NCBI GenBank assembly: GCA_015066565.1
Contig: SVOB01000001.1
Coordinates: 682,001-746,000, forward strand
Source: Oscillospiraceae bacterium
Lineage (GTDB): Bacteria > Bacillota > Clostridia > Oscillospirales > Acutalibacteraceae
Length of the DNA: 64,000 nt
Reading direction: 5' to 3'
Part shown: one piece after another, positions 1-64,000 of the stretch
Layout of the letters: each line of letters opens with the position of its first letter
How positions within the stretch are numbered: position 1 is the first letter of the stretch
Notes under the pieces: model-generated
Database searches by the model: none
What the model was told of the DNA's origin: nothing
Seen by the model: the letters and a program-made list of their open reading frames with translations, nothing else
Translations under genes and position numbers: made by a program

Positions 1-841
1 TGGTGAAATACTCCTTTTTTACATCATCCATTCTGTCAATTTCATCCCATTCGGGGGCCGTCAGAACATCAGCCGCAACATTTGCGGGCAGACCGTGATG
101 GCGTATAAGGTGGTCAAACAGGTAAGTGATTACCTCGGTGTCCGTCTGCATTGTGCATTTGTAACCGAACTGCTCAATATACCTTCTGTTGGCGTCATAG
201 CTTGATATTTCGCCGTTGTGAACTATTGACCAGTCAAGAATATTGAACGGATGTGCGCCGCCCCACCAGCCGGGAGTGTTTGTCGGGAAACGGCCGTGAG
301 CCGTCCAGAGATATGCGTCATACTTGTCGAGCATATAAAATTCACCGACATCCTCGGGGTAGCCTACGGCTTTGAAGCAGCCCATATTTTTGCCCGACGA
401 AAAAATGTATGCGCCGTCGTACGCCGCATTTATTTTTGTTACGCACTGGACAACATATTCGCCCTCGTCAAGACGGGAATTCTTCATACGCACACGGTTG
501 ACTCTGCCGAAATAGCGCCAGATATCCGGACCGTTGCTGATTGACGCAACTTTTTTCGTCGGAATCCTCTCGGCAACGTCTATATTGAAATGCTTGAACA
601 GAAACTCTTCGCATTTCTGATGGGCTTCCTTGTTTTCAAAGAAGATATGAAATGCGTATTCGTCCTTGTGCTCAGGATATATTCCGTAAGCCGCAAAGCC
701 GCCTCCGAGTCCATTGGAACGGTCGTGCATGAGCGCAATCGATTTAATGATTTCAGAGCCGTTGATAAGTCCGCCCTTTCGGTCGATAATCGCCGCTATT
801 GCGCACCCGGACGGAATTCTTACCTGTCCCTCCTTTAACAT
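1..841 (-). CDS. Class II glutamine amidotransferase domain of glutamate synthase type (partial)
   Basis: The gene enters the window from the left and 280 residues are visible. It would release ammonia from glutamine for glutamate synthesis, as the separate GOGAT glutaminase subunit does in many Clostridia. The nucleophile is probably Cys13 in IPSGCAIAAI, which implies removal of a short propeptide. Typical Ntn-glutaminase segments follow: GRFPTNTPGWWGGAHPFN, HNGEISSYDANRRYIEQFG and QTDTEVITYL. The start at 841 is the only in-frame ATG ahead of the Cys. The AAAGGAGG just inside the gene has no in-frame start after it. It is divergent from glnN, which fits a nitrogen-assimilation block. The subunit assignment is inferred from motif layout and context. 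Confidence 0.8.
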   Translation of the reverse strand, partial: MLKEGQVRIPSGCAIAAIIDRKGGLINGSEIIKSIALMHDRSNGLGGGFAAYGIYPEHKDEYAFHIFFENKEAHQKCEEFLFKHFNIDVAERIPTKKVASISNGPDIWRYFGRVNRVRMKNSRLDEGEYVVQCVTKINAAYDGAYIFSSGKNMGCFKAVGYPEDVGEFYMLDKYDAYLWTAHGRFPTNTPGWWGGAHPFNILDWSIVHNGEISSYDANRRYIEQFGYKCTMQTDTEVITYLFDHLIRHHGLPANVAADVLTAPEWDEIDRMDDVKKEYFT

Positions 842-871
842 ATGCCTTCGGTCACTTCCTTAACTGATAAT

Positions 872-915
872 AAAAAAAGAGCCCGTCCCATACAGCCAAG
901 TGTATGGACGAACTC
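872..915 (-). terminator. Attenuator-like terminator in the glutaminase leader
   Basis: Read on the minus strand, GAGTTCGTCCATACA pairs with TGTATGGGACGGGCTC, with GU pairs and one bulge, and seven T residues follow directly. It lies between the promoter at 934-962 and the start codon at 841, so transcription must pass it. It is therefore a candidate transcription attenuator. No antiterminator partner was identified. Confidence 0.65.
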
Positions 916-933
916 CATTGCTCATTTGTGTGT

Positions 934-962
934 ATTATATTCCCGATTTTTTTAAAAATCAA
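934..962 (-). promoter_or_regulatory. Sigma-A promoter of the glutaminase gene
   Basis: On the minus strand there is TTGATT (957-962), a 17-base spacer and TATAAT (934-939). Transcription would begin near 927 and run through the attenuator hairpin. Confidence 0.75.
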
Positions 963-991
963 GCACAATTTAAAAATTTTTAAAAAAACAG

Positions 992-1020
992 TTGACAAAC
1001 CTTTGCTTCGGGTGTAAACT
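992..1020 (+). promoter_or_regulatory. Sigma-A promoter of glnN
   Basis: TTGACA (992-997), a 17-base spacer and TAAACT (1015-1020) predict a start near 1027. The leader before the glnN start codon would be about 218 nucleotides. The promoter is divergent from that of the glutaminase gene. Confidence 0.75.
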
Positions 1021-1030
1021 TTTTCACATA

Positions 1031-1208
1031 TTGATAGAGGCAATGGCGTCTTTGAGATTTCTCAAAGGCGCCTCTCTCATTAAAACGGAATATTAAGGCA
1101 AAGGAGTCTTTGAGCACTATTCTCAAAGACTCCTTTCTCTTTATAATAAACTTATAAAAGGCAATGGCGTCTTTGGCGATTATTTATCACCGAAGGCGCC
1201 TCTTCTCT
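1031..1208 (+). promoter_or_regulatory. Three tandem hairpins in the glnN leader
   Basis: Three units each begin with GGCAA(T/A)GG and fold into a long stem. The first, about 1038-1071, pairs GGCGTCTTTGAG with CTCAAAGGCGCC. The second, about 1101-1135, pairs AAGGAGTCTTTGAG perfectly with CTCAAAGACTCCTT. The third, about 1167-1202, pairs GGCGTCTTTGG with CCGAAGGCGCC. None has a long T tract. Their place between promoter and ribosome binding site suggests RNA-level control of GSIII, but no known riboswitch class was recognised. Confidence 0.6.
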
Positions 1209-1244
1209 TGTTTTTCAAATTTTATTATATAGGAGGATACACTT

Positions 1245-3341
1245 ATGAAAACCGTAACAGATTATTTCGGCAGCAAGGTCTTTGACGACAGAGTTATGAA
1301 ATCCATGCTCTCCGCAGAGGTTTATAATTCGCTCAAAAAGACAATTGACGAGGGCACAGAGCTTAATATAGGCGTTGCCAATGCCGTTGCAATAGCTATG
1401 AAGGATTGGGCGGTTTCACAGGGCGCAACTCATTTTACTCACTGGTTCCAGCCACTGACAGGCATTACAGCGGAAAAGCATGACAGCTTTATCGCTCCCT
1501 CTCCCGATGGCGGAGTAATAATGGAATTTTCCGGTAAGGAACTTATAAAGGGCGAGCCCGACGCATCCTCTTTCCCGTCAGGCGGTCTGAGAGCTACATT
1601 TGAAGCAAGGGGCTATACTGCATGGGACCCGACATCTTATGCGTTTATCAAAGGAAAAACGCTTTGTATTCCGACTGCCTTCTGTTCATACGGCGGTCAT
1701 GCGCTTGATAAAAAAACACCGTTGCTTCGTTCGATGGAAGCTCTCAACAAGCAGGCACTGAGAATAGTTAAGCTTTTCGGAAACGATGATGTAAAAAGAG
1801 TAGTAAGCTCCGTAGGTCCGGAACAGGAATATTTCCTTATTACCAAGGAAGTTTATGATCAGAGACCGGATTTGCGTTTTACGGGCAGGACCCTTTTCGG
1901 CGCAAAATCACCGAAGGGTCAGGAGATGGATGACCACTATTTCGGTGTTATCAAGCCGAGAGTAGCTGCATATATGGAAGAGCTTAATGATGAACTCTGG
2001 AAGCTCGGAATTCTGGCTAAAACCGAACACAACGAGGTTGCTCCCGCTCAGCATGAGCTTGCACCCATTTATACAACAACAAATATTGCCACCGACCACA
2101 ACCAGATTACAATGGAGATTATGCAAAAGGTTGCCGCAAAGCACGGACTTGTATGTCTGCTTCATGAGAAACCGTTTGCAGGCGTAAACGGAAGCGGCAA
2201 GCATAACAACTGGTCTATAGCAACCGATACGGGCATTAACCTTCTTTCTCCCGGTGAAACGCCGTATGAGAACGCTCAGTTTTTGCTTTTCCTTTGCGCT
2301 GTTATCAAGGCGGTTGACGATTATCAGGATTTGCTTCGTATTTCCGTTGCAACAGCCGGCAACGACCACAGACTCGGTGCTAACGAAGCTCCGCCTGCAG
2401 TTGTTTCGATTTTCCTCGGCGATGAATTAAACGCCGTAATGGAAGCTATCGAAAAGGACAAACCCTATAAATCGGCTAAAAAGACTCAGATGAAGCTCGG
2501 TGTCGATGTTCTGCCGAAATTCAACCGAGACAACACGGACAGAAACAGAACGTCGCCGTTCGCATTTACGGGCAACAAGTTTGAATTCCGTATGCTTGGC
2601 TCGTCGAACTCTATTGCCTGCGCAAATATTATGCTTAACAGCGCTGTTGCGGAGTCCCTGAAGATTTATGCCGACAGACTTGAGGGCGCAGAGGATTTTG
2701 AAACGGCTCTTCATGAAATGATTAAAAAGACTATTAAAGACCACAAGAGAATCATTTTCAACGGCAACGGCTATGACGAGAGCTGGATTAAAGAAGCAAC
2801 CGAAAAAAGAGGACTTCTCAACTACCGTACAACTGCGGATGCCATTCCTCATCTGCTCGACAAAAAGAATGTCGATATGCTCACCTCCCAGGGCGTGTTT
2901 ACCGAAGCGGAAATCAAGTCAAGATATGAAATTACGCTTGAAAACTATGTCAAGTCGGTAATCATTGAGGCGAATACTATGGTAACTATGGCTAAGACGG
3001 AAATTGCGCCCGCAGTTGAAGCTTACAGTGCAGAAATCGCATCATCCGCAGCTGTCAAAAAAGCTCTTGACAGCAGTATCGCCTGCACATACGAAACTAA
3101 TCTTGTCAGAAAGCTTTCCGTTCTCACCGATACAATCTACGAAAAAGCTGACGAGCTTGAAGATGCGGTTTGCGCTATTGATGACGGCGCCGAAATCAGC
3201 AAGCAGGCATACGCAATCCGTGACAGCGTGATTGCAAGGATGGAAGAGCTGCGTGCTGCGAGCGACGAGGCAGAAACGCTGACCTCAAAGAAATACTGGC
3301 CTTACCCGACTTACGGCGATATACTTTTCAGCGTTAAATAA
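1245..3341 (+). CDS. glnN: Glutamine synthetase type III
   Basis: This ATP-dependent enzyme makes glutamine from glutamate and ammonia in the cytoplasm. At 698 residues it has the length typical of the GSIII family, well above GSI. Visible signatures are GPEQEYFL near residue 190, [17 protein letters not shown] near 306, [15 protein letters not shown] near 427, and the C-terminal family ending [12 protein letters not shown]. The start follows AGGAGG at good spacing. amtB-glnB lies 23 bases downstream and is probably co-transcribed, so ammonium uptake and assimilation are linked. Control is likely through the triple-hairpin leader. Confidence 0.95.
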
Positions 3342-3364
3342 CCGAAGAAAGGACTTGATTTTAT

Positions 3365-5119
3365 ATGGCTATAGAAGAAATAACCAAACTTATACAGGAA
3401 ACCGCAACAAAAGAGGTATTCGGCGTCTGGTTTTTAATCGGCGCAGCGCTGGTTTTCTTTATGCAGGCAGGCTTTGCAATGGTTGAAACCGGATTTACAA
3501 GAGCAAAGAATGCGGGAAATATCATAATGAAAAATCTTATGGATTTCTGCATAGGCACGGTTGTATTCGTAGCTTTGGGCTTCAGCCTTATGATGGCGGA
3601 GGATTATGTTCTCGGATTCATCGGTGTTCCGAATCTTAAAATTCTTACAGACTTCGGTTCATTCCTTGAAAACGGCAATGCTCCTTCATTCGTGTTTAAT
3701 CTTGTTTTCTGTGCAACTGCCGCCACAATAGTTTCCGGTTCAATGGCAGAGAGAACAAAATTTGCTTCATACTGTATTTATTCTGCAGTTATCTCACTTT
3801 TTGTCTATCCCGTCGAAGCGGGCTGGGTATGGAATTCTCAGGGCTGGCTTGCTCAACTCGGTTTCCACGATTTCGCAGGCTCGGCGGCTATTCACTCGGT
3901 CGGCGGCATCACCGCCCTTATCGGGGCAATAATGGTTGGTCCGAGACTTGGCAAATATCAAAGAGATAAACAGAACAAGGTCTCGAAGGTCAACGCAATT
4001 CCCGGACATTCCATTACGCTCGGCGCACTCGGCTGTTTTATACTCTGGTTCGGCTGGTACGGATTTAACGGAGCGGCGGCATGGGACAGCAAATCGCTTG
4101 CGTCAATTTTTGTTACAACTACAATAGCTCCCGCAGTTGCGACAGTTACTACAATGATATTTACATGGATTAAAAACGGAAAGCCCGATGTTTCGATGTG
4201 TATCAACGGTTCGCTTGCAGGACTGGTTGGAATAACGGCAGGGTGCGACGCTCTTGACGCTTTCGGTTCGGTAGTCGTCGGTATCGTTTCGGGTATTTTG
4301 GTAGTAGTTATCGTTGAATTACTGGATTTGAAATGCCACATTGACGATCCCGTCGGCGCAGTAGGAGTACATTTTGCAAACGGCGTATGGGGAACAATAG
4401 CGGTAGGTTTGCTTGCAAATCCGGCAGCGCCTGCAGGACTTGAAGGTCTGTTCTACACGGGTAAATTCAGACTCCTGGGAATACAGTCGTTAGGTATAGT
4501 TTGTATTCTTGCGTGGACAGCTCTTATGATGACACTGACCTTTGCGGTTATTAAGAAAACAGTTGGATTAAGGGTGTCACAGGAGGAGGAAATCAAGGGG
4601 CTTGACAAGACCGAGCACGGACTTCCGAGCGCCTATGCAGATTTCTTGCCGGCAGTTGAAAGCATTGACTACGGTTATGAAAATGCCACGGCAGTTCCCG
4701 GTGATGTTCCCGTTGCGGAAGCTATACCGGTAAAGAAAGTTCCGGCATTTGACGAGACAACGCCTAAGTTTACAAAGGTTGAAATCATTTGTAAGGAGTC
4801 ACGCTTTGAAGCTCTCAAGACTGCTATGATTGACATAGGAATCGCCGGTATGACTGTTTCACATGTTCTCGGCTGCGGTTGGCAGAAGGGAACACCCGAA
4901 TATTACAGAGGCGTTCAGGTTGAGGCAAGTCTTTTACCTAAGGTTCAGGTTGATATTGTAGTCAGCAAAATTCCCGTTAGAACTGTTATTGAAACCGCCA
5001 AGAAGGTACTTTATACCGGAAACATCGGAGACGGAAAGATATTTGTCTATGATGTTGAAAATGTAGTTAAGGTTCGTACGGGCGAGGAGGGCTATGACGC
5101 CCTTCAGGATGTAGAATAA
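3365..5119 (+). CDS. amtB: Ammonium transporter AmtB fused to a C-terminal PII domain
   Basis: Residues 1 to about 400 form an Amt channel with about eleven hydrophobic segments. It carries both conserved pore histidine contexts (DFAGSAAIHSVGG and VGAVGVHFANGVWG). From about residue 470 a full PII domain follows, starting KVEIICKESRFEALKTAM and ending in the GDGKIFVYDVENVVKVRTGE strand. PII normally binds AmtB from the cytoplasm to gate ammonium flux, so here sensor and channel are one chain. The T-loop reads YYRGVQVEASLLPKV, so the position of the uridylylated Tyr51 of E. coli GlnK is Val. Control by uridylylation is therefore unlikely; ATP/ADP/2-oxoglutarate binding is still possible. Confidence 0.93.
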   Translation: MAIEEITKLIQETATKEVFGVWFLIGAALVFFMQAGFAMVETGFTRAKNAGNIIMKNLMDFCIGTVVFVALGFSLMMAEDYVLGFIGVPNLKILTDFGSFLENGNAPSFVFNLVFCATAATIVSGSMAERTKFASYCIYSAVISLFVYPVEAGWVWNSQGWLAQLGFHDFAGSAAIHSVGGITALIGAIMVGPRLGKYQRDKQNKVSKVNAIPGHSITLGALGCFILWFGWYGFNGAAAWDSKSLASIFVTTTIAPAVATVTTMIFTWIKNGKPDVSMCINGSLAGLVGITAGCDALDAFGSVVVGIVSGILVVVIVELLDLKCHIDDPVGAVGVHFANGVWGTIAVGLLANPAAPAGLEGLFYTGKFRLLGIQSLGIVCILAWTALMMTLTFAVIKKTVGLRVSQEEEIKGLDKTEHGLPSAYADFLPAVESIDYGYENATAVPGDVPVAEAIPVKKVPAFDETTPKFTKVEIICKESRFEALKTAMIDIGIAGMTVSHVLGCGWQKGTPEYYRGVQVEASLLPKVQVDIVVSKIPVRTVIETAKKVLYTGNIGDGKIFVYDVENVVKVRTGEEGYDALQDVE

Positions 5120-5135
5120 TAAACTTAAATTAAAT

Positions 5136-5380
5136 GCGTTTGAGAAAAGAGAAGTATTTCGGAACACCGTTTTCAGAAAGCACGGAATTGATGTGAGCCG
5201 TGTAACAGGCGCCGAAGGAATAACACTTTTCAAGCAGCAATCCGAAAGCAAAAGCAAGTAGGTGCGCCGTAGGTTGTGCGTTAAACGGCAAGCTCTGTCA
5301 GGAGCGTTAAAAGAGAAAAATGCAGGTGGCACCGCGATTACAGCATCGCCCTGTTATAGGCTGGATTACTTTAAGGAGGT
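5136..5380 (+). promoter_or_regulatory. T-box riboswitch, asparagine specifier
   Basis: The leader between amtB and asnB has T-box landmarks in order: a GAGAAAAGAG-like stem I start, CAGAAAGCACGG, GTGAGCCGTG, then GGAAT-AAC-ACTT with AAC as specifier codon (5222-5224). The T-box core GGTGGCACCGCG lies at 5325-5336. The UGGC bulge (5327-5330) would pair with an uncharged tRNA ending GCCA, which fits tRNA-Asn. The stem CAGG/CCTG closes the antiterminator-like fold. I see no intrinsic terminator after it, so it may act on the ribosome binding site AAGGAGG at 5373-5379. Confidence 0.85.
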
Positions 5381-5387
5381 AAATCTT

Positions 5388-6971
5388 ATGTGTTCTATTA
5401 TGGGTTACTGTTCAGACGGTGCCTCTTTTGATTTGTTCAAAAAAGGATTTGAAAAGACAAAGTCAAGAGGACCCGATGACAGCCGTATTATTGATACGGG
5501 AAAAGGACTTTTAGGTTTTCACCGTCTTGCGATTATGGGGCTTCACGACGAAGGCATGCAACCGTTTGAGCTTGACGGCAGCTATGTTGTATGCAACGGC
5601 GAGCTTTATGGATTTCAAAAGGAAAAGAATGAGCTTATAAAAAAAGGCTATACCTTTAAAAGCGACAGCGACTGTGAAATCCTGCTGCCTATGTACCGTG
5701 AATACGGAGTAAAAATGTTCAAAAGAATGGATGCTGAGTTTGCACTGATTATCTATGACGGCAAAGAAGGCGAATATATAGCCGCAAGGGATCCCATAGG
5801 CATCCGTCCGCTTTATTACGGCTATGACAGTAGTGGCCATATAGTTTTTGCCAGCGAAGCCAAAAACCTTATCGGAATTGTCGGAAAAATATTTCCGTTT
5901 CCGCCCGGACATTATTATAAAGGCGGCGAGTTTGTCTGCTATAACGATATAACCCGTGTTGACGGTGTTTGTTACGATGATGTTGAAACAGCATGCAAAA
6001 ACATCCGTGAAAAGCTCATAGCAGGAGTTGAAAAACGGCTTGTTTCGGACGCAAAGGTAGGATTTCTTCTCTCGGGCGGGCTTGATTCTTCACTCGTTTG
6101 CGCAATAGCGGCTAAAAAAGAGCAAAAGCCGATTAAGACATTTGCAATAGGTATGAGCGAGGATGCCATAGACCTGAAATATGCAAGACAGGTTGCAGAT
6201 TACATAGGCAGCGATCACAAGGAGATTTTAATGACTCCCGATGAAGTTATCTCTTCACTTGAGAATGTTATAAAGATTCTCGGGACCTTTGATATTACAA
6301 CAATCCGTGCGAGTATGGGTATGTATCTTGTTTGCAAGGCGATTCACGAAACAACGGATATCCGTGTGCTTCTTACGGGTGAAATTTCCGATGAGCTTTT
6401 CGGCTACAAATATACCGATTTTGCTCCCTCGGCAAAGGAGTTTCAGCTTGAAGCAGAGAAGCGTCTCGGGGAACTTCATATGTATGATGTCCTGCGTGCA
6501 GACCGATGTATTTCGGTAAACTCTCTTGAGGCGAGAGTGCCGTTCGGCGACCTTGATTTCGTCGATTATGTAATGGCTCTCGATCCCGAAATCAAAATGA
6601 ATACCTACGGCAAAGGCAAGTACCTGCTTCGTCACGCCTTCGAGGGAATAGGTTATCTTCCCGACGAAATTTTATGGCGTGAAAAAGCGGCGTTCTCTGA
6701 TGCAGTCGGTCATTCGATGGTCGATTATCTGAAAGAATACGCCCAAACCGTTTATACGGACGAACAGTTCAAAGAGGGCTGTGAAAAATACAGCCACGCA
6801 AAACCGTTCACAAAGGAGTCTCTGCTTTACAGAGATATTTTTGAAAAGTATTATCCCGGCCAGTCGCAGATGATAGTTGATTTCTGGATGCCCAACAAAT
6901 CCTGGGAGGGCTGCGATGTCAACGACCCGTCGGCAAGAGTACTTTCAAACTACGGCGACAGCGGAAAATGA
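5388..6971 (+). CDS. asnB: Asparagine synthase, glutamine-hydrolysing
   Basis: The enzyme makes asparagine from aspartate, ATP and glutamine. The ATG at 5388 is chosen because it follows TTAAGGAGG and makes Cys2 the amidotransferase nucleophile (MCSIMGYCSDG). The protein is 527 residues. An N-terminal glutaminase domain (about 1-200, with RGPDDS and CNGELYG) precedes a synthetase domain with the PP-loop SGGLDSSLV near residue 225. An upstream in-frame ATG at 5262 falls inside the T-box RNA and is rejected. Asn tRNA charging most likely sets expression through the T-box. Confidence 0.93.
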   Translation: MCSIMGYCSDGASFDLFKKGFEKTKSRGPDDSRIIDTGKGLLGFHRLAIMGLHDEGMQPFELDGSYVVCNGELYGFQKEKNELIKKGYTFKSDSDCEILLPMYREYGVKMFKRMDAEFALIIYDGKEGEYIAARDPIGIRPLYYGYDSSGHIVFASEAKNLIGIVGKIFPFPPGHYYKGGEFVCYNDITRVDGVCYDDVETACKNIREKLIAGVEKRLVSDAKVGFLLSGGLDSSLVCAIAAKKEQKPIKTFAIGMSEDAIDLKYARQVADYIGSDHKEILMTPDEVISSLENVIKILGTFDITTIRASMGMYLVCKAIHETTDIRVLLTGEISDELFGYKYTDFAPSAKEFQLEAEKRLGELHMYDVLRADRCISVNSLEARVPFGDLDFVDYVMALDPEIKMNTYGKGKYLLRHAFEGIGYLPDEILWREKAAFSDAVGHSMVDYLKEYAQTVYTDEQFKEGCEKYSHAKPFTKESLLYRDIFEKYYPGQSQMIVDFWMPNKSWEGCDVNDPSARVLSNYGDSGK

Positions 6972-6976
6972 ATTGT

Positions 6977-7015
6977 ACAGACTGTACTCGAACGATGTGT
7001 GCAGTCTGTTTTTTT
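6977..7015 (+). terminator. Terminator of asnB
   Basis: ACAGACTG pairs with CAGTCTGT, followed by T7. Confidence 0.8.
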
Positions 7016-7040
7016 AAAATATGCAATTACTTTTCTTGAC

Positions 7041-7216
7041 AAGTTTAATCTGCAGGATTGACGGCGAAAGTGCAACTTAATACAATCAAATACAACAGAA
7101 AAAGCAGGATTGAAAGTGATTTCAATCCTGCTTTTTGGTGCGAGAGTGGGGTATGCTTATCCCCTCTCGCCTACTGTTTACAGCGGTTGTTAAGTTTTTG
7201 TTTGATTGGCGGTTGA
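7041..7216. repeat. Integration-site-like repeat, copy at the left edge of the island
   Basis: A 17-bp perfect hairpin (7099-7136) with A and T runs on both sides is followed by the palindrome GCGAGAG...CTCTCGC (7140-7170). A conserved tail then begins ACTGTTTACAGCGGTTGTTAAG. The first part recurs at 25514-25625. The palindrome and tail recur at 16964-17050 and 25768-25855. The acceptor-stem sequence GCGAGAG matches tRNA-Leu at 32.3 kb. I read it as an old attachment-site copy. Confidence 0.6.
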
Positions 7217-7219
7217 GGT

Positions 7220-7468
7220 TCAGCATCTTTTCAACTCAACAATCTCTACATTTCCCATCAATACCTCGGAATACTGCACGGTATAACGCTTGAGAATGTC
7301 AATTTCATCCGACTCAATCTGAAAGATGTGCGAATAAACACCCGTGATGGTTGCAGGCGTATTTGTAAGCGTTACACTCGGATGCTTAATAGTCATATTC
7401 AGGTGAATATGCGGATTTGTTTCGTAGAGCTTTCTAATTTCCGCTCTGACTTTTTCCATTTCATTCAT
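7220..7468 (-). CDS. Veg-like small protein (DUF1021-like)
   Basis: This is an 82-residue protein of uncertain function. The segment GVYSHIFQIESD followed by YTVQYSEVL and VEIVEL resembles the C-terminal half of Veg (pattern G.Y..iF.v ... Y.dVL...vel), a small cytoplasmic Bacillota protein. Its start overlaps the stop of the MATE gene by four bases (ATGA), so translation is probably coupled. The family match is from memory of the pattern and is moderate. Confidence 0.5.
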   Translation of the reverse strand: MNEMEKVRAEIRKLYETNPHIHLNMTIKHPSVTLTNTPATITGVYSHIFQIESDEIDILKRYTVQYSEVLMGNVEIVELKRC

Positions 7469-8901
7469 ACTTTTTCTCCTTTAATATTTCCGTTCAATTC
7501 GGAATAGACGTTTTTAATAATTATAGCGGCTATGATGAATGTCAGAATGTCCGACAAGGGCATTGAATATAGCACTCCGTCGAGCCCGAAGAAAAGCGGA
7601 AGCAACAATGCAAATCCGACGCCGAGCACAATTTCCCTGACCATTGACAGAAATGTAGATGACATTGCCTTTCCCATTGCCTGAAGGAAGATAAAGCACG
7701 CCTTGTTGACGCAGGCGCAAACTATCATACATAAGTAAATTCTGAACGCCTTAACGGCAAAATCCGTATAGTAAGCGCTTTCATTTGCCGCACCGAAAAA
7801 GCCGATAAGCTGTTTCGGGAAAAACTCGACTATTATAAGCGCAACAGTTCCGACAGCGGCTTCTGCGACAAGCAGGCGTGTAAACAACTCTTTTACACGC
7901 CTGTTCTTCTTTGCACCCATATTGTAGCCGACTACGGGTATGCAGCCTGCCGCCATTCCGACTACGATTGAAATTACTATCTGGAAGAATTTCATCACTA
8001 TTCCTACCACAGCCATAGGTATCTGCGCATATTGCTCCTGTGAGAAAACCGAATCCAGCGCACCGTATTTGCGTATCATATTGTTTATTGCAGCCATAGC
8101 GGCGACAAGTGAAATCTGCGACAGAAAGCTCGTTATGCCGAGAACGAGAGTTCTCTTGCAAACTGAAAAATCGAGCTTGAAGTCGCTCTTATGCGGCTTT
8201 ACGAGCTTCATATTGCAAAGATACCAAATTCCAAGTAAAGCTGTAACCACCTGACCGAGCACCGTTGCGACTGCGGCGCCCATCATTCCCCATCTGAATA
8301 CAAAAATGAATACGGGGTCGAGGATTATATTGATTACCGCTCCGACAAGCGTTGATGCCATAGCAAATCTCGGACTGCCGTCTGAACGGATAATCGGATT
8401 CATTGCCTGACCGAACATATAAAAGGGAATTCCAAGCGTTATATAAAAGAAATACTCCTTTGAATAACTAAATGTTTCGGCGTTGACCGTGCCGCCGAAA
8501 ACGGTGATAATTCCGTCCGAAAATATAATATATACAGCGCTCAGCAGAATGCTTGAAACGATAATCATTATTACCGAATTGCCTACGCTTTTCCTTGCGG
8601 CTTCGGGCTTCTTTTTACCGAGATTAAGACTTACAAACGCACAGCAGCCGTCACCTATCATAACGGCGACTGCAAGCGCAATTACCGTTAGCGGAAACAC
8701 AACCGTGTTAGCCGCATTTCCGTATGAGCCAAGATATGAAGCATTAGCTATAAATATCTGATCGACAATGTTGTAAAGAGCACCGACCAGCAGGGAGATG
8801 ATGCACGGAACGGCGTATTTTCGCATAAGCGTTCCTACCTTTTCCTCCCCGAGAAGCTGATGCGCTTTTTCATTGGAATCTGTTTTGTTTTCTGTTGACA
8901 T
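7465..8901 (-). CDS. MATE family multidrug efflux transporter
   Basis: A 478-residue inner-membrane antiporter of the MATE/NorM-DinF type, with about twelve hydrophobic segments in two similar halves. The N-terminus reads LLGEEKVGTLMRKYAVPCIISLLVGALYN in two blocks typical of this family. Substrates are probably cationic drugs or metabolites. The ATG at 8901 follows GGAGG at ideal spacing; an upstream in-frame start at 8997 lies beyond the leader hairpin and is not used here. A terminator-like hairpin sits just before the ribosome binding site, so attenuation is possible. The Veg-like gene is coupled downstream. Confidence 0.88.
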   Translation of the reverse strand: MSTENKTDSNEKAHQLLGEEKVGTLMRKYAVPCIISLLVGALYNIVDQIFIANASYLGSYGNAANTVVFPLTVIALAVAVMIGDGCCAFVSLNLGKKKPEAARKSVGNSVIMIIVSSILLSAVYIIFSDGIITVFGGTVNAETFSYSKEYFFYITLGIPFYMFGQAMNPIIRSDGSPRFAMASTLVGAVINIILDPVFIFVFRWGMMGAAVATVLGQVVTALLGIWYLCNMKLVKPHKSDFKLDFSVCKRTLVLGITSFLSQISLVAAMAAINNMIRKYGALDSVFSQEQYAQIPMAVVGIVMKFFQIVISIVVGMAAGCIPVVGYNMGAKKNRRVKELFTRLLVAEAAVGTVALIIVEFFPKQLIGFFGAANESAYYTDFAVKAFRIYLCMIVCACVNKACFIFLQAMGKAMSSTFLSMVREIVLGVGFALLLPLFFGLDGVLYSMPLSDILTFIIAAIIIKNVYSELNGNIKGEKV

Positions 8902-8916
8902 AAATACCTCCTGAAA

Positions 8917-8950
8917 ATAAAAAAGCGTAAGCCCAACCGGACTTACGCTT
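8917..8950 (-). terminator. Attenuator-like hairpin in the MATE leader
   Basis: On the minus strand AAGCGTAAG pairs with CTTACGCTT and a run of T follows. The GGAGG of the MATE gene comes a few bases later, so this is a hairpin in the leader and not a terminator of an upstream gene. No upstream gene on this strand ends nearby. Confidence 0.6.
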
Positions 8951-9051
8951 TCGCTACTCGTTAAACATATTTTAACACGGATTTTTGATTTTTTCAAATG
9001 TTTTTTCTGCCTAAACTCATAAAATAAAGTGAAATTGTTGTCGGTAGCTTG

Positions 9052-9086
9052 ACCTACACCACCAAGCCGACCTTTGTCAGATAACG
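9052..9086 (-). pseudogene. Decayed 3' end of the island integrase
   Basis: On the plus strand the segment reads CACCAAGCCGACCTTTGTC then AGATAAC. It matches the end of the intact integrase at 25861-25895, which encodes a YLTEVGLAV-type C-terminus. Nothing else of the gene is left here. Confidence 0.45.
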
Positions 9087-9119
9087 GTTGGATTCATCAT
9101 TGCCGACAAACAAGAAACC

Positions 9120-11345
9120 TTATTGCCATTTCTCTGTTTTTACGGTTTCGCCCATGCCGTCTGCGAGACAGGTATCAGCCGAGCAGTATTCAAGCACCGT
9201 GCCGTCTTTAACATAAATCGGCATGGTTTTAAGGTCAATCTCTCTTGTTATCCATTTGCCATCGGAAACGATCTTTTCTTTTGTGAAATAGTCGTGCCAG
9301 ATACCCTTCGGCAAGTATATATCTCTCGATTTGCTCTTGCTCAACGGCTTAAGAACGGGTGCAATAAGCAGACTTTCGCCGAACAGATATTCGTCATCAA
9401 TAAACCGTGTGTTTCTGTCCCCGGGATATTCAAGATACAGCGCTCTCATCATCGGCAGTCCGGTTTCTGTGCATTTCTTCGCCTGAGAGTAAATATACGG
9501 CATAAGCGAATACCGAAGCTTATCGTAAAACCTGAATATTTCAAGGGCCTCCTGCGAGAAATACCACGGCTCACGGTGGGCGTTATCCCCGACTCCGTGA
9601 CAGCGTGAATGTGACGAAAACAATCCTAACTGCGCCCAACGGATATACAGCTCATCATCGGGTGTGCCGATAAAGCCGCCTATATCGTGCGAGAAAAACG
9701 GAATTCCGCTTAAACCTAAAGAAAGCGCCGCACGAAGCGTTCCTGACAGAGCTGCAAAGCTACATTGACTGTCGCCGCCCCAGTGAAGAGGATAGCGCTG
9801 ACTTCCTGCTGTTCCGCTTCTCGCCCATACTATGTTTTCACTTGAAGCGTTAAATACTGTGCTGTTGTAAACGAGAGAGTACAGATTGTGAAAATGCTTT
9901 CCGTCAATACTGTGATAAACTGCGTCCTCGGGAATGCCTTCTCCAAAATCCGTTTTAATGGCGCTTGCACCGATATCCATTAAACCTTTAATCTTCTCAC
10001 TGTACCATTTTCTCGCTTCGGGATTTGAAAAATCGATTATCACATCGTCGGTCCAGCTTCCCTTTTTGCTTTCGGGGAGCTGATAAGGCTCACCCTGCGA
10101 ATCCTTCGCAAGATAGCCGTTTTCAACCGCTTCGTAATAGTTGGAATTGTTCTCTCTCGGCGGTATGAAATTATACTGCCAAAGCGAAACCTTAAAGCCC
10201 TTATCGTTCAGCGCTTTTATATGCTCTTTCGGATTGGGAAAACGCTCTTCTGAAAATTTCAGGTCACAATTCCAATCCTCCGTAAACCAGGCGGTATCAA
10301 GGTGAAGCACATCGCAGGGAATATCGTTTTCACGCACTTCTTCTGCGATTTTATCAACAACCTTCCATGAAGTATAGCTGTTTCTGCTCATCCACAGTCC
10401 GAATGACCACAAAGGAGGAAGCTTAGAAAAACCTGTAAGATGACAGTAACCCTTGATAATGTCCTTCGGTGTTTCGCCTGCGATTACAAAGTAATCAAGC
10501 TGACCTTCAAGCACGCCAAACTGAACTGCATTAAGGTCTGTTGTCGCAATCTGCCAGTCGGTTTCAGCGGATGAATTGAGGAACAGACCGTAACCCTTTG
10601 TTGAGACGTAAAACGGAATGTTTATATATGAACGGCGGCTTGTCGTGCCGACGGCGTCCTTGTTGTGAAAATCAACCGTTCTGCCGTTTCGGGTAAGAGA
10701 ATCAAACCTTTCGCCGAGTCCGTAAATAACCTCGTCGTTTTCAAGTGAAACGGCTTCAAAGCAGGCGGCTTCTTTGCCGCTACTGCTCAACGAGAGGTCA
10801 TATATATCCGCCGCCTTAAATGCGGTTTTTAGCTCGCTGAAATACTCTTTACCGTCAAGTCTGTTTGCCGTAATTTTGCCCGTTTCGCTGTCTATATGAA
10901 TTTCAATTTCTTTCGTTCTTACGGTGTTGTTTTCAAATGTAAAATCAACCTTTTCAGGCTCTGCCGTAAGCATCCGGGCATCCTTCGGCAAACGAGAATA
11001 CGGGTTTTTAATTTCCTTCTCGGATGAGAACACCACCCTGAAAATGCTGTCTGTCCAAAGCTCAATATGAAGGTAAAGACGCCCAACTGTTGCCTCGGCA
11101 GGTTTATATAAATCAAGCGAGGTTTCGTGAGTGTATGAAAGCACGCTCTTTCTCGCAGATACACCGAATGTAAACACAACGCCGTTGTCGTATATTTCGG
11201 CTTTGGTTATGCCCGAAGGTCTGTTTTGAACGCAAGGGCTGACTCTCATCATATCAAGAGAGTTTGCGTATGCGTTATCCTGATGGCTTTCCTTCGTGTT
11301 TTCCGAGAATTGCGGAAATGCCTTGTTGCTTACTGCCTTGTCCAT
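9120..11345 (-). CDS. Glycoside hydrolase family 31, alpha-xylosidase-like
   Basis: The 741-residue cytoplasmic enzyme has the layout of YicI-type alpha-xylosidases. The nucleophile is the Asp in IKTDFGEGIPEDAV (near residue 464). The acid/base Asp lies in HWGGDSQC (near 525). SHDIGGFIGTPDDELYIRWAQ and LFSSHSRCHG follow. Alpha-glucosidase specificity cannot be excluded. The ATG at 11345 follows AGAGG; the longer frame to 11405 would start inside the promoter. A sigma-A promoter is visible. It is single-gene cargo between two integrase relics, probably for use of plant hemicellulose or xyloglucan side chains. Confidence 0.85.
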   Translation of the reverse strand: MDKAVSNKAFPQFSENTKESHQDNAYANSLDMMRVSPCVQNRPSGITKAEIYDNGVVFTFGVSARKSVLSYTHETSLDLYKPAEATVGRLYLHIELWTDSIFRVVFSSEKEIKNPYSRLPKDARMLTAEPEKVDFTFENNTVRTKEIEIHIDSETGKITANRLDGKEYFSELKTAFKAADIYDLSLSSSGKEAACFEAVSLENDEVIYGLGERFDSLTRNGRTVDFHNKDAVGTTSRRSYINIPFYVSTKGYGLFLNSSAETDWQIATTDLNAVQFGVLEGQLDYFVIAGETPKDIIKGYCHLTGFSKLPPLWSFGLWMSRNSYTSWKVVDKIAEEVRENDIPCDVLHLDTAWFTEDWNCDLKFSEERFPNPKEHIKALNDKGFKVSLWQYNFIPPRENNSNYYEAVENGYLAKDSQGEPYQLPESKKGSWTDDVIIDFSNPEARKWYSEKIKGLMDIGASAIKTDFGEGIPEDAVYHSIDGKHFHNLYSLVYNSTVFNASSENIVWARSGTAGSQRYPLHWGGDSQCSFAALSGTLRAALSLGLSGIPFFSHDIGGFIGTPDDELYIRWAQLGLFSSHSRCHGVGDNAHREPWYFSQEALEIFRFYDKLRYSLMPYIYSQAKKCTETGLPMMRALYLEYPGDRNTRFIDDEYLFGESLLIAPVLKPLSKSKSRDIYLPKGIWHDYFTKEKIVSDGKWITREIDLKTMPIYVKDGTVLEYCSADTCLADGMGETVKTEKWQ

Positions 11346-11393
11346 AATTTTACCTCTTTTCAGCGGTGTTCTGATACGGATTTTGCTACCGCA

Positions 11394-11422
11394 ATTATAC
11401 AACAACCCGTTTAATAAAACAA
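11394..11422 (-). promoter_or_regulatory. Sigma-A promoter of the GH31 gene
   Basis: On the minus strand: TTGTTT (11417-11422), a 17-base spacer and TATAAT (11394-11399). Confidence 0.65.
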
Positions 11423-11461
11423 GAGCGAGGAATAACCTCGCCCTTATAAATTACATGTTAA

Positions 11462-11515
11462 CCGCCAAGCCAACCTTTATCAGATAACTGTCTGCTTTTT
11501 CTACGCTTACGGACC
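11462..11515 (-). pseudogene. Integrase 3'-end relic
   Basis: AACCGCCAAGCCAACC...CAGATAACTGTCTGCTTTT and CTACGCTTA match the 3' end of the integrase at 25859-25910. The next 25 bases do not match. The upstream leader of the same gene then follows directly at 11541, so essentially the whole coding region has been deleted. Confidence 0.7.
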
Positions 11516-11540
11516 GGTAGTTATAAAACAAATCTGATAT

Positions 11541-11610
11541 CTCTGTTTGCAGTCTTTGTCAAATCATTTCGAGAAATATATTTTAAACGAGGAGATTGTG
11601 TGGTATAATG
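11541..11610 (+). repeat. Integrase-upstream leader repeat with outward promoter, copy 1
   Basis: About 70 bases beginning CTCTGTTTGCAGTCTTTGTC and ending GTGTGGTATAATG. It is nearly the same as 20994-21062 and 27060-27129, where it lies directly upstream of an integrase start. TGGTATAAT is an extended -10 box pointing rightward into the kinase gene, with TTTTAA 17 bases ahead of it. Confidence 0.65.
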
Positions 11611-11642
11611 AAAAATACAAATAGGGATTAATGAGGCTGACT

Positions 11643-12170
11643 ATGATTATATTGATTACAGGTGCATCACACACAGGTAAAACGCTTCTGGCGCAGAAGC
11701 TACTTGAAAAATGTAAATATCCTTATCTGTCTATTGATCATTTGAAAATGGGCTTGATCCGTAGTGGAAATACGGAATTAACGCCCTATGATGATGACAA
11801 AATGACAGAATATATATGGCCTGTTGTGCGTGAAATGATAAAGACGGCAATAGAAAATAACCAAAATCTCATTATTGAGGGATGCTATGTTCCGTATGAC
11901 TGGCGACTTAGTTTTGATGAACGGTACTTACCGTCAATCCGCTTTGTCTGCCTTGCAATGACAGATGAATATATAGAAAATAATTATGACTTGATTTTCA
12001 GTCACCGCTCTGATATAGAATACAGAGGCGATGATATAGATTGTACAATAGAGGCTCTTATAGAAGATAACCGAAATGTAATTGCGGGATTTCAAAAACA
12101 TAATGAACGAATAGCATTAATTGAAAAGAATTACGAAAGAACAATTAAAGAACTGATTGACAACTTCTGA
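11643..12170 (+). CDS. P-loop kinase/ATPase of unknown substrate
   Basis: A 175-residue cytoplasmic protein with Walker A GASHTGKTLLAQKLL at the N-terminus. DHLKMGLIRSG and the strand NLIIEGCYVPYDW fit an adenylate-kinase-like small-molecule kinase fold. The substrate cannot be read from the sequence. The ATG at 11643 follows GAGG; another in-frame ATG at 11631 lies upstream. It is AT-rich accessory cargo next to the integrase leader repeat that probably supplies its promoter. It could be a resistance-type phosphotransferase, but nothing proves that. Confidence 0.65.
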   Translation: MIILITGASHTGKTLLAQKLLEKCKYPYLSIDHLKMGLIRSGNTELTPYDDDKMTEYIWPVVREMIKTAIENNQNLIIEGCYVPYDWRLSFDERYLPSIRFVCLAMTDEYIENNYDLIFSHRSDIEYRGDDIDCTIEALIEDNRNVIAGFQKHNERIALIEKNYERTIKELIDNF

Positions 12171-12182
12171 TTTGTCAAACTG

Positions 12183-12218
12183 AAAGCACCTTGCAAATGC
12201 AGGGTGCTTTTTCTTTTT
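12183..12218 (+). terminator. Terminator of the P-loop kinase gene
   Basis: AAAGCACCTTGC pairs with GCAGGGTGCTTT, followed by a T-rich run. The sequence CTGAAAGCACCTTGC recurs at about 25207 and, as CAGAAAGCACCTTGC, at about 22384. It is therefore part of a dispersed repeat. Confidence 0.7.
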
Positions 12219-12234
12219 TAACGGGCGATACGCT

Positions 12235-12363
12235 ATGTTAAAAATTGCACCACCCCCGTGCAATAATTTACACACAAATAATATATAAACCCTTCCGAAA
12301 AATCTTTCGATTCTCGGGAGGGCTTTTTATATCTTTTTCACAAACACAAAATGATTGAGTTTA
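12235..12363. repeat. Dispersed repeat also found at 28262-28459
   Basis: Two blocks are shared with the intergenic stretch after the GNAT gene. ATGTTAAAAATTGCAC and ACCCCCGTGCAAT form the first; ACAAACACAAAATGATTGA forms the second. Between them here is a terminator-like hairpin (CCTTCCGA/TCGGGAGG, about 12292-12325). No coding potential is seen. Confidence 0.5.
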
Positions 12364-12383
12364 TAAAGAAGCATTTACAGAAA

Positions 12384-12419
12384 AAAGGCGGCCGAATATC
12401 AACTCGGTCACCTTTTTAT
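12384..12419. terminator. Bidirectional terminator between the kinase and DAGK genes
   Basis: AAAAAGGCGGCCGA pairs imperfectly with TCGGTCACCTTTTT. It ends the leftward lipid kinase gene. Confidence 0.65.
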
Positions 12420-12436
12420 TCAATTTACAATAGGCC

Positions 12437-13255
12437 TTATTCAGGCTGAATTGCGGTGTATTCCCTTACGTTGAGGACGGTTTCGCCGTCAATCTGCGCC
12501 GCGCAGGAATGTGAGAAACGAACCTTTATCTCGTTACCCGTAAATACGCTTACCATATTGGTATTCGACGTATGTTCGCCCTTGAAAATAGACGGGAACG
12601 TCTTAAGAGCCTTGATTTTTGATTTCGCGTGATAGACAACGACGGTCAGCTTGCCCGAAAAACGGTCCTGGTCGGGAGCCATTTTCATACCGCCGCCGTA
12701 GAATTTTCCCTTCATTGTCGGCGCAATCCATACGTCGTCGAAATCATATTTCTTGCCGTCGACGGTAATCTCGGCGTGAGCGGGCTTGAAATGGAAGAGA
12801 AGACCTTTAATCGCGATTCCGGAATAATTGATTTTTTCCTGCGGCTTTTCTTTCTTAATCTGATCGGCAACCTCACAGCAGTAGCCGTCGATACCGAAGC
12901 CCATATTGTTTATAAAAAGCTTTTCAAGTCCGTTGACATATACGGTCGGGAGCTTTTCAAAATAGGGGTTGAGAAGAACCTCTTCGCCGGGCTGTTTTCC
13001 GATATCGTTAAGAAAGTCATTTCCCGTTCCGCTGCCGAGAAGATAGATATTATTTCTGATTTTGTCGGGATTAACGGCGTTGATAAAGTAATTTACCGTG
13101 CCGTCGCCGCCGACAAGAACAACCTCGTCGTCGGGATTGAGATTTTTAAGATATTCGGGGTAGTCGATACCTACCGCATCAACGAGCTCGGTGCCCGCGG
13201 GAACATTCGGCCTGATACCGTTATTTGCTTTGGAATTATAAAGATAGTATTTCAT
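12437..13255 (-). CDS. Diacylglycerol/lipid kinase family protein
   Basis: A 272-residue protein of the DAGK catalytic/LCB5-like family, which phosphorylates diacylglycerol or a related lipid. VVLVGGDGTVNYFINAV and LLGSGTGNDFLNDIG are the nucleotide-binding signatures, and GEVLxx-like acidic strands follow. The start is preceded by GGAGG. It lies 15 bases downstream of the YhhN gene and is probably co-transcribed, which suggests a shared role in membrane lipid turnover. A second family member lies at 50.4 kb. Confidence 0.85.
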   Translation of the reverse strand: MKYYLYNSKANNGIRPNVPAGTELVDAVGIDYPEYLKNLNPDDEVVLVGGDGTVNYFINAVNPDKIRNNIYLLGSGTGNDFLNDIGKQPGEEVLLNPYFEKLPTVYVNGLEKLFINNMGFGIDGYCCEVADQIKKEKPQEKINYSGIAIKGLLFHFKPAHAEITVDGKKYDFDDVWIAPTMKGKFYGGGMKMAPDQDRFSGKLTVVVYHAKSKIKALKTFPSIFKGEHTSNTNMVSVFTGNEIKVRFSHSCAAQIDGETVLNVREYTAIQPE

Positions 13256-13270
13256 AATAAAACCTCCGTT

Positions 13271-13915
13271 TTATAAAAGTCCGAGAACAATAAGGAATTC
13301 GCCGATTGAATAAGTAAGCATTACTATAAAGTGAGTTTTAAGCCTCGAGTCCTTATTAAAGCGTACGAAGAACAGACTTGTATCGGAAATGAAGAACAGC
13401 GCCGCGCCGACAGCCGTAATAACAGTCGCCTGAACAGGATTCCCCGCAAGACGGAAAATGGCAAAGCAATTCATCGCGCCGTTTATGAGAAGATATAAAA
13501 ACATAGGGTAGAACAGCGGTTTGGGAAGATAAGCCTTGAGCTTTGAAAAAATAAACGTGACCGCCGAAACGAAGAATACCGCAAGAATGACGATAAGCCA
13601 TACGGGAATGGCGGAAAAAACAATCTCCCTGCAATAGCCTGCTATAAAGAAGCCGTGACTTATCATAAAGGCTATGCCGCCCGCGGTAAACCATTTTGTA
13701 CCCTTGGGCATAAGAAGAACGTCACCAAGCCAGCTGAAAACAAGTGCGAGAACTATTTCCCAATACATGTTTCGAGCCGAAAGCACATAAAAGCCGAGCA
13801 GCGACAGAAGAATAAACGGCTTTGTAATGTTTCTCAGCTTCGTGTCCTTTTTATGAGAAGCGTAAAGATGAACTGCGGTTGAAATAATAAAAACCGCAAG
13901 AAAAGCATAATTCAT
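13271..13915 (-). CDS. YhhN/TMEM86-family membrane protein (lysoplasmalogenase-like)
   Basis: The 214-residue protein has about eight hydrophobic helices. The conserved WLGDVLLM, GIAFMISHGFFIAGY and FFISDTSLF carry the family's acidic residues. Animal relatives hydrolyse lysoplasmalogens, and plasmalogens are common in anaerobic Clostridia, so a lipid role is plausible. The start follows GGAGG. It heads a two-gene operon with the lipid kinase. Confidence 0.75.
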   Translation of the reverse strand: MNYAFLAVFIISTAVHLYASHKKDTKLRNITKPFILLSLLGFYVLSARNMYWEIVLALVFSWLGDVLLMPKGTKWFTAGGIAFMISHGFFIAGYCREIVFSAIPVWLIVILAVFFVSAVTFIFSKLKAYLPKPLFYPMFLYLLINGAMNCFAIFRLAGNPVQATVITAVGAALFFISDTSLFFVRFNKDSRLKTHFIVMLTYSIGEFLIVLGLL

Positions 13916-13938
13916 AATATCCCTCCGTTTCTAACCTG

Positions 13939-13967
13939 ATTTTACCACTTTTCGGGTAATATAACAA
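13939..13967 (-). promoter_or_regulatory. Promoter of the yhhN-lipid kinase operon
   Basis: On the minus strand: TTGTTA (13962-13967), 17 bases, TAAAAT (13939-13944). Confidence 0.6.
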
Positions 13968-13984
13968 GAGATTTGCTTTTTTTA

Positions 13985-14013
13985 TTGTTATAAGAGAGAA
14001 AAAGTTGTATAAT
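13985..14013 (+). promoter_or_regulatory. Promoter of the gene at 14039
   Basis: TTGTTA (13985-13990), 17 bases, TATAAT (14008-14013), divergent from the yhhN promoter. Confidence 0.65.
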
Positions 14014-14038
14014 TAAGCAGTCAAGAAGGAGAATTAAA

Positions 14039-14776
14039 ATGTACAGTGAACAGGATTTGAAATACGCTTCCGAATTACGTGAGGAAATACACAGAGAAGC
14101 TTTGAATAAGGCAAAAGCCCTTCATCCCGAAATTGATTCGGTTGTTGACAGTCATCCGGTTGAGGACTACTTTCAGGAGCACTGGGATTATCCCGGTCAA
14201 TGGTACACGGTTGTCGCAATCCCTTACGGATACAAAAGCCGTGCGGCATTTGTTGAGGAACTTGCAAAAAACACGGTCGAAAACTATCTGAAAAATATGG
14301 GCGGAGAAACCAACGAGTCCTTTTATGAGCTTATTTCCGATTACCCTGATTGCGTAATTGACTTTTGTATCGTAAGGCTTGACGAAAAATATAACAGCGT
14401 TGAGTCACATTTTAACGCTCTTATAAAAGGCGCTCAGCGTATCACCGGGCAATTAAATGTTAAAGAGGGAAACCTGAAAGCAAATAGAATTCCGACAGAA
14501 ACGCTTTTTGCACCTGCGGACAGAAACGCTGAACTGAATTACAGAACTGCATTTTTATATCCTCCGCATGAAAACAACTATACAAATGAGGATTTTGAAA
14601 AAATAAACAAGGCTCTTTTTCCTAATGGAACGGACTGCCTTGAGGTGTTCAAGTGGAGCACGGACTGGTCGGACTATTTTGACGACGGTCACGAATGGTG
14701 GGGCGCGCTTTGCCTTAGCGTATACGATAAAACGCTTGAACGCTTTGTAATAATAATGGCGTCGGCGACTGATTAA
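14039..14776 (+). CDS. Hypothetical cytoplasmic protein
   Basis: I do not recognise this 245-residue protein. It has no signal peptide or membrane segment and is acidic and Trp-rich, notably WSTDWSDYFDDGHEWWG near the C-terminus. It has its own promoter, a clear AGGAG ribosome binding site and good codon usage, so the gene is real. A MITE-like element follows directly. It stands alone between the YhhN operon and the glycosyltransferase. Confidence 0.75.
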   Translation: MYSEQDLKYASELREEIHREALNKAKALHPEIDSVVDSHPVEDYFQEHWDYPGQWYTVVAIPYGYKSRAAFVEELAKNTVENYLKNMGGETNESFYELISDYPDCVIDFCIVRLDEKYNSVESHFNALIKGAQRITGQLNVKEGNLKANRIPTETLFAPADRNAELNYRTAFLYPPHENNYTNEDFEKINKALFPNGTDCLEVFKWSTDWSDYFDDGHEWWGALCLSVYDKTLERFVIIMASATD

Positions 14777-14803
14777 AAAAACTCTGTATTAAACAAAACC
14801 AAA

Positions 14804-15081
14804 AGGGCGTGCGGGTTAGGGATTTAACAGATTTTGAAATGCTCTTTTCCGTTATAACGGCTTCAAAAAACAGGTTAAGGCGTCAGCCTTAACCTGTTTT
14901 TATTTATTGTTCTAACGAAAAATTTCTATTTCAAAATTGCGTATGCACCTCAAAAATTCAGATTTTAGTGTAAGACAAGGCAAAAAGCGCAGGAATACTT
15001 TGTGTATTCCGAGCATTTTTAACGCAGTATTACGCTGAAAGATGTTTTTTGAGGCTATTAAATACCTAATCCGCACGCCCT
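14804..15081. mobile_element. MITE-like element with 17-bp terminal inverted repeats
   Basis: The ends AGGGCGTGCGGGTTAGG and CCTAATCCGCACGCCCT are inverted copies with one mismatch. Inside are a terminator hairpin (14865-14902, stem AACAGGTTAAGG) and a larger fold. In that fold CCTCAAAAA pairs with TTTTTTGAGG around a GGAATAC/GTATTCC hairpin. There is no coding capacity, so it would have been moved in trans. Confidence 0.6.
14865..14903 (+). terminator. Hairpin terminator inside the MITE-like element
   Basis: AAAAAACAGGTTAAGG pairs with CCTTAACCTGTTTTT. It can end transcripts of the upstream gene. Confidence 0.6.
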
Positions 15082-15117
15082 AACGATTCGGGGTTTTGAT
15101 TTGTGCGGTATTTCAAC

Positions 15118-16512
15118 CTATTCTCTTTTCGCTTTTTTCACGATTGAATTATACCTTTTATTCAGTATCTTTTTGGTTATCGGCGTTAACAGTGCGCCTG
15201 CGGAAATACCGATTATCCAGACATATTTCCAACTTATCAGAAGCCCGAAAAGAACAATCAAAAAAGCAACAACCGTCCAGTACGCAATCTGTATTTTACC
15301 GTTCGATTTATTCAGTTCGTCCAGTATGTCGATTCCGTCCGAGTCATGCGGAGCATTTTCAATAAACTCAGCCGCACCGACTGTTCCCGAACACGAGCGG
15401 AAGTCCTTGCTGCATTCTTTAGCACCTGCGGCGTAAGAATCGTTGTTCAGTATTTCAAGAACTGCAGAACGGATTTCATCAACCGAATCGTTTGCAAGCA
15501 TTACGCCTGCGCCGATTTCCTTTGCGCGTCTTGCGACTGCTTGCTGTTCGCCCGTCTGAGGATACAGCACCATGGGAGTCGCCATATAAAGACTTTCGGA
15601 AACGCTGTTCATACCGCAGTGCGTGATAAATGCGTCTGCTTTTGACAAAATATCAAGCTGGTCAACATAAGGATAGACTTTTATGTTTTCGGGCAGTTCG
15701 CCGAGAACAGAAATATCAAGCGCATTTCCGCAGGATATTATCACGTCAAGGTTTTCGTCTTTAAGTGCTTCGATACATTTTGCGTAAAAATCGGGTCTGT
15801 CATTTATGACCGTTCCCATTGAGATGTATATGAGAGGTCTTTCCTTATCCTTGTCCGGCTGGACCTTTGAAAAAACAGACGGACCTACAAAGGCGTAATG
15901 GTTGGAGAAGCTTTCGGAATACGGCTGAAACCTTTCGGATGTATAAACAACCGAGTCGGTTTTGTTATCGCTCTGAACAAGGGACAACGCATTCTTTACC
16001 TTATAGCCGTAAGGCTCAAGCGTTTTGAGCGCCTTTGATATTTTCGGCAGTCCGAAAATCATGTCTGCGAGTTCTTTCGGCGAGTTCTTCATATACTGTG
16101 AAGCCATCTGATTAAAGGCAAATGTGCTTGTTGAAACAACCAAAGGAACATTGTGCTTCCACGCATTCAGCTTACCCCAAAAGCAAACAGAATCCGAATA
16201 TACAACATCGGGCTGAAAGGTTTTGAATTCTTCATCAAGAAAAGAATCCATATTAAGAGTAATACGAATATCCTGAATTGTCATTTCCGTAGTGGAAACA
16301 TTTTTAAGCCCTGCTTCTTCTTTTTCCGTTAATTCACCGAGAAATTCGTCGCAGGAAACAAAGTCAGCTCCCGTTGCTTTTATCTTGTTCTCAAACTCAT
16401 TAAACGAATAAAACCTGACTGTATTGCCACGTCTGACCAACTCAGCCGCAACGGGAAGCATGGGATTTGTATGACCGTGAGCGGGGATACAAAAGAATGC
16501 TATCTTTTTCAT
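15118..16512 (-). CDS. MGT-type glycosyltransferase with C-terminal membrane anchor
   Basis: The 464-residue protein belongs to the UDP-glycosyltransferase (macrolide glycosyltransferase-like) GT-B group. The N-terminus has FCIPAHGHTNPMLPVAAEL. The nucleotide-sugar loop is FITHCGMNSVSESLYMATP, then YPQTGEQQAVARRAKEIGAG. Two hydrophobic helices at about 405-445 are an unusual addition and would hold it at the membrane. Relatives glycosylate lipids, antibiotics or other small molecules; the acceptor here is unknown. It overlaps the upstream AbrB-like gene by four bases and is probably co-regulated with it. Confidence 0.8.
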   Translation of the reverse strand: MKKIAFFCIPAHGHTNPMLPVAAELVRRGNTVRFYSFNEFENKIKATGADFVSCDEFLGELTEKEEAGLKNVSTTEMTIQDIRITLNMDSFLDEEFKTFQPDVVYSDSVCFWGKLNAWKHNVPLVVSTSTFAFNQMASQYMKNSPKELADMIFGLPKISKALKTLEPYGYKVKNALSLVQSDNKTDSVVYTSERFQPYSESFSNHYAFVGPSVFSKVQPDKDKERPLIYISMGTVINDRPDFYAKCIEALKDENLDVIISCGNALDISVLGELPENIKVYPYVDQLDILSKADAFITHCGMNSVSESLYMATPMVLYPQTGEQQAVARRAKEIGAGVMLANDSVDEIRSAVLEILNNDSYAAGAKECSKDFRSCSGTVGAAEFIENAPHDSDGIDILDELNKSNGKIQIAYWTVVAFLIVLFGLLISWKYVWIIGISAGALLTPITKKILNKRYNSIVKKAKRE

Positions 16513-16727
16513 TTGTTATCGCAGTCCTTTTCAAGAAATGCCTTGCCGAACAGCTCCGAAAAAGCCTCTTTAGGAGGAATTGCAATTCCTCTCTCCTCGT
16601 CACCGAAAAGAAGCAAGGTGTCGCCGGGCTTTATTCCGAATACCTCGCGTGCCTGCTTGGGTATTACAATCTGTCCCTTTTCACCCACAGTTGCCGTCCA
16701 CGCATATTTTCCTTTAAGTGAGTCCAT
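16509..16727 (-). CDS. AbrB/MazE/SpoVT-type DNA-binding regulator
   Basis: A 72-residue protein with a swapped-hairpin AbrB domain: VGEKGQIVIPKQAREVFGIKPGDTL, quoted in part as GQIVIPKQAREVFGIKPGD. It has no toxin partner. The only gene after it is the glycosyltransferase, overlapping by four bases. It probably represses its own operon through the palindrome at 16744-16772. Confidence 0.85.
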   Translation of the reverse strand: MDSLKGKYAWTATVGEKGQIVIPKQAREVFGIKPGDTLLLFGDEERGIAIPPKEAFSELFGKAFLEKDCDNK

Positions 16728-16743
16728 TTCATCTACCTCATAA

Positions 16744-16772
16744 AAGTATGATTTGTATAACTTATCATACTT
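16744..16772 (-). promoter_or_regulatory. Palindromic operator over the abrB-like promoter
   Basis: AAGTATGAT and ATCATACTT are perfect 9-bp arms 11 bases apart. They overlap the -10 box TATGAT (16764-16769) of the promoter whose TTGACA lies at 16787-16792 with a 17-base spacer. This fits autorepression by the AbrB-like protein. Confidence 0.65.
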
Positions 16773-16840
16773 AAATATTATAAAAATGTCAATGGCAATT
16801 ATAACAATTTAACAACACCAAACCCCGAAGCAACTGTGTG

Positions 16841-17050
16841 CTTCGGGGTTAAAAACAGTCCCCTGGACTGTTTTCTTTACACCCCTCACCCTCTTAGGGT
16901 TCAAGTCCCTAAACCTATTGAAGAAACAAAAAGGACTATCTTTCGATAGTCCTTTTCCTTTATGCGAGAGTGGGGTATGATTTTCCACTCTCACTTACTG
17001 TTTACAGCGGTTATTCAAATTTCGTTTGGTTGGCGGTTGAGCTTGGACGG
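16841..17050. repeat. Integration-site-like repeat block, 17-kb copy
   Basis: 16841-16970 matches 31996-32127 as a direct repeat. Shared segments are ACACCCCTCACCCTCTTAGG, TTCAAGTCCCTAA and the hairpin AAAAGGACTATC...GATAGTCCTTTT. It ends in TATGCGAGAGTGGGGTATGA with CCACTCTCAC as palindromic partner. The ACTGTTTACAGCGGTTATT tail shared with 7.17 and 25.80 kb follows. A CCCCGAAGCA/TGCTTCGGGG hairpin lies at its left edge. No gene is seen in 16.73-17.20 kb. Confidence 0.6.
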
Positions 17051-17092
17051 TTTCAAAACACTGTTTCATCACATGCCAATCGCTTATTTTCG

Positions 17093-17121
17093 TTGACACA
17101 TATATATGCATACAGTATAAT
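17093..17121 (+). promoter_or_regulatory. Promoter of the 17198 lipoprotein
   Basis: TTGACA (17093-17098), 17 bases, TATAAT (17116-17121): a consensus sigma-A promoter about 70 bases before the start codon. Confidence 0.8.
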
Positions 17122-17197
17122 GAAGGCAGTTGAATGTTAAGTATACTAAATCGTTTTTTCAACACATTCAAAGCAATATAAACACGGAGGAATTACT

Positions 17198-19108
17198 ATG
17201 AAACACATTAAAAAAATCACAGCAACTCTTCTCTCGGCATTATTAGCTTTATCTGTTTTTGCGGGATGCTCAGGCAAAAAAGGAAACATCAGCAAAATTA
17301 CGGTTTCCTTACCTGCGGCAAGTGAAGCGGAACAGGCAATGAATGTTACCGCCTCCCTTGCAGTTGACTATTATCTTACCGCAAGAGTGTACCTTGACAA
17401 GATAGCTTTCTATGATACCGAAAAGATGGATAAAGAAAGCGCAAAGGATTTTGTTGACACTCTGACAAAGGCTGTGGAAACATTTAAAATCAGTGAGCAG
17501 CTTGCAGGTGCATTAACCGAAGCGGCTGATGCATTTGAAAAATCTTCGTATACCCAAAAGCCAACTTTAAAAACAGCTCAAATCGGCACTCCTTCATTCG
17601 GGCTCGGATTAACAGCATTTGCTGCGGATGATGACGGTGCAAAAAAATGGGCCCAGGATATTGTCGATGCCTATGATGCTGCCCCCTCAGGCAAGGGTAT
17701 AAGAACTCTTGCCGAACAACTTGGAACGGATTCAAAACACGCATATGCTCAGTTAAAACAGGCTCTTGCAGTTCTTGAAGGCGCAGAATACACAGCAATT
17801 GCCGATAAGGCAAATACCGCCGTTCAGGTCGCAACAGGATTAAAGGCGGCAGGTACTGCGGCAGGCCTTGTTATTGCAGTTGCAGCCGCTCCTGCAACCA
17901 CTACTATCGGTGCAATAGCACAGACAGGCGGAATAGTCTGCTCGGGAATAAATACTGTTCTTGAGGTCGGTACGGCAGGCTCAATTATATACAACAACGG
18001 TGAAGAAGATGAAATTGCCATAGCACTTCAGAAAACCGAAGCGCAGTTTGCTCCTGTCGGTCAGGTCTTCTCGTTAATGGGACTTGGCACAGGGCTTAAA
18101 GACATAGGAACAACGGGAAAAAAGATTCTTGAAGGCGGGTATAAATCTCTTAGCCCGAAAGAAGCACAGGATTTAGGTGAAAACGCCTTCGGAGTTATTT
18201 CTTATGTAGCTTCATCTGTAAGCGACTATGTTAACGACGGCTCTCTGCTGTCGGGTACTTTCATAAAAAATAAAGACGGTGGAATGGACTTCAAACTTTT
18301 CCAGACCATGCTCGGCTGGGATGATCAGCAGGTCAAGGATTTTCTTAACGATGACAGCGATCTCAAAACGGTTGAGGACTTTCTCAATAAGATTTCCGAA
18401 GCATATAATGTGGCAAACGGTGCTTCCGTAGATAGCATTACACCTTCCGAAAGCGACTCTGAAAAAGTCAGTGAAAATACTGATCCAAAATCTGAAACCG
18501 AATCTAAGAGTGACACGAAAGAGAATGTGCCAGAGCCTGATGCACCTGTTTATGACGGAAATATTCCCAAAGAAGTCGGCGAAAGAATAATTGAACGCAC
18601 TTCCAAGAAAACGAATACAGATGATTTTGATATCAAGGGATATATTGACAGGCTTCGTGCAGTTCTTTATGAGCTGGCGGGATTGAGCGGGGACGAAAGC
18701 GAATCCGAAACGGAAACTGAAACACAAACTCAGAGCGAGCCGGTTGGTAATACGCATACAGCAGAAAAGGTTGCCGGAACGTATAGTGTCAGCGGAACGG
18801 CAAATCTTACGGGCGAACGCGTTCATTTCGAAAACGGCAAGCAATCAAAAGACTACACAGCAACAGTTGAGGTAACAGCCAACAGTGAAAACTCGCTTGG
18901 TTTTAAAATAACATCTGACGGCCGAAGTGCAACAGCTAACGCTGATTTTGATCCCGAAAGCGGCACTTCAAGCTTTGTACTCAGCGACACAACAAAGGTT
19001 AATATCTCGTTTACAGACGATGATGGAAAAATTCTTCTTAAAATTGAAATATCTCTGACCGGAGATGATTATACTCATACTGCAACTGCTTCGGGTTACA
19101 AGGGATAA
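17198..19108 (+). CDS. Large lipoprotein of unknown function
   Basis: This 636-residue exported lipoprotein has a lipobox LSVFAGC (Cys23). Residues about 50-240 are Ala-rich and helical, with an internal Gly/Ala hydrophobic stretch (GTAAGLVIAVAAAPATTTIG). A Ser/Glu/Thr-rich linker follows at about 420-450, and a second one (SESETETETQTQSE) near 505. The C-terminal ~120 residues look like a beta-rich domain with alternating polar strands. I do not recognise the family. It has its own strong promoter and terminator. Its signal peptide style matches the amidase lipoproteins at 21-23 kb. Confidence 0.75.
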   Translation: MKHIKKITATLLSALLALSVFAGCSGKKGNISKITVSLPAASEAEQAMNVTASLAVDYYLTARVYLDKIAFYDTEKMDKESAKDFVDTLTKAVETFKISEQLAGALTEAADAFEKSSYTQKPTLKTAQIGTPSFGLGLTAFAADDDGAKKWAQDIVDAYDAAPSGKGIRTLAEQLGTDSKHAYAQLKQALAVLEGAEYTAIADKANTAVQVATGLKAAGTAAGLVIAVAAAPATTTIGAIAQTGGIVCSGINTVLEVGTAGSIIYNNGEEDEIAIALQKTEAQFAPVGQVFSLMGLGTGLKDIGTTGKKILEGGYKSLSPKEAQDLGENAFGVISYVASSVSDYVNDGSLLSGTFIKNKDGGMDFKLFQTMLGWDDQQVKDFLNDDSDLKTVEDFLNKISEAYNVANGASVDSITPSESDSEKVSENTDPKSETESKSDTKENVPEPDAPVYDGNIPKEVGERIIERTSKKTNTDDFDIKGYIDRLRAVLYELAGLSGDESESETETETQTQSEPVGNTHTAEKVAGTYSVSGTANLTGERVHFENGKQSKDYTATVEVTANSENSLGFKITSDGRSATANADFDPESGTSSFVLSDTTKVNISFTDDDGKILLKIEISLTGDDYTHTATASGYKG

Positions 19109-19126
19109 TAAAAAGAATAAACAACA

Positions 19127-19170
19127 AAACAGCGCACCGAGGATTTCTCCCCGATGCGCTTTGTTTTTTA
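19127..19170 (+). terminator. Terminator of the large lipoprotein gene
   Basis: An AGCGCA/TGCGCT hairpin with a GC-rich upper stem, followed by a run of T. Confidence 0.7.
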
Positions 19171-19188
19171 TTGGCTTTGTATTCCTAC

Positions 19189-19350
19189 ACCGCCAAGCCA
19201 ACCTGATTCAGATAACTGTCTGCTTGCTCAACGCTTATGGATTGGAAATTGTCAAATACGTCTGCATAGGTATCGAGCGTGACTTTTATGTCCGAGTGTC
19301 CCATCAGATGCTGTAACACCTTCGGCGGCATTCCGCTTTCGATACGGAAT
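19189..19350 (-). pseudogene. Integrase 3' fragment, left of the HNH gene
   Basis: About 160 bases match 25858-26020 closely. They encode a GHSDIKVTLDTYADVFD-like segment and the C-terminal YL..VGLAV end. Similarity stops at about 19350, where the HNH gene region begins. The rest of the integrase continues only at about 20720. Confidence 0.75.
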
Positions 19351-19360
19351 GAACAATCGA

Positions 19361-20284
19361 TTATAGCAAATCGCTTTTACCTAAATTGCATTTTGAACAC
19401 AAAGTTTGTAAATTATCGATTGTAGTTTCTCCGCCTTTTGCCCAAGGTATTATATGGTCAATATGTAAAATTACAGTAGGATCGGTTGCAGGCGAGGCAC
19501 CGCACATACAACATTTAAAATTATCTCTTTGCATAACCTTAAAACGCAAACGAAGATTTATATCTCTTTTAGTTTTATGAATTTGATCTGCTTTAGCTAT
19601 CCTTTGTTGAATATCGTTTGGAAGTATAACATCATTATTTTCGACAGGTTTTTCGACTTCTTGTTCTCCGTTTATGTATGAAACAAAGAATTCAAGAGCT
19701 TTTCTCCATGTTCCAAAACGACGCTCAAAAGCATGTAATGAATATTTGCTAACACCATTCTTAATATCTGTGGTTGTTGGCTGACGACCAAGTTTAATCC
19801 ATATTCTTTCTATTTCTTCTAACAGACCGTATTCGCTAATCCTTTTTCCTGAAGGCACCTCAAAAGGTATTAATCCAGCTGCTTTAAGTGCATTGTTCCA
19901 TGTTTTGAATCTTTTAAAGTATGTAGCAGAAGAAAACTTACCGTGTTCGTTATATTCGCCACTGGTAAAAGTAGTCTTATCTATCTCCTTTGATACTCTT
20001 ATCAAGTCATCAATTAGTTCCTGTGTAGAAATATTTGATTGTGTATAAGTCCCTGAAGATGAATAGACTTGTTGCTGACTAGGCTTGAGACCACACATTG
20101 TCAATGCTTTTATCCAACTTCCAAATCTTTTGCATATAGTACTATTATGATACTTTCCGCCGTTTTCCATGTACTCTTTTCTTGTAATAGTTTCTTTATT
20201 TATAGATTTTGCAACTCGAAGAATATCTTTAAGCAATTCTTCGTCAGAAACATTTCTATGGTATTCATTAAGCTTGAATTCCAA
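19361..20284 (-). CDS. HNH endonuclease with homing-associated repeats
   Basis: A 307-residue nuclease. Three tandem repeats of about 55-60 residues fill the first two thirds, each ending in a W..AL..AGL-type motif (FGSWIKALTMCGLKP, FKTWNNALKAAGLIP, FGTWRKALEFF). These resemble the HNH-associated repeat found in homing-type proteins. The C-terminus is a classic HNH domain: CCMCGASPATDPTVILHIDH, PWAKGG and NLQTLCSKCNLGKSD. The start is TTG at 20284 after GGAGG. It is AT-rich and sits where the integrase centre is missing, so it is probably a mobile nuclease gene. Confidence 0.85.
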   Translation of the reverse strand: MEFKLNEYHRNVSDEELLKDILRVAKSINKETITRKEYMENGGKYHNSTICKRFGSWIKALTMCGLKPSQQQVYSSSGTYTQSNISTQELIDDLIRVSKEIDKTTFTSGEYNEHGKFSSATYFKRFKTWNNALKAAGLIPFEVPSGKRISEYGLLEEIERIWIKLGRQPTTTDIKNGVSKYSLHAFERRFGTWRKALEFFVSYINGEQEVEKPVENNDVILPNDIQQRIAKADQIHKTKRDINLRLRFKVMQRDNFKCCMCGASPATDPTVILHIDHIIPWAKGGETTIDNLQTLCSKCNLGKSDLL

Positions 20285-20325
20285 AGTTCCACCTCCAACA
20301 ATTATGAAATAATTATTATGTCAAA

Positions 20326-20595
20326 CTAATCACCAAGTTTAAGTGTAAGCAAATCAATTTGCTTTTGAAGTTCATTTATAAGGGCTTCGTTTGGAGCGTC
20401 GCTCAACGGAACCGAGCCGGAAATCTGCTCTGCAGTTGCAACAGCAAGAATATCGCTGTCTTTTGAGCGGAGAGATACAATTTTGTTGATGGCATCGTTT
20501 CTGTCTATATAACCTGTTAAACGGAAACGATTGATTATTTCCTTTCTGTCATTAATATCTTGAACAGTATTTATTTTATCAATAGGGTTACTCAT
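20326..20595 (-). CDS. Hypothetical small protein
   Basis: An 89-residue protein with ATG at 20595 and AGGA nine bases upstream. It ends in a short leucine-repeat helix (LINELQKQIDLLTLKLGD) that could form a coiled coil. The same frame stays open upstream into the truncated integrase N-terminus, so a fusion product of up to 252 residues is possible in principle. It lies 41 bases before the HNH gene and may be co-transcribed. No family was recognised. Confidence 0.5.
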   Translation of the reverse strand: MSNPIDKINTVQDINDRKEIINRFRLTGYIDRNDAINKIVSLRSKDSDILAVATAEQISGSVPLSDAPNEALINELQKQIDLLTLKLGD

Positions 20596-20719
20596 TTCTA
20601 TCAATCCTAATATTTTTAATTTCAGCATCAATAAACTATATATAATTATAGCATATTCATATAAGAAAGGCAATGCCATAACATAATTTAAGGTACAATA
20701 AACGGTACAGATAATCTCG

Positions 20720-20958
20720 TTTATCAGATGTGAAAATGTAATCGTATTCGCACTGACAAACTTGCCGGTGTAAATGCTGAGCTTCAATTCATCGAGCTTG
20801 GCTTTGACTTCCTCCTGAGTTTCGGCTGTAACCGATTTGCGGATTACCTTGCCGTTCTCGTCCTTGCCGACATTTATCTGAGCCATCCATTTCTGCTTAA
20901 CATTGGAGTAGAATATACTTCCTTCGCCGTAATGATTTTTCGGCTTCCGTTTAGCCAT
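20720..20958 (-). pseudogene. Integrase 5' fragment, right of the HNH region
   Basis: Encodes MAKRKPKNHYGEGSIFY and the arm/SAM-like start through SANTITFSHLI. It is nearly the same as residues 1-75 of the integrase at 27023. Similarity to that gene stops at about 20720, after which the frame runs into unrelated sequence. With the fragment at 19189-19350 it shows one integrase gene with its middle lost or replaced. Confidence 0.8.
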
Positions 20959-20993
20959 TATTTTTCCTCCTTCCGGGCTCGGTTGGATGTTAA

Positions 20994-21062
20994 CTCTGTT
21001 TGCAGTCTTTGTCAAATCATTTCGGGAAATATATTGTAAACGGGGAGATTGTGTGGTATAAT
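20994..21062 (+). repeat. Integrase-upstream leader repeat, copy 2
   Basis: It matches 11541-11610 and 27060-27129. Its terminal GGTATAAT is also the first eight bases of the 135-bp repeat at 21055. Confidence 0.65.
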
Positions 21063-21189
21063 AACCTCGCGAAACAGATGCCAAATCGCAGATTTGGACT
21101 GTTTCGGAGAATATTGAATCATAAATCGAACGCTGACGCGTTCCCGCGCTTCACGCTTTGCGGCATTCGCCGCTGATTTATGGTATAAT
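21055..21189 (+). repeat. 135-bp repeat, left copy of an inverted pair
   Basis: It begins GGTATAATAACCTC and ends GATTTATGGTATAAT. An inverted copy of the same length and roughly 85-90% identity by eye lies at 24987-25121. The two enclose 3.8 kb with the amidase and protease genes. TATGGTATAAT at the inner end is an extended -10 box pointing at the amidase gene. Confidence 0.75.
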
Positions 21190-21285
21190 GGTGTCGACAA
21201 ATCGGGGTCTTACTCATTAATATGTCACCTTTTTGTCACCCGATATGTGATATATTATTAAAAAATTTCCGAAAGGATGAAAGCT

Positions 21286-22335
21286 ATGCAAAAAAGTATA
21301 TCAATAAAAATGGTAATCGCAACGCTTTGCTTATGCCTGATTGCAGGAACTTTCGCAGGTTGTTCGGGTAATAACCAACAACCAGAAACTGCAAGCGAAT
21401 CAGCGGAAGATTTAGCGGTGTTTGAAAATATTGACCCAAAAGAATTAGCAGAATTAACCGACGGTTATGACCCCAAAGCTGACGCCGATTTGGAAGCTGC
21501 TCGCAGCAACAATAATGAAGCACCGTTAGCCGGTACGATTATCAACGGTCAGGATATTACTTTTACCAACAGTAATCTTGTAGAATACACCCGTTTATCA
21601 CCAAACAAAACCATACACAGAAATCATAAGATTGATACCATTACTATTCACTATATGGCAGGCAAGCTTACCGTTGAAGCCTGCGGAAATGTGTTTTCAG
21701 AATCTAAAGCAAATGCAAGCTCCAATTACGGTGTCGATGATGACGGGCGTATAGCATTGTACGTTCAGGAGTGGGACCGTTCTTGGTGCAGCAGTAACGC
21801 CGATAACGATCACCGTGCGGTAACTATTGAAGTGGCGTCAGATTCCTCCCATCCATATGCAGTCAGCGACAAAGCATATAATACAACAATTAAGCTTGTG
21901 GCAGATATATGTAAGCGAAACGGAATAGAAAAACTCGTCTGGAGTGACGACAAGGAAGCGCGCATTAAACATCTTGACGGTGCTAATATGACTGTACACA
22001 GCGATTTTGCAGATACGGTTTGTCCGGGCGAGTATCTTTACAGCAGAATGGGTGATATTGCAACACAGGTAAACAGTATTCTTGAAGAAACCAAAGGACA
22101 AACCGTAACAGGAAGAAAATGTTCTGAAGAAAAGATATTCGAAGAGTATTTGGTCAAAATTACGAAAAAAACCAGCGTTCGCAGAAATCCGGGCTTGAGC
22201 GGTTCTTTTGTCATGAATGTTAATAAAAACGAAGTATACACCATTGTGGACGAAAAAACGGTTGATAATATTAAGTGGGGAAAACTGAAAAGCGGTAAAG
22301 GCTGGATTAATCTGGCGGATACTAAAAAGCAGTAA
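21286..22335 (+). CDS. Lipoprotein N-acetylmuramoyl-L-alanine amidase (Amidase_2) with SH3-like domain
   Basis: The 349-residue lipoprotein has lipobox TFAGC. An Amidase_2 domain spans about 95-270, with zinc-ligand contexts TITIHYMAG, MTVHSDF and DTVCPGEYLYSRMG. SSNYGVDDDGRI and NDHRAVTIEVASDSS are typical of the family. It would cut the bond between muramic acid and L-Ala in peptidoglycan outside the cell. The C-terminal ~60 residues (VRRNPGLSGSF ... GWINL) form a bacterial SH3 cell-wall-binding domain. The ATG at 21286 follows AAAGGA at proper spacing; the ATG nine bases earlier is too close. It is a tandem paralogue of the next gene. Confidence 0.88.
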   Translation: MQKSISIKMVIATLCLCLIAGTFAGCSGNNQQPETASESAEDLAVFENIDPKELAELTDGYDPKADADLEAARSNNNEAPLAGTIINGQDITFTNSNLVEYTRLSPNKTIHRNHKIDTITIHYMAGKLTVEACGNVFSESKANASSNYGVDDDGRIALYVQEWDRSWCSSNADNDHRAVTIEVASDSSHPYAVSDKAYNTTIKLVADICKRNGIEKLVWSDDKEARIKHLDGANMTVHSDFADTVCPGEYLYSRMGDIATQVNSILEETKGQTVTGRKCSEEKIFEEYLVKITKKTSVRRNPGLSGSFVMNVNKNEVYTIVDEKTVDNIKWGKLKSGKGWINLADTKKQ

Positions 22336-22438
22336 TCGTTGTATGTTCACTATAGAAAGCCTTATAAATTCTGATTTAACGAACAGAAAGCACCTTGCTT
22401 TTGCACAGAACCGTAAAAAGTAGACAATAGAAAAACAG

Positions 22439-22475
22439 CCCCCTATGGTAGAATAAAAGAAACTACCATAGGGGG
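22439..22475. repeat. Long hairpin between the two amidase genes
   Basis: CCCCCTATGGTAG pairs with CTACCATAGGGGG around an 11-base loop. There is only a weak T tract, so it may end transcription or be an insertion-sequence end. Confidence 0.5.
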
Positions 22476-22521
22476 GTATATTTATGCCAAGGAAGTATAG
22501 AAACATAATTGAATTTTCTGA

Positions 22522-22550
22522 TTGATTTTTGTTTACAGAAATATTATAAT
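22522..22550 (+). promoter_or_regulatory. Promoter of the second amidase gene
   Basis: TTGATT (22522-22527), 17 bases, TATAAT (22545-22550). Confidence 0.7.
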
Positions 22551-22589
22551 TAAATTGTTGAAAATCAAAAATACGGAGGACCTGATTTT

Positions 22590-23630
22590 ATGACAAAGAG
22601 TTTATTTTTTAGATTGATGAGTGCGCTTCTTTGCGTTTGTTTGCTTGCAGGAACTTTTGCAGGCTGTTCAGGCAACAAGGCAAAAACAGATACGCCAAGT
22701 GGGGAAGCCATAGATGTAAGGGCTGATGAATACGCTGGGTTGGTTGACGGTTATGACCCTGAGGAAGATGATTTAGATGCTGAGCGCAGTGCTTCAGATG
22801 AAGCATCTTTAGCAGGTACAGTTCTCACTCTTAACGGAGAAAAAGTTTCATTTTCAAACAGTTCACTTGTGGAACATACAAGATTATCTCCTAACAAAAA
22901 CGACCCGGAACATAATATTACACACAGAACGCATAAAATAGATACTATAACAATTCATTGCATGGCAGGGCAGTTATCCGTTTATACATGCGGCAATGTA
23001 TTTGCTGATAAGGATGCAAAGGCAAGCTCAAATTACGGCATAGACAAGGACGGGCGAATTGGAATGTATGTTGAGGAGAAAGACCGTTCATGGTGCAGCA
23101 GTAACTCCGCTAATGATAACCGTGCTGTTACGATTGAGGTTGCTTCTGATTCATCTGAGCCGTACAAGGTAAACGATGCAGCGTATAAATCGCTCATCAG
23201 GCTTGTAGCAGATATTTGCCAAAGAAACAACATTGAAAGGCTTACTTGGAGTACTGACAAAGCTACACGTATTCAGCATAAAGACGGCGTCAATATGACA
23301 GTTCACAGAGATTTTGCAAATAAGTCATGCCCTGGCGATTATCTTTATAGCCGCATGGGTGAAATTGCAAAGAGAGTTAATGCCATACTTAAACAAAAAG
23401 CCTCAACAACAACAACAGTAAAATCCGAATTTCCTTATATGATAAAGATAAAAGCAAAAATGACTGACGTTCGAAAAGGCGCGGGTACGGAATATGATAT
23501 CGTAACCACAGTGAAAAAAGGTGAAGTATATACGATAGTCGAAGAACAGAAAGTAAATTCCGAAACATGGGGAAAACTCAAGAGCGACGTCGGCTGGATT
23601 AATCTTAAAGATACGGAAAGAGTTGATTAG
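22590..23630 (+). CDS. Second lipoprotein amidase (Amidase_2) with SH3-like domain
   Basis: This 346-residue paralogue of the upstream gene has the same architecture: lipobox TFAGC, Amidase_2 with zinc contexts TITIHCMAG, MTVHRDF and NKSCPGDYLYSRMG, and a C-terminal SH3 domain (DVRKGAGTEYDIV ... GWINL). Protein similarity is high from end to end, so the pair arose by tandem duplication. It has its own promoter and a strong terminator. With exported wall hydrolases next to an intramembrane protease, a role in wall remodelling, competition or phage/ICE-related lysis is possible, but nothing settles which. Confidence 0.88.
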   Translation: MTKSLFFRLMSALLCVCLLAGTFAGCSGNKAKTDTPSGEAIDVRADEYAGLVDGYDPEEDDLDAERSASDEASLAGTVLTLNGEKVSFSNSSLVEHTRLSPNKNDPEHNITHRTHKIDTITIHCMAGQLSVYTCGNVFADKDAKASSNYGIDKDGRIGMYVEEKDRSWCSSNSANDNRAVTIEVASDSSEPYKVNDAAYKSLIRLVADICQRNNIERLTWSTDKATRIQHKDGVNMTVHRDFANKSCPGDYLYSRMGEIAKRVNAILKQKASTTTTVKSEFPYMIKIKAKMTDVRKGAGTEYDIVTTVKKGEVYTIVEEQKVNSETWGKLKSDVGWINLKDTERVD

Positions 23631-23641
23631 TGATTATCAAT

Positions 23642-23679
23642 ATACCCCTATGGCAAGTGCCATAGGGGTATAATTTTTA
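23642..23679. terminator. Bidirectional terminator after the second amidase
   Basis: ATACCCCTATGGCA pairs with GCCATAGGGGTAT, followed by T5. It separates the convergent protease gene. Confidence 0.8.
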
Positions 23680-24309
23680 TTCTTCAATCCTTTTTCGCTT
23701 AAAGCAGAAAATCAAAAGCGGAATATAAGTACAAATCGGCAGCAGCACTCCGAAGTATTTATACGGCGACAATACAAGAGTGTTATAAATGGAATGGTAG
23801 GTTACCGCCAGCATTAAAAGAGAAAGCGTTCCGCAATAAAAAAGCTTTTTTCTTTTTCTTACAAACGAAATACCTATGCCGACTGCCACCGTGCAGATGC
23901 TGTGCATTAAGCTTGCACCGAATCCCCGCATAATTGCCCATTTAATATCTACACTGTACAGGTTTTGCGTTATCATAATCATATTTTCCATTATGGCAAA
24001 ACCGAGACCGACGGCAAAAGCGGATTGTGCAAGTTTCTGCCTGTTATCCGAAACGAAAAGCGCAAAAAGCAGTATCGGCAACGCCTTGAGCAATTCTTCC
24101 GTCACAGGGGAAACCGTAGTTGTAAAATAAAGCATATCTTTATCTAAAGCAAGGTAGATACGGTTATTTATCTCGCCTGCAATAAGACATACTGTCGTAC
24201 CTATCAGGACAAAGACAACCACAAGCCTCGATTTTTTCTGCATAATAAAAAGCGAGAGCAGCATCGGTATCAAAAAGCAGATATAAAGGATATAGGTTAT
24301 ATTGTCCAC
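23677..24309 (-). CDS. PrsW-like glutamic-type intramembrane protease
   Basis: The 210-residue protein has about seven hydrophobic helices. The PrsW hallmark EE appears in VTEELLKALPILLFAL, followed by GFAIMENMIMI and the later ASLMHSICTVAVGI. Family members cleave membrane-bound anti-sigma factors or other small membrane proteins. The start overlaps the end of the preceding membrane-protein gene by 13 bases, indicating an operon. Because it is inside the inverted-repeat-bounded segment, its substrate may be a neighbour. Confidence 0.75.
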   Translation of the reverse strand: MDNITYILYICFLIPMLLSLFIMQKKSRLVVVFVLIGTTVCLIAGEINNRIYLALDKDMLYFTTTVSPVTEELLKALPILLFALFVSDNRQKLAQSAFAVGLGFAIMENMIMITQNLYSVDIKWAIMRGFGASLMHSICTVAVGIGISFVRKRKKLFYCGTLSLLMLAVTYHSIYNTLVLSPYKYFGVLLPICTYIPLLIFCFKRKRIEE

Positions 24310-24941
24310 TTTTCAACACCTCCCTTCAATACGGGAAGCAGAGTAACTGCTATAATGCCTGTACCTATACACGATGCAATATACAGCGGTTTAATTTCCG
24401 TGTACAAACCTATGGCTTCAAGCATAATAAGAAAAGCATAAATAAGTGAAAGCAGATTATATTCTCTCAGGGATTTTATAATGCCGAAGTCAACATCATA
24501 TATAATGATGTGCTTAAAGCTATAATAAGCGCATTGCATAATGAAAAAGGCTACAACACCCCATACAATTCTCAATTCCGTATTATCTGTTTTCATAAAG
24601 AAAACGAGGTAAAGCACAAGTATCATTACAGGCGCGGCAAGTGATATTAACCTTGTTTTTCTGAAGGCCTTTGTTTTATCGTCCACCAGTCCGTCCATCT
24701 GCCCGAAGTTTGCAGAGAAAAAGAACATAAAGCTGCCTATAATACCTAATATACCGATATGAAAGCCCTTGTTTAAATCACCATGAGCGACAATAAAAAT
24801 CACCTGATAAAGCCTTGCAAGCATTAAACTCATAATTCCGCAGGTTATCAGCTTTAAATATAACGCTTTTTTCTTTTTGAAAAATTCTTTTAACCCATAG
24901 ACAGTTCCAAACAGCGAGCACAGGAATATCAAAAGGTTCAT
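24297..24941 (-). CDS. Multi-pass membrane protein of unknown function
   Basis: A protein of 214 residues with about seven hydrophobic helices and short basic loops (KEFFKKKKALYLK). No family recognised. The ATG at 24941 is chosen. A TTG at 24959 with a better AGAGG ribosome binding site is an alternative, and the open frame further upstream runs into the 135-bp repeat. The stop lies inside the start region of the PrsW-like gene, so the two are co-translated and may work together. Confidence 0.7.
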   Translation of the reverse strand: MNLLIFLCSLFGTVYGLKEFFKKKKALYLKLITCGIMSLMLARLYQVIFIVAHGDLNKGFHIGILGIIGSFMFFFSANFGQMDGLVDDKTKAFRKTRLISLAAPVMILVLYLVFFMKTDNTELRIVWGVVAFFIMQCAYYSFKHIIIYDVDFGIIKSLREYNLLSLIYAFLIMLEAIGLYTEIKPLYIASCIGTGIIAVTLLPVLKGGVEKWTI

Positions 24942-24986
24942 TGCTAATTCCAATTTCAAATTAAAGACCTCTATTTTAATTTTTGT

Positions 24987-25121
24987 ATTATACCATAAAT
25001 CGGCGGCGAAAGCCGCAAAGCGCGAAATGCGGGAATGTTTCAGCATTCGATTTATGATTCAATGTTCTCCGAAACAGTCCAAATCTGTGATTTAGCTTCT
25101 GTTTAGTGAGGTTATTATACC
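24987..25121 (-). repeat. 135-bp repeat, right copy of the inverted pair
   Basis: Inverted relative to 21055-21189, with the same length and with ATTATACC at both plus-strand ends. The end facing the membrane-protein gene carries an extended -10 (TATGGTATAAT on the minus strand), so each copy may drive the gene inside the segment. Confidence 0.75.
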
Positions 25122-25234
25122 ATATTGTGAAAGTAATGTCATTTGTTTTTTTCAAAACACAGGATTAAGAAATAATTAACCCCTACAACTTTTGTTTTAA
25201 TAAACTGAAAGCACCTTGCTTTTGATATGCTACC

Positions 25235-25270
25235 TTCTAGGTAGACAGTTTAAAAAATAAAACTGTTTAT
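25235..25270. repeat. Insertion-sequence-end-like fragment
   Basis: GGTAGACAGTTTAAAAAATA with AAACTGTTTAT forms an imperfect inverted repeat of the kind found at IS ends. GTAGACAATAGAAAAACAG at about 22420 is similar. No transposase gene remains. Confidence 0.3.
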
Positions 25271-25387
25271 ATGAATCCTACAGATTTGTGTTGGGAAACA
25301 GGTGTATATACAGACGATTGCATCTGTGATTTCTGTGATCATAAAGAAGAATGTAGTGGATATGAAAATGAAGACGAGGATGAATAA
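25271..25387 (+). CDS. Cys-rich 38-residue small protein
   Basis: An open frame encodes 38 residues with five Cys (LCWETGVYTDDC, CDFCDHKEEC) and a very acidic tail. The CxxC pairs could bind a metal ion. No clear ribosome binding site precedes the ATG, so expression is uncertain. It lies between the inverted repeat and the integrative element. Confidence 0.35.
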   Translation: MNPTDLCWETGVYTDDCICDFCDHKEECSGYENEDEDE

Positions 25388-25430
25388 TAAAGATTCACAT
25401 TGTTAATACAATAAGGATATTAGCTATTGC

Positions 25431-25781
25431 TTCCCCGTTGCAAAGCGTCTGCAGTTCTGCTCCGAAATAGAAAACACTGTAATACACTGTTTGACACAGG
25501 ATGAAATATGGGAAAGTTTAATCCGCAGGATTGACGGCGAAAATGCAACTGGATAAAGCTAAATACAACAGAAAAAGCAGGATTGAAAGTGATTCAATCC
25601 TGCTTTTTGGTGCGGAAGTGGGGTAACTTGCGACTGCCTTTGCCGATGTTCAAAGTCGTTTCGGACTTTGCAGTTGGTTGACGGTTGCAGTTAGCGGGTT
25701 TCATACCATATTCAGACAAAATACAAAAAGATAAGAGCATATCCGAATGGATATGCTCTTACTTGGTGCGAGAGTGGGGTA
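25431..25781. repeat. Long direct repeat, left copy
   Basis: It starts TTCCCCGTTGCA and ends in TGCGAGAGTGGGGTATTC. It matches 31581-31933 through most of its length, including GCATATCCGAAYGGATATGC just before the end. Inside it 25514-25625 also matches 7041-7153. A bidirectional hairpin with AAAAAGCAGGATTGAA lies at 25572-25607. The next 75 bases (25781-25858) hold the palindrome's second arm and the common ACAGCGGTTGTTAAG tail. Confidence 0.75.
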
Positions 25782-25858
25782 TTCTTTCCCACTCTCGCTT
25801 AGTGTTTTCAGCGGTTGTTAAGTCTTTGTTTGGTTAACGGTTGAGCTTGGACGGCTTC

Positions 25859-27023
25859 TTACACCGCCAAGCCTACCTCTGTCAGATAACTGTCTGCTTT
25901 CTCTACGCTTATGGACTGAAAGTTGTCAAATACATCTGCGTATGTGTCGAGCGTTACTTTTATATCCGAGTGTCCCATAAGATGCTGTAACACCTTCGGC
26001 GGCATTCCGCTTTCTATACAACGGGTTGCGTATGTGTGTCTCAGACTGTGAAGCGATAAATCTCCCTTGACCGACTTGTCCTGTATGTTGTATCTGTTCA
26101 CTATCCGCCTGAACTCCGTGTTCACTACGCTTGTAGCTATCAGCGTTCCTGCTGATGTGTGGAAAAGTACATTGTCATCCGTGAGCGTGTATTCGGATAT
26201 TATCTTTTCAATCACAGGTCTTACGGTTTCATTTATCGGTATCTGTCTGTTGCCGTTCTCGGTCTTCGCCGTATCGTTTACAAACGCCTCTCCGTGTTCG
26301 CCCTTTGAGATAGTCTTGTCGATGTTGATGAAATTGAAATTCGTGTTCAGGTCATTAACAGAGAGAGCATTTATCTCTCCCATTCTCATTCCCGTGAACA
26401 TTGATATCAACATCTGCTCTGCATACCGTAAATTCTCATTCCGTATAACCTCAACGAGCTTCTTCTGTTCATCAAGAGTCAGCGCCCGAATCTTCTTCGT
26501 CTTTTTTTGTCGATTTCGGTTTGCGTACATCCAACATTGGATTGTCCGATATGATTTTTCTCTTCAGCGCTTCCTTGAAACACTGATTAAGAATGATATA
26601 CATTTTCTTGATAGTGCTGTTAGCGTAATCTACCTTCGAGAGTAGCAACTGCTTAATCATTGTGCTGTCTATCTTCTGAACAGGGATATCGTTAATCTCC
26701 TTACAGAGCTTGACCGTTTCCATTGTCCTGTAATATGTCTGCGGCTGAATCTCATTCATAGCTAACTTCTCATCGTAGATTTGCTTTATCAGTTGAGAGA
26801 ATGTAATCGTATTCGCATTGACAAACTTGCCGGTGTAAATGCTGAGCTTCAATTCATCGAGCTTGGCTTTGACTTCCTCCTGAGTTTCGGCTGTAACCGA
26901 TTTGCGGATTACCTTGCCGTTCTCGTCCTTGCCGACATTTATCTGAGCCATCCATTTCTGCTTAACATTGGAGTAGAATATACTCCCTTCGCCGTAATGA
27001 TTTTTCAGCTTTCGTTTAGCCAT
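25859..27023 (-). pseudogene. int: Tyrosine-type integrase, frameshifted
   Basis: Two frames together make one Tn916-like phage integrase. Residues 1-183 (26472-27023) hold the arm-binding and SAM-like domains (MAKRKLKNHYGEGSIFY, FVNANTITFSQLI). The second frame (25859-26530) holds the catalytic domain: Arg in FTGMRMGEINAL, HSLRHTYATRCIESG, LMGHSDIKVTLDTYADVF with the Tyr nucleophile. The break is at an A7 run (T7 on the plus strand, 26502-26508). Loss of one A would restore the frame. All catalytic residues are intact, so the shift is recent, a sequence error, or a slippage switch. The same gene has left relics at 9.05, 11.46 and 19.2-21.0 kb. Confidence 0.85.
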
Positions 27024-27059
27024 ATTATTTCCTCCTTTCTCGGCTCGTTCGGATGTTAA

Positions 27060-27129
27060 CTCTGTTTGCAGTCTTTGTCAAATCATTTCGAGAAATATAT
27101 TTTCACAGGGAGGATTGTGTGGTATAATG
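27060..27129 (+). repeat. Integrase-upstream leader repeat, copy 3
   Basis: Same as 11541-11610 and 20994-21062 except for a short variable stretch. Here it stands in its native place, upstream of an integrase start on the minus strand. Rightward TGGTATAAT could drive the kinase gene at 27196. Confidence 0.65.
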
Positions 27130-27195
27130 AGCAAGAAAACTGTCGGGCGGTGCGGTAACTGAGATTATACACTTACAATAGAGGAGTGGGAAAAT

Positions 27196-27747
27196 ATGAA
27201 ATTAGTATTTATTATCGGCAATGCAGCAGTCGGAAAAATGACGGTAGGACAGGAACTTACAAAAATAACGGATTTACGGCTTTTTCACAATCATATGAGC
27301 ATAGAGCCTATATTGGAAATATTCGGTGATTTTAATGGGAATGCAATCAAAAGATTTCGAGAAATGATATTTGAGGAGTTCGCAAAAAGTAATAAATATG
27401 GTTTAATTTTTACATATATGTGGGCTTTTGATTGTCAAGATGATTGGAATTATATTGAGCATATAAAAAGCATTTTCGAACCGTATAATACAGAGTTTTA
27501 TTATGTAGAACTTGTCGCTCCGCAAAGCGTAAGGCTTGAAAGAAACGGCAGTGAAAACAGGATGAACAATAAACCGTCAAAGCGCAATATCGAATTGTCA
27601 AACAAAAGATTGATTGACGATGACAGCAATTACCGCATTGAAAGCTATGACGGCGAAATACCGTTCGATAACTATATCAAAATTGATAATACCAATCTTT
27701 CTGCGGAAGAAACTGCAAAAATGATAAAAGAACGATTTAAACTATAG
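27196..27747 (+). CDS. P-loop kinase of unknown substrate
   Basis: A 183-residue protein of the shikimate kinase-like/AAA P-loop group. Walker A is GNAAVGKMTVGQEL, HNHMSIEPILEIF follows, and the lid/Arg region is VRLERNGSENRM. The physiological substrate cannot be told. It starts 67 bases after the integrase leader repeat and ends 11 bases before the GNAT gene, so the pair is probably an operon. Base composition is AT-rich like other island cargo. Confidence 0.75.
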   Translation: MKLVFIIGNAAVGKMTVGQELTKITDLRLFHNHMSIEPILEIFGDFNGNAIKRFREMIFEEFAKSNKYGLIFTYMWAFDCQDDWNYIEHIKSIFEPYNTEFYYVELVAPQSVRLERNGSENRMNNKPSKRNIELSNKRLIDDDSNYRIESYDGEIPFDNYIKIDNTNLSAEETAKMIKERFKL

Positions 27748-27758
27748 GAAGTGATGAC

Positions 27759-28208
27759 ATGAATATAGAATTATTGAAAATCGAGGATTATTCCAAATGC
27801 AACAACATTTGGAATATGAAAAAACAAAGCAAACTTGCCGAACAGTTTTTAGACGAACTGAAAAGCGGTAACCGTGTTACATACATTTACAAAGACGGTG
27901 ATGAATTCATCGGCGAAATCTCGCTTGTAAAAGAAATGAACGATTCAGATTACACGATTCCAAATCAGCGTGTTTATGTTTCCCGACTTATCGTTAAGAA
28001 AGAATACAGGCGTAAAGGCATCGGTAAAAAGCTCGTTGATTTCATTACTGATAAAGCAAAAGAACTTGGATATTCAGAATTGTCAATCGGCGTTGACTTG
28101 GACAACTATCCTGCCTTAAAGCTTTATATTGACAGTGGCTTTGACAAGGTCATTTTCATTGGCGAGGACGAGCAGGGAAAGTATGTTAAACTATTAAAAA
28201 CGATATAA
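27759..28208 (+). CDS. GNAT family N-acetyltransferase
   Basis: The 149-residue protein carries the acetyl-CoA-binding motif RLIVKKEYRRKGIGKKLVDF and the later LDNYPALKLYIDSGF. It transfers acetyl groups to an amine; the substrate is unknown (antibiotic, polyamine or protein). The start follows AGGAAGTG. It is the second gene of the operon with the P-loop kinase. The kinase plus acetyltransferase pairing recalls resistance cassettes, but that is only inference. Confidence 0.85.
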   Translation: MNIELLKIEDYSKCNNIWNMKKQSKLAEQFLDELKSGNRVTYIYKDGDEFIGEISLVKEMNDSDYTIPNQRVYVSRLIVKKEYRRKGIGKKLVDFITDKAKELGYSELSIGVDLDNYPALKLYIDSGFDKVIFIGEDEQGKYVKLLKTI

Positions 28209-28215
28209 AATAGAT

Positions 28216-28249
28216 CAGGCAGGGAAATGAAAACTCCCTGCCTGTTTTA
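28216..28249 (+). terminator. Terminator of the kinase-GNAT operon
   Basis: CAGGCAGGG pairs with CCCTGCCTG, followed by TTTTAT. Confidence 0.75.
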
Positions 28250-29228
28250 TGTCGCTTCATTATGTTAAAAATTGCACTACCCCCGTGCAATAGATTGCAC
28301 AGGAATAATATATAAAGGGTGTTTCGTAAAACCTGCCGTGGACGGTTAAGAAGTTTCATAACCTCCCGTAAAGAAAACTGACAGAAACAATCCTAAAAGC
28401 CCTTCGGGGAAAACACCGTTTTAATTATCCTTTTTACAAACACAAAATGATTGAATTTATTGTTTCAATTCTTTGGGCGTTTTTTGAACGAATGAATACA
28501 CGGCAGCAAAACTAACCGCCGAAGCAATCAAAAACGATTGTGCGGCGTTTGTGAGAGTTTTTTGACAGGATGTGCGGCAAAACTCAGATTCGCATTCGTA
28601 GGGTGCGACGACCTCGACAACCCGTTTCCTGACGAGCCGACATTTCGTGCAACGAAATAATCAGGGAGTATCCGTTGATACTCCCTGAATCAAAGGCTAC
28701 GCTTTGTCGGCTCGGTATTGAGGTGCGAATATCGGCAATTCACATTCTAACCGCTACACCCTCTCTACGCAGGGCGATTGAGAATCGCATGGCAGTTTTC
28801 AGGTAGTTTTTCAGGCGTTCGAAAACAGTCAGATTTACTCCCGTGAATAACGGTTCACTCCGGTATGTGCTCTCATAGAGTCCGTTTTGCTTAGAGCCAC
28901 AAGGGAAATCGGCATCCGTAACCACGCTTTTCGGGCTTTTTTTGAAGGCTTTGGATTTTTCAACTATTCAATGTTTTCAAGGGGTTTCGGGCTTTCGGTT
29001 TCTATTTTCGGGCGGTATCGATATGCAAGCAGGATAAAGCCGCGCCCGTTGCGGCAGTTCACACCGCACGGCAACGCCGAGCGGCTTTCGTTTTATGGGG
29101 GAACAATCACCGTAATAACTCCCTTAACCGTGAGTCCAAGCATCGCCTTACGGCGTCTTGTTTCGGCAAGCCGAAAGAACGGGCAGAAGCCCGCACCCAC
29201 TGATTAATAAAAAATATTGAGAAAATAT
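28250..29228. other. One-kilobase stretch without a supported gene
   Basis: It contains the dispersed repeat shared with 12235-12363 and then a multi-branched palindrome (28588-28730). From about 28900 to 29210 there is GC-richer sequence with decayed coding character, including short hairpins such as GGGCAGAAGCCC. The short open frames have no ribosome binding site or recognisable motif. The GC-rich end may be a relic of a conjugative element, but I cannot identify it. Confidence 0.5.
28588..28730. repeat. Nested multi-branch palindrome
   Basis: Outer arms ATTCGCA (28588-28594) and TGCGAAT (28724-28730) enclose a 10-bp stem CGAGCCGACA/TGTCGGCTCG (28633-28642 and 28705-28714). Inside are hairpins TTTCGT/ACGAAA and TCAGGGAGTATC/GATACTCCCTGA. 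The layout predicts a multi-way junction of DNA or RNA. Confidence 0.6.
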
Positions 29229-29308
29229 GTCGAATATGTTAAAATAAATATGAATTGGGTAATGACAAAAACGACCATTTAAAATTTTGATGAAAGGAAT
29301 GACTTCTC

Positions 29309-30034
29309 GTGGAAATTAAAAGCTTAATGAAGTGCAAACAAAGAGATTTAGAAAACAAGCTTAACGTACCATTAGACCATCCTACTACAAAAGGCGACCA
29401 TAGAGAAGCAGCATGGATAGATTTTTTCAGAAGCTTTTTGCCAAGCAAATATGCAATTGACAAAGGATTTGTATTCGATGCAAAAGGTGGTATTAGTGAA
29501 CAAATTGATATAATTATTTATGATGCGTTATATACACCACTAATTTATACTACTGATGCTGGTGAAAAATATATTACGGCTGAAAGTGTATATGCCGTTT
29601 TTGATTCAAAACCTAAAATTGATAAATCAACTCTTGAATATACTAACAAAAAAATTGAATCTGTTACCAATCTTTACCGTTCAAACAGAGGTGTGGTTGT
29701 CGCAGGAAGGGAAAATCCACCTAGGGAGCTTACTCCAATTTATGGAGGGATACTAGCGTTGGATAGTGTTACACCTGAAACCATAATTGAACACGTAAAA
29801 AACTACAGTAGTATAGATTTTGGATGCTCAATTCACGATTTTACATTTCATGTTAGAAGAGATGATAACAGGCATTATTTAAGTATGATTACATCCGCAA
29901 AGGATGAAACTATACTTGCCTTTTATTATCTAATACTTGAAATGTTATACAAAATAGGTACTGTTGCCGGATTAGATATAAGAGATTATGCAGACACAAC
30001 GTTAACTCAGTTTAAGATTGAGAGAGGTGATTAA
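29309..30034 (+). CDS. DUF6602-like protein with PD-(D/E)XK nuclease-type motifs
   Basis: A 241-residue cytoplasmic protein. TTKGDHREAAWIDFFRSFLP, the Gln/Asp strand SEQIDIIIYDALYTPLI and ESVYAVFDSKPKI form the pattern E33 ... D67 ... D99-x-K101, as in PD-(D/E)XK nuclease folds. Family members I recall read ESVYAVIEVKS at the last motif, so the Asp here is a mild variant. The start is GTG at 29309 after AAAGGA, with ATG at 29327 as alternative. Its stop lies two bases before the probable start of the CD-NTase. It may be the effector or DNA-processing partner of the signalling enzyme. The sequence is clearly more AT-rich than core genes. Confidence 0.7.
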   Translation: MEIKSLMKCKQRDLENKLNVPLDHPTTKGDHREAAWIDFFRSFLPSKYAIDKGFVFDAKGGISEQIDIIIYDALYTPLIYTTDAGEKYITAESVYAVFDSKPKIDKSTLEYTNKKIESVTNLYRSNRGVVVAGRENPPRELTPIYGGILALDSVTPETIIEHVKNYSSIDFGCSIHDFTFHVRRDDNRHYLSMITSAKDETILAFYYLILEMLYKIGTVAGLDIRDYADTTLTQFKIERGD

Positions 30035-30036
30035 CC

Positions 30037-31347
30037 ATAGCATTACAAAAACATTTTGATGATTTTTTAAGCAAAATAGAACCAAAACCATCTACAGTTT
30101 CATACATTAGTAGTGTACAAAAAAACTTAAGAGATTATCTTAAAAATCACACAGAATATAGCAAAGTATATATTGATTCATTTTTGTCGGGCTCATATGC
30201 AAAACATACAGCTATTAGACCAGCAGTGGATGATAAAAAACGAGATGTCGATATAATTGTTGTAACAAATTACAATAAAAATGACGATTCTTCAAAGGTG
30301 TTATCTGAGCTTGAAGAAATATTAAGAGGGAACAACAATTATTCCAATACAACTATTCAACATCATTCTGTTGGTGTGAAAATGGGTGAAATTAGTGTTG
30401 ATATTGTTCCAGTAATTATCGAAGAAAGCGATGATTCTTTATACTTGGTTGGAGACTCAGAAACCGGCGCTTGGACATTAACTGATCCCAAAGGGCACAA
30501 AGAATGGTCAACCGCCGTAAACCAAAATAATAACCAAAAATACAAACCATTAGTAAAAGTTTTTAAATGGTGGAGAAAAACAAATTGTCCTGAAAATTCT
30601 AAATATCCTAAGGGCATCACATTGGAAAAAATAGTAGCAGATAATTTAGGTGATTCTTCATTAACAACAGAGGAATTGCTTATTGATACTATTGAAAACA
30701 TAATAGATTCATATAAAGAAGACTATATAGATAAATGGGAATTGCCCGTTATTGATGACCCATCTGAGAAAATAGTTGGTAATGACTTGTTATCAGGATA
30801 TAATATTTCAGATTTTTCTGATTTCATTGACAAATTAATTGAACATATTAAACTACTAAACGATGAAGGAACTGATTGTGAAACATGGAGAAAAATATTT
30901 GGAAATGAGTTCCCAAAGGATGATGCAAGTAAAAACAACCGATTGGCTGTATTAAATTCTTTTTCCATTTTACCTCACAAACAGAAACCTTACTGGAGAA
31001 TAAAAAAAGAAGGGTATGCCTTCATTACACTAAAGGTGTACGCATCTGATGGCAAAAAAATTGATTATTCAAATAATGGCACCCCTCTTCCTAAACATTG
31101 CGACTTAGATTTTAGTGTAATTACTAATATTAAAAAGCCATTTAGAATTGCTTGGCAAATTGTTAACACTGGTGAGGAGGCAAGTCGGGAAAACGCATTA
31201 CGTGGTGGATTTGAATATGCCGATCAAAACGGAATTAAGTGGAGTGAACAAACTTTGTATAAAGGTTCACATTCTGTTCAATGTTTTGTAATTAGAAATG
31301 GGGTTTGTGTTGCTAATAGCAAAGAAATAATCATTAATATTCAATAG
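30037..31347 (+). CDS. CD-NTase (SMODS-type nucleotidyltransferase) with AGS-C-like sensor domain
   Basis: Counting from ATA 30037 the protein has 436 residues. The nucleotidyltransferase core has GSY at 52-54, the metal pair D70-V-D72 in KRDVDIIVV, and a third carboxylate D122 in EISVDIVPVI. Residues about 320-436 match the AGS-C sensor pattern: IAWQIVNTGEEA, ALRGGFEYAD, QTLYKGSHSVQCFVIRNGVC. Such enzymes make cyclic or linear oligonucleotide signals in CBASS anti-phage defence. There is no ATG at the N-terminus. The homologous helix LQKHFDDFLSKIEPKPSTV requires a start at ATA 30037, which has GAGAGG seven bases upstream. A TTG at 30184 would begin only two codons before the GSY motif. Confidence 0.85.
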   Translation: MALQKHFDDFLSKIEPKPSTVSYISSVQKNLRDYLKNHTEYSKVYIDSFLSGSYAKHTAIRPAVDDKKRDVDIIVVTNYNKNDDSSKVLSELEEILRGNNNYSNTTIQHHSVGVKMGEISVDIVPVIIEESDDSLYLVGDSETGAWTLTDPKGHKEWSTAVNQNNNQKYKPLVKVFKWWRKTNCPENSKYPKGITLEKIVADNLGDSSLTTEELLIDTIENIIDSYKEDYIDKWELPVIDDPSEKIVGNDLLSGYNISDFSDFIDKLIEHIKLLNDEGTDCETWRKIFGNEFPKDDASKNNRLAVLNSFSILPHKQKPYWRIKKEGYAFITLKVYASDGKKIDYSNNGTPLPKHCDLDFSVITNIKKPFRIAWQIVNTGEEASRENALRGGFEYADQNGIKWSEQTLYKGSHSVQCFVIRNGVCVANSKEIIINIQ

Positions 31348-31393
31348 CACTATTCTTATATTGAACATTACATTTAACTACTGGAATGAAAGA

Positions 31394-31573
31394 ATGATAA
31401 AAATGAATGAAAAAGAATTAAAAGAGATATTTAAGCAAATTGCCGATAACACAAGCCACAAACTCACGCAAGAAGAAAAGGAGCTTATAAAACTTGGTAT
31501 TGACAATTCAAAGAACATACAAGAACTAGCCACAGTTTTTCTTATTAAAAACTTCTTGCAAAACAACAGATAG
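31394..31573 (+). CDS. Small helical protein downstream of the CD-NTase
   Basis: A 59-residue, highly charged, probably all-helical protein (NEKELKEIFKQIADN, LTQEEKELIKLGIDN). ATG 31394 has GGA eight bases upstream; ATG 31403 is possible. It begins 46 bases after the CD-NTase stop with no terminator between, so it is probably third in the operon. No family recognised; it could be an inhibitor, adaptor or membrane-free effector subunit. Confidence 0.5.
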   Translation: MIKMNEKELKEIFKQIADNTSHKLTQEEKELIKLGIDNSKNIQELATVFLIKNFLQNNR

Positions 31574-31580
31574 TATCATA

Positions 31581-31933
31581 TTCCCCGTTGCAGACCGTAT
31601 GCAGTTTGGGACAAAAGTAGAAAGCATTAGATTGCTCTGTATGACACGCCGTTAAATCTTTGCGGTTTCGGCGGTGCGGTACTGCCGCTGTTTATGCGAC
31701 TCAAAAGCACCGGAAAGAATTAAAAAAACAGGATTGAACGAAATGTTCAATCCTGTTTTTGGTGCGGAAGTGGGGTAACTGGCGACTGACTTTGCCGATG
31801 TTTCAAGCCGTTTCGGGTTTTGCGGTTGGTTGTCGGTTGCAGTTAGCGGGTTTTATGCCGTATTCAGACAAAATACAAAAAGTTAAGAGCATATCCGAAC
31901 GGATATGCTCTTACTTGGTGCGAGAGACGGGAC
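31581..31933. repeat. Long direct repeat, right copy
   Basis: Right partner of 25431-25781. Similarity is interrupted in places but includes GGTTGCAGTTAGCGGGTTT, TTCAGACAAAATACAAAAAG and AAGAGCATATCCGAACGGAT. It ends in TGCGAGAGACGGGAC, the exact 3' end of tRNA-Leu on the other strand, and so looks like an attachment site. Confidence 0.75.
31724..31760. terminator. Bidirectional terminator after the defence-like operon
   Basis: AAAAACAGGATTGAA pairs with TTCAATCCTGTTTTT. Confidence 0.8.
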
Positions 31934-31995
31934 ACCGCTTTGCTTTGCAAATCGGGCATCTTTGACACCCGTCTTACGACAGGACCCGTCAAAGA

Positions 31996-32138
31996 CTTCG
32001 GGATTAAAAACAGTCCGCCGGACTTTTTTCTTTACACCCCTCACCCTCTTAGGCTTCAAGTCCCTAACTTAAATTTAAATAAACAAAAAGGACTATCTTC
32101 CGATAGTCCTTTTCATTTATGCGAGAGACGGGACTTGA
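31996..32138. repeat. Second tRNA-Leu-end repeat, partner of 16841-16970
   Basis: It carries the same ACACCCCTCACCCTCTTAGG block and GGACTATC hairpin (32085-32113) as the 17-kb copy. It ends in TGCGAGAGACGGGACTTGA (32120-32138), 19 bases identical to the tRNA-Leu 3' end. A third hairpin-plus-end unit is the native tRNA itself at 32295. No gene lies in 31.57-32.33 kb. Confidence 0.7.
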
Positions 32139-32294
32139 CAAGGAATTGCTCTGCAATTCTTTGGGTGTTCGGCGACCGAAATCCTTGAGGATTTCAGTAC
32201 CCGCCTCGCACATTTTTTCTAAAAATGCTTCACTGAAGCATTTTCTTAACGAAAAAATCCTTCGGTTCAAGTCCCTCAACATATTTTGATAATG

Positions 32295-32322
32295 AAAAAA
32301 GACCATCTTACGATGGTCTTTT
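32295..32322 (-). terminator. Terminator of tRNA-Leu
   Basis: AAGACCATC pairs with GATGGTCTT, with T6 on the minus strand. Confidence 0.75.
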
Positions 32323-32328
32323 CCATTA

Positions 32329-32410
32329 TGCGAGAGACGGGACTTGAACCCGTACGTACTGCTACACACGCCCCTCAAACGTGCGCGTCTGCCGATTCCG
32401 CCACTCTCGC
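32329..32410 (-). tRNA. tRNA-Leu (anticodon GAG)
   Basis: An 82-base class II tRNA without encoded CCA. The acceptor GCGAGAG pairs with CTCTCGC and the discriminator is A. The anticodon arm is CACGT-TTGAGGG-GCGTG with GAG in the centre. A variable arm and GGGTTCAAGTCCC T-arm follow. Its 3' end is copied at 31919 and 32120, so it is the apparent integration target for the island. Confidence 0.93.
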
Positions 32411-32444
32411 ATATTCGGTTCGCCGTCTTTTGACGACGCTTGAT

Positions 32445-32473
32445 ATTATATCAAAGAGTGTTTACCGTGTCAA
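32445..32473 (-). promoter_or_regulatory. Promoter of tRNA-Leu
   Basis: On the minus strand: TTGACA (32468-32473), 17 bases, TATAAT (32445-32450), a perfect consensus. Confidence 0.85.
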
Positions 32474-32689
32474 GTCCTTTTTGAAAAAGATTTTTATTTT
32501 TTCTTATTCGGTTAGTTTTTGCTAACCGATAATCTTTTCCGTCTGTTTTTTGGTGTCAAATTGTCCAATTATTCGCTAAAAAAATCGTTTATATTTTTTA
32601 TCTTTGACAATTGGAAAATGGACAAATGTATAGTACAATGAATACAGGAGTTTTGTACCCTTAATTTAATATCTGCGGAGGAGAAGAAT

Positions 32690-33883
32690 ATGCCTAATTT
32701 TGAACAAGAATTCACTACTATCCCCTACGGCGCGCTCGGCATTATCGCGCTTCCCGGCTGTGAGGAAATGGCTGAAAGGATTGATAACTACCTCGTTTCC
32801 TGGCGTAATAAGAGAACCAGCGAGCACAAAAGCACGCTTGCGTTTTCAGGCTACGAAAGAGATACCTTTATCATCGACGCTCAGTTCCCGCGTTTCGGTT
32901 CGGGCGAAGGCAAGGCGCATATTTCACAAACCATCAGAGGCTACGACATATTCATTCTCATCGATGCTTTCAATCACGGCGTGACATATAAGATGTACGG
33001 TCAGACGAACCACATGTCACCCGACGACCATTATTCCAACCTCAAGAGAGCGATTTCCGCTATCGGCGGCAAGGCTCGCAGAATCAATGTTATTATGCCC
33101 ATGCTCTATGAGGGCAGACAGCATAAGCGTTCAAGCCGTGAGTCGCTTGACTGCGCTATGGCTCTTCAGGAGCTTTGTCTCGATATGGGCGTTGACAACA
33201 TTATCACCTTCGACGCTCACGACGCAAGAGTTCAGAACTGTATTCAGCTCAAGGGCTTTGAGAATTTCACTCCGAGTTATCAGATGATTAAGGCGCTTCT
33301 TAACACCTGTCCCGACATTAAAATTGACAAGGACAACCTTATGATTATCTCCCCCGACGAGGGCGGTATGCACCGTTGTATCTATTATTCAACGGTTCTC
33401 GGCGTTGAGCTTGGTATGTTCTATAAGCGCCGCGACTATTCAAGAATTGTCAACGGCAGAAACCCGATTATCGCTCACGAATTCCTCGGCGCCAATATTG
33501 AGGGCAAGGACGTTATTATCGTTGACGATATGATTTCATCGGGCGACAGCATGATTGAGGTTGCCAAAAAGCTTAAAGAACTCAAGGCTAACCGTATTTT
33601 CATCTGCACCTGCTTCGGTCTTTTCTGCGAGGGACTTGAGATTTTTGACAAGGCTTATGAGGAAGGCCTCTTCACAAAGGTATTCACAACAAACCTCATT
33701 TACAGAATGCCCGAGCTTTATGAAAAGGAATGGTATCGCGAGGTTGATATGGCGAAATATATTTCGTACATTATCGACACTCTCAACCACGATATGTCCT
33801 TAAGCGAGCTTATTGACCCCGCTGACAAGATTAAAAACCTTCTTATCACAAAGGGCTACAAAAAGGCTGAAGAAGAGGAATAA
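32690..33883 (+). CDS. prs: Ribose-phosphate pyrophosphokinase family protein
   Basis: At 397 residues it is longer than the usual ~315-residue PRPP synthetase, but it has the family's signatures. These are MPMLYEGRQHKRSSRESLD (flexible loop), DAHDARVQN and the PRPP-binding VDDMISSGDSMIEVAKKL. It makes PRPP from ribose 5-phosphate and ATP for purine, pyrimidine, NAD and His/Trp synthesis. A strong AGGAG precedes the start. The long form, with an N-terminal AERIDNYLVSWR segment, is a divergent branch, so catalytic equivalence is inferred. Confidence 0.85.
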   Translation: MPNFEQEFTTIPYGALGIIALPGCEEMAERIDNYLVSWRNKRTSEHKSTLAFSGYERDTFIIDAQFPRFGSGEGKAHISQTIRGYDIFILIDAFNHGVTYKMYGQTNHMSPDDHYSNLKRAISAIGGKARRINVIMPMLYEGRQHKRSSRESLDCAMALQELCLDMGVDNIITFDAHDARVQNCIQLKGFENFTPSYQMIKALLNTCPDIKIDKDNLMIISPDEGGMHRCIYYSTVLGVELGMFYKRRDYSRIVNGRNPIIAHEFLGANIEGKDVIIVDDMISSGDSMIEVAKKLKELKANRIFICTCFGLFCEGLEIFDKAYEEGLFTKVFTTNLIYRMPELYEKEWYREVDMAKYISYIIDTLNHDMSLSELIDPADKIKNLLITKGYKKAEEEE

Positions 33884-33893
33884 TAAAGAACAT

Positions 33894-33937
33894 AAAAAAA
33901 CAGGCTGTATTTTAAATACAGCCTGTTTTATTTTTAT
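33894..33937. terminator. Bidirectional terminator between prs and the S1-domain gene
   Basis: AAACAGGCTGTATTT pairs with AAATACAGCCTGTTT, with A and T runs on either side. Confidence 0.85.
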
Positions 33938-34359
33938 TTACCGTAACCGCGGCGTGAGCCACGCTTACTTTCGGTTGAACGCTTAAGGTCGCTCATTCTG
34001 TCCTCGCTGGTCTTTTTAAAGGAAGCGAGCATATCCTCAAAGCTCTGATTTTCAGTGGACTTTTCGGGAAGCCCCTGCCAGCCCTTTGGCTGCGGACGGG
34101 TTTTCTTTGGCTTTTCGACCTTTTTAGGCTCCTGCGCCTGCTTGATAGAGAGACTTATTTTACCTTTTTCATTTATCTCGAGCACCTTAACCGTGACCTC
34201 GTCGCCCTCGGATAAATGCTCAGAGATATTTTTTACGAAGGTATTAGCCACCTCTGAAATATGAACCATACCGGTTTCACCGCTTTCAAGCGTTACGAAA
34301 GCGCCGAAATCCGTAAGTCCGGTTACCTTGCCAACAAGAATTTGTCCTACTTCAACCAT
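33934..34359 (-). CDS. S1-domain RNA-binding protein, YabR-like
   Basis: A 141-residue protein. Residues 3-75 form one S1/OB domain (GQILVGKVTGLTDFGAFV, GMVHISEVANTFVKNI, VKVLEINEKGKISLSIKQ). A basic, low-complexity tail follows (PKKTRPQPKGW, STESKRGSRRGYG). It is the last gene of the yabP-yabQ-divIC operon, the same order as B. subtilis yabR. It probably binds RNA or ribosomes; its exact role is not established. Confidence 0.85.
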   Translation of the reverse strand: MVEVGQILVGKVTGLTDFGAFVTLESGETGMVHISEVANTFVKNISEHLSEGDEVTVKVLEINEKGKISLSIKQAQEPKKVEKPKKTRPQPKGWQGLPEKSTENQSFEDMLASFKKTSEDRMSDLKRSTESKRGSRRGYGK

Positions 34360-34384
34360 GCTAAAAGAAAAAAGCCCCTTTCAA

Positions 34385-34750
34385 TCAGCCGTTCGCACCC
34401 GGAGTAACGTTATAGAAGAACTTTTCGCCGAGTTTACCGTACCCGAGCTCCTCACGTGCAATTTTTTCCATATAGTCACCCTGTTCGCCGTCAATAACAG
34501 CCTGAAGCTTAGCGTTCTCCTCCTGCTGATCGACAACCTGTTGGGATACTTCTTCGAGTTCTTTTTCCTTGCGGTGGATTTCAGCGCCCTTATGTATAAT
34601 TGAAACTGCAAAGACACCGACCATTACAAGCAAGGCGGCAATAAGGATATAGCTACCCTTAAAGCGGCGTTCATTATTCTGTTTTGCCTGATTCTTCGCC
34701 ACGATAATTTTTTCTGCCTTTCCTATATCTTGTGTTGCTTTGAGCAACAT
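34385..34750 (-). CDS. divIC: Septum formation initiator, DivIC/FtsB family
   Basis: A small bitopic division protein. It has a short basic cytoplasmic part, one membrane helix (YILIAALLVMVGVFAVSII) and an extracellular coiled coil (HRKEKELEEVSQQVVDQQEENAKLQAVI), followed by EKIAREELGYGKLGEKFFY, typical of the family. It would join the FtsL/DivIB complex at the septum. The start is uncertain: ATG 34750 is taken, though a GTG at 34702 is possible. It overlaps the end of yabQ, so translation is coupled. Confidence 0.85.
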   Translation of the reverse strand: MLLKATQDIGKAEKIIVAKNQAKQNNERRFKGSYILIAALLVMVGVFAVSIIHKGAEIHRKEKELEEVSQQVVDQQEENAKLQAVIDGEQGDYMEKIAREELGYGKLGEKFFYNVTPGANG

Positions 34751-35279
34751 TCCCCTTATATACTCTTTGATTATACAACAAAGCAGTATCAACTTGCAAG
34801 TGGTATTTTGATTTTTTTACTATTTTTTTCGTGTTTTTAAGCGTTTTTTCATATATTTTTTTAAAAATCCCCTTTAAGAGCTTAAAAAGCTTTCTGAACG
34901 GAAAAGAAATCACCCTGAAAACAAAAAGGAAAAACCTTTTAACAACGGCGAACAGTTTCTTTAAAACCGCGGTTATTTTTTCGCAGATTTTCACTATAAA
35001 AACTCCGAGCGAGAAATAATATACGAAAAAACCGATAAGCTCGCCGAGGATAACATAGAAGCGTATCTGACCGTCGGTTACCGAAAGCAAAAGCAGGAAG
35101 CTCATCAGCGACGAAAAAAGAGTAAAAATAACGTCGCAGACGACTGTCACCCATTTTCTTTTTGAAATCAGGTTTCTTATTATGAAAAAAACGTCGTAAA
35201 CAATACCTAACGCAAAGCCGAAGCCGACAGACACAAAGAAATTATATGTCTGTTTTGCAAGCGAAACGCCGTAGGTCAT
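34674..35279 (-). CDS. yabQ: Sporulation protein YabQ
   Basis: The 201-residue membrane protein has four N-terminal hydrophobic helices (FGFALGIVYDVFFIIRNL is the family hallmark) and a long, very basic C-terminal half rich in Lys, Phe and Arg. YabQ is needed for spore cortex formation in B. subtilis, in the membrane around the forespore. It overlaps yabP by four bases upstream and divIC downstream. Confidence 0.88.
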   Translation of the reverse strand: MTYGVSLAKQTYNFFVSVGFGFALGIVYDVFFIIRNLISKRKWVTVVCDVIFTLFSSLMSFLLLLSVTDGQIRFYVILGELIGFFVYYFSLGVFIVKICEKITAVLKKLFAVVKRFFLFVFRVISFPFRKLFKLLKGIFKKIYEKTLKNTKKIVKKSKYHLQVDTALLYNQRVYKGNVAQSNTRYRKGRKNYRGEESGKTE

Positions 35280-35557
35280 CTGAATACCTTTGAAAAGAAT
35301 GAAGCATTTTTAGGCTGGGAGTCGGTATAAGCGAGCGAGTTTATTTCGCCCTCGACCGAAAGTTCCCCCGTTTCAACGCTGAGCCTGTTTATATGAAGCG
35401 AATTGCCCCTGATTGTCAGAAGTCCCAGGTCCGTATAGACGACAACCGTTTCCTCGTCGAAGCTGTCGACATCCGACACGCCCGAAACGGTCAGCATCCG
35501 CCTGTCCTCCATTATAATATTGTTAGGTACGGATAAAAGTTTTTTGTCCTCGTTCAT
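35276..35557 (-). CDS. yabP: Sporulation protein YabP
   Basis: A 93-residue protein with the YabP/YqfC fold: NIIMEDRRMLTVSGVSDVDSFDEETVVV and LTIRGNSLHINRLSVETGELSVEG (both cited in part). The start follows AGGAGG. It heads the yabP-yabQ-divIC-S1 operon conserved in spore formers. YqfC at 40.3 kb is a distant relative. Confidence 0.9.
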   Translation of the reverse strand: MNEDKKLLSVPNNIIMEDRRMLTVSGVSDVDSFDEETVVVYTDLGLLTIRGNSLHINRLSVETGELSVEGEINSLAYTDSQPKNASFFSKVFR

Positions 35558-35630
35558 AACTGCCTCCTTAGAAGTTAATAACTACTAAATGGTATGATGA
35601 ACAAGGACAAAGTATTCTTTTTATTCAGTT

Positions 35631-36749
35631 TTACTGATTAACTATCTTTGAGAAGGAATTCTTGATAGTCGGGTTCGAGGTTGCAAGAGCGTAGTTGAGC
35701 GCTATAACGTCTGTAATTCCGTTTTCCTCAATAAATGACGGAAGGCTCATCTGGTTAACGCCGTCTTTTCTCGGGTCGAGAATATAGATTTCCTCAAACG
35801 CTTCCGTAAGGAACGGAGCGAAGCAGTTTCCGTAGGACTCTTTTATAAGAAGAATCTTTCTTCCGTTCTTTTTGTCGGTAACGATTTTTTCAAGAGCCTG
35901 GTCGCCCTGAATAAAGGTGCCAGCGTAGTTGCCTGCGTTGGGATTAACTATCATAAGGCTCTGGTTGTTACCCGTAAGACTTCCGTCGCCGCCTACGCCG
36001 AGGATTTCGCCCTTAGCGTTATTAAGCGGCATAAAGTATTCAATATAGTCGGGGTTATCGGCAAGCACCTGAGCCTTGCCCGAAAAGCCGTACATTGTTC
36101 CTACAAAGCCGTCCTCTTTACCTGTTTCGTATTTATCAAGAGGCTGGGGATTTTCAATTCCCGCCGCCTTTGCAAAGGCGAGATAAGCGTAATAAGCGCC
36201 TCTTGCTGTCCAGTGGTGGTCGGTTCGGTAATAAAGGTATTCGTCAGTGTGCTGAGCAAGCGAGCTCCAGGCGTCAACCTTAATAACCTTGTCCGACATA
36301 AAGTCATAGGCAATCTGAATACCCTTTCTCTGAGAACGGTTGCCCGTGCGATAATCCTCAGGGCCGTAGAATTCAACCTGAGTGGGAGCGATAAGGCTGT
36401 AAACCTTAACCTTCGGGCATCTTTCGGCAAGTGTGCTTATAATATCGGCGTAACTTTCAAGCGCCGATTCGCTTATGCCGTACATTTCCATAGCCCTTGT
36501 ACCCTGAATGATGATTGAATTCTGGATATTATATTCAACATCGGGAATATCCGCAGTCGTAACCTCGGTTTCGGTGGGCTTTTCCGTAGTTGTTTCGGTT
36601 GTCGAGGTCACCGTCTGTGAAGTTGAAACCGGCTCGGTTGTTTTTTCGGGTTTCTTTTCCGCTTTAGGTATTTTAGCGATAATAACGGCTATTACCGCAA
36701 TTACAACAAGCGCTACTGCTAATCCAATAATTTTTTCTCTCTTCGTCAT
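35631..36749 (-). CDS. DHHW-motif extracytoplasmic protein
   Basis: A 372-residue protein with an N-terminal membrane helix (IIGLAVALVVIAVIAVIIA), a Thr/Ser/Glu linker, and a SGNH-hydrolase-like/AlgX-N-like domain carrying the DHHW signature (YYRTDHHWTARGAYY). LLIKESYGNCFAPFLTEAFE near the C-terminus provides a second conserved block. Relatives are linked to O-acetylation of exported polysaccharides, and DHHW proteins are frequent near sporulation genes. It starts three bases before the end of the phosphoesterase gene, so both are in one operon. Confidence 0.8.
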   Translation of the reverse strand: MTKREKIIGLAVALVVIAVIAVIIAKIPKAEKKPEKTTEPVSTSQTVTSTTETTTEKPTETEVTTADIPDVEYNIQNSIIIQGTRAMEMYGISESALESYADIISTLAERCPKVKVYSLIAPTQVEFYGPEDYRTGNRSQRKGIQIAYDFMSDKVIKVDAWSSLAQHTDEYLYYRTDHHWTARGAYYAYLAFAKAAGIENPQPLDKYETGKEDGFVGTMYGFSGKAQVLADNPDYIEYFMPLNNAKGEILGVGGDGSLTGNNQSLMIVNPNAGNYAGTFIQGDQALEKIVTDKKNGRKILLIKESYGNCFAPFLTEAFEEIYILDPRKDGVNQMSLPSFIEENGITDVIALNYALATSNPTIKNSFSKIVNQ

Positions 36750-36751
36750 TG

Positions 36752-37456
36752 TTAACTCCTCAATTTTTCTCCGGTCTTTGCGTTGATTATGTTCTTAAAA
36801 ACGCTGACGTGAGTTGTGCTGATAAACTTGTCGATATGCATGCTTCCGAAGAACCAGCGTGTGAATTTACAGTCCTTTGAAAGCTCTTCAAAATATGTGT
36901 TAAGAACGGTAAAGCGGACGTTGTCGCCCTGTTGAAGATTAAGGAAGCTCTTGATTTTCGCGGGCGGCTCGTGAGTGATTATATAATCGACCTTGCCGTC
37001 ATACTTTTCAAGTGTCTTGATTCCCTCAAGCAAATCCTCTTTAGACGGGATTTCCTCTCTGTCCCAACTTTCATTATCGTTTCGCAGGTCAATGTCGGGG
37101 CTTTCTCCCCCGCCCATTGTGAAATAGGTTTCGCCCTCGATAGTGAAAACCTGACCTCTCATAAGGTGGTAGATATTACCGTAAATCTTATGTACCTTTC
37201 CGCCGTTCCACTCGCTCTGTTCAAAATTGTTAAGCAATGTGAAGTTGTCGTGGGTACCGTCGATGAAGCAGATATTGTATTTACGCTTGGCGAGCTTCTT
37301 AATAAATTTCTGTTCGCTTTTGTCGTCTTTCCATATAAAGCCGAAATCGCCGCAGACAATAAGAGTGTCGCCAGGTTTAATTCCTTTTAACGCAGATGAA
37401 CTTAAGCGTTCTCTGTCGCCGTGGGTGTCGCCTGTAACGTATACCAATTTTTTCAC
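36752..37456 (-). CDS. Calcineurin-like metallophosphoesterase
   Basis: A 234-residue enzyme with the two-metal motifs GDTHGD, GDFGF, DGTHDN (replacing GNHD) and THEPP. The substrate may be a nucleotide, a protein or a small phosphodiester. GTG at 37456 is used because KKLVYVTGDTHG begins the domain; TTG 37447 with better spaced AGGGA is possible. Upstream frame to 37558 is not likely. It is first gene of the operon with the DHHW protein and is divergent from dac. Confidence 0.75.
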   Translation of the reverse strand: MKKLVYVTGDTHGDRERLSSSALKGIKPGDTLIVCGDFGFIWKDDKSEQKFIKKLAKRKYNICFIDGTHDNFTLLNNFEQSEWNGGKVHKIYGNIYHLMRGQVFTIEGETYFTMGGGESPDIDLRNDNESWDREEIPSKEDLLEGIKTLEKYDGKVDYIITHEPPAKIKSFLNLQQGDNVRFTVLNTYFEELSKDCKFTRWFFGSMHIDKFISTTHVSVFKNIINAKTGEKLRS

Positions 37457-37573
37457 TTCCCTAAGATATGAGCTATTGAAAAAAGCGTTGGATAATGATA
37501 TAATCATATCTTGTAGATTATCAATGTATAATATACAACTTATTCCGCTACTTTGCAAGGGGGTTTTGAGGTT

Positions 37574-38914
37574 TTGTTCAAAAAAATTGTCTCATTTTTG
37601 TTAATTTTGACATTTACTCTCTCCGTTTTTTCTATTGAAAGTCAGGCTCTTTATAATTCGTCGGTAGAACTTGAATCGGATATAGTTCTTCTCGCTTCAA
37701 TTGATGACGGAACAATTTTGCTTTCCAAAAACCAGGACAAGCGTACTCCCCCCGCTTCACTGACTAAAATCGTTACCGCTTCAATTGTTTTACAGCACTG
37801 TACCGACCCGGACGAAATAATCGAAGCAGACGAAGCGAGCATTCAGGATATAAGCGGCACAGGCAGTTCAAACGCAAACATTAAGGTCGGCGAAAAGATG
37901 AGCGTTAAGGATTTGCTTTACTGCCTGCTCGTTCATTCGGCTAACGAGGCGGCGAACATTCTCGGCACAAGAGTTGCCGGAAGCATTCCCGAATTCGTTA
38001 AAATGATGAACGAATACGTTGTTGACCTCGGCTGTAAGAACACCCATTTCGTAAACTGCCACGGACTTGACGACGAGGAACAGTACACAACGGCTGAGGA
38101 TATGCTTGTAATAACACTCAAAGCGCTTGAAATTCCCGAATTCAAAGAGATTACAAGCACCGTTAAATACACCGTTCCGAAAACAAATATGTCTGACGAA
38201 AGATACCTTTACACGACAAACTGGATGATGAATCCCGGCCACCCGACATATTATTATGAGTATGTTTCGGGCGTCAAAACGGGTACGACAAGTCGCGCCG
38301 GAAGATGTATTATCTCAACCGCAAGCAAGGACGGCTATAACTATATCGGAATAGTAATGGGCGCTAAAAACGAGGACAGTGACGAAAACGCGGCGCTTCT
38401 CGAATGTAAAAAGATTTTCAAATGGGCGTTTGAAAACATTAAGCTTTCGACCGTTGTCAGCGCTAATTCAACCGTAACGGTTATCGACGTTGAGTTGAGC
38501 ACCGAGGCGGACCATTTAAGGCTTGTTCCTTCCTCAGATATGTCCCTGCTCGTTCCCACCGGCAACGACGAAAACAGCGTAATGGTTAAGGTCATCGACT
38601 CCCAGACGCCTAAATCCGTATCTGCTCCGATAAAAAAAGGTGACCCTATAGGCAAGGCTCAGGTGCTTTACGCCGACGAGGAAATCGCAGTTATTGACCT
38701 TGTCGCCGCCGAAAATATTTCAAGAAGCCCGATTCTCTGGTTCTTCCATTTGCTTAAAGAAGCGTTCTCGTCAACAGCCTTCAAGCTGATTGTTCTTGCG
38801 GCGGTTACGCTTATTATTGTTTATTTCATTCTTCTTATCAGATACAAAAAGAAAAAACGCCGCAAAAGACAAAGCGTTAAAACGGTAAAAATGAACCCGA
38901 ATTCAAAAAGATAA
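37574..38914 (+). CDS. D-alanyl-D-alanine carboxypeptidase, DacF/PBP5 type
   Basis: The 446-residue protein has a signal peptide (FKKIVSFLLILTFTLSVFS) and all three penicillin-binding motifs: SxxK in PPASLTKIV, SxN in VHSANEAAN and KTG in GVKTGTTSRAG. It trims the terminal D-Ala of peptidoglycan stems outside the membrane. A membrane helix and basic tail at the C-terminus anchor it. Start TTG at 37574 has AAGGGGG upstream; a TTG at 37553 would give a less typical signal peptide. Neighbouring sporulation genes suggest, but do not prove, a cortex role. Confidence 0.87.
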   Translation: MFKKIVSFLLILTFTLSVFSIESQALYNSSVELESDIVLLASIDDGTILLSKNQDKRTPPASLTKIVTASIVLQHCTDPDEIIEADEASIQDISGTGSSNANIKVGEKMSVKDLLYCLLVHSANEAANILGTRVAGSIPEFVKMMNEYVVDLGCKNTHFVNCHGLDDEEQYTTAEDMLVITLKALEIPEFKEITSTVKYTVPKTNMSDERYLYTTNWMMNPGHPTYYYEYVSGVKTGTTSRAGRCIISTASKDGYNYIGIVMGAKNEDSDENAALLECKKIFKWAFENIKLSTVVSANSTVTVIDVELSTEADHLRLVPSSDMSLLVPTGNDENSVMVKVIDSQTPKSVSAPIKKGDPIGKAQVLYADEEIAVIDLVAAENISRSPILWFFHLLKEAFSSTAFKLIVLAAVTLIIVYFILLIRYKKKKRRKRQSVKTVKMNPNSKR

Positions 38915-38921
38915 TTAAAAG

Positions 38922-38954
38922 GACCGAAGAAGAAATCTTCTTCGGTCTTTTTTT
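38922..38954. terminator. Terminator of the carboxypeptidase gene
   Basis: GACCGAAGAAGA pairs with TCTTCTTCGGTC, followed by T7. Confidence 0.85.
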
Positions 38955-39150
38955 ATAATTTATAATCCTCGGGGTCAATGCTTTCAACAGGGGCTTTTCT
39001 CTTCGGCTCACGCTTTAAAATATCGTATTTATACTTCCTGCAACAGTAGTCAAGCGAAACAGGCCCCTTTTTAGGACAGAGCACGGTTTCGCCGTCCGCT
39101 GCCGTTTTTCCGTAAAAGCAATATTCACATCTCTTTGAGATTTCGCTCAT
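38953..39150 (-). CDS. Small four-Cys protein, putative zinc binding
   Basis: A 65-residue cytoplasmic protein with CEYCFYGK, TVLCPKKGPVSLDYCCRKYKYD and a basic tail. The spacing of Cys residues suggests one bound metal ion. Start ATG 39150 has GGTAG upstream; an ATG at 39168 lacks a site. Small proteins of this type are common in Clostridia beside ylbJ, but their function is unknown to me. Confidence 0.65.
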   Translation of the reverse strand: MSEISKRCEYCFYGKTAADGETVLCPKKGPVSLDYCCRKYKYDILKREPKRKAPVESIDPEDYKL

Positions 39151-39188
39151 TTTTTCACTACCCATCATTAATCTTTAAAAATATATTA

Positions 39189-40253
39189 TCACACTTTCTT
39201 TCTCGGAGCAATATCAAAAATCAAACTTATGCTCATAAGCAAAAATGCGACAAAGCACGGCAGGGAGATACTGTAAGGGGCTGAAACCATTTTATCGGTT
39301 GAAGAAAAAACCGACAGCTCAATCGGAAAAAGGTACAAAAGCACCCTGCAAATTCCCGAAGCCAGAGCGCCGTTAACCGCCCTTGCAACGAAAAAATACC
39401 TGAGCTTCAACCCGCTTTCAAGCACGAAGCTCATAACCTGAAAATGAACGCAAAGCCCGCCGAACCCGATTATTGCGGTTATAACGGGAAGCGAAAAACT
39501 CCCCGCCGCCGACATTACGCCGTTAGTGACCTCAAGAAACGAAAAGATAAAACAGGTTATGTTTTTGCTTAACGGCAGGGCTCTTATCCCCTCGCAAATC
39601 GCCGAAAACACAAGCACATACGAGCTGACGGAGAGAAACCCGCCCGTCGCCTGCGAAGCGCTTTTTGTGAACGCCTCAAAAACCGATTTTTCAAAGACCT
39701 TGACTTCCCTTTTCTCTTTAATAACGGGCTTTGAAAAAAGAAAGCCCGCCGAAAAGCCCGTAAGCAACGACGACAGGGTCAGAGAACAGAACATTATTAC
39801 TCCCGCCCTTAATGACCCGAGCAGGCTGACGCCTACAGTTGAAATGACAAAGGCGGGTCCTGCGTTTATACAGAAAAGGTACATCCTCGCCGCCTGTTCC
39901 TTTGTTATTTTTCCGTCATTAAAAAGCTGTGACGTCATTCGCGCCCCGACGGGATAACCGCCGACAAGCGACATTATCACTGCCGCAGAAGCTTCCCCGG
40001 GCAGGCGAAAAAGCAGCCTTGTAGGGAACGAAAACGCCCTTCCTATAAAGGATGACACCCCGCTGTTTTCTATAAAGCAGGCAAGCGCCATAAACGGAAA
40101 AAGGGTCGGCAACAACACTCCGCCGACCGTTGCAAGCGCGTTTTTAATTCCCCTTGATACCACCGCCGGCTCGGACAAAAGATAATATGAACAGAAAGCG
40201 ACAAATAAAACCAAAAGCGCCGATTTAAGTATTTTAAGTATTCTGTTTTTCAT
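39189..40253 (-). CDS. ylbJ: Sporulation integral membrane protein YlbJ
   Basis: The 354-residue protein has eight to ten membrane helices and nucleoside-recognition-like (Gate) features: LPTLFPFMALACFIENSGV, SLVGGYPVGARMTSQLF and ITAIIGFGGLCVHFQVMSF. YlbJ is needed for spore cortex formation in B. subtilis. The start follows AGGTG. It is divergent from yqfC, with very short shared control DNA. Confidence 0.88.
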   Translation of the reverse strand: MKNRILKILKSALLVLFVAFCSYYLLSEPAVVSRGIKNALATVGGVLLPTLFPFMALACFIENSGVSSFIGRAFSFPTRLLFRLPGEASAAVIMSLVGGYPVGARMTSQLFNDGKITKEQAARMYLFCINAGPAFVISTVGVSLLGSLRAGVIMFCSLTLSSLLTGFSAGFLFSKPVIKEKREVKVFEKSVFEAFTKSASQATGGFLSVSSYVLVFSAICEGIRALPLSKNITCFIFSFLEVTNGVMSAAGSFSLPVITAIIGFGGLCVHFQVMSFVLESGLKLRYFFVARAVNGALASGICRVLLYLFPIELSVFSSTDKMVSAPYSISLPCFVAFLLMSISLIFDIAPRKKV

Positions 40254-40313
40254 TCTTCACACCTCAAGAATAGATATGTTTTCTTCTTCATATTAATTCT
40301 TGAGGTGAATTGA
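40254..40313. promoter_or_regulatory. Symmetrical divergent control region of ylbJ and yqfC
   Basis: Only 60 bases separate the two starts. ACCTCAAGAAT and ATTCTTGAGGT form a perfect 11-bp inverted repeat that includes both ribosome binding sites. Between them lie CATATTAAT (plus) and CATATCTAT (minus), which resemble sigma-E -10 boxes. Both genes belong to the sigma-E mother-cell programme in B. subtilis, so divergent sigma-E promoters are likely. A read-through RNA would hide both binding sites in one hairpin. Confidence 0.5.
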
Positions 40314-40568
40314 ATGAGCCAAAAGGAAAGGACAAACGAAAGAATAAGTAAAATCGAACAGCTCAGGCTTTGTCACATTGAGCTTGAGGGCAACAGGGAA
40401 CTGATTCTCGACGGTTGCAAAGGAATTGTCGAATACGAAAACGAAAGAATAAAAATCTGTACCGATACGCTGATGGTGGCGGTTACGGGCGATTCGCTTG
40501 AAATACGCACCTACACGCAAGACCAGATAGTTATCGGCGGCAAAATACTTTCAGTTGAATTCTCATAG
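40314..40568 (+). CDS. yqfC: Sporulation protein YqfC
   Basis: An 84-residue member of the YabP/YqfC family: EGNRELILDGCKGIVEYENERI and ITVxTxxxxVxGxxL-like strands ending SLEIRTYTQDQIVIGGKIL (cited in part). The start lies after GAGGTG. It is followed by yqfD at an 8-base gap, the conserved pairing in spore formers. Confidence 0.85.
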   Translation: MSQKERTNERISKIEQLRLCHIELEGNRELILDGCKGIVEYENERIKICTDTLMVAVTGDSLEIRTYTQDQIVIGGKILSVEFS

Positions 40569-40576
40569 GGGTTTTT

Positions 40577-41719
40577 ATGCTTTTTCTTTCATTTTTAAGA
40601 TACATCCAGGGCTACGCCGAATTTGAAGCCTCGGGCGGCTTTCCCGAGCGATTTATAAACCTTTGTACAAAAAACAGAATTCCTTTATGGAACATAAAAA
40701 ATACAAGCGGAACTATAACTGCCGCCACAACCGAAAACGCTTTGAAAGAGGTTGAGAGGACAGCGGGAAAAGCGGGAATGGACTTATCTGTTCTCCGTGT
40801 AGTTTCGCTCAAAAGCTCGCTTGAAAAGCATAAAAAGAGAAAAGGGCTTCTTTTCTCTCTTCTTTTTTGCGTTCTTGTTACCGTCTTTCTTTCCTTCTTT
40901 ATCTGGAGTGTATCGGTCGAGGGGAACGAACAGTATTCAAAGGAAGAAATACTTCATATCTTTGAGGAAAACGGCGTTAAAATAGGCTCGTTTAAAAGCA
41001 GTATTGACACTGTTTCAGTCAGCGAAAAAGCAGTTTCTGCACTTGACAAATTATCCTGGGCAAAGGTGAATATCCGAGGTTGCTTTGCTGTAATCGAGGT
41101 CAGAGAGCTAAAGGATAAACCTGATATTTTTGACGAAAGCAAGCCCGTCAATATTGTTTCCGACAGTGACGGGGTGATAATAAAATATGAGGTTTCAAAG
41201 GGAACTCCCCTTTTAAAGCCGTCGCTCGCCGTAACGAAGGGCGACCTGCTCGTTAGCGGTGTTTTAACTAATTCGGACGGGAGTGAAAGGCTCGTTCATT
41301 CAAAAGCCTTTATTACCGCAAGAGTTGAAACAACCATCAAAGGCGATTTCAATTCAAAGCTCTTTTCTCTAAACGGGGAAAACACAAGATACTCTGTTTT
41401 CTTTTTCGGGCTTACACTTCCCGATTACAAGGATAAAGACGCCCTGTTTGAAAGCAGAGAATATCTCGATAATAAAAATCGGCTTCTGCCTCTCGGTATT
41501 TTCAGATATTCCGGTTATCTTTTTGAAGATGAACATACGCCCGACGAAAGCGAAAAAGCTCTTTTAAATGCCTTTGATTTCAACGGGAAGGCGATAAAAA
41601 TATATTCGGAATCGAAGAACGTAATAAAAGCAAATATCAGTGTACCGAAAGACATATTGACGGGAAAATTTATTTGCGAAAAACAAATCGGCATTGAAAA
41701 GGAAATACTTACAGAATAA
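40577..41719 (+). CDS. yqfD: Sporulation protein YqfD
   Basis: A 380-residue protein with the YqfD/stage IV-like layout. It has an N-terminal cytoplasmic part (GYAEFEASGGFPERFINLC), one membrane helix near residue 90-115 (LLFSLLFCVLVTVFLSFFIW), and a large outer domain beginning IWSVSVEGNEQYSKEEIL. Mutants in B. subtilis make defective cortex. Second gene of the yqfCD operon. Confidence 0.88.
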   Translation: MLFLSFLRYIQGYAEFEASGGFPERFINLCTKNRIPLWNIKNTSGTITAATTENALKEVERTAGKAGMDLSVLRVVSLKSSLEKHKKRKGLLFSLLFCVLVTVFLSFFIWSVSVEGNEQYSKEEILHIFEENGVKIGSFKSSIDTVSVSEKAVSALDKLSWAKVNIRGCFAVIEVRELKDKPDIFDESKPVNIVSDSDGVIIKYEVSKGTPLLKPSLAVTKGDLLVSGVLTNSDGSERLVHSKAFITARVETTIKGDFNSKLFSLNGENTRYSVFFFGLTLPDYKDKDALFESREYLDNKNRLLPLGIFRYSGYLFEDEHTPDESEKALLNAFDFNGKAIKIYSESKNVIKANISVPKDILTGKFICEKQIGIEKEILTE

Positions 41720-41721
41720 AA

Positions 41722-41756
41722 AAAGACCTTACGAAAACTGTAAGGTCCTTTGTTTA
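41722..41756. terminator. Terminator between yqfD and the GtrA gene
   Basis: GACCTTAC pairs with GTAAGGTC, with A-rich and T-rich ends on both sides. Confidence 0.75.
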
Positions 41757-41761
41757 TTTAA

Positions 41762-42334
41762 TTATTCGGCTGTTTCTTCTTTAGCTTCTTCAGTTTCCTT
41801 TGCCTTGGGGAAGAGAATCTTATCAAATGGGAAATAAAGGAAGAACTGAACCGCAGAGCAAATCATAGTAGAAGCGTTTGCCGCAAGGTCACCGCCCATC
41901 CATCCTTTGTTTACAAAGAGATGCTGAAGCGTGGGATTTAACCATGCCGAAAAAGCTATTAAAGCTACCGTAAAGAGAATATATATCGGCAAAGTTATAG
42001 CAACATTTACGTTTGAATTAAATGTCTTTTTACGATTTACGAAGAAGGATACTATCTGAGCAATTATGTTTGCGGTGTTATTGGAAATAAAGTATCCGAG
42101 TCCGCCGATAATAACAGCGCCTTCAGCCATATTGACCGGAGATTCAAATACCCACCATTTAAAATCGGTTCCGAAAAGATTAACTATCGGAGGAACGTGA
42201 TTCAATATGTTCAGAAGCGCAAACTGAACTATCATAGCGAGAAGGCTTACGAAAATGAACTTTACAAACTGCCATACGGTTTCAAGTCCCTTGCCCTTTG
42301 AGGCAGCTGCGTTATCAATATTTTTTAATCCCAT
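41762..42334 (-). CDS. GtrA family membrane protein
   Basis: The 190-residue protein has four membrane helices (FIFVSLLAMIVQFALLNIL and so on) and the GtrA hallmarks YFISNNTANIIAQIVSFFVNRKKTF in parts. GtrA-like flippases assist transfer of lipid-linked sugars across the membrane during wall or surface-glycan decoration. ATG 42334 follows AAGGAG; longer versions lack a site. Acidic C-terminal tail (KETEEAKEETAE). Confidence 0.85.
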   Translation of the reverse strand: MGLKNIDNAAASKGKGLETVWQFVKFIFVSLLAMIVQFALLNILNHVPPIVNLFGTDFKWWVFESPVNMAEGAVIIGGLGYFISNNTANIIAQIVSFFVNRKKTFNSNVNVAITLPIYILFTVALIAFSAWLNPTLQHLFVNKGWMGGDLAANASTMICSAVQFFLYFPFDKILFPKAKETEEAKEETAE

Positions 42335-42366
42335 TTTACTTTCACTCCTTAAAAAATTATAAATTA

Positions 42367-42395
42367 ATTTTATCACAACTGTTTTTAAATGTAAA
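42367..42395 (-). promoter_or_regulatory. Promoter of the GtrA gene
   Basis: On the minus strand: TTTACA (42390-42395), 17 bases, TAAAAT (42367-42372). Confidence 0.55.
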
Positions 42396-42478
42396 TAAAA
42401 AAACTCCAATATGATTGTTTATTTTTATGAATTTTTATGATAAAATACACCTGTAATACTTTTTCAGAGGTACATATT

Positions 42479-43237
42479 ATGAAAAAAATGATTTCGTGGA
42501 ATGTCAACGGCATAAGAGCCTGTATAAACAAGGGCTTTATTGACGAGTTTAAAAAGCTTGACGCCGATATTTTTTGCGTTCAGGAAACAAAGGTTCAGCA
42601 GGGTCAGGTCGATTTTTCGCCCGAGGGTTACAACTGCTACTGGAACTACGCTGAGAAAAAGGGCTATTCGGGCGTAGCTATCTTTTCAAAGGAAGAACCG
42701 ATTTCGGTACGCTACGGTATGGACGACCCGTATTACGATACTGAGGGAAGGGTTATAACCCTTGAATTTGACAGCTTCTTTTTCGTTGGCTGCTATACCC
42801 CGAACGCTCAGGACGGACTGAAAAGACTTGATTTCCGTATGCAGTGGGAGGATAAATTCAGAGAATACCTTTTGTCGCTGAATGAAAGCAAGCCCGTCAT
42901 CTTCTGCGGCGACCTGAACGTCGCCCACGAAGAAATTGACCTTAAAAATCCGAAAACGAACCGAGGAAATCCCGGCTTTTCGGATGAGGAGAGAGAAAAA
43001 TTCTCAACTCTTCTTGAAAGCGGATTTACCGATTCTTTCAGGTATTTTTATCCTGACGTCGAAAACGAATATTCCTGGTGGAGTTACCGTTTTCACGCAA
43101 GAGATAAGAATATAGGTTGGAGAATAGATTATTTCTGTGTTTCGGATTCAATAAAAGAAAAGCTTCAAAGCGCAAAAATTCATCAGGAAATATTCGGAAG
43201 CGACCACTGTCCCGTAGAAATTATAATTGATTTATAA
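42479..43237 (+). CDS. xth: Exodeoxyribonuclease III / AP endonuclease
   Basis: A 252-residue ExoIII-family enzyme: ISWNVNGIRAC, DIFCVQETK, FCGDLNVAHEEIDLKNPK, GWRIDYFCVS and GSDHCPVEI give the full Mg-dependent active site. It repairs abasic sites and removes 3' blocks. ATG 42479 follows AGAGG; the frame opens 14 codons earlier but without a site. An extended -10 TGATAAAAT at 42438-42446 may drive it. Confidence 0.92.
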   Translation: MKKMISWNVNGIRACINKGFIDEFKKLDADIFCVQETKVQQGQVDFSPEGYNCYWNYAEKKGYSGVAIFSKEEPISVRYGMDDPYYDTEGRVITLEFDSFFFVGCYTPNAQDGLKRLDFRMQWEDKFREYLLSLNESKPVIFCGDLNVAHEEIDLKNPKTNRGNPGFSDEEREKFSTLLESGFTDSFRYFYPDVENEYSWWSYRFHARDKNIGWRIDYFCVSDSIKEKLQSAKIHQEIFGSDHCPVEIIIDL

Positions 43238-43241
43238 AAAT

Positions 43242-43333
43242 AAAACGGATAATCTGTCTGATTATCCGTTTTATGCTTTTCTGTCTCTGTCAATTAAAAA
43301 CCAAAGCCTCATTCCATAACGGAATGAGGCTTT
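43242..43333. terminator. Two adjacent bidirectional terminators
   Basis: AAAACGGATAAT/ATTATCCGTTTT (43242-43272) ends xth. AAAGCCTCATTCC/GGAATGAGGCTTT (43303-43333) ends the convergent secreted-protein gene. Confidence 0.85.
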
Positions 43334-43369
43334 ATAAATTAAACTCAAATTAAAATGCTAAGAGTAAAA

Positions 43370-44200
43370 TTATTCTTCGTTCTTCTTTCTTGTAAGTACG
43401 AAAGCAACACCGGCAACTACTGCAAGAGTAGCAACTGCAGCGATAGGAGCTGTATCAGCTGTCTTCGGAATAACTGCAGTATTAGTGTTTGTGTTAGTAC
43501 CGGGTGTTGAAGGAGTAACGGGTGTCGAAGGTGTTGAACTGCCGTCATCACCGCCGCCAAGACCGAGAAGTCCCATAATTGTGCCGAGGATATCTCCGCC
43601 GCCGCCGAGACCGCCGAGAAGACCTGTGATTGAGCTAAGGTCAGGAAGACCTGCGCCTGAAAGGCCGTCGATAAGCTGGCCGAGACCTGACTTAGCGCCT
43701 TCGCCGAAGGAGCCTAAATCAAAGTTGCCGAGGTTTGAGAAGATGTTCTTGATTGTATCTGTAATGCCGCCAAGGTCAAATCCGCCGCCTTCACCGCTGT
43801 CGTCGCCGCCTTCGCCTTCGCCGGGCTGGTCAGCTGGTGTGTTATCAACAACCCACTGATTTACTGCACCATCAATTTCATTTTTCTGATCCATTGTGAT
43901 AAAGTTATCTGCAGAAAGTGAATTAGTAAGTCCCTCTGCCTGAGAAGGCTGCATACAACCATCATCAAGGAACATAACAACAAGCTGAGCGATTGTTTCG
44001 GACGGAAGATTCGCCGAAGGATCATCAATCGTTACGCCATTTGTAGCCAATACTCTTTGAATATCCTCAGGAGTAATATCAACATAACCAAGATACTCCG
44101 AAAGTGTAGCTGCCGAACAATTGGTATCACTTGCAAAAGCAACAACGCAGCATGAAAGAGCGAGAGCAATTGCAACAACAATACTGATTACTTTTTTCAT
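43370..44200 (-). CDS. Secreted glycine-rich protein with LPXTG-like C-terminus
   Basis: A 276-residue exported protein. It has a signal peptide (MKKVISIVVAIALALSCCVV), a conserved N-terminal part of about 110 residues, and a Gly/Asp/Leu-rich repeat-like region (GLGGGGDILGTIMGLLGLG). A Ser/Pro/Thr linker is followed by IPKTAD, a hydrophobic helix and RKKNEE. The last part is a sortase-type sorting signal in which the usual Gly of LPxTG is Ala. ATG 44200 follows AAAGGTG. It probably sits on the cell surface; function unknown. Confidence 0.75.
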   Translation of the reverse strand: MKKVISIVVAIALALSCCVVAFASDTNCSAATLSEYLGYVDITPEDIQRVLATNGVTIDDPSANLPSETIAQLVVMFLDDGCMQPSQAEGLTNSLSADNFITMDQKNEIDGAVNQWVVDNTPADQPGEGEGGDDSGEGGGFDLGGITDTIKNIFSNLGNFDLGSFGEGAKSGLGQLIDGLSGAGLPDLSSITGLLGGLGGGGDILGTIMGLLGLGGGDDGSSTPSTPVTPSTPGTNTNTNTAVIPKTADTAPIAAVATLAVVAGVAFVLTRKKNEE

Positions 44201-44268
44201 AGTGTTCACCTTTCTCAATTTGAGTTTATTTTTTGTTACAGGGCATAAATACCCCTCTATACATATTG

Positions 44269-44297
44269 AATTATACAGAACTTTTTCTGCAAAGTCA
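44269..44297 (-). promoter_or_regulatory. Promoter of the secreted glycine-rich protein
   Basis: On the minus strand: TTGACT (44292-44297), 17 bases, TATAAT (44269-44274). Confidence 0.75.
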
Positions 44298-44468
44298 ACA
44301 TTAAATTTAAAAATTTTTGTTCTTTTTATATTAATTATGTATATTCTACCGTTTTTTTGCCTGATTTTTCCTTATAAAACAAAAATTTACTCCTCCTGCA
44401 TAAATAAAAGGACATAAAAATATAAATATACCGAGCCATTTTACAACAAACAAAAAGGAGAGAGGCAA

Positions 44469-45998
44469 ATGGATTTTTCACTTTCTAAAAGTAATATTTC
44501 AAACATTCAGAATGTATGTGACTCAAATATTTCACAGAATATTGACAGCGATATCACCCTGCCGGAGTATGTTGATGACATTGAAACCGTGCTGAGCTGT
44601 TCGCTCACGCCCGAAATTGAGTCAGCTTCGCTGTCCGACGGAAAGGTCGCGGTTGAGGGAAGCGCTCTGATAAGGCTTCTTTACACTTCGCAGAAGGGAA
44701 CGCTTCACTGCTTTGAAAGCACAGTCCCCTTTTCGCGCTTCGCCGAAGCGCAGAACGTTACCGACAGTGATTGCCTGAGCGTTACGGGGGCAACCCAGTA
44801 TGTAAACTGCAGGCTCGTCAACCCCAGACGCTTTGACGTTCACGGAAATATCGTTATTTCCTTTCACGCGTCCGAGGTTGTCAGCCAATCCGTCGTTTCC
44901 TCCGCCGAGGGAGCAGGTATTCAGACAAGGACGAAATGCCTTACTGTAAGTAACGCGCGTGCAGTGACGGAAAAGCCCTTTACACTAAGCGAAGTGCTTG
45001 AAATAAACCCCGATTTGCCCTCAATCGCCCAGATGGTGAGCATAAGCGCTTCACCCTGTATAACCGAAACGAAGCTGATTTCGGGAAAAGCTCTCGTAAA
45101 GGGCGATATGACGCTTGAAGCTCTTTACATAGCCGACGACAGACAAAACTGTATTCAGTCGGCTCAGTTCGTTTTGCCGATAAGCCAGATTGTCGAGCTC
45201 GATACAACCGAGGAAGCCGACAGCTCGGTAAGCCGGGTAACCGTAAGCGCAATTGACTATACCGTCAGGGCAGACTCCACGGGCGCAATAAGGCTTCTTG
45301 ACGTTTCAGTCGGCGCAAGGGCAAAAATCAGCGTGTTCAAAGCCGAGGAAATTAAGGTTGTAACAGACGCCTATTCCACAGAATACGAAATTGAAAATGA
45401 AATAAAAAGGATTGAGGCGAGGTGTCTTACAGAACAGTTCGAGGACACCTGCCTTTGCAGAAATTCCTTTTCGGCTACGGGTAAACAGATAGGTCGGGTG
45501 TTTTCGCTTTCAACGGGAGATATTGTGTCAAGCGTTACAAAACGGGAAAACAAGGTCATTATAAGCGGATCGGTCCGTGCGGGGCTGACGGTTGAATACA
45601 CTAACGGAGAAAAAGGCTATATCGAAAAACCGCTTGAATTCGAGTATTCAAGGGCGGTCAATTGTGAAGACTTAATCTGTGAAAAATCGGTTCGGGTGAA
45701 CTCATCAAGCTTTCTTGTCACCTCGCAGACAAACGTTGACGTAAGAGTTGAGGTGGAAATAAACGCAAGCGTTTTTGAAAAAACCTGTTTGCCGCTGATT
45801 ACCGATATAAAAGTCAAAGACGATTGTCGAAAAGTGCCCTGCCGTGCGGCGCTGACCCTTTATTATCCCGACAGGAACGAATCCGTATGGGACATAGCCA
45901 AAAAATATAACACGACAGTTAAGGCGATTACCGAAGAAAACTCGGTTTCGGATGAAAATATTGAGCCCGGCACGATGCTTATTCTGCCGAGAATGTAA
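44469..45998 (+). CDS. sipL: SipL-like spore coat morphogenetic protein (DUF3794 repeats plus LysM)
   Basis: A 509-residue protein with repeated DUF3794/SPOCS-type beta domains over residues 1-450 (LPEYVDDIETVLSC, LVKGDMTLEALYIADD, VIISGSVRAGLTVEY) and a C-terminal LysM domain at about 460-509 (ESVWDIAKKYNTTVKAITEEN, in part). In C. difficile SipL binds SpoIVA through LysM and localises coat assembly around the forespore. Here spoIVA follows at 14 bases, which strongly supports the call. The start follows AGGAGAGAGG. Confidence 0.88.
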   Translation: MDFSLSKSNISNIQNVCDSNISQNIDSDITLPEYVDDIETVLSCSLTPEIESASLSDGKVAVEGSALIRLLYTSQKGTLHCFESTVPFSRFAEAQNVTDSDCLSVTGATQYVNCRLVNPRRFDVHGNIVISFHASEVVSQSVVSSAEGAGIQTRTKCLTVSNARAVTEKPFTLSEVLEINPDLPSIAQMVSISASPCITETKLISGKALVKGDMTLEALYIADDRQNCIQSAQFVLPISQIVELDTTEEADSSVSRVTVSAIDYTVRADSTGAIRLLDVSVGARAKISVFKAEEIKVVTDAYSTEYEIENEIKRIEARCLTEQFEDTCLCRNSFSATGKQIGRVFSLSTGDIVSSVTKRENKVIISGSVRAGLTVEYTNGEKGYIEKPLEFEYSRAVNCEDLICEKSVRVNSSSFLVTSQTNVDVRVEVEINASVFEKTCLPLITDIKVKDDCRKVPCRAALTLYYPDRNESVWDIAKKYNTTVKAITEENSVSDENIEPGTMLILPRM

Positions 45999-46012
45999 AG
46001 GAGGAATGAACA

Positions 46013-47491
46013 ATGGATAACACGAGCATTTATCAGGATATTTCAAAACGCACGGGCGGAGATATTTATATAGGGGTTGTCGGTCCCGTGAGAACGGGTA
46101 AATCAACCTTTATAAAAAGGTTTATGGACACACTCGTCCTGCCTAATATAGCAGACGAATCGTTCAGAGTAAGGGCAAATGACGAGCTTCCGCAATCGTC
46201 CGCGGGAAGAACCATAATGACAACCGAGCCGAAATTCGTTCCCGAGGAAGCGGTTGAAATCAAGCTTGAGGACAACGCAGTTATGAACGTGCGGATGGTT
46301 GACTGCGTCGGCTATATAGTCCCTTCAAGCATTGGCTATATTGAAGAGGGAAATCCGAGGATGGTAAAAACGCCCTGGTTTGAAGAGGAAATACCGTTTG
46401 ACAGGGCGGCGGAAATCGGAACTCAGAAGGTAATTAACGAACATTCCACAATCGGTCTTGTTATTACAACCGACGGAAGTTTCAGTGAAATACCCCGAGA
46501 GGAATACGAAAAAGCGGAGGAAAGAGCGATTAACGAGCTTAACGCAATAAACAAGCCCTTTATTGTTCTTCTAAACTGCTCCAATCCGAATTCCGACGCT
46601 TCAAGACAAACCGCAAGAAATCTTACAGAAAAATACAGCGTTCCCGTTTTCCCCGTAAACTGTCTTGAAATGAGCGAAAAGGAAATAAAGGAAATACTCA
46701 CGCAGATTCTCTTTGAATTTCCGATTAAGGAAATCTCGATTGATTTGCCGAGATGGATTACCACCCTGCCCGGCGATCACTGGCTTAAAAGCAAGGTCTT
46801 TTCTTCAATAAGCGACGCTTCAAGACAGATGACTCACGTCAGGGACGCTTCGGCGCTTACGGACGAGATGAACGAATGCGAATACATCCAAAGCTCGGTT
46901 ATAAGCAGAATAAATCTCGGCGACGGAAGCGTTGAGGTCAGCGCAACCCTCAATAATGACCTTTTCTATAAAATTATCGCCGAGCAGACAGGGCTTGATA
47001 TTGACAGCGAGCAGAGCCTTATGAACTGTATAAGGGATTTGTCCGAGAGTAAAAAGGCGTTTGACAAATTCAAGAACGCTCTTGACGAGGTTGAAGCAAC
47101 GGGCTACGGAATTGTAATGCCGTCGCTTGACGAGCTGAGCCTTGACGAGCCCGAAATAGTTAAGCAGGGCGGAAGATACGGCGTAAAGCTGAGAGCCACA
47201 GCCCCGTCAATCCATATGATGAAAACGAATATCGCCACCGAGGTCGCGCCGATAGTCGGAAGCGAAAGTCAGTCGGAGGAATTAGTTAAATTCCTGCTCG
47301 ACGAATTCACCGAGGACCCGCAGAAAATATGGGAGTCAAACATATTCGGAAAATCATTGAACGAACTGGTCAACGAGGGACTTCGCAACAAGCTGCTTCA
47401 TATGCCGACCGAGGCGAGAATGAAATTTCAGGAAACGCTCGAACGAGTTATAAACGAGGGTTGTAACGGGCTTATTTGCATAATAATATGA
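46013..47491 (+). CDS. spoIVA: Stage IV sporulation protein A
   Basis: A 492-residue ATPase that polymerises on the forespore outer membrane and forms the coat basement layer. It starts IYQDISKRTGGDIYIGVVG with Walker A GPVRTGKSTFIK. It ends in the conserved RMKFQETLERVINEGCNGLI. Full family length. Ribosome binding site AAAGGAGG. Co-transcribed with sipL. Confidence 0.96.
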   Translation: MDNTSIYQDISKRTGGDIYIGVVGPVRTGKSTFIKRFMDTLVLPNIADESFRVRANDELPQSSAGRTIMTTEPKFVPEEAVEIKLEDNAVMNVRMVDCVGYIVPSSIGYIEEGNPRMVKTPWFEEEIPFDRAAEIGTQKVINEHSTIGLVITTDGSFSEIPREEYEKAEERAINELNAINKPFIVLLNCSNPNSDASRQTARNLTEKYSVPVFPVNCLEMSEKEIKEILTQILFEFPIKEISIDLPRWITTLPGDHWLKSKVFSSISDASRQMTHVRDASALTDEMNECEYIQSSVISRINLGDGSVEVSATLNNDLFYKIIAEQTGLDIDSEQSLMNCIRDLSESKKAFDKFKNALDEVEATGYGIVMPSLDELSLDEPEIVKQGGRYGVKLRATAPSIHMMKTNIATEVAPIVGSESQSEELVKFLLDEFTEDPQKIWESNIFGKSLNELVNEGLRNKLLHMPTEARMKFQETLERVINEGCNGLICIII

Positions 47492-47498
47492 AAAATAA

Positions 47499-47527
47499 AA
47501 AGGCTGATACGAAATGTATCAGCCTTA
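47499..47527. terminator. Bidirectional terminator after spoIVA
   Basis: AAGGCTGATAC pairs with GTATCAGCCTT. Confidence 0.8.
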
Positions 47528-47539
47528 ATTCTATTTATT

Positions 47540-49096
47540 CTATTCCGTCGGGCTGTCAGTTGTTCCGTTTAACTCAGTTTCAGCCGAACCCTCAGCCTCG
47601 TTAGCCTTGATTTTTTCAAGACGTCTTACGGCGAGTTCCTCGTTCATCTGTTCCTTGAACTTGCCGTGAATCGGGAAGAACAGAAGCGTTATGCCGTAAA
47701 GGAAACGTGCAATTGCGGGAACCGCAGAGAAAAGGAAGAAGAAGCCGAAAAGTATATTCGGTTCGGTCGCCCTGATAACGTTTCCGAGTTCGTCCTTCTG
47801 AGCCGTATAGCCAATCCAGGTTATAACCGCGCCGCCGAGAAGACCCATAACGGAGTTTGAAAGCTTCTGGAAATAGCCGCTGACGGTTGCAACAAGCGCC
47901 TCGTTACGAACGCCCGTTTTCCATTCGCTGTAATCGTAAACGTCGCCCTGAAGAATAGCGCCGCAAACGTTGAGAACACCGTTCGGGAAGCCCGCCAGGG
48001 TAAGAAGAATTGTCGTTACCGCAAGCGCAACATACGGGTTACTTATATTCTTATACGGGTTTACAAGGAATAATATAAAATAGAATATGCCTGCGAAAAT
48101 ACCGCCGAGCGCCGCCGCGTTTCTCGCGCCTATTTTTCTTGCGATTTTAGGCGCAAGCGGGGTCATAAAGTAAGCGGGAATACCCGTGAAAAGACTGCAA
48201 AGCATAGCGTTTGACTGCTTGCCGGTATTATGAAGCCAGAAAAACGTTTCGTTCGTGGCGCCGACTGATTTGAAGCCTGCAAAGAACGAAGAGATAAGAA
48301 GAATAAACAAGGGCTTATTCTTAAAGGCGTTTTTAAAGGACTGCCATACGCTTATCTGTTGCATATCCGTCTTATTTACAAGCGGAACTCGTTCTCTTAA
48401 AGCCTTAAAGCCGTAAATTGCAGTAACTCCCGCAATTACCGCCATAATTATTGCAAAATATGTATAAACGCTCTGCATACCGATTTTTCCCTTTGAGATA
48501 CCGGGAAGAAAATCGACGAACAGCGGAACGGCGCTTGTAAGAAAGGTTCCGAACAGCTCAAAGAACTTTGAGGTGCCTATAAGGCTGTCGCGTTCACGGA
48601 GGTTCGGCGTGATATTATAAAGAAGTATGTTCCACGCGTTGAAATAGGACATACCGAGGTTGAATATGAATATTCCGGCAATCGCCCATATAACTCTTGC
48701 CGCATTCGTTTCGAGAAAAACGGGAACGGAAAAGAGCATAACGCTCGCTATCGCCCAGAACGGAGTCGGCAATAAAAGATAGGGACGAAGTCTGCCCCAG
48801 CGTGTTCTCGTTCTGTCGATAATTACGCCCGAAATAGAGTCGTCCGCCGCGTCGTAAAGCGTTTCGGCGAATACGATAAGTCCGTAAGCCGAGCCTGAAA
48901 GGCCAAGAAAGCTTATCATAAAGAACTGCCTGTAGGCGTTTGCGAACTGGCTTAAGTTCTTCTGTCCGAAGGTGGTCAGAAGAAAGGCTACTATCTCGCG
49001 CGGGCGAAGATAACGTCTGTTTGAAATTTTGTCCGCTTCGTTGACAATAGACTCTTCCTCGGGAGCTTCAACTACTGCCGTTTTAACGTCGTCCAA
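47540..49096 (-). CDS. GPH-type (MFS) sugar symporter
   Basis: A 518-residue transporter with twelve helices. ADDSISGVIIDRTRTRWGRLRPYLL is the glycoside-pentoside-hexuronide signature (D..G...D.T..rwGr.rp). Such proteins import glycosides or hexuronides with Na+ or H+. TTG at 49096 has AGGA at proper distance; GTG at 49114 lacks a site. The long acidic N-terminus and Glu/Thr tail are unusual but are found in relatives. A second GPH gene lies at 58.8 kb. Confidence 0.85.
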   Translation of the reverse strand: MDDVKTAVVEAPEEESIVNEADKISNRRYLRPREIVAFLLTTFGQKNLSQFANAYRQFFMISFLGLSGSAYGLIVFAETLYDAADDSISGVIIDRTRTRWGRLRPYLLLPTPFWAIASVMLFSVPVFLETNAARVIWAIAGIFIFNLGMSYFNAWNILLYNITPNLRERDSLIGTSKFFELFGTFLTSAVPLFVDFLPGISKGKIGMQSVYTYFAIIMAVIAGVTAIYGFKALRERVPLVNKTDMQQISVWQSFKNAFKNKPLFILLISSFFAGFKSVGATNETFFWLHNTGKQSNAMLCSLFTGIPAYFMTPLAPKIARKIGARNAAALGGIFAGIFYFILFLVNPYKNISNPYVALAVTTILLTLAGFPNGVLNVCGAILQGDVYDYSEWKTGVRNEALVATVSGYFQKLSNSVMGLLGGAVITWIGYTAQKDELGNVIRATEPNILFGFFFLFSAVPAIARFLYGITLLFFPIHGKFKEQMNEELAVRRLEKIKANEAEGSAETELNGTTDSPTE

Positions 49097-49188
49097 AAAA
49101 TCACATCCTGTCACAAAAATCTAAATAATAGGAATTTCAACTTAACATTTAAATATTATCATAATCGCAAAGCAATTACAAGAAGAAA

Positions 49189-49641
49189 TTATTTCTCAAG
49201 ATACTTCTGATACTCCCCTACCGCAAGCGAATCGCAGCGCTCGTTTTCGGGGTGTCCGTTATGGCCTTTAATCCAAACGAACGAACAGTCGTGCTTTTCA
49301 AGCTCGTCAAGCAGTTCTCCCCACAAATCGGGGTTCAAGGCGGGCTTTTTGTCAGCCTTTTTCCAGCCGTTTTTTCTCCACGAAGCCGCCCAGCCCTTTT
49401 CTATTCCGTCAACGACATATTTCGAGTCGGTACAGATTTCAACCTTACAGCTTCTTTTAAGAGCCTTCAAGCCCTCAATTACCGCCGTGAGTTCCATTCG
49501 GTTGTTGGTCGTATTCTCTTCACCGCCCGAAAGCACCTTTTCAACCCCGTTACAGCGAAGAATAGTTCCCCATCCGCCCGGTCCGGGATTTCCCGAGCAG
49601 GCGCCGTCGGTATAAATATTTACAAAAGTTTTTTCTTTCAT
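49189..49641 (-). CDS. rnhA: Ribonuclease HI
   Basis: The 150-residue enzyme has the full active site: [17 protein letters not shown] (Asp), [13 protein letters not shown] (Glu), [12 protein letters not shown] (Asp) and [12 protein letters not shown] (Asp). It removes RNA from RNA-DNA hybrids. [19 protein letters not shown] matches the basic handle region of the E. coli-like type. It is flanked by unrelated genes and probably has its own promoter. Confidence 0.94.
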
Positions 49642-49757
49642 AACTTTTCTCCGAAACCAGTTTTAAAAAATTATAACATAAAAGAATAAAAAATCCAAGA
49701 CGGATTGATATTTAAGCGCAATTATGTTAATATCTTGAAAGAAACGGAAGTGAAAAA

Positions 49758-50396
49758 ATGGAAAAAACGAAAGGAATTATTTTTGACCTTGACGGTACGC
49801 TCTGGGATTCGAGCGATAACGTAGTAGTCAGCTGGAATACGGTTTTCGATTCCCATAAGGAATTTAAGCTTCATATTACAAACAGGGATATGCAGGGTCT
49901 TATGGGGCTTACAATGGAAAACATAATAAAAGCCCTTTTGCCCGAGCTTGACGAAAAAGAAAGGCTTGTTATCCTCGAAGAATGTTGCGAAGCGGAAAAC
50001 GATTATTTAAGCAAACACGGCGGAGTTCTTTTTCCCGACCTTGAAAGCACTCTAAAGGTTCTCAGCGAAAAATACAGGCTGTTTATTGTCAGCAACTGTC
50101 AGAGCGGATATATAGAATGTTTCTTAAAATACTATGATTTCGGAAAATATTTTACCGATATTGAGTGTTCGGGCAACACCCACGAGCATAAGGGCAAAAA
50201 CGTAAAGTCAGTAATAGAAAGGAACAACCTTTCTTCAGCGGTCTATGTCGGCGACGCTCAGGTTGACCTTGACGCTTCAAGATACGCCGGAATCCCTTTT
50301 ATCTACTGTAAATACGGCTTCGGTCACGTTGACGAGGAAAAGATAATAATAAACTCTCTTCCCGAGTTAATTGAAACGGTTGAAAAAGTTTTATAA
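49758..50396 (+). CDS. HAD-superfamily phosphatase, phosphoglycolate-phosphatase-like
   Basis: A 212-residue cytoplasmic phosphatase. FDLDGTLWDS is motif I, VSNCQSGY motif II, HKGKNVKSVI holds the Lys of motif III, and YVGDAQVDLDASRYAGIPF motif IV. A helical cap lies between I and II, as in phosphoglycolate phosphatase. The substrate is unknown. Ribosome binding site GGAAGTG is weak but well placed. Confidence 0.85.
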   Translation: MEKTKGIIFDLDGTLWDSSDNVVVSWNTVFDSHKEFKLHITNRDMQGLMGLTMENIIKALLPELDEKERLVILEECCEAENDYLSKHGGVLFPDLESTLKVLSEKYRLFIVSNCQSGYIECFLKYYDFGKYFTDIECSGNTHEHKGKNVKSVIERNNLSSAVYVGDAQVDLDASRYAGIPFIYCKYGFGHVDEEKIIINSLPELIETVEKVL

Positions 50397-50402
50397 AAAT
50401 AA

Positions 50403-50430
50403 AAAGCCATCCAATCGGATGGCTTTAGCT
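50403..50430. terminator. Bidirectional terminator between the HAD and lipid kinase genes
   Basis: AAAGCCATCC pairs with GGATGGCTTT. Confidence 0.8.
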
Positions 50431-50436
50431 TTTTGA

Positions 50437-51360
50437 TTATTCGTTTATAAGCTCGTGGTCAAGCATCATTCTGACTGCGTGATTTTTGTTTGAAATCGTA
50501 GCTTTCATCATATCGCCGCCGAACTCGCCGTCAAGAGTGAACGCCGTAGGCTTGTCAAATTCAAAGGTCGCTTCCTTAACGTGACGGATAATAACGTTCG
50601 GGTTATTCTTAACGTCCTTTTTAAGCATAGCGAGAGCGAGCGCAATAAGCTCTTTAGGATTTTTAAACCACTTTACAAGTACGAGCTCGTGAAGTCCGTC
50701 GTCAAATCTTACGCCGATATTGTGAAGAACGGGCATACCGCCGATACCGTAAGAATTTGAAAGAGCGCCGTAAAAATACTTGCCCTCAAATTTTTCGCCG
50801 TCAGCTTCAACCCTTGCGTAATAGGGCTTCATTTTAAAGAAATCGGGAACAGCCTGAAGATAATAGGCCTTGTTGCCGATAGCGTTTTTCAGCTTTTGGT
50901 TACAGGCGTATGAAATAGCGGTAAAGTTACCGAAGCCCGCAACATAAATAAAGTTTTCGCCCTCGTATTTACCCATATCAACGGGACGGGGAACGCCGTT
51001 GACGATATTTTCGATTGCGGCGTGGACATCCTTTGTAGGAATTTTCAAGGAATTTGCGAAGTCGTTAGTCGTTCCCATCGGGATATAACCTATAGGCTGG
51101 TCCTTACCGCCCTCCATAACGCCGCAAACGGTTTCTTTAAGAGTTCCGTCGCCGCCGACGCATACAATTACGTCGTAATCGGCGCCCATCTCCTTAACAA
51201 CGGCGTATGCGTTTTTATTCTTTTCGGTGAGAACTGTTTTAACCTCGTAGCTTGCCATTTCAAAGGCAACCATCATATCTGCAACATAGTTCTTCGCTTT
51301 TTTCTGTCCCGAAACGGGATTAACTATAAGCAAAAGCTTTTTTAAAATTGTTTCTTCCAT
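50437..51360 (-). CDS. Diacylglycerol/lipid kinase (DgkB/YegS type)
   Basis: A 307-residue lipid kinase: LLIVNPVSGQKKAKNYV, VCVGGDGTLKETVCGV and IPMGTTNDFANSLKIPT are the catalytic-domain motifs. FTLDGEFGGDMM near the end matches the second conserved domain. It would recycle diacylglycerol released by lipoteichoic-acid or glycolipid synthesis to phosphatidate. ATG 51360 follows AGAAGG; the open frame upstream runs through tRNA-Ala and is not coding. Confidence 0.9.
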   Translation of the reverse strand: MEETILKKLLLIVNPVSGQKKAKNYVADMMVAFEMASYEVKTVLTEKNKNAYAVVKEMGADYDVIVCVGGDGTLKETVCGVMEGGKDQPIGYIPMGTTNDFANSLKIPTKDVHAAIENIVNGVPRPVDMGKYEGENFIYVAGFGNFTAISYACNQKLKNAIGNKAYYLQAVPDFFKMKPYYARVEADGEKFEGKYFYGALSNSYGIGGMPVLHNIGVRFDDGLHELVLVKWFKNPKELIALALAMLKKDVKNNPNVIIRHVKEATFEFDKPTAFTLDGEFGGDMMKATISNKNHAVRMMLDHELINE

Positions 51361-51383
51361 TATGTAATACCTTCTTAATATCA

Positions 51384-51423
51384 TAAATAAACATCCCGAC
51401 TTTTGAGTCGGAATGTTTATTTG
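51384..51423 (-). terminator. Terminator of tRNA-Ala
   Basis: AAATAAACAT.CCGACT pairs with AGTCGG.ATGTTTATTT. It separates the tRNA from the lipid kinase gene. Confidence 0.75.
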
Positions 51424-51425
51424 TA

Positions 51426-51498
<73 letters not shown>

Positions 51499-51508
51499 AA
51501 GCAAGAAG

Positions 51509-51537
51509 ATATTACCACATTTATGCTGTAAAATCAA
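51509..51537 (-). promoter_or_regulatory. Promoter of tRNA-Ala
   Basis: On the minus strand: TTGATT (51532-51537), 17 bases, TAATAT (51509-51514). A TGCTATAAT extended -10 (51545-51553) on the plus strand probably serves the sigma-factor gene. Confidence 0.65.
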
Positions 51538-51623
51538 GTTTTTATGCTATAATTAAAAAAACAAAATTTTTTTGTAAGAAAAAAACGTTTTCTGAGTCTT
51601 ATGCTATGAAGGGAGGTGGAACA

Positions 51624-52115
51624 GTGACGGATTTTGAAAAAATATATTCGGAATACTTTGACTCGGTTTACTCATACATTCTTCGTCTTTCGGGTAACAG
51701 GCAGACCGCCGAGGACATTACCTCGGAAACCTTTTTCAAGGCTATGAAGGCGATTGACGGCTTCCGCGGAGACTGTGAAATAAGGGTCTGGCTTTGTCAG
51801 ATTGCCAAAAACTGCTATTATTCCCAGATTAAGAAGCAAAAGGATATTCTTCCGTTAAACGAAGACTCCGCCCTCAGCGAAGAGGGGCTTGAAGAAAAAC
51901 TGATTAAAGCCGACGAAGCCGAACGGATAAGAAACGCTCTTCATAAAATCAACGAGCCATACAGAGAGGTTTTTATGTGGAGGGTGTTTGCCGAAATGAG
52001 CTTTAAGCAAATCGGCAGTATCTTTTCAAAAAACGAAAACTGGGCTTGCGTCACTTACCACCGAGCGAGAAAAATGATTTTAGATAAGCTGGAGGAAAAC
52101 GATAATGAAAAATGA
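51624..52115 (+). CDS. ECF-type RNA polymerase sigma factor
   Basis: A 163-residue sigma-70 family protein with region 2 (FDSVYSYILRLSGN, AEDITSETFFKAMKAI) and region 4 (EPYREVFMWRVFAEMSFKQIG), the classic ECF pair. The start is GTG 51624 after AGGGAGG; ATG at 51606 is upstream of that site. The 11-base overlap with the anti-sigma gene indicates a co-translated regulatory pair that responds to an envelope signal. Confidence 0.88.
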   Translation: MTDFEKIYSEYFDSVYSYILRLSGNRQTAEDITSETFFKAMKAIDGFRGDCEIRVWLCQIAKNCYYSQIKKQKDILPLNEDSALSEEGLEEKLIKADEAERIRNALHKINEPYREVFMWRVFAEMSFKQIGSIFSKNENWACVTYHRARKMILDKLEENDNEK

Positions 52116-53139
52116 TTGCAGTATAGTAAAGGATTTATTACCCCTTTACTCGGAAGATATGTTAAGCGAGGAAACGGCGCAATTCGTTTCCGAACACCTT
52201 AAAGGTTGTGAAAACTGCGAAAAGGAATATGAGAGCCTTAAAGGCGGTTACACATTTGAAAAGACGGAAAATACGGCGCCGATTAAGGAAATAAAGAAAA
52301 GAATAGTCAGAAAGAGGATTGCCTCCGCCGTTCTTTCGGTCTTTCTTGTTCTGACAATACTTTTCACAGGCTATTCGCTTCTGAGCGCAAGGGATTATTT
52401 TGAATATGACAGTTCGCTTATGACGGTGAACGACAAGGTAAGAATTGTCCCGATTGAATCCCCCAACGGAAAAGTAGTCGGAAGTTCCTTCGCAGTCACT
52501 TTGCCCGACGAAACCGACCCGAATGAAGATGCTTTGGGCATTTCGCTTGTAATGTTTGACGAGAGGGTGACGGGCTGTTCGTACTATTTTACCTATGAGC
52601 CGGAAACCGACACCCATTCAGGCACCGACGGCGGCTGGGTATGCCACATTGAAGCGTGGACCACCCTTTGGGACAGACTTGTAAAGGTCGTGAATGAAAA
52701 ACTCGGCAGGGAAACCAGCCCGCAGCTTCTTGAAATCAAAGGGCATCCGACTTATTCGATTTATTATTCCTCTAACAACGGACAGGACGAAACGCATATC
52801 AGAGGGTCAAATATATACAAAGGACTTGCTTTGCCGAGGCTGACGCTCAATTATTACATTGTTATTGCGGCGGCGTGCTTTATAGTTTCTTTAACCCTCC
52901 TGCTCATCTTCCGCAAAAAAGAAAAATTCGGAAAAATAATGACCTATGTTTCATTTGTTCCCCTTTCCTATATCATAAGCTCGCTTGCGGTAATGGGCTT
53001 TGACGCGACAACCTATTCGTTGACAAGAGACTTAAAGCTGATAATTGTTCTGAGCATTTTTATTCTGTGCATATTCGTTTCGGTTTACAGAATCGTTCAG
53101 GTCAGAAAAGAGATAAAGGAAATAAACAAACTGAACTGA
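52105..53139 (+). CDS. Zinc-finger anti-sigma factor, membrane bound
   Basis: A 344-residue protein. The N-terminal HC2 zinc finger has C5 and H31-x3-C35-x2-C38 (SEHLKGCENC). A membrane helix follows at about 70-92. An extracellular domain of about 150 residues is unlike other known sensors to me. Three more helices close the C-terminus. It would hold the ECF sigma factor until an outside stress is sensed. Much longer than simple anti-sigma factors, so the outer domain is probably the sensor. Confidence 0.85.
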   Translation: MKNDCSIVKDLLPLYSEDMLSEETAQFVSEHLKGCENCEKEYESLKGGYTFEKTENTAPIKEIKKRIVRKRIASAVLSVFLVLTILFTGYSLLSARDYFEYDSSLMTVNDKVRIVPIESPNGKVVGSSFAVTLPDETDPNEDALGISLVMFDERVTGCSYYFTYEPETDTHSGTDGGWVCHIEAWTTLWDRLVKVVNEKLGRETSPQLLEIKGHPTYSIYYSSNNGQDETHIRGSNIYKGLALPRLTLNYYIVIAAACFIVSLTLLLIFRKKEKFGKIMTYVSFVPLSYIISSLAVMGFDATTYSLTRDLKLIIVLSIFILCIFVSVYRIVQVRKEIKEINKLN

Positions 53140-53148
53140 ATAAAAAAG

Positions 53149-53181
53149 AAAGAGCTGAGATTATTTCTTAGCTCTTTTTAT
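53149..53181. terminator. Terminator between the anti-sigma and phosphoesterase genes
   Basis: AAAGAGCT pairs with AGCTCTTT, and runs into the end of the convergent gene. Confidence 0.65.
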
Positions 53182-54285
53182 TATCTCTTTCGATACAACG
53201 AAAACCGCTGTGCCGAGAGCAGCGTATTTAAGCGTTTTTACCGCCGCTTTTCTGACGTCATAAACGCTCGGAGGCGAAACGGTATAAGCAAAATCCTTAA
53301 CGGGAGTTTTCATTTTGAAATCAGTCAGGTCACGGCAGGTTACGGTGTAGGTTTCGTAGTTTTCAATATCGTTTTCATCAAAAACGAAAGCCCTCATTCC
53401 CCTGTCAAGCCCGGGTCCGTAAATATTAAAGCCGCAACCCTGGGCATAGCCGAGGTCAATCCCGTCAACCTTTCCGTGAAAGCTGTTATTGTGGTCATGA
53501 CCGAAGTAAACTCCGAGCACCTCGCCCTTTTCTTTAAAGGCGGAAAGCTCGTGAATATCCCTGTCGGGAACGGCGGGGCTTTCTTTCATAAAGCCGTTTT
53601 TATCAACCATGTTGTAATCTAGCTTATAAAAGCCCTTGAAGTTACGGTAAGACTCAACCGAGCCCTTTTCGTTTTTCTTAACCCGTTTGAGAAGTGAAAA
53701 GACCTCAACGGGCGGAATATGCTGAAAGACAATACTCTTCAGGCAGGCGCCGTTTTTCTTTTCAAAGGAATCGCGGACTTTTCTGTACCAGTTGAGCTGG
53801 TTTTCGTCAAGGCTGTCGTAACCGCCTAAGGACAGCGAGCCGTTGGTATCGAGAATGTATAAAAGCAGCTTTTCCTTTTCGTCCGAACCGCTGACAGTTA
53901 TATAATGGTTGGCGACGCCCTTTATGCTTTCGTTTCCGTCAAACGCAAGGCAGTTTTTAAACGAACGGTAGAATTCAAGCTGTTCCTTTTTCGTAAAAGC
54001 AGGGTTGTCATCGTGATTTCCGAAGCAAAAAGTAAAAGGAATATTCCTTTCAACAACTGGAGAAAGGATATTCTCAATCGCCCGTTTAATCTTTTCGTCA
54101 GTTTTTCCGAATTTCAGAAAAAGACCGTAGCCCTTGACCTGGTCACCCGAAAAAACAACCAAATCGGGCTTTTCTTTATCAAGAGCCTTTTCAATTAACT
54201 GAAGAGTGTCGGGCGAGGTTTTATCGGTATCCTGAACGTCCGCAATCTGCATTATCTTAAATTTTCCGTTATTAAATGAAAGCAT
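53161..54285 (-). CDS. Metallophosphoesterase with C-terminal membrane helix
   Basis: A 374-residue calcineurin-type enzyme: IADVQD, VVFSGDQV, FCFGNHDDNP, VFQHIPPVE and FGHDHNNSF give all five metal/active-site motifs. A hydrophobic helix at the end (YAALGTAVFVVSKEII) could tether it to the membrane. Substrates may be phospholipid-like or nucleotide phosphodiesters. The zinc-ribbon gene ends three bases upstream, so both are co-transcribed. Confidence 0.85.
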   Translation of the reverse strand: MLSFNNGKFKIMQIADVQDTDKTSPDTLQLIEKALDKEKPDLVVFSGDQVKGYGLFLKFGKTDEKIKRAIENILSPVVERNIPFTFCFGNHDDNPAFTKKEQLEFYRSFKNCLAFDGNESIKGVANHYITVSGSDEKEKLLLYILDTNGSLSLGGYDSLDENQLNWYRKVRDSFEKKNGACLKSIVFQHIPPVEVFSLLKRVKKNEKGSVESYRNFKGFYKLDYNMVDKNGFMKESPAVPDRDIHELSAFKEKGEVLGVYFGHDHNNSFHGKVDGIDLGYAQGCGFNIYGPGLDRGMRAFVFDENDIENYETYTVTCRDLTDFKMKTPVKDFAYTVSPPSVYDVRKAAVKTLKYAALGTAVFVVSKEIIKRAKK

Positions 54286-54287
54286 AA

Positions 54288-55214
54288 TCAGTCAGTTTCA
54301 TAGGCGTTGACAAACGAGTCAATTACCTGCTTATTTATATTTCCGTCTGTCGTGTTTATTTCAACAAAGAATACTCTTCCGTCGGACACAACTGCGAAAG
54401 TATCGGAAACACGCTGTTCGCCGTCCTTATCTTCAAAGGTTGCGGTTATATGCTTCAGTTCGGTATCGCCGACCTTTTTATCGGTAATATCCGAAAAATG
54501 CGAATCGTAGTCGTCGGTCCAATCGCTCTTGCTCATTTCATAGTAAACATCTGACGAATAAAAATCGAGAAACTCTTCTGCGTTATCGGAATAATCAGTT
54601 CCCGTTAAGATATAGTCTTTTCCGCTTTCAAGATAGTATTCAGCCTCGGTGAACGTATGAACTCCGTTATCGCCGTCGCTTTCTTCAAAGCCCTCGGGAA
54701 TTACGAACGCAAGATTAACCTTATCGTTCAAATAATACTTGCCGTCAATTCTTCCGCCGAAATCGGTTTCGCCTTCCTCATAGGAATAATCGTCATAGTT
54801 GTATGAATTATTGTCGTCAAAATCAGAATCGTTTTTAAATAAGACTGGACCGATTATCGGAATTATAACAGTTATGATTATGGATAGTATAATGACAACA
54901 ACAAGGGCAGTGCCGCAGCCGCTTTTCTTTTTAGTATTAACCTGACTTCTCGCAAAGGCGGCTGACGGAAGATTTGACACAGGCGGCATCTGCCCGATAG
55001 GCTTTTTTTCAACAAACGGGTTTTCCCTTACCTTATTCGGATTAACACTGCCTGTATGAACTTTCGTTTTCTGAGGAGTTGAACTCGGTCTTGTGTCGGT
55101 ATAGCTTCTGTAGTTTATATTTTTACCCGAACACTCCGAATCAACCGCAGTTCCGCATTCGTTACAGTATTTAGCCTTGTCGTCAAGATGGCTTCCGCAA
55201 AAAGGACAACGCAT
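54288..55214 (-). CDS. Zinc-ribbon membrane protein
   Basis: The 308-residue protein starts with a double-Cys zinc ribbon (MRCPFCGSHLDDKAKYCNECG) in the cytoplasm. A Ser/Pro-rich linker, one membrane helix (GTALVVVIILSIIITVIIPII) and an outer domain of about 170 residues with an acidic Asp/Tyr-rich beginning follow. No catalytic motif is seen. ATG 55214 has GGAG upstream and puts the ribbon at the N-terminus. Function unknown; this architecture is common in Clostridia. Confidence 0.75.
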   Translation of the reverse strand: MRCPFCGSHLDDKAKYCNECGTAVDSECSGKNINYRSYTDTRPSSTPQKTKVHTGSVNPNKVRENPFVEKKPIGQMPPVSNLPSAAFARSQVNTKKKSGCGTALVVVIILSIIITVIIPIIGPVLFKNDSDFDDNNSYNYDDYSYEEGETDFGGRIDGKYYLNDKVNLAFVIPEGFEESDGDNGVHTFTEAEYYLESGKDYILTGTDYSDNAEEFLDFYSSDVYYEMSKSDWTDDYDSHFSDITDKKVGDTELKHITATFEDKDGEQRVSDTFAVVSDGRVFFVEINTTDGNINKQVIDSFVNAYETD

Positions 55215-55269
55215 ATTCTCACACTCCCCTATCATATTATCTGAATTATACCACACTCGGTAAATAAAA

Positions 55270-55540
55270 TAAAGTCATAAATATCGGTTATTGCGGGACG
55301 TCGAGACGCCGTCCCCTACGGGAAAAATTATCAAAGGACATCTGTAGGGAGCGGCGACTCGACGCTCCAAAAAAAATAATATCTAATTTTGCGGGCTTTG
55401 ACAATCCCTCCGTCACGCCTTGCGTGACACCTCCCTTTGCACAAGGGAGGCTGGTTTGCGGGCGGCCAATGACCGCCCCTACGAAAACATTTTAATTTTT
55501 CATCATTCAGTAGGGACGAGCATTGCTCGTCCGTTTTTAA
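55270..55540. repeat. Cluster of short palindromic repeats, copy 1
   Basis: Units seen are GGGCGGCCAATGACCGCCCC, TGACACCTCCCTTTGCACAA (with GGGAGG), TAGGGACGAGCATTGCTCGT and GGAGCGGCGACTCGACGCTCC. Each is a short inverted repeat. The same set, in the same order but with small changes, recurs at 60380-60690. No gene is visible in 55.22-55.58 kb. Confidence 0.7.
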
Positions 55541-55550
55541 TTTGAAATAA

Positions 55551-55576
55551 AAAGGGCGGGAGCAATCCCCCGCCCT
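55551..55576 (-). terminator. Terminator of the CobW-type gene
   Basis: GGGCGGGG pairs with CCCGCCC on the minus strand, followed by T5. Confidence 0.75.
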
Positions 55577-55583
55577 GAAAATT

Positions 55584-56900
55584 TTATTTAGCGTTTTTAT
55601 CGATACAATCGTCAAGAGCCTTGATAATAGCCGCTTTATCCATACCCTTTCCGATAAAGACGAGCTTATTGATTCTGTCGCCGTAAACCGGGTCCCACAT
55701 TTCCTTAATGTCGGGGTTCATTTCAAGAATCTGCTGCTTTTCTTTTTCGGGGAAACAAACAATCCACGCGCCGTCGTCACGGACTGTCTTCTGTCTGCCG
55801 CTCTGTTCAAAGATATAAGCGATTTCGGGGTTTTCTTTAATCCAGAAAAGTCCCTTTGCGCGAATAACCTCTTTCGGGAAGCCCTCGTTTATAAACTGCT
55901 CGAACTTGTCCTTTATCATAGGCTTAACGTTCTGGTAAACGAAGGTCGAAATGCCGTATTCCTCAGCCTCGCCCTCGTCGTGATGATGGTGATGGTGGTG
56001 GTGATGACCGTGTTCGTGGTCGTCGTCATCATCGTCGTCATCATGGTCGTGGTGGTGATGTTCATGCTCGTCATGGTCATCATCGTCATCGTGGTCGTGA
56101 TGGTGATGCTCATGTTCATCGTGGTCATCATCGTCGCAGTGATGGCTTTCGCCGTTTTCGCCCTCGGTTTCCATAGCCTGAAGCCAGCCTGCCGACTCAA
56201 CAATCTTTTCATAATCGAAGCGGTGGGTATCAAGGATTTCGCCTACGTCAACGCTTCCGAAGGTCGTTTCGATTATCTTCGCTTTCGGCTGAAGAGCCTT
56301 AATAACGGCGATAACATTAGCCTTTTCTTCGTCGGTAACCTCGTCAACCTTATTGAGAATAATTGTTGTGCAATACTCAATCTGCTGAATCAAAAGGTTT
56401 TCAATGTCCTCTTCGTCAAGGTTATCGTTGAGAAGAGCCTTGCCTGAAGAAAACTCGTCAGCCATTCTCTTGGCGTCAACAACTGTCGTAATATTATCGA
56501 GATAAACAACGCCGGGAATACCCATACTCTTGTCCGTTCCGTCAAGGGCGCAGATTGAGCCTGCAATCGGACCGGGCTCACAGATACCCGAAGCCTCGAT
56601 AAGAATATAATCGAACTTTCTTGAACGGGCAAGCTCGACAATCTGGTTCATAAGGTCAACCTTCAAAGTACAGCAGATACAGCCGTTCGAAAGCGGAACA
56701 AGGCTGTCGTCCTTCTGGGTGACAGCGCCGCCCTTCTGAATAAGCGAAGCGTCAATATTGACCTCGCCTATATCGTTGACAATAACCGCAACCTTATAGC
56801 CCTCCTGATTGGCGAGGACGTGGTTTAAAAGCGTAGTTTTACCCGCTCCGAGATAACCCGTAAGAAGAGAAACGGGAATTCTTTTTCTTTTTGCTAACAT
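55584..56900 (-). CDS. CobW/COG0523-type GTPase with long His/Asp-rich metal-binding stretch
   Basis: The 438-residue G3E GTPase has Walker A GYLGAGKTTLL, the metal motif GCICCTLK and guanine site LNKVDE. Between the two halves, at about 248-312, is a run made almost only of His, Asp and Glu (several tens of metal ligands). Relatives deliver Zn, Co or Ni to target enzymes under metal limitation. The stretch suggests metal storage or buffering. Start ATG 56900 has an upstream GGAG. It follows a small gene that carries a CxCDGC motif and is likely co-transcribed. Confidence 0.9.
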   Translation of the reverse strand: MLAKRKRIPVSLLTGYLGAGKTTLLNHVLANQEGYKVAVIVNDIGEVNIDASLIQKGGAVTQKDDSLVPLSNGCICCTLKVDLMNQIVELARSRKFDYILIEASGICEPGPIAGSICALDGTDKSMGIPGVVYLDNITTVVDAKRMADEFSSGKALLNDNLDEEDIENLLIQQIEYCTTIILNKVDEVTDEEKANVIAVIKALQPKAKIIETTFGSVDVGEILDTHRFDYEKIVESAGWLQAMETEGENGESHHCDDDDHDEHEHHHHDHDDDDDHDEHEHHHHDHDDDDDDDDHEHGHHHHHHHHHDEGEAEEYGISTFVYQNVKPMIKDKFEQFINEGFPKEVIRAKGLFWIKENPEIAYIFEQSGRQKTVRDDGAWIVCFPEKEKQQILEMNPDIKEMWDPVYGDRINKLVFIGKGMDKAAIIKALDDCIDKNAK

Positions 56901-56918
56901 ATTTTCAACTCCAAAAAA

Positions 56919-57266
56919 TTATTTAAGAAATTCGTCTTTCTTTTCAAGTATTGCAGCTCCCGCTCTGCAGCCGTCACAGATACAGACTGTTTCGCCGTTT
57001 GCCTTAGCCGCTCTCGCCGCCGCAAGCATACCCTCAAGGGCGTCGCCGAAAATTCCCTTTGCCGCGTCGGATTCAAAAAACGCAAGAGTATTGTCAAGTT
57101 TGCATACATCCTCTTCAAGCTCGGAAATTAACATAGCGGCTTTTGATTTTTCGTTTCCTGCGTCTGTTTCGCTCAGATACATTTTACAGGCTTCACGAAG
57201 CTCGGGACAGGTGCTTGACGCGTTAAGCACAGCTTCAACCATTTCTCTTTTCTCTGAAATTGTCAT
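56919..57266 (-). CDS. Small conserved-looking protein with CxCDGC motif
   Basis: A 115-residue, mostly helical, acidic protein. The C-terminal VCICDGCRAGAAILEKK holds three closely spaced Cys. AGG-type ribosome binding sites precede it. The CobW-type GTPase gene starts 18 bases downstream, so the two probably work in one metal-linked pathway. No family name recognised with certainty. Confidence 0.65.
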   Translation of the reverse strand: MTISEKREMVEAVLNASSTCPELREACKMYLSETDAGNEKSKAAMLISELEEDVCKLDNTLAFFESDAAKGIFGDALEGMLAAARAAKANGETVCICDGCRAGAAILEKKDEFLK

Positions 57267-57394
57267 TTCTGTCTTCCTCCTTAAACTAAACTTTTATAAT
57301 TATATCACAAATAATTGCTAAATCAAATAGTAAACTTGCACATTGTTTAAAAAAATAGAAAATGTTATAATATTTTATTGATAAAAAGAGGTTA

Positions 57395-57865
57395 ATGTAT
57401 ATGGACTTTGACTACATTCTGATTCTCGGAGGTCCGATTAAGGACAACAAGCCGAGCGACATACTTTTTCAGAGAATAAAAACGGGCGCCGATTACCTTA
57501 AAGCGCACCCGTCGGTCAGGGTCGTGGTTTCGGGTGGTATGACCGCTAAAAGCTGTTCGGTTTCCGAAGCCGAAATAATGAAAAATACACTGCTTGAGCT
57601 TGAAATTGAAGAAGACAGAATTATCCTTGAAGAAAAAGCAATGACAACGCTCGAGAATTTCAAAAACACAAGGGAATTGCTCGGCGACAACGTAAGAATC
57701 GCCTTTGTAACAAGTAAATTTCATATATGGCGAAGCAAAAAAATAATGAAAAAAGCGGGCGTTGACTACATTCCCATATCCGCCCCTAACGGAGAGCATT
57801 CGCTCAGATTCCGAATTAGAGAAGCCTTCCTTAAGCCTTTGGCGGCGGTCGGCATAATATGGTGA
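57395..57865 (+). CDS. YdcF/SanA-like protein (DUF218)
   Basis: A 156-residue protein with the DUF218 pattern ILGGPIKDNKPSD, VVVSGGMTA, LEEKAMTTLENFKNTRELL and FVTSKFHIWRSKKIM. There is no signal peptide, unlike SanA. The family is linked with envelope integrity; biochemical activity is not known. It ends four bases before the phosphoesterase gene, in an operon with that and the GPH transporter. Confidence 0.78.
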   Translation: MYMDFDYILILGGPIKDNKPSDILFQRIKTGADYLKAHPSVRVVVSGGMTAKSCSVSEAEIMKNTLLELEIEEDRIILEEKAMTTLENFKNTRELLGDNVRIAFVTSKFHIWRSKKIMKKAGVDYIPISAPNGEHSLRFRIREAFLKPLAAVGIIW

Positions 57866-57869
57866 AAAA

Positions 57870-58820
57870 ATGTACGAAAAAATGAAAAAATCGCTTGACG
57901 ACACGCTGAAAAAATACAGCATTGTCGAACGGAGTGAAAAAGAAGAAAAAATCGAAAAACTTAATTCGAATCTTTCCTTTGTCGTCTGGGGCGACCCCCA
58001 GATTTCACGACTTTCACCCTTAAGGGCGGCGAGAGTTTATTACGCTGTTGAAGATATTAAGGGCTATGACGGAAAATTCGATTCGTTGGTTCTTGTAGGC
58101 GACCTTACGGAATACGGCGAAAAGGACGAATACAGAATGCTCGGCGAATTATTAAAGCCGGTTGAGGACAAATTCGATACGGTTTTTGCCGTGTCGGGAA
58201 ACCACGACGTCAGGTTAAAGGGCCATAAAAGCCAGCTTAAAAGGTTTGCGTCCTTTTTATCCTCGGTAAAGAACGGTGTTCCGAATCCGACAGACAGATA
58301 TTGGTTTTCGTATGATGTCAAGGGCTATAAATTCATTATGCTCGGCTCGGACAGAAATACATTTGAAGGCTCGTTTATAAGCAACAGCCAGTTAAAATGG
58401 CTTGATAACGAATTAGGCAATTCAGATAAAACCAAACCCGTTTTCATTTTTAACCATCAACCGCTGAAAAAGACTAACGGCTTGCCCAAGACCTTTTTAG
58501 GCAGGGGTAAATGGAGAGGCTCTGTCGGTTGGGATTCGGATAAATTAAGGGCGATTTTTGAAAAATATAACAACGTAATCTATATCACGGGCCACCTCCA
58601 CTACTGCACAAGCGAATACACATACGAGGATTGCGGCAGTTTCAAAGCAATCAACGCACCGACAGTAGGCGTTATTAATCACGGACCCTTCAAACGCTTT
58701 ACGCAGGGACTGATTTTCAACGTATTTGACGACAGAATTGAAGTTCGTTCACGCGTATTCGGCGAGGGTGTTTACGTTCCCGAAAACATAGCTAACAGTC
58801 AATTCACAATCAATATATAA
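57870..58820 (+). CDS. Calcineurin-like metallophosphoesterase
   Basis: A 316-residue enzyme: VWGDPQISR, LVGDLTEYG, VSGNHDVRL, IFNHQPLKK and ITGHLHYCTS contain the two-metal active site. Cytoplasmic, no signal. MYEKMKK allows two starts (57870 or 57882) and neither has a good ribosome binding site, so it may rely on coupling with the DUF218 gene. The GPH transporter gene follows directly, hinting at a sugar phosphate or phosphodiester substrate. Confidence 0.82.
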   Translation: MYEKMKKSLDDTLKKYSIVERSEKEEKIEKLNSNLSFVVWGDPQISRLSPLRAARVYYAVEDIKGYDGKFDSLVLVGDLTEYGEKDEYRMLGELLKPVEDKFDTVFAVSGNHDVRLKGHKSQLKRFASFLSSVKNGVPNPTDRYWFSYDVKGYKFIMLGSDRNTFEGSFISNSQLKWLDNELGNSDKTKPVFIFNHQPLKKTNGLPKTFLGRGKWRGSVGWDSDKLRAIFEKYNNVIYITGHLHYCTSEYTYEDCGSFKAINAPTVGVINHGPFKRFTQGLIFNVFDDRIEVRSRVFGEGVYVPENIANSQFTINI

Positions 58821-58832
58821 AGGAGAATGAAT

Positions 58833-60332
58833 ATGAGTGACGCATTACAAAAAAAATACGTCGGTAAAAAAGAACTGTGGATGTTCTCTATCGGCGGTAT
58901 GGGCCAGGGCATGATTTACGCTATGATGTCCAGCTACATAAGCGACTATTATGTTAATATTCTTCATTTACCGCTTATGTTCGTGCTTTTGCTTATGCTC
59001 CTGGCAAGAGTATGGGACGCCATCAACGACCCGCTTATGGGTATGATTGTTGACCGCCACACTACTAAATGGGGCAAATTGAAGCCTTATATAATCTTTG
59101 CGGCGGTTCCGATAGCGGTGCTTACTATTCTTATGTATTTAAGCCCGTCGCTTGACACGAAGCCCCTTATGATTTATTCGGCGGTTGTCTATGTTCTCTG
59201 GGGAATGATTTACACAATGGCTGACGTTCCGTTCTGGAGCATTCCCAACGTTATCACCCCGAACGCAGACGAGAGAAGCCACGTTGTTTCGTTTTCAAAA
59301 ATCTGGAACTCCGTAGGCTCGGCTCTTCCCGAAATTTTCTTCTTTGCATCAGGCTTCCTTCTTCCGCTGTTCCTCGACACCTCAAACCCAGAGGAATACA
59401 ACAAGAAAAAGTACCTCATTATTGCCGCGAGCGTTGTAGCAATCGGCATTGTAATGTATGTCAATTCATATTTCCATATTAAAGAGAGAGCCGTTCCGCC
59501 CGTTAAAAAGCACGAAAAGGGCGAGGATTCACAGCTCAAACGTCTTTTCAAATGCAAGCCTTTGCTTCTTGTAATTCTTATGGGCGTTTTCTCGTCGGGA
59601 AGATACATGGTTCAGGCGGCGGCAATTCACGTTGCAAGATACGCTTTCTATATAGGTCCCGACCTCAACGGAATGACTCTTGAAGAAAAGACGGCGGCTA
59701 TTGACGCGTCGGTAGGTTCGGTTAAAACTATTTTCCAGATGTGCGCCGTTGTCGGTATGTTCGGCGCAACAATACTTATGCCGAAGCTTATGCAGAAATT
59801 CGACTACAAAAAACTGCTTATAACAACCTGTCTTGCAGGCTTTGTCGCTTCAATAGGCACAACCCTTATAGGCTGGTTCACCGCTAACCTTTATCTTTGC
59901 ATCCCGTTCATTCTTATCCAGTGCATACCGCTCGGCGTTATCAACACAATTTCAATCGCCATGATTTACGACTGTCTTGACTTTATGGAACTCAAGACAG
60001 GCCACCGTGACAACGCTCTCGGCTCGGCTTGTCAGGGCTTTATAAACAAGCTCGGCTCGGCGCTTTCGACGGTAGGCATTGTCGCTATGTATATGGCAAT
60101 CGGTATGAAGCCCGACCAGATGCTTTCTTCAACAGCAATCGTTGCGGCAACCGAGCTTCCCCGCTGGCAGAACTTCGCTATGTTCTCGCTCGTTTCTATA
60201 GTACCCGGACTTAGTATGTTGCTTTGCGCAATACCGATGTTCTTCTATAAGCTTTCGGGCGAAAATAAGAAGAAGATGCAGAAAGACCTTCAGGAGAAGA
60301 GAATCGCCGAGGGCTTTACTGTTTCGGAATAA
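58833..60332 (+). CDS. GPH-type (MFS) sugar symporter
   Basis: The 499-residue transporter has twelve helices and the GPH signature INDPLMGMIVDRHTTKWGKLKPYI (in part DPLMGMIVDRHTTKWGKLKP). It imports a sugar, glycoside or hexuronide with a cation. The start at 58833 is the better spaced of two ATGs after AAAGGAG. It is last in an operon with the DUF218 and phosphoesterase genes. Confidence 0.87.
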   Translation: MSDALQKKYVGKKELWMFSIGGMGQGMIYAMMSSYISDYYVNILHLPLMFVLLLMLLARVWDAINDPLMGMIVDRHTTKWGKLKPYIIFAAVPIAVLTILMYLSPSLDTKPLMIYSAVVYVLWGMIYTMADVPFWSIPNVITPNADERSHVVSFSKIWNSVGSALPEIFFFASGFLLPLFLDTSNPEEYNKKKYLIIAASVVAIGIVMYVNSYFHIKERAVPPVKKHEKGEDSQLKRLFKCKPLLLVILMGVFSSGRYMVQAAAIHVARYAFYIGPDLNGMTLEEKTAAIDASVGSVKTIFQMCAVVGMFGATILMPKLMQKFDYKKLLITTCLAGFVASIGTTLIGWFTANLYLCIPFILIQCIPLGVINTISIAMIYDCLDFMELKTGHRDNALGSACQGFINKLGSALSTVGIVAMYMAIGMKPDQMLSSTAIVAATELPRWQNFAMFSLVSIVPGLSMLLCAIPMFFYKLSGENKKKMQKDLQEKRIAEGFTVSE

Positions 60333-60344
60333 TTAATTAAACAA

Positions 60345-60375
60345 AAAAATCCCCTGAACAATTCAGGGGATTTTT
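60345..60375. terminator. Terminator of the GPH operon
   Basis: AAAAATCCCCTGAA pairs with TTCAGGGGATTTTT. Confidence 0.9.
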
Positions 60376-60379
60376 AATT

Positions 60380-60690
60380 TGAAGGGGCGGTGACCCGACG
60401 CTCCAAATAAATAATATCTGATTTTGCGGGACGTCGAGGTTACGTCTTCGCTCTTTGACAATCCCTCCGTCACGCCTTGCGTGACACCTCCCTTTGCACA
60501 AGGGAGGCTGGTTTGCGGGCGGCCGATGACCGCCCATACGATTGTATTGTAATTTATATTATGCCGTAGGGAGCGGCGACCCCGACGCTCCGAAATAAAT
60601 AACATCTGTATTTTCGGGCGGCCGATGACCGCCCCTACGATGACAGTTTTAATTCAACTCAAACCGTAGGGACGAGCATTGCTCGTCCGT
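60380..60690. repeat. Cluster of short palindromic repeats, copy 2
   Basis: It contains the same units as 55270-55540: CCCTCCGTCACGCCTTGCGT, GGGCGGCCGATGACCGCCC (twice), GGACGAGCATTGCTCGTCC and a GGAGCGGCGACC...GACGCTCC unit. A 26-base hairpin (60715-60740, ACAGCCGCCTC/GAGGCGGCTGT) follows and ends the small gene at 60754. No gene lies in 60.34-60.75 kb. Confidence 0.7.
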
Positions 60691-60753
60691 TTTTCAATAT
60701 TAATCAAAATGAAAACAGCCGCCTCAAACGAGGCGGCTGTTGATTCTTAAATA

Positions 60754-60855
60754 CTAAAACCTGAAAACAAACACATTCATAAGTATTGCGAACACTGAAA
60801 GAAGCATCAGTATTGCCAGAAAAACTGCGACTGCTTTTACAAACTTTTTATTCAT
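60754..60855 (-). CDS. 33-residue single-helix membrane protein, DUF4044/Prli42-like
   Basis: MNKKFVKAVAVFLAILMLLS and the rest of one membrane helix ending FRF. The basic N-terminus plus helix resembles small DUF4044/Prli42-like stress-related membrane peptides of Bacillota. Its GGAG lies in the last codons of the phosphohexomutase gene and the ATG is one base after that stop, so it is co-translated with it. A hairpin terminator at 60715-60740 follows. Confidence 0.55.
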   Translation of the reverse strand: MNKKFVKAVAVFLAILMLLSVFAILMNVFVFRF

Positions 60856-60856
60856 T

Positions 60857-62575
60857 TTATACTCCTAAAATCTTTTTCATGCTCTCGCCGATTTCGTCAG
60901 CCTTTTTCTGCGCGGCTTCACGGCTTTCGGCTACGGCGGTTATATAAATCTTGATTTTCGGCTCTGTGCCTGACGGACGGACTATTGCGCCGCTGCCGTC
61001 GGGAAGAGAATACGAAAGAACATTCGATTTCGGCAAATCAATAACGGCCTTTTCGCCCGTTTCAACGTTTACTCTTTCGCTCTTTTTATAGTCGGCAACC
61101 GAAACAACCTTCTGACCCGCAATTTCCTTCGGCGCGTTTTCACGAAGCGAGGTCATCATATCAGCCATCTTCTGCATTCCGCTTGCGCCCTCGAAGTTGA
61201 AATTGAGAAGCGTATTGAGATACATACCGTACTTTTCGTAAAGGCTGTTCATAAGGTCAACGAGGGTCATACCCTTTGTCTTATAATAAGCCGCCATTTC
61301 GCAAAGCATCATCGAAGCGACAACGGCGTCCTTATCACGGGCGTGAATACCCGAAAGATAGCCGTAGCTTTCTTCCATACCGACAATAAAGCGGTCAGCC
61401 TCGTTTTTCTTTTCAAGGTTTGTTATAAGCTCGCCGATATACTTAAAACCGGTAAGCAGGTCAGCGCACTCGGCACCGTAGTTATTGGCAACCTTTTCAA
61501 CAAGCTTTGTTGTAACTATAGTTTTGACTACTATCGGGTTTTCGGGAAGCTTGCCCTGCTCTTTAAGCGAGGAGAGAAGATACTCGGTGAACATTACTCC
61601 GACCTCATTACCCGACATAAGAACATAGTCGTTGCCGTCATAAACGGCAATACCCATTCTGTCACAGTCGGGGTCGGTTGCGAGAAGCAAATCAGCCTTT
61701 TCGGTCTTTGTCATTTCAATTCCGCACTCGAAAACCTGCTTGATTTCGGGATTCGGGAACGGGCAGGTCGGGAAATTGCCGTCGGGCATTTCCTGCTCTT
61801 TAACAACCCTGACATCCTTTACGCCGATTCTTCTTAAAATCTCACGGACAGGCTTATTACCCGTTCCGTTAAGGGGCGTATAGATAACCTTAAGGTCGGC
61901 CTTTTCGCAGATTCCCTTATTTACCTGACGGGTTTCGACAGCCGAATAGAATTCCTCATAAACGTCCTGACCGATATACTCGATAATTCCGTCCTCAAGG
62001 CCCTTTTCAAAATCCATTCTCTTAACGCCGTCAAACATATCAACCTGCTGAATATAATCATAGGTTTTCTGAGCCGCTTCGTCGGTCATCTGATAGCCGT
62101 TGGGGTCATAGCACTTATAGCCGTTATACTTAGCGGGGTTGTGGCTGGCGGTGATAATTATACCCGACGAGCACTTAAGACGCCTTACGGCAAAGGAAAG
62201 CATAGGCGTAGGAACAAGCTCGGGATAGATATAGACCTTTATTCCGTTAGCGGCAAGAACGCCCGCCGCTTCACGCGCAAAAAGGTCGGATTTTATTCTC
62301 GAATCGTATGCAATAGCAACACTCGGGTTTTCAAAAGCCTCGTTGAGATAGTTTGAAAGTCCCTGAGTAGCCTGATTGACAGTATATATATTCATTCTGT
62401 TCGTGCCTGCGCCGAGAACGCCGCGAAGACCCGCCGTACCGAATTCAAGAGAACGGTAAAATCTGTCAAGAATTTCATCCTCTTTACCGTCAATTGACTT
62501 AAGCTCGTCAATTAAATCGGCGTCAAGAACGGCTTTTTCGGACCAGAGAGAATACAAAGCGTTAATATCGTTCAT
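60857..62575 (-). CDS. pgm: Phosphoglucomutase/phosphomannomutase
   Basis: A 572-residue alpha-D-phosphohexomutase: the phosphoserine loop IITASHNPAKYNGYK, metal loop ATDPDCDRMGIA, sugar loop GMEESYGYLSG and phosphate site VRPSGTEPKIKIY. It interconverts glucose (or mannose) 1- and 6-phosphate for glycogen, wall and glycolipid sugars. Full length for the bacterial PgcA-like class. Start ATG follows AGGAGG. Confidence 0.92.
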   Translation of the reverse strand: MNDINALYSLWSEKAVLDADLIDELKSIDGKEDEILDRFYRSLEFGTAGLRGVLGAGTNRMNIYTVNQATQGLSNYLNEAFENPSVAIAYDSRIKSDLFAREAAGVLAANGIKVYIYPELVPTPMLSFAVRRLKCSSGIIITASHNPAKYNGYKCYDPNGYQMTDEAAQKTYDYIQQVDMFDGVKRMDFEKGLEDGIIEYIGQDVYEEFYSAVETRQVNKGICEKADLKVIYTPLNGTGNKPVREILRRIGVKDVRVVKEQEMPDGNFPTCPFPNPEIKQVFECGIEMTKTEKADLLLATDPDCDRMGIAVYDGNDYVLMSGNEVGVMFTEYLLSSLKEQGKLPENPIVVKTIVTTKLVEKVANNYGAECADLLTGFKYIGELITNLEKKNEADRFIVGMEESYGYLSGIHARDKDAVVASMMLCEMAAYYKTKGMTLVDLMNSLYEKYGMYLNTLLNFNFEGASGMQKMADMMTSLRENAPKEIAGQKVVSVADYKKSERVNVETGEKAVIDLPKSNVLSYSLPDGSGAIVRPSGTEPKIKIYITAVAESREAAQKKADEIGESMKKILGV

Positions 62576-62612
62576 CGTTTTACCTCCTGAAATAAAACTT
62601 AATCCACATTTT

Positions 62613-62640
62613 ATTATAACAAATTATTTAAAAAAGTAAA
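62613..62640 (-). promoter_or_regulatory. Promoter of the phosphohexomutase gene
   Basis: On the minus strand: TTTACT, 16 bases, TATAAT (62613-62618). Confidence 0.5.
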
Positions 62641-62655
62641 TGCAATTTTATAATA

Positions 62656-62684
62656 TTGAAATTAAGTTTCCTATATTGTATAAT
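62656..62684 (+). promoter_or_regulatory. Promoter of comM
   Basis: TTGAAA (62656-62661), 17 bases, TATAAT (62679-62684), 21 bases before the start codon. Confidence 0.75.
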
Positions 62685-62705
62685 TCAGTTATAAGGGGTG
62701 AGAAA

Positions 62706-64000
62706 ATGTTTTCAAAGGTACTGAGCATAGGTCTTTTCGGTATGGAAGCCTTTGTTGTCGAGGTCGAGGCGGATATAGGCAACGGCCTGCCGAAGTTCGA
62801 TATGGTCGGGCTTCCCGACACAACAGTTTCCGAAAGCCGTGAAAGAGTCCGTTCGGCTATGAAAAATTCGGGCTACGATTTCCCGATGACAAAAATAGTT
62901 ATAAACCTTTCCCCTGCCGACGTAAAAAAAGGCGGCTCGGTTTTTGACCTGCCGGTACTCATATCCCTGCTTGAAGCGACAAGACAGTTAAGAGCAGACA
63001 TCAGCGACAAGGCGTTTATCGGCGAGCTTTCATTAAACGGCGACGTAAGACGCGTCAACGGCGTTCTTCCAATGGTTATCAAGGCTCAGCAGGCAGGCAT
63101 TAAAGAGATATTCATCCCCGCCTCAAATTCAGCCGAAGGCGCTGTGGTCAAGGGAATTACGGTTTACCCTGTGAAAACTGTCAACGAGCTACTCGACCAT
63201 CTGAACGGTGAAAAAGCGTTAGTTCCCGTTTCAGCCGAGGACTACAGAGAATACGAAAGAACCGATAATCTTCCTGATTTTTCTGACGTCAGGGGGCAGT
63301 TTGAAGCTAAAAGGGCGCTCGAAATAGCCGCCGCAGGCGGACATAATGTTATCATGATAGGCCCTCCCGGCTCAGGCAAAAGTATGCTCGCAAAGCGCCT
63401 GCCGTCCATTCTTCCCGACATGACGTTTGAAGAAAAGCTTGAAACAACGAAGATTTATTCGGTTGCGGGCGTATTGCCCGAAAAGGTTTCTTTAATAAAA
63501 TCAAGGCCGTTCCGTTCACCGCATCACACTGTCTCCCCCGCAGGACTTACAGGCGGCGGAACAGTTCCGAAGCCGGGCGAAATTTCACTCGCCCATAACG
63601 GCGTTCTGTTTCTTGACGAGCTTCCCGAATTTTCAAGGCAGTCAATGGAGGCTATGCGCCAACCAATTGAGGACAGCAAAATCACGATTGCAAGAGTTGC
63701 GGCGACCTTCTCTTACCCTTGCTCGATTATGCTTGTTTGCGCTATGAACCCCTGCCCCTGCGGTTTTTACGGGCATCCGACCAGACAGTGCACCTGCCCT
63801 AAAGGCGCGGCGGCGAGGTATCTTTCAAAGGTCAGCGGTCCGCTTCTTGACAGACTTGATATTCATATTGAGGTTCCGCCCGTTGAATTTATGGATTTAT
63901 CCGGTAACGAAAAGGGTGAGCCGAGCAGTGAAATCAAAAAGAGGGTCAACGCCGCAAGGCTTATTCAGCAGAAGCGGTTTGAAGGCACAAATATCACCTG
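62706..64000 (+). CDS. comM: ComM/YifB family Mg-chelatase-like AAA+ ATPase (partial)
   Basis: The first 431 residues are present; the gene runs off the right edge (family length about 510). The N-terminal LonC-like domain reads VEADIGNGLPKFDMVGLPD. Walker A is GPPGSGKSMLAKRLP, followed by PHHTVSPAGLTGGG, Walker B VLFLDELPEF and the Cys cluster NPCPCGFYG. ComM-type helicases promote branch migration in natural transformation; the Clostridia members are less studied. ATG 62706 follows AAGGGGTG. Confidence 0.93.
   Translation, partial: MFSKVLSIGLFGMEAFVVEVEADIGNGLPKFDMVGLPDTTVSESRERVRSAMKNSGYDFPMTKIVINLSPADVKKGGSVFDLPVLISLLEATRQLRADISDKAFIGELSLNGDVRRVNGVLPMVIKAQQAGIKEIFIPASNSAEGAVVKGITVYPVKTVNELLDHLNGEKALVPVSAEDYREYERTDNLPDFSDVRGQFEAKRALEIAAAGGHNVIMIGPPGSGKSMLAKRLPSILPDMTFEEKLETTKIYSVAGVLPEKVSLIKSRPFRSPHHTVSPAGLTGGGTVPKPGEISLAHNGVLFLDELPEFSRQSMEAMRQPIEDSKITIARVAATFSYPCSIMLVCAMNPCPCGFYGHPTRQCTCPKGAAARYLSKVSGPLLDRLDIHIEVPPVEFMDLSGNEKGEPSSEIKKRVNAARLIQQKRFEGTNIT

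Follow-up and report, generated by a model that had tools for sequence, protein, structure and literature searches.

A two-gene (type I) CBASS system very probably accounts for a gene pair of an Oscillospiraceae bacterium (Acutalibacteraceae), in which nucC, the gene of a cA3-activated DNA endonuclease, stands directly ahead of the gene of a CdnD-like CD-NTase with a C-terminal AGS_C domain. The pair was studied in a window of 64,000 nt, the whole stretch of DNA that was analysed (GCA_015066565.1, contig SVOB01000001.1, positions 682,001-746,000 of the forward strand). The identities of both genes are known; their pairing, with nucC in first place and a CdnD-like cyclase carrying AGS_C, is uncommon in what is otherwise an ordinary-looking two-gene NucC CBASS.

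A first-pass annotation of this DNA had proposed an undescribed defence unit of three adjacent, AT-rich genes on one strand. The ORF list confirmed three successive ORFs on the plus strand (Table 1), and the GC content was 0.312 at 30-31 kb, compared with 0.40-0.48 in 49 of the 64 one-kilobase intervals. The term undescribed had to be given up: the DUF6602 protein encoded by the first gene is identified by its sequence as NucC, a known effector, and the locus therefore reads as a two-gene CBASS.

Table 1 Features of the locus, in coordinates of the window
Feature	Position	Strand	Remarks
Left repeat with tRNA-end-like core	25604..25779	+	176 nt, 91% identical to 31756-31931
Host-element tyrosine integrase, in two ORFs owing to a frameshift	25859..27023	-	Phage_integrase 1.7e-28, Phage_int_SAM_5 3.9e-07
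Promoter-like site upstream of nucC	29217..29245	+	TTGAGA, 17 nt, extended -10 TAAAAT; consensus scan, weak
nucC, cA3-activated DNA endonuclease (elsewhere annotated DUF6602)	29309..30034	+	241 aa, GTG start; PADLOC, PDB matches
AGGTGA, ribosome-binding-like site	30025..30030	+	6 nt before ATA; read from the sequence
CD-NTase, SMODS (residues 3-162) and C-terminal AGS_C (314-436)	30037..31347	+	apparent ATA start, 436-aa reading; Pfam, PDB, PADLOC
Small ORF, 59 aa from the first ATG	31394..31573	+	probably unrelated cargo
Terminator-like hairpin at the cargo end	31724..31760	. (reported on - strand)	16-pair stem
Right repeat with tRNA-end-like core	31756..31931	+	direct repeat of 25604-25779; GCGAGAGACGGGAC at 31920
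tRNA-Leu (GAG), target of tandem integrations	32328..32411	-	ARAGORN, Rfam RF00005

Identification of NucC

The product of the first gene matched the PADLOC model of the CBASS effector NucC over residues 2-230 (4.7e-67), a second NucC model (7.2e-45) and the Pfam family DUF6602 (4.6e-28, over the Pfam cut-off). A phmmer search of the PDB returned five sequences, all with E values of 2.5e-26 or lower; four are named NucC and one is named 'Bacterial protein ORF C62'. These matches ranged from NucC of Vibrio metoecus, the best of them (6uxf, 1.3e-36, residues 6-228), to NucC of E. coli MS115-1, and 6p7o was matched at 4.9e-27. The first-pass annotation had denied the presence of any standard CBASS effector, a NucC gene included; judged by the PADLOC and 6uxf matches this was wrong, and the 'DUF6602 nuclease' is itself NucC, known from CBASS and from type III CRISPR. 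The miss is explained by the prevailing annotation: among the 60 plasmid entries listed out of 103 records, 40 bear the name DUF6602 and 9 the name nucC. Loci in which a cyclase adjoins a DUF6602 gene should be checked as CBASS, since such a gene may encode NucC.

The nuclease had correctly been recognized as being of the PD-(D/E)XK type, and the residues named for it (E33, D67, D99-x-K101) are present. In the alignment with E. coli NucC, its functional residues D73, E104, K106, Y81 and T226 have D67, D99, K101, Y75 and T218 as their counterparts. The D...(D/E)xK active site consists of D67, D99 and K101, with D99 in place of the usual Glu104, and an Asp likewise occupies this position in the close relative L012. 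K47 aligns with R53 of the E. coli protein, presumably a ligand of cA3, and this difference counts against the reading as a cA3-gated pair. In relatives, NucC is a cA3-activated DNase that passes from trimers to hexamers (PMC10419184), and activation of NucC by cA3 is also described in PMC8682760.

The cyclase and its predicted product

For the second gene the annotation as a CD-NTase with AGS_C proved right. Pfam returned SMODS (3.3e-35) and AGS_C (1.3e-28), both over the cut-off and the latter (PF18134) with 100 bits against a curated cut-off of 26.7, and PADLOC returned a cyclase (3.9e-81). The motifs reported earlier, GSY (52-54), DVD (70-72) and the distant D122, are all present; with the SMODS domain they make up the features of a CD-NTase, namely a GS motif and DxD with a distant Asp. 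The best solved relative by sequence was CdnD of Bacillus cereus (BcCdnD; 9sa4, 9.5e-54), deposited with PMC13424991. Relative to BcCdnD the protein keeps S51-G-S-Y54, T149, H154, D70, D72, D122 and K177, while R56, R111 and F194 are replaced by K, H and I, which likewise counts against that reading. An AlphaFold2 model built on a 4-row alignment had a mean pLDDT of 69.5, with 76-94 in blocks 1-40 and 71-290, 45-55 in block 41-70, which holds the GS motif, and 30-53 by block, thus low confidence, in the AGS_C part. A Foldseek search with this model found CdnD structures as best matches (7d4j, E 2.3e-16), so that the nucleotidyltransferase fold, whose absence was to have counted against the first-pass annotation, is predicted.

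BcCdnD is reported to produce 3'3'3'-cA3, a signal that switches on not only Cap4 but also CRISPR-associated NucC; a rule given for clades C and D in the same paper connects Ser/Thr at the first position of XGSX and a His at lid 2 with cA3 (PMC13424991). The cyclase studied here has S51 and the lid residues T149/H154. From solved and assayed relatives, together with SGSY and the lid His, we infer that its product is 3'3'3'-cA3. NucC is activated by cA3 and the cyclase carries cA3 determinants; the two halves of the pair therefore fit each other by independent criteria. The AGS_C domain may be the sensing or regulatory part of the cyclase. One review gives the name AGS-C to the C-terminal part of DncV, a usage that may not concern the Pfam family AGS_C.

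Assignment to CBASS and comparison with known systems

The same-strand ORFs of at least 100 aa between 27.1 and 31.6 kb were a kinase-like ORF, a GNAT ORF, a 106-aa ORF, nucC and the cyclase. This region thus holds the gene content of type I CBASS, a cyclase and an effector, with no Cap2/Cap3 or HORMA/TRIP13 beside them. Neither HORMA nor TRIP13, which belong to the gene content of type III CBASS, was found among the surrounding ORFs; a search of the genome with one true bacHORMA_1 protein gave no match, which shows little as the search had no positive control. The possibility that NucC is an orphan CRISPR effector of this genome was rejected: a Cas10 palm search gave no match in the genome and matched in 5 of 14 control genomes, and hence no CRISPR source of cA3 was seen.

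The proposed action draws on solved or assayed relatives for the cA3 product, the activation of NucC and the abortive outcome. A phage cue would activate the CdnD-like CD-NTase, perhaps through its AGS_C domain or by release from it. The activated cyclase would then make 3'3'3'-cA3, which would bind NucC trimers and join them into hexamers; the hexamers would cut double-stranded DNA and the infected cell would be stopped. Signal-gated DNA cleavage had been suggested in the first-pass annotation, rightly so as far as the likely action is concerned.

Type I CBASS loci on a Paenibacillus rhizovicinus plasmid (L031) and on Rhizobium pRL12 (L034) likewise have a nucleotidyltransferase directly adjoining NucC and no HORMA, TRIP13, ThiF or Mov34 annotated beside the pair. 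In these loci the cyclase comes first, has about 250 aa and gives no AGS_C match (that of L034 gives no Pfam match at 0.001 at all), whereas the present pair starts with nucC and has a CdnD-like cyclase that carries AGS_C. The type III CBASS of E. coli MS115-1 consists of CdnC-HORMA-TRIP13-NucC; it shares the effector with the present pair, beside which HORMA and TRIP13 ORFs are absent. The type II CBASS of Bacillus cereus has the closest solved cyclase with the same cA3-determining residues but uses Cap2/Cap3 and Cap4 (PMC13424991) in place of AGS_C and NucC. The NucC proteins of type III-A CRISPR loci in Anaeromassilibacillus senegalensis (L040) and An250 (L037) are 61-63% identical to NucC of the window; their signal comes from Cas10/Csm1 beside CRISPR arrays, here it would come from the CD-NTase. 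An established published system with the same gene pair was to have refuted the first-pass proposal; no paper on the exact pair of nucC and AGS_C cyclase was found in a literature search that covered few subscription journals.

Relatives of the pair and exchange of partners

The pair is rare. At 1e-20, a relative of the cyclase occurred in 1 of 295 genomes of the order sample, the window's own; in the class sample of 391 genomes, 8 had one at 1e-10, the window's own included, and 7 had AGS_C. NucC-like matches at 1e-6 were present in 13 of these class genomes, only four of them nearly full length, and the genome of the window was the only one among the 391 that carried both a cyclase relative and a NucC-like match. 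By our reading of the sequences, the other AGS_C cyclases of the class sample adjoin other genes, for example small membrane-protein-like ORFs. Single-protein scans of viral contigs with NucC and with the cyclase yielded no relative, nor did a scan of phage records with the cyclase.

When genomes were scanned with an alignment of 10 NucC sequences, 483 relatives were obtained, and the best 80 of these were analysed. Partner genes at these 80 loci were sought by phmmer with 13 query proteins at 1e-5, and three cyclases (L038, L041 and L042) were scanned against Pfam. Seven of the best 80 loci encode a NucC with 54-63% identity to that of the window. An ORF for which the cyclase of the window was the best-matching query occurred at three of the 80 loci, in each case directly after nucC, and all three belong to these seven: L038 (a Clostridiales MAG), L041 (Bifidobacterium biavatii) and L042 (Enterococcus avium). 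Pfam found AGS_C in the cyclases of L038 and L041 and not in that of L042, which was rejected as an instance of the same pair. Joint conservation, on which the first-pass annotation had made its proposal depend, holds insofar as the pair recurs with its gene order kept in a few other genomes (L038, L041), and is limited by its rarity. In L041 (3266-14711) the pair is flanked by a DNA methylase gene and brxL and so seems to lie within a BREX locus.

In three of the seven, L037, L040 and L043, Cas10 is encoded upstream and nucC adjoins a CRISPR array. Csm1 was matched at 2.7e-146 in L037 and at 1.4e-146 in L040, which is the same contig as G092 of the class sample. In L043 the Csm1 match (3.8e-22) was below the curated cut-off and the Pfam Cas10 palm was matched at 5.8e-20, leaving the subtype unsure. 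L039 has a Cas6-like ORF before nucC at the contig edge (NCBIfam 1.5e-07, below the cut-off; Pfam 1.2e-08, above it), on which its CRISPR label rests; neither Cas10 nor an array was found in its 6.1 kb. At 12 of the other 73 loci the sole partner match was a short, L031-type nucleotidyltransferase (score at least 170); 7 match a bacHORMA_1 protein and many others match ThiF or Mov34.

A tree of 88 NucC sequences (the 80 scan loci, 7 plasmid loci and the window) and a smaller one of 16 of these 88 were computed. Neighbouring genes had defined the groups before the first tree was made; the topology test was chosen after that tree had been viewed. In the large tree AGS_C-paired and CRISPR-placed members were intermixed, and L038 and L039 were sisters (100/99) with 71% identity; with shuffled labels, clustering was often equally strong (137 and 159 of 500 shuffles). 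In the small tree the branch joining the window with L038, L039 and L041 reached only 82/80. Topologies holding together the three AGS_C-paired members (p-AU 0.0003) or the four CRISPR-placed members (p-AU 0.00009) were rejected there, and both rejections lean on L039 with its label from Cas6 alone. Even when L039 is left out, the clade contains members with either type of partner, which indicates at least one partner change.

NucC serves both CBASS and type III CRISPR (PMC8682760) and has been reported from 35 CRISPR loci (PMC11229360). To this published dual use our data add a clade where the swap took place at a distance short enough for it to be resolved; with close relatives under a CD-NTase or in type III CRISPR, it offers a natural set for studying how a cA3-gated nuclease is swapped. 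One may go further and regard the locus as a distinct CBASS subtype, in which AGS_C on a cA3-making CdnD-like cyclase does the sensing performed elsewhere by HORMA/TRIP13 or Cap2/Cap3 and whose NucC has been exchanged with type III CRISPR loci on more than one occasion, one cA3 effector serving either alarm. We advance this tentatively and consider it rather doubtful at present. The AGS_C pairs provide a compact test bed for the role of this domain.

The mobile setting and the start of the cyclase

The proposal that an integrative element at a tRNA carries these genes as its cargo was supported by a direct repeat, copies of the tRNA-Leu end and an integrase. The end sequence GCGAGAGACGGGAC occurs at 31920, 32121 and 32330, three matches compared with 0.18 expected by shuffling. 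The element holding the pair extends from about 25.77 to 31.93 kb (about 6.2 kb) and also carries the split tyrosine integrase, whose ORFs overlap in different frames, a nucleotide-kinase-like ORF (below every cut-off) and the GNAT ORF. A second, more decayed copy of the integrase lies at 19.2-21.1 kb. Between 16952 and 32411 the two related integrase genes are accompanied by tRNA-end-like copies near 16.97, 25.77, 31.92 and 32.12 kb. The 176-nt direct repeat and the tRNA-Leu end copies therefore point to a tandem array, which supports the view that the element is one of several stacked integrative-element remnants at the tRNA-Leu end.

Two adjacent, related N-acetylmuramoyl-L-alanine amidase ORFs (Amidase_2, 2.1e-18 and 8.9e-21) lie at 21277-23630, their DNA being 72% identical over 300 nt. 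Between the GNAT ORF and nucC, about 0.9 kb (28320-29200) contain hairpins and no convincing gene; the 106-aa ORF in this region had no Pfam match, and the region had no Rfam match. The promoter scan was weak, with 18 sites in the region and 13.2 expected.

The cyclase was listed from a TTG at 30184, although its frame is open from 30031 and homology begins at codon 30037. This codon is ATA and follows the nucC stop after 2 nt, while at the same place the relatives have GTG (L038), ATG (L041) and ATG (L042). ATA is a permitted but rare start in translation table 11. Because there is no ATG, GTG or TTG at the homologous start, expression of the cyclase is uncertain, and a start that is weak or lost has to be taken seriously. 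The locus could accordingly be a decaying CBASS remnant in which nucC is intact but little or no cyclase is translated, and the integrase of the element already has a frameshift; both this frameshift and the start codons of the three relatives speak for such decay. Yet the reading frame of the cyclase runs uninterrupted for 436 codons and its catalytic residues are conserved, the AGGTGA site precedes an ATA that table 11 allows, and a lost start would normally soon bring further damage, none of which was seen. We consider a remnant unlikely and retain the reading as a two-gene CBASS.

The third ORF and the reading as a new system

The first-pass annotation had counted the small third gene as part of the unit, which is probably incorrect. 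For the 59-aa ORF, neither Pfam nor NCBIfam gave a match above a curated cut-off, and no match in four libraries had an E value below 0.04. Against 24271 ORFs of 127 loci it matched only its own copies, three loci picked by its own search and, with E values of 7 and 8.9, two nucC loci, so that no credible match was found among the nucC loci of the genome scan (best 80 of 483). At 0.01 it was matched in 4 of 40 genomes, the window's own included: two genomes of the same genus, at other loci, and one weak match in the same order. Of the copies in the same genus, one has an internal stop and one stands beside a DUF6414 gene. A three-gene unit with the 59-aa protein as inhibitor or sensor would agree with the position of the ORF on the same strand, 46 nt downstream of the cyclase and ahead of the terminator-like hairpin, but given other nucC loci lacking a credible counterpart and relatives residing elsewhere we regard it as very improbable; the ORF is probably separate cargo. 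Its relatives at other places in the same genus (L119, 1501-1671, and L118) form a small orphan family.

A new signal-gated nuclease system lacking a standard CBASS effector, as first proposed, owes its plausibility to the name DUF6602, which hides the identity of the protein in most of the listed plasmid records, and can practically be dismissed against a full-length NucC profile match and the five PDB sequences, unless this NucC responds to some ligand that is not a cyclic trinucleotide.

Among the relatives, one locus of Gastranaerophilales (L046, 6305-7690) has a short cyclase and NucC in one open frame, and the near-identical L047 (570-2071) has them as two ORFs; the single frame may represent a fusion or a frameshift.
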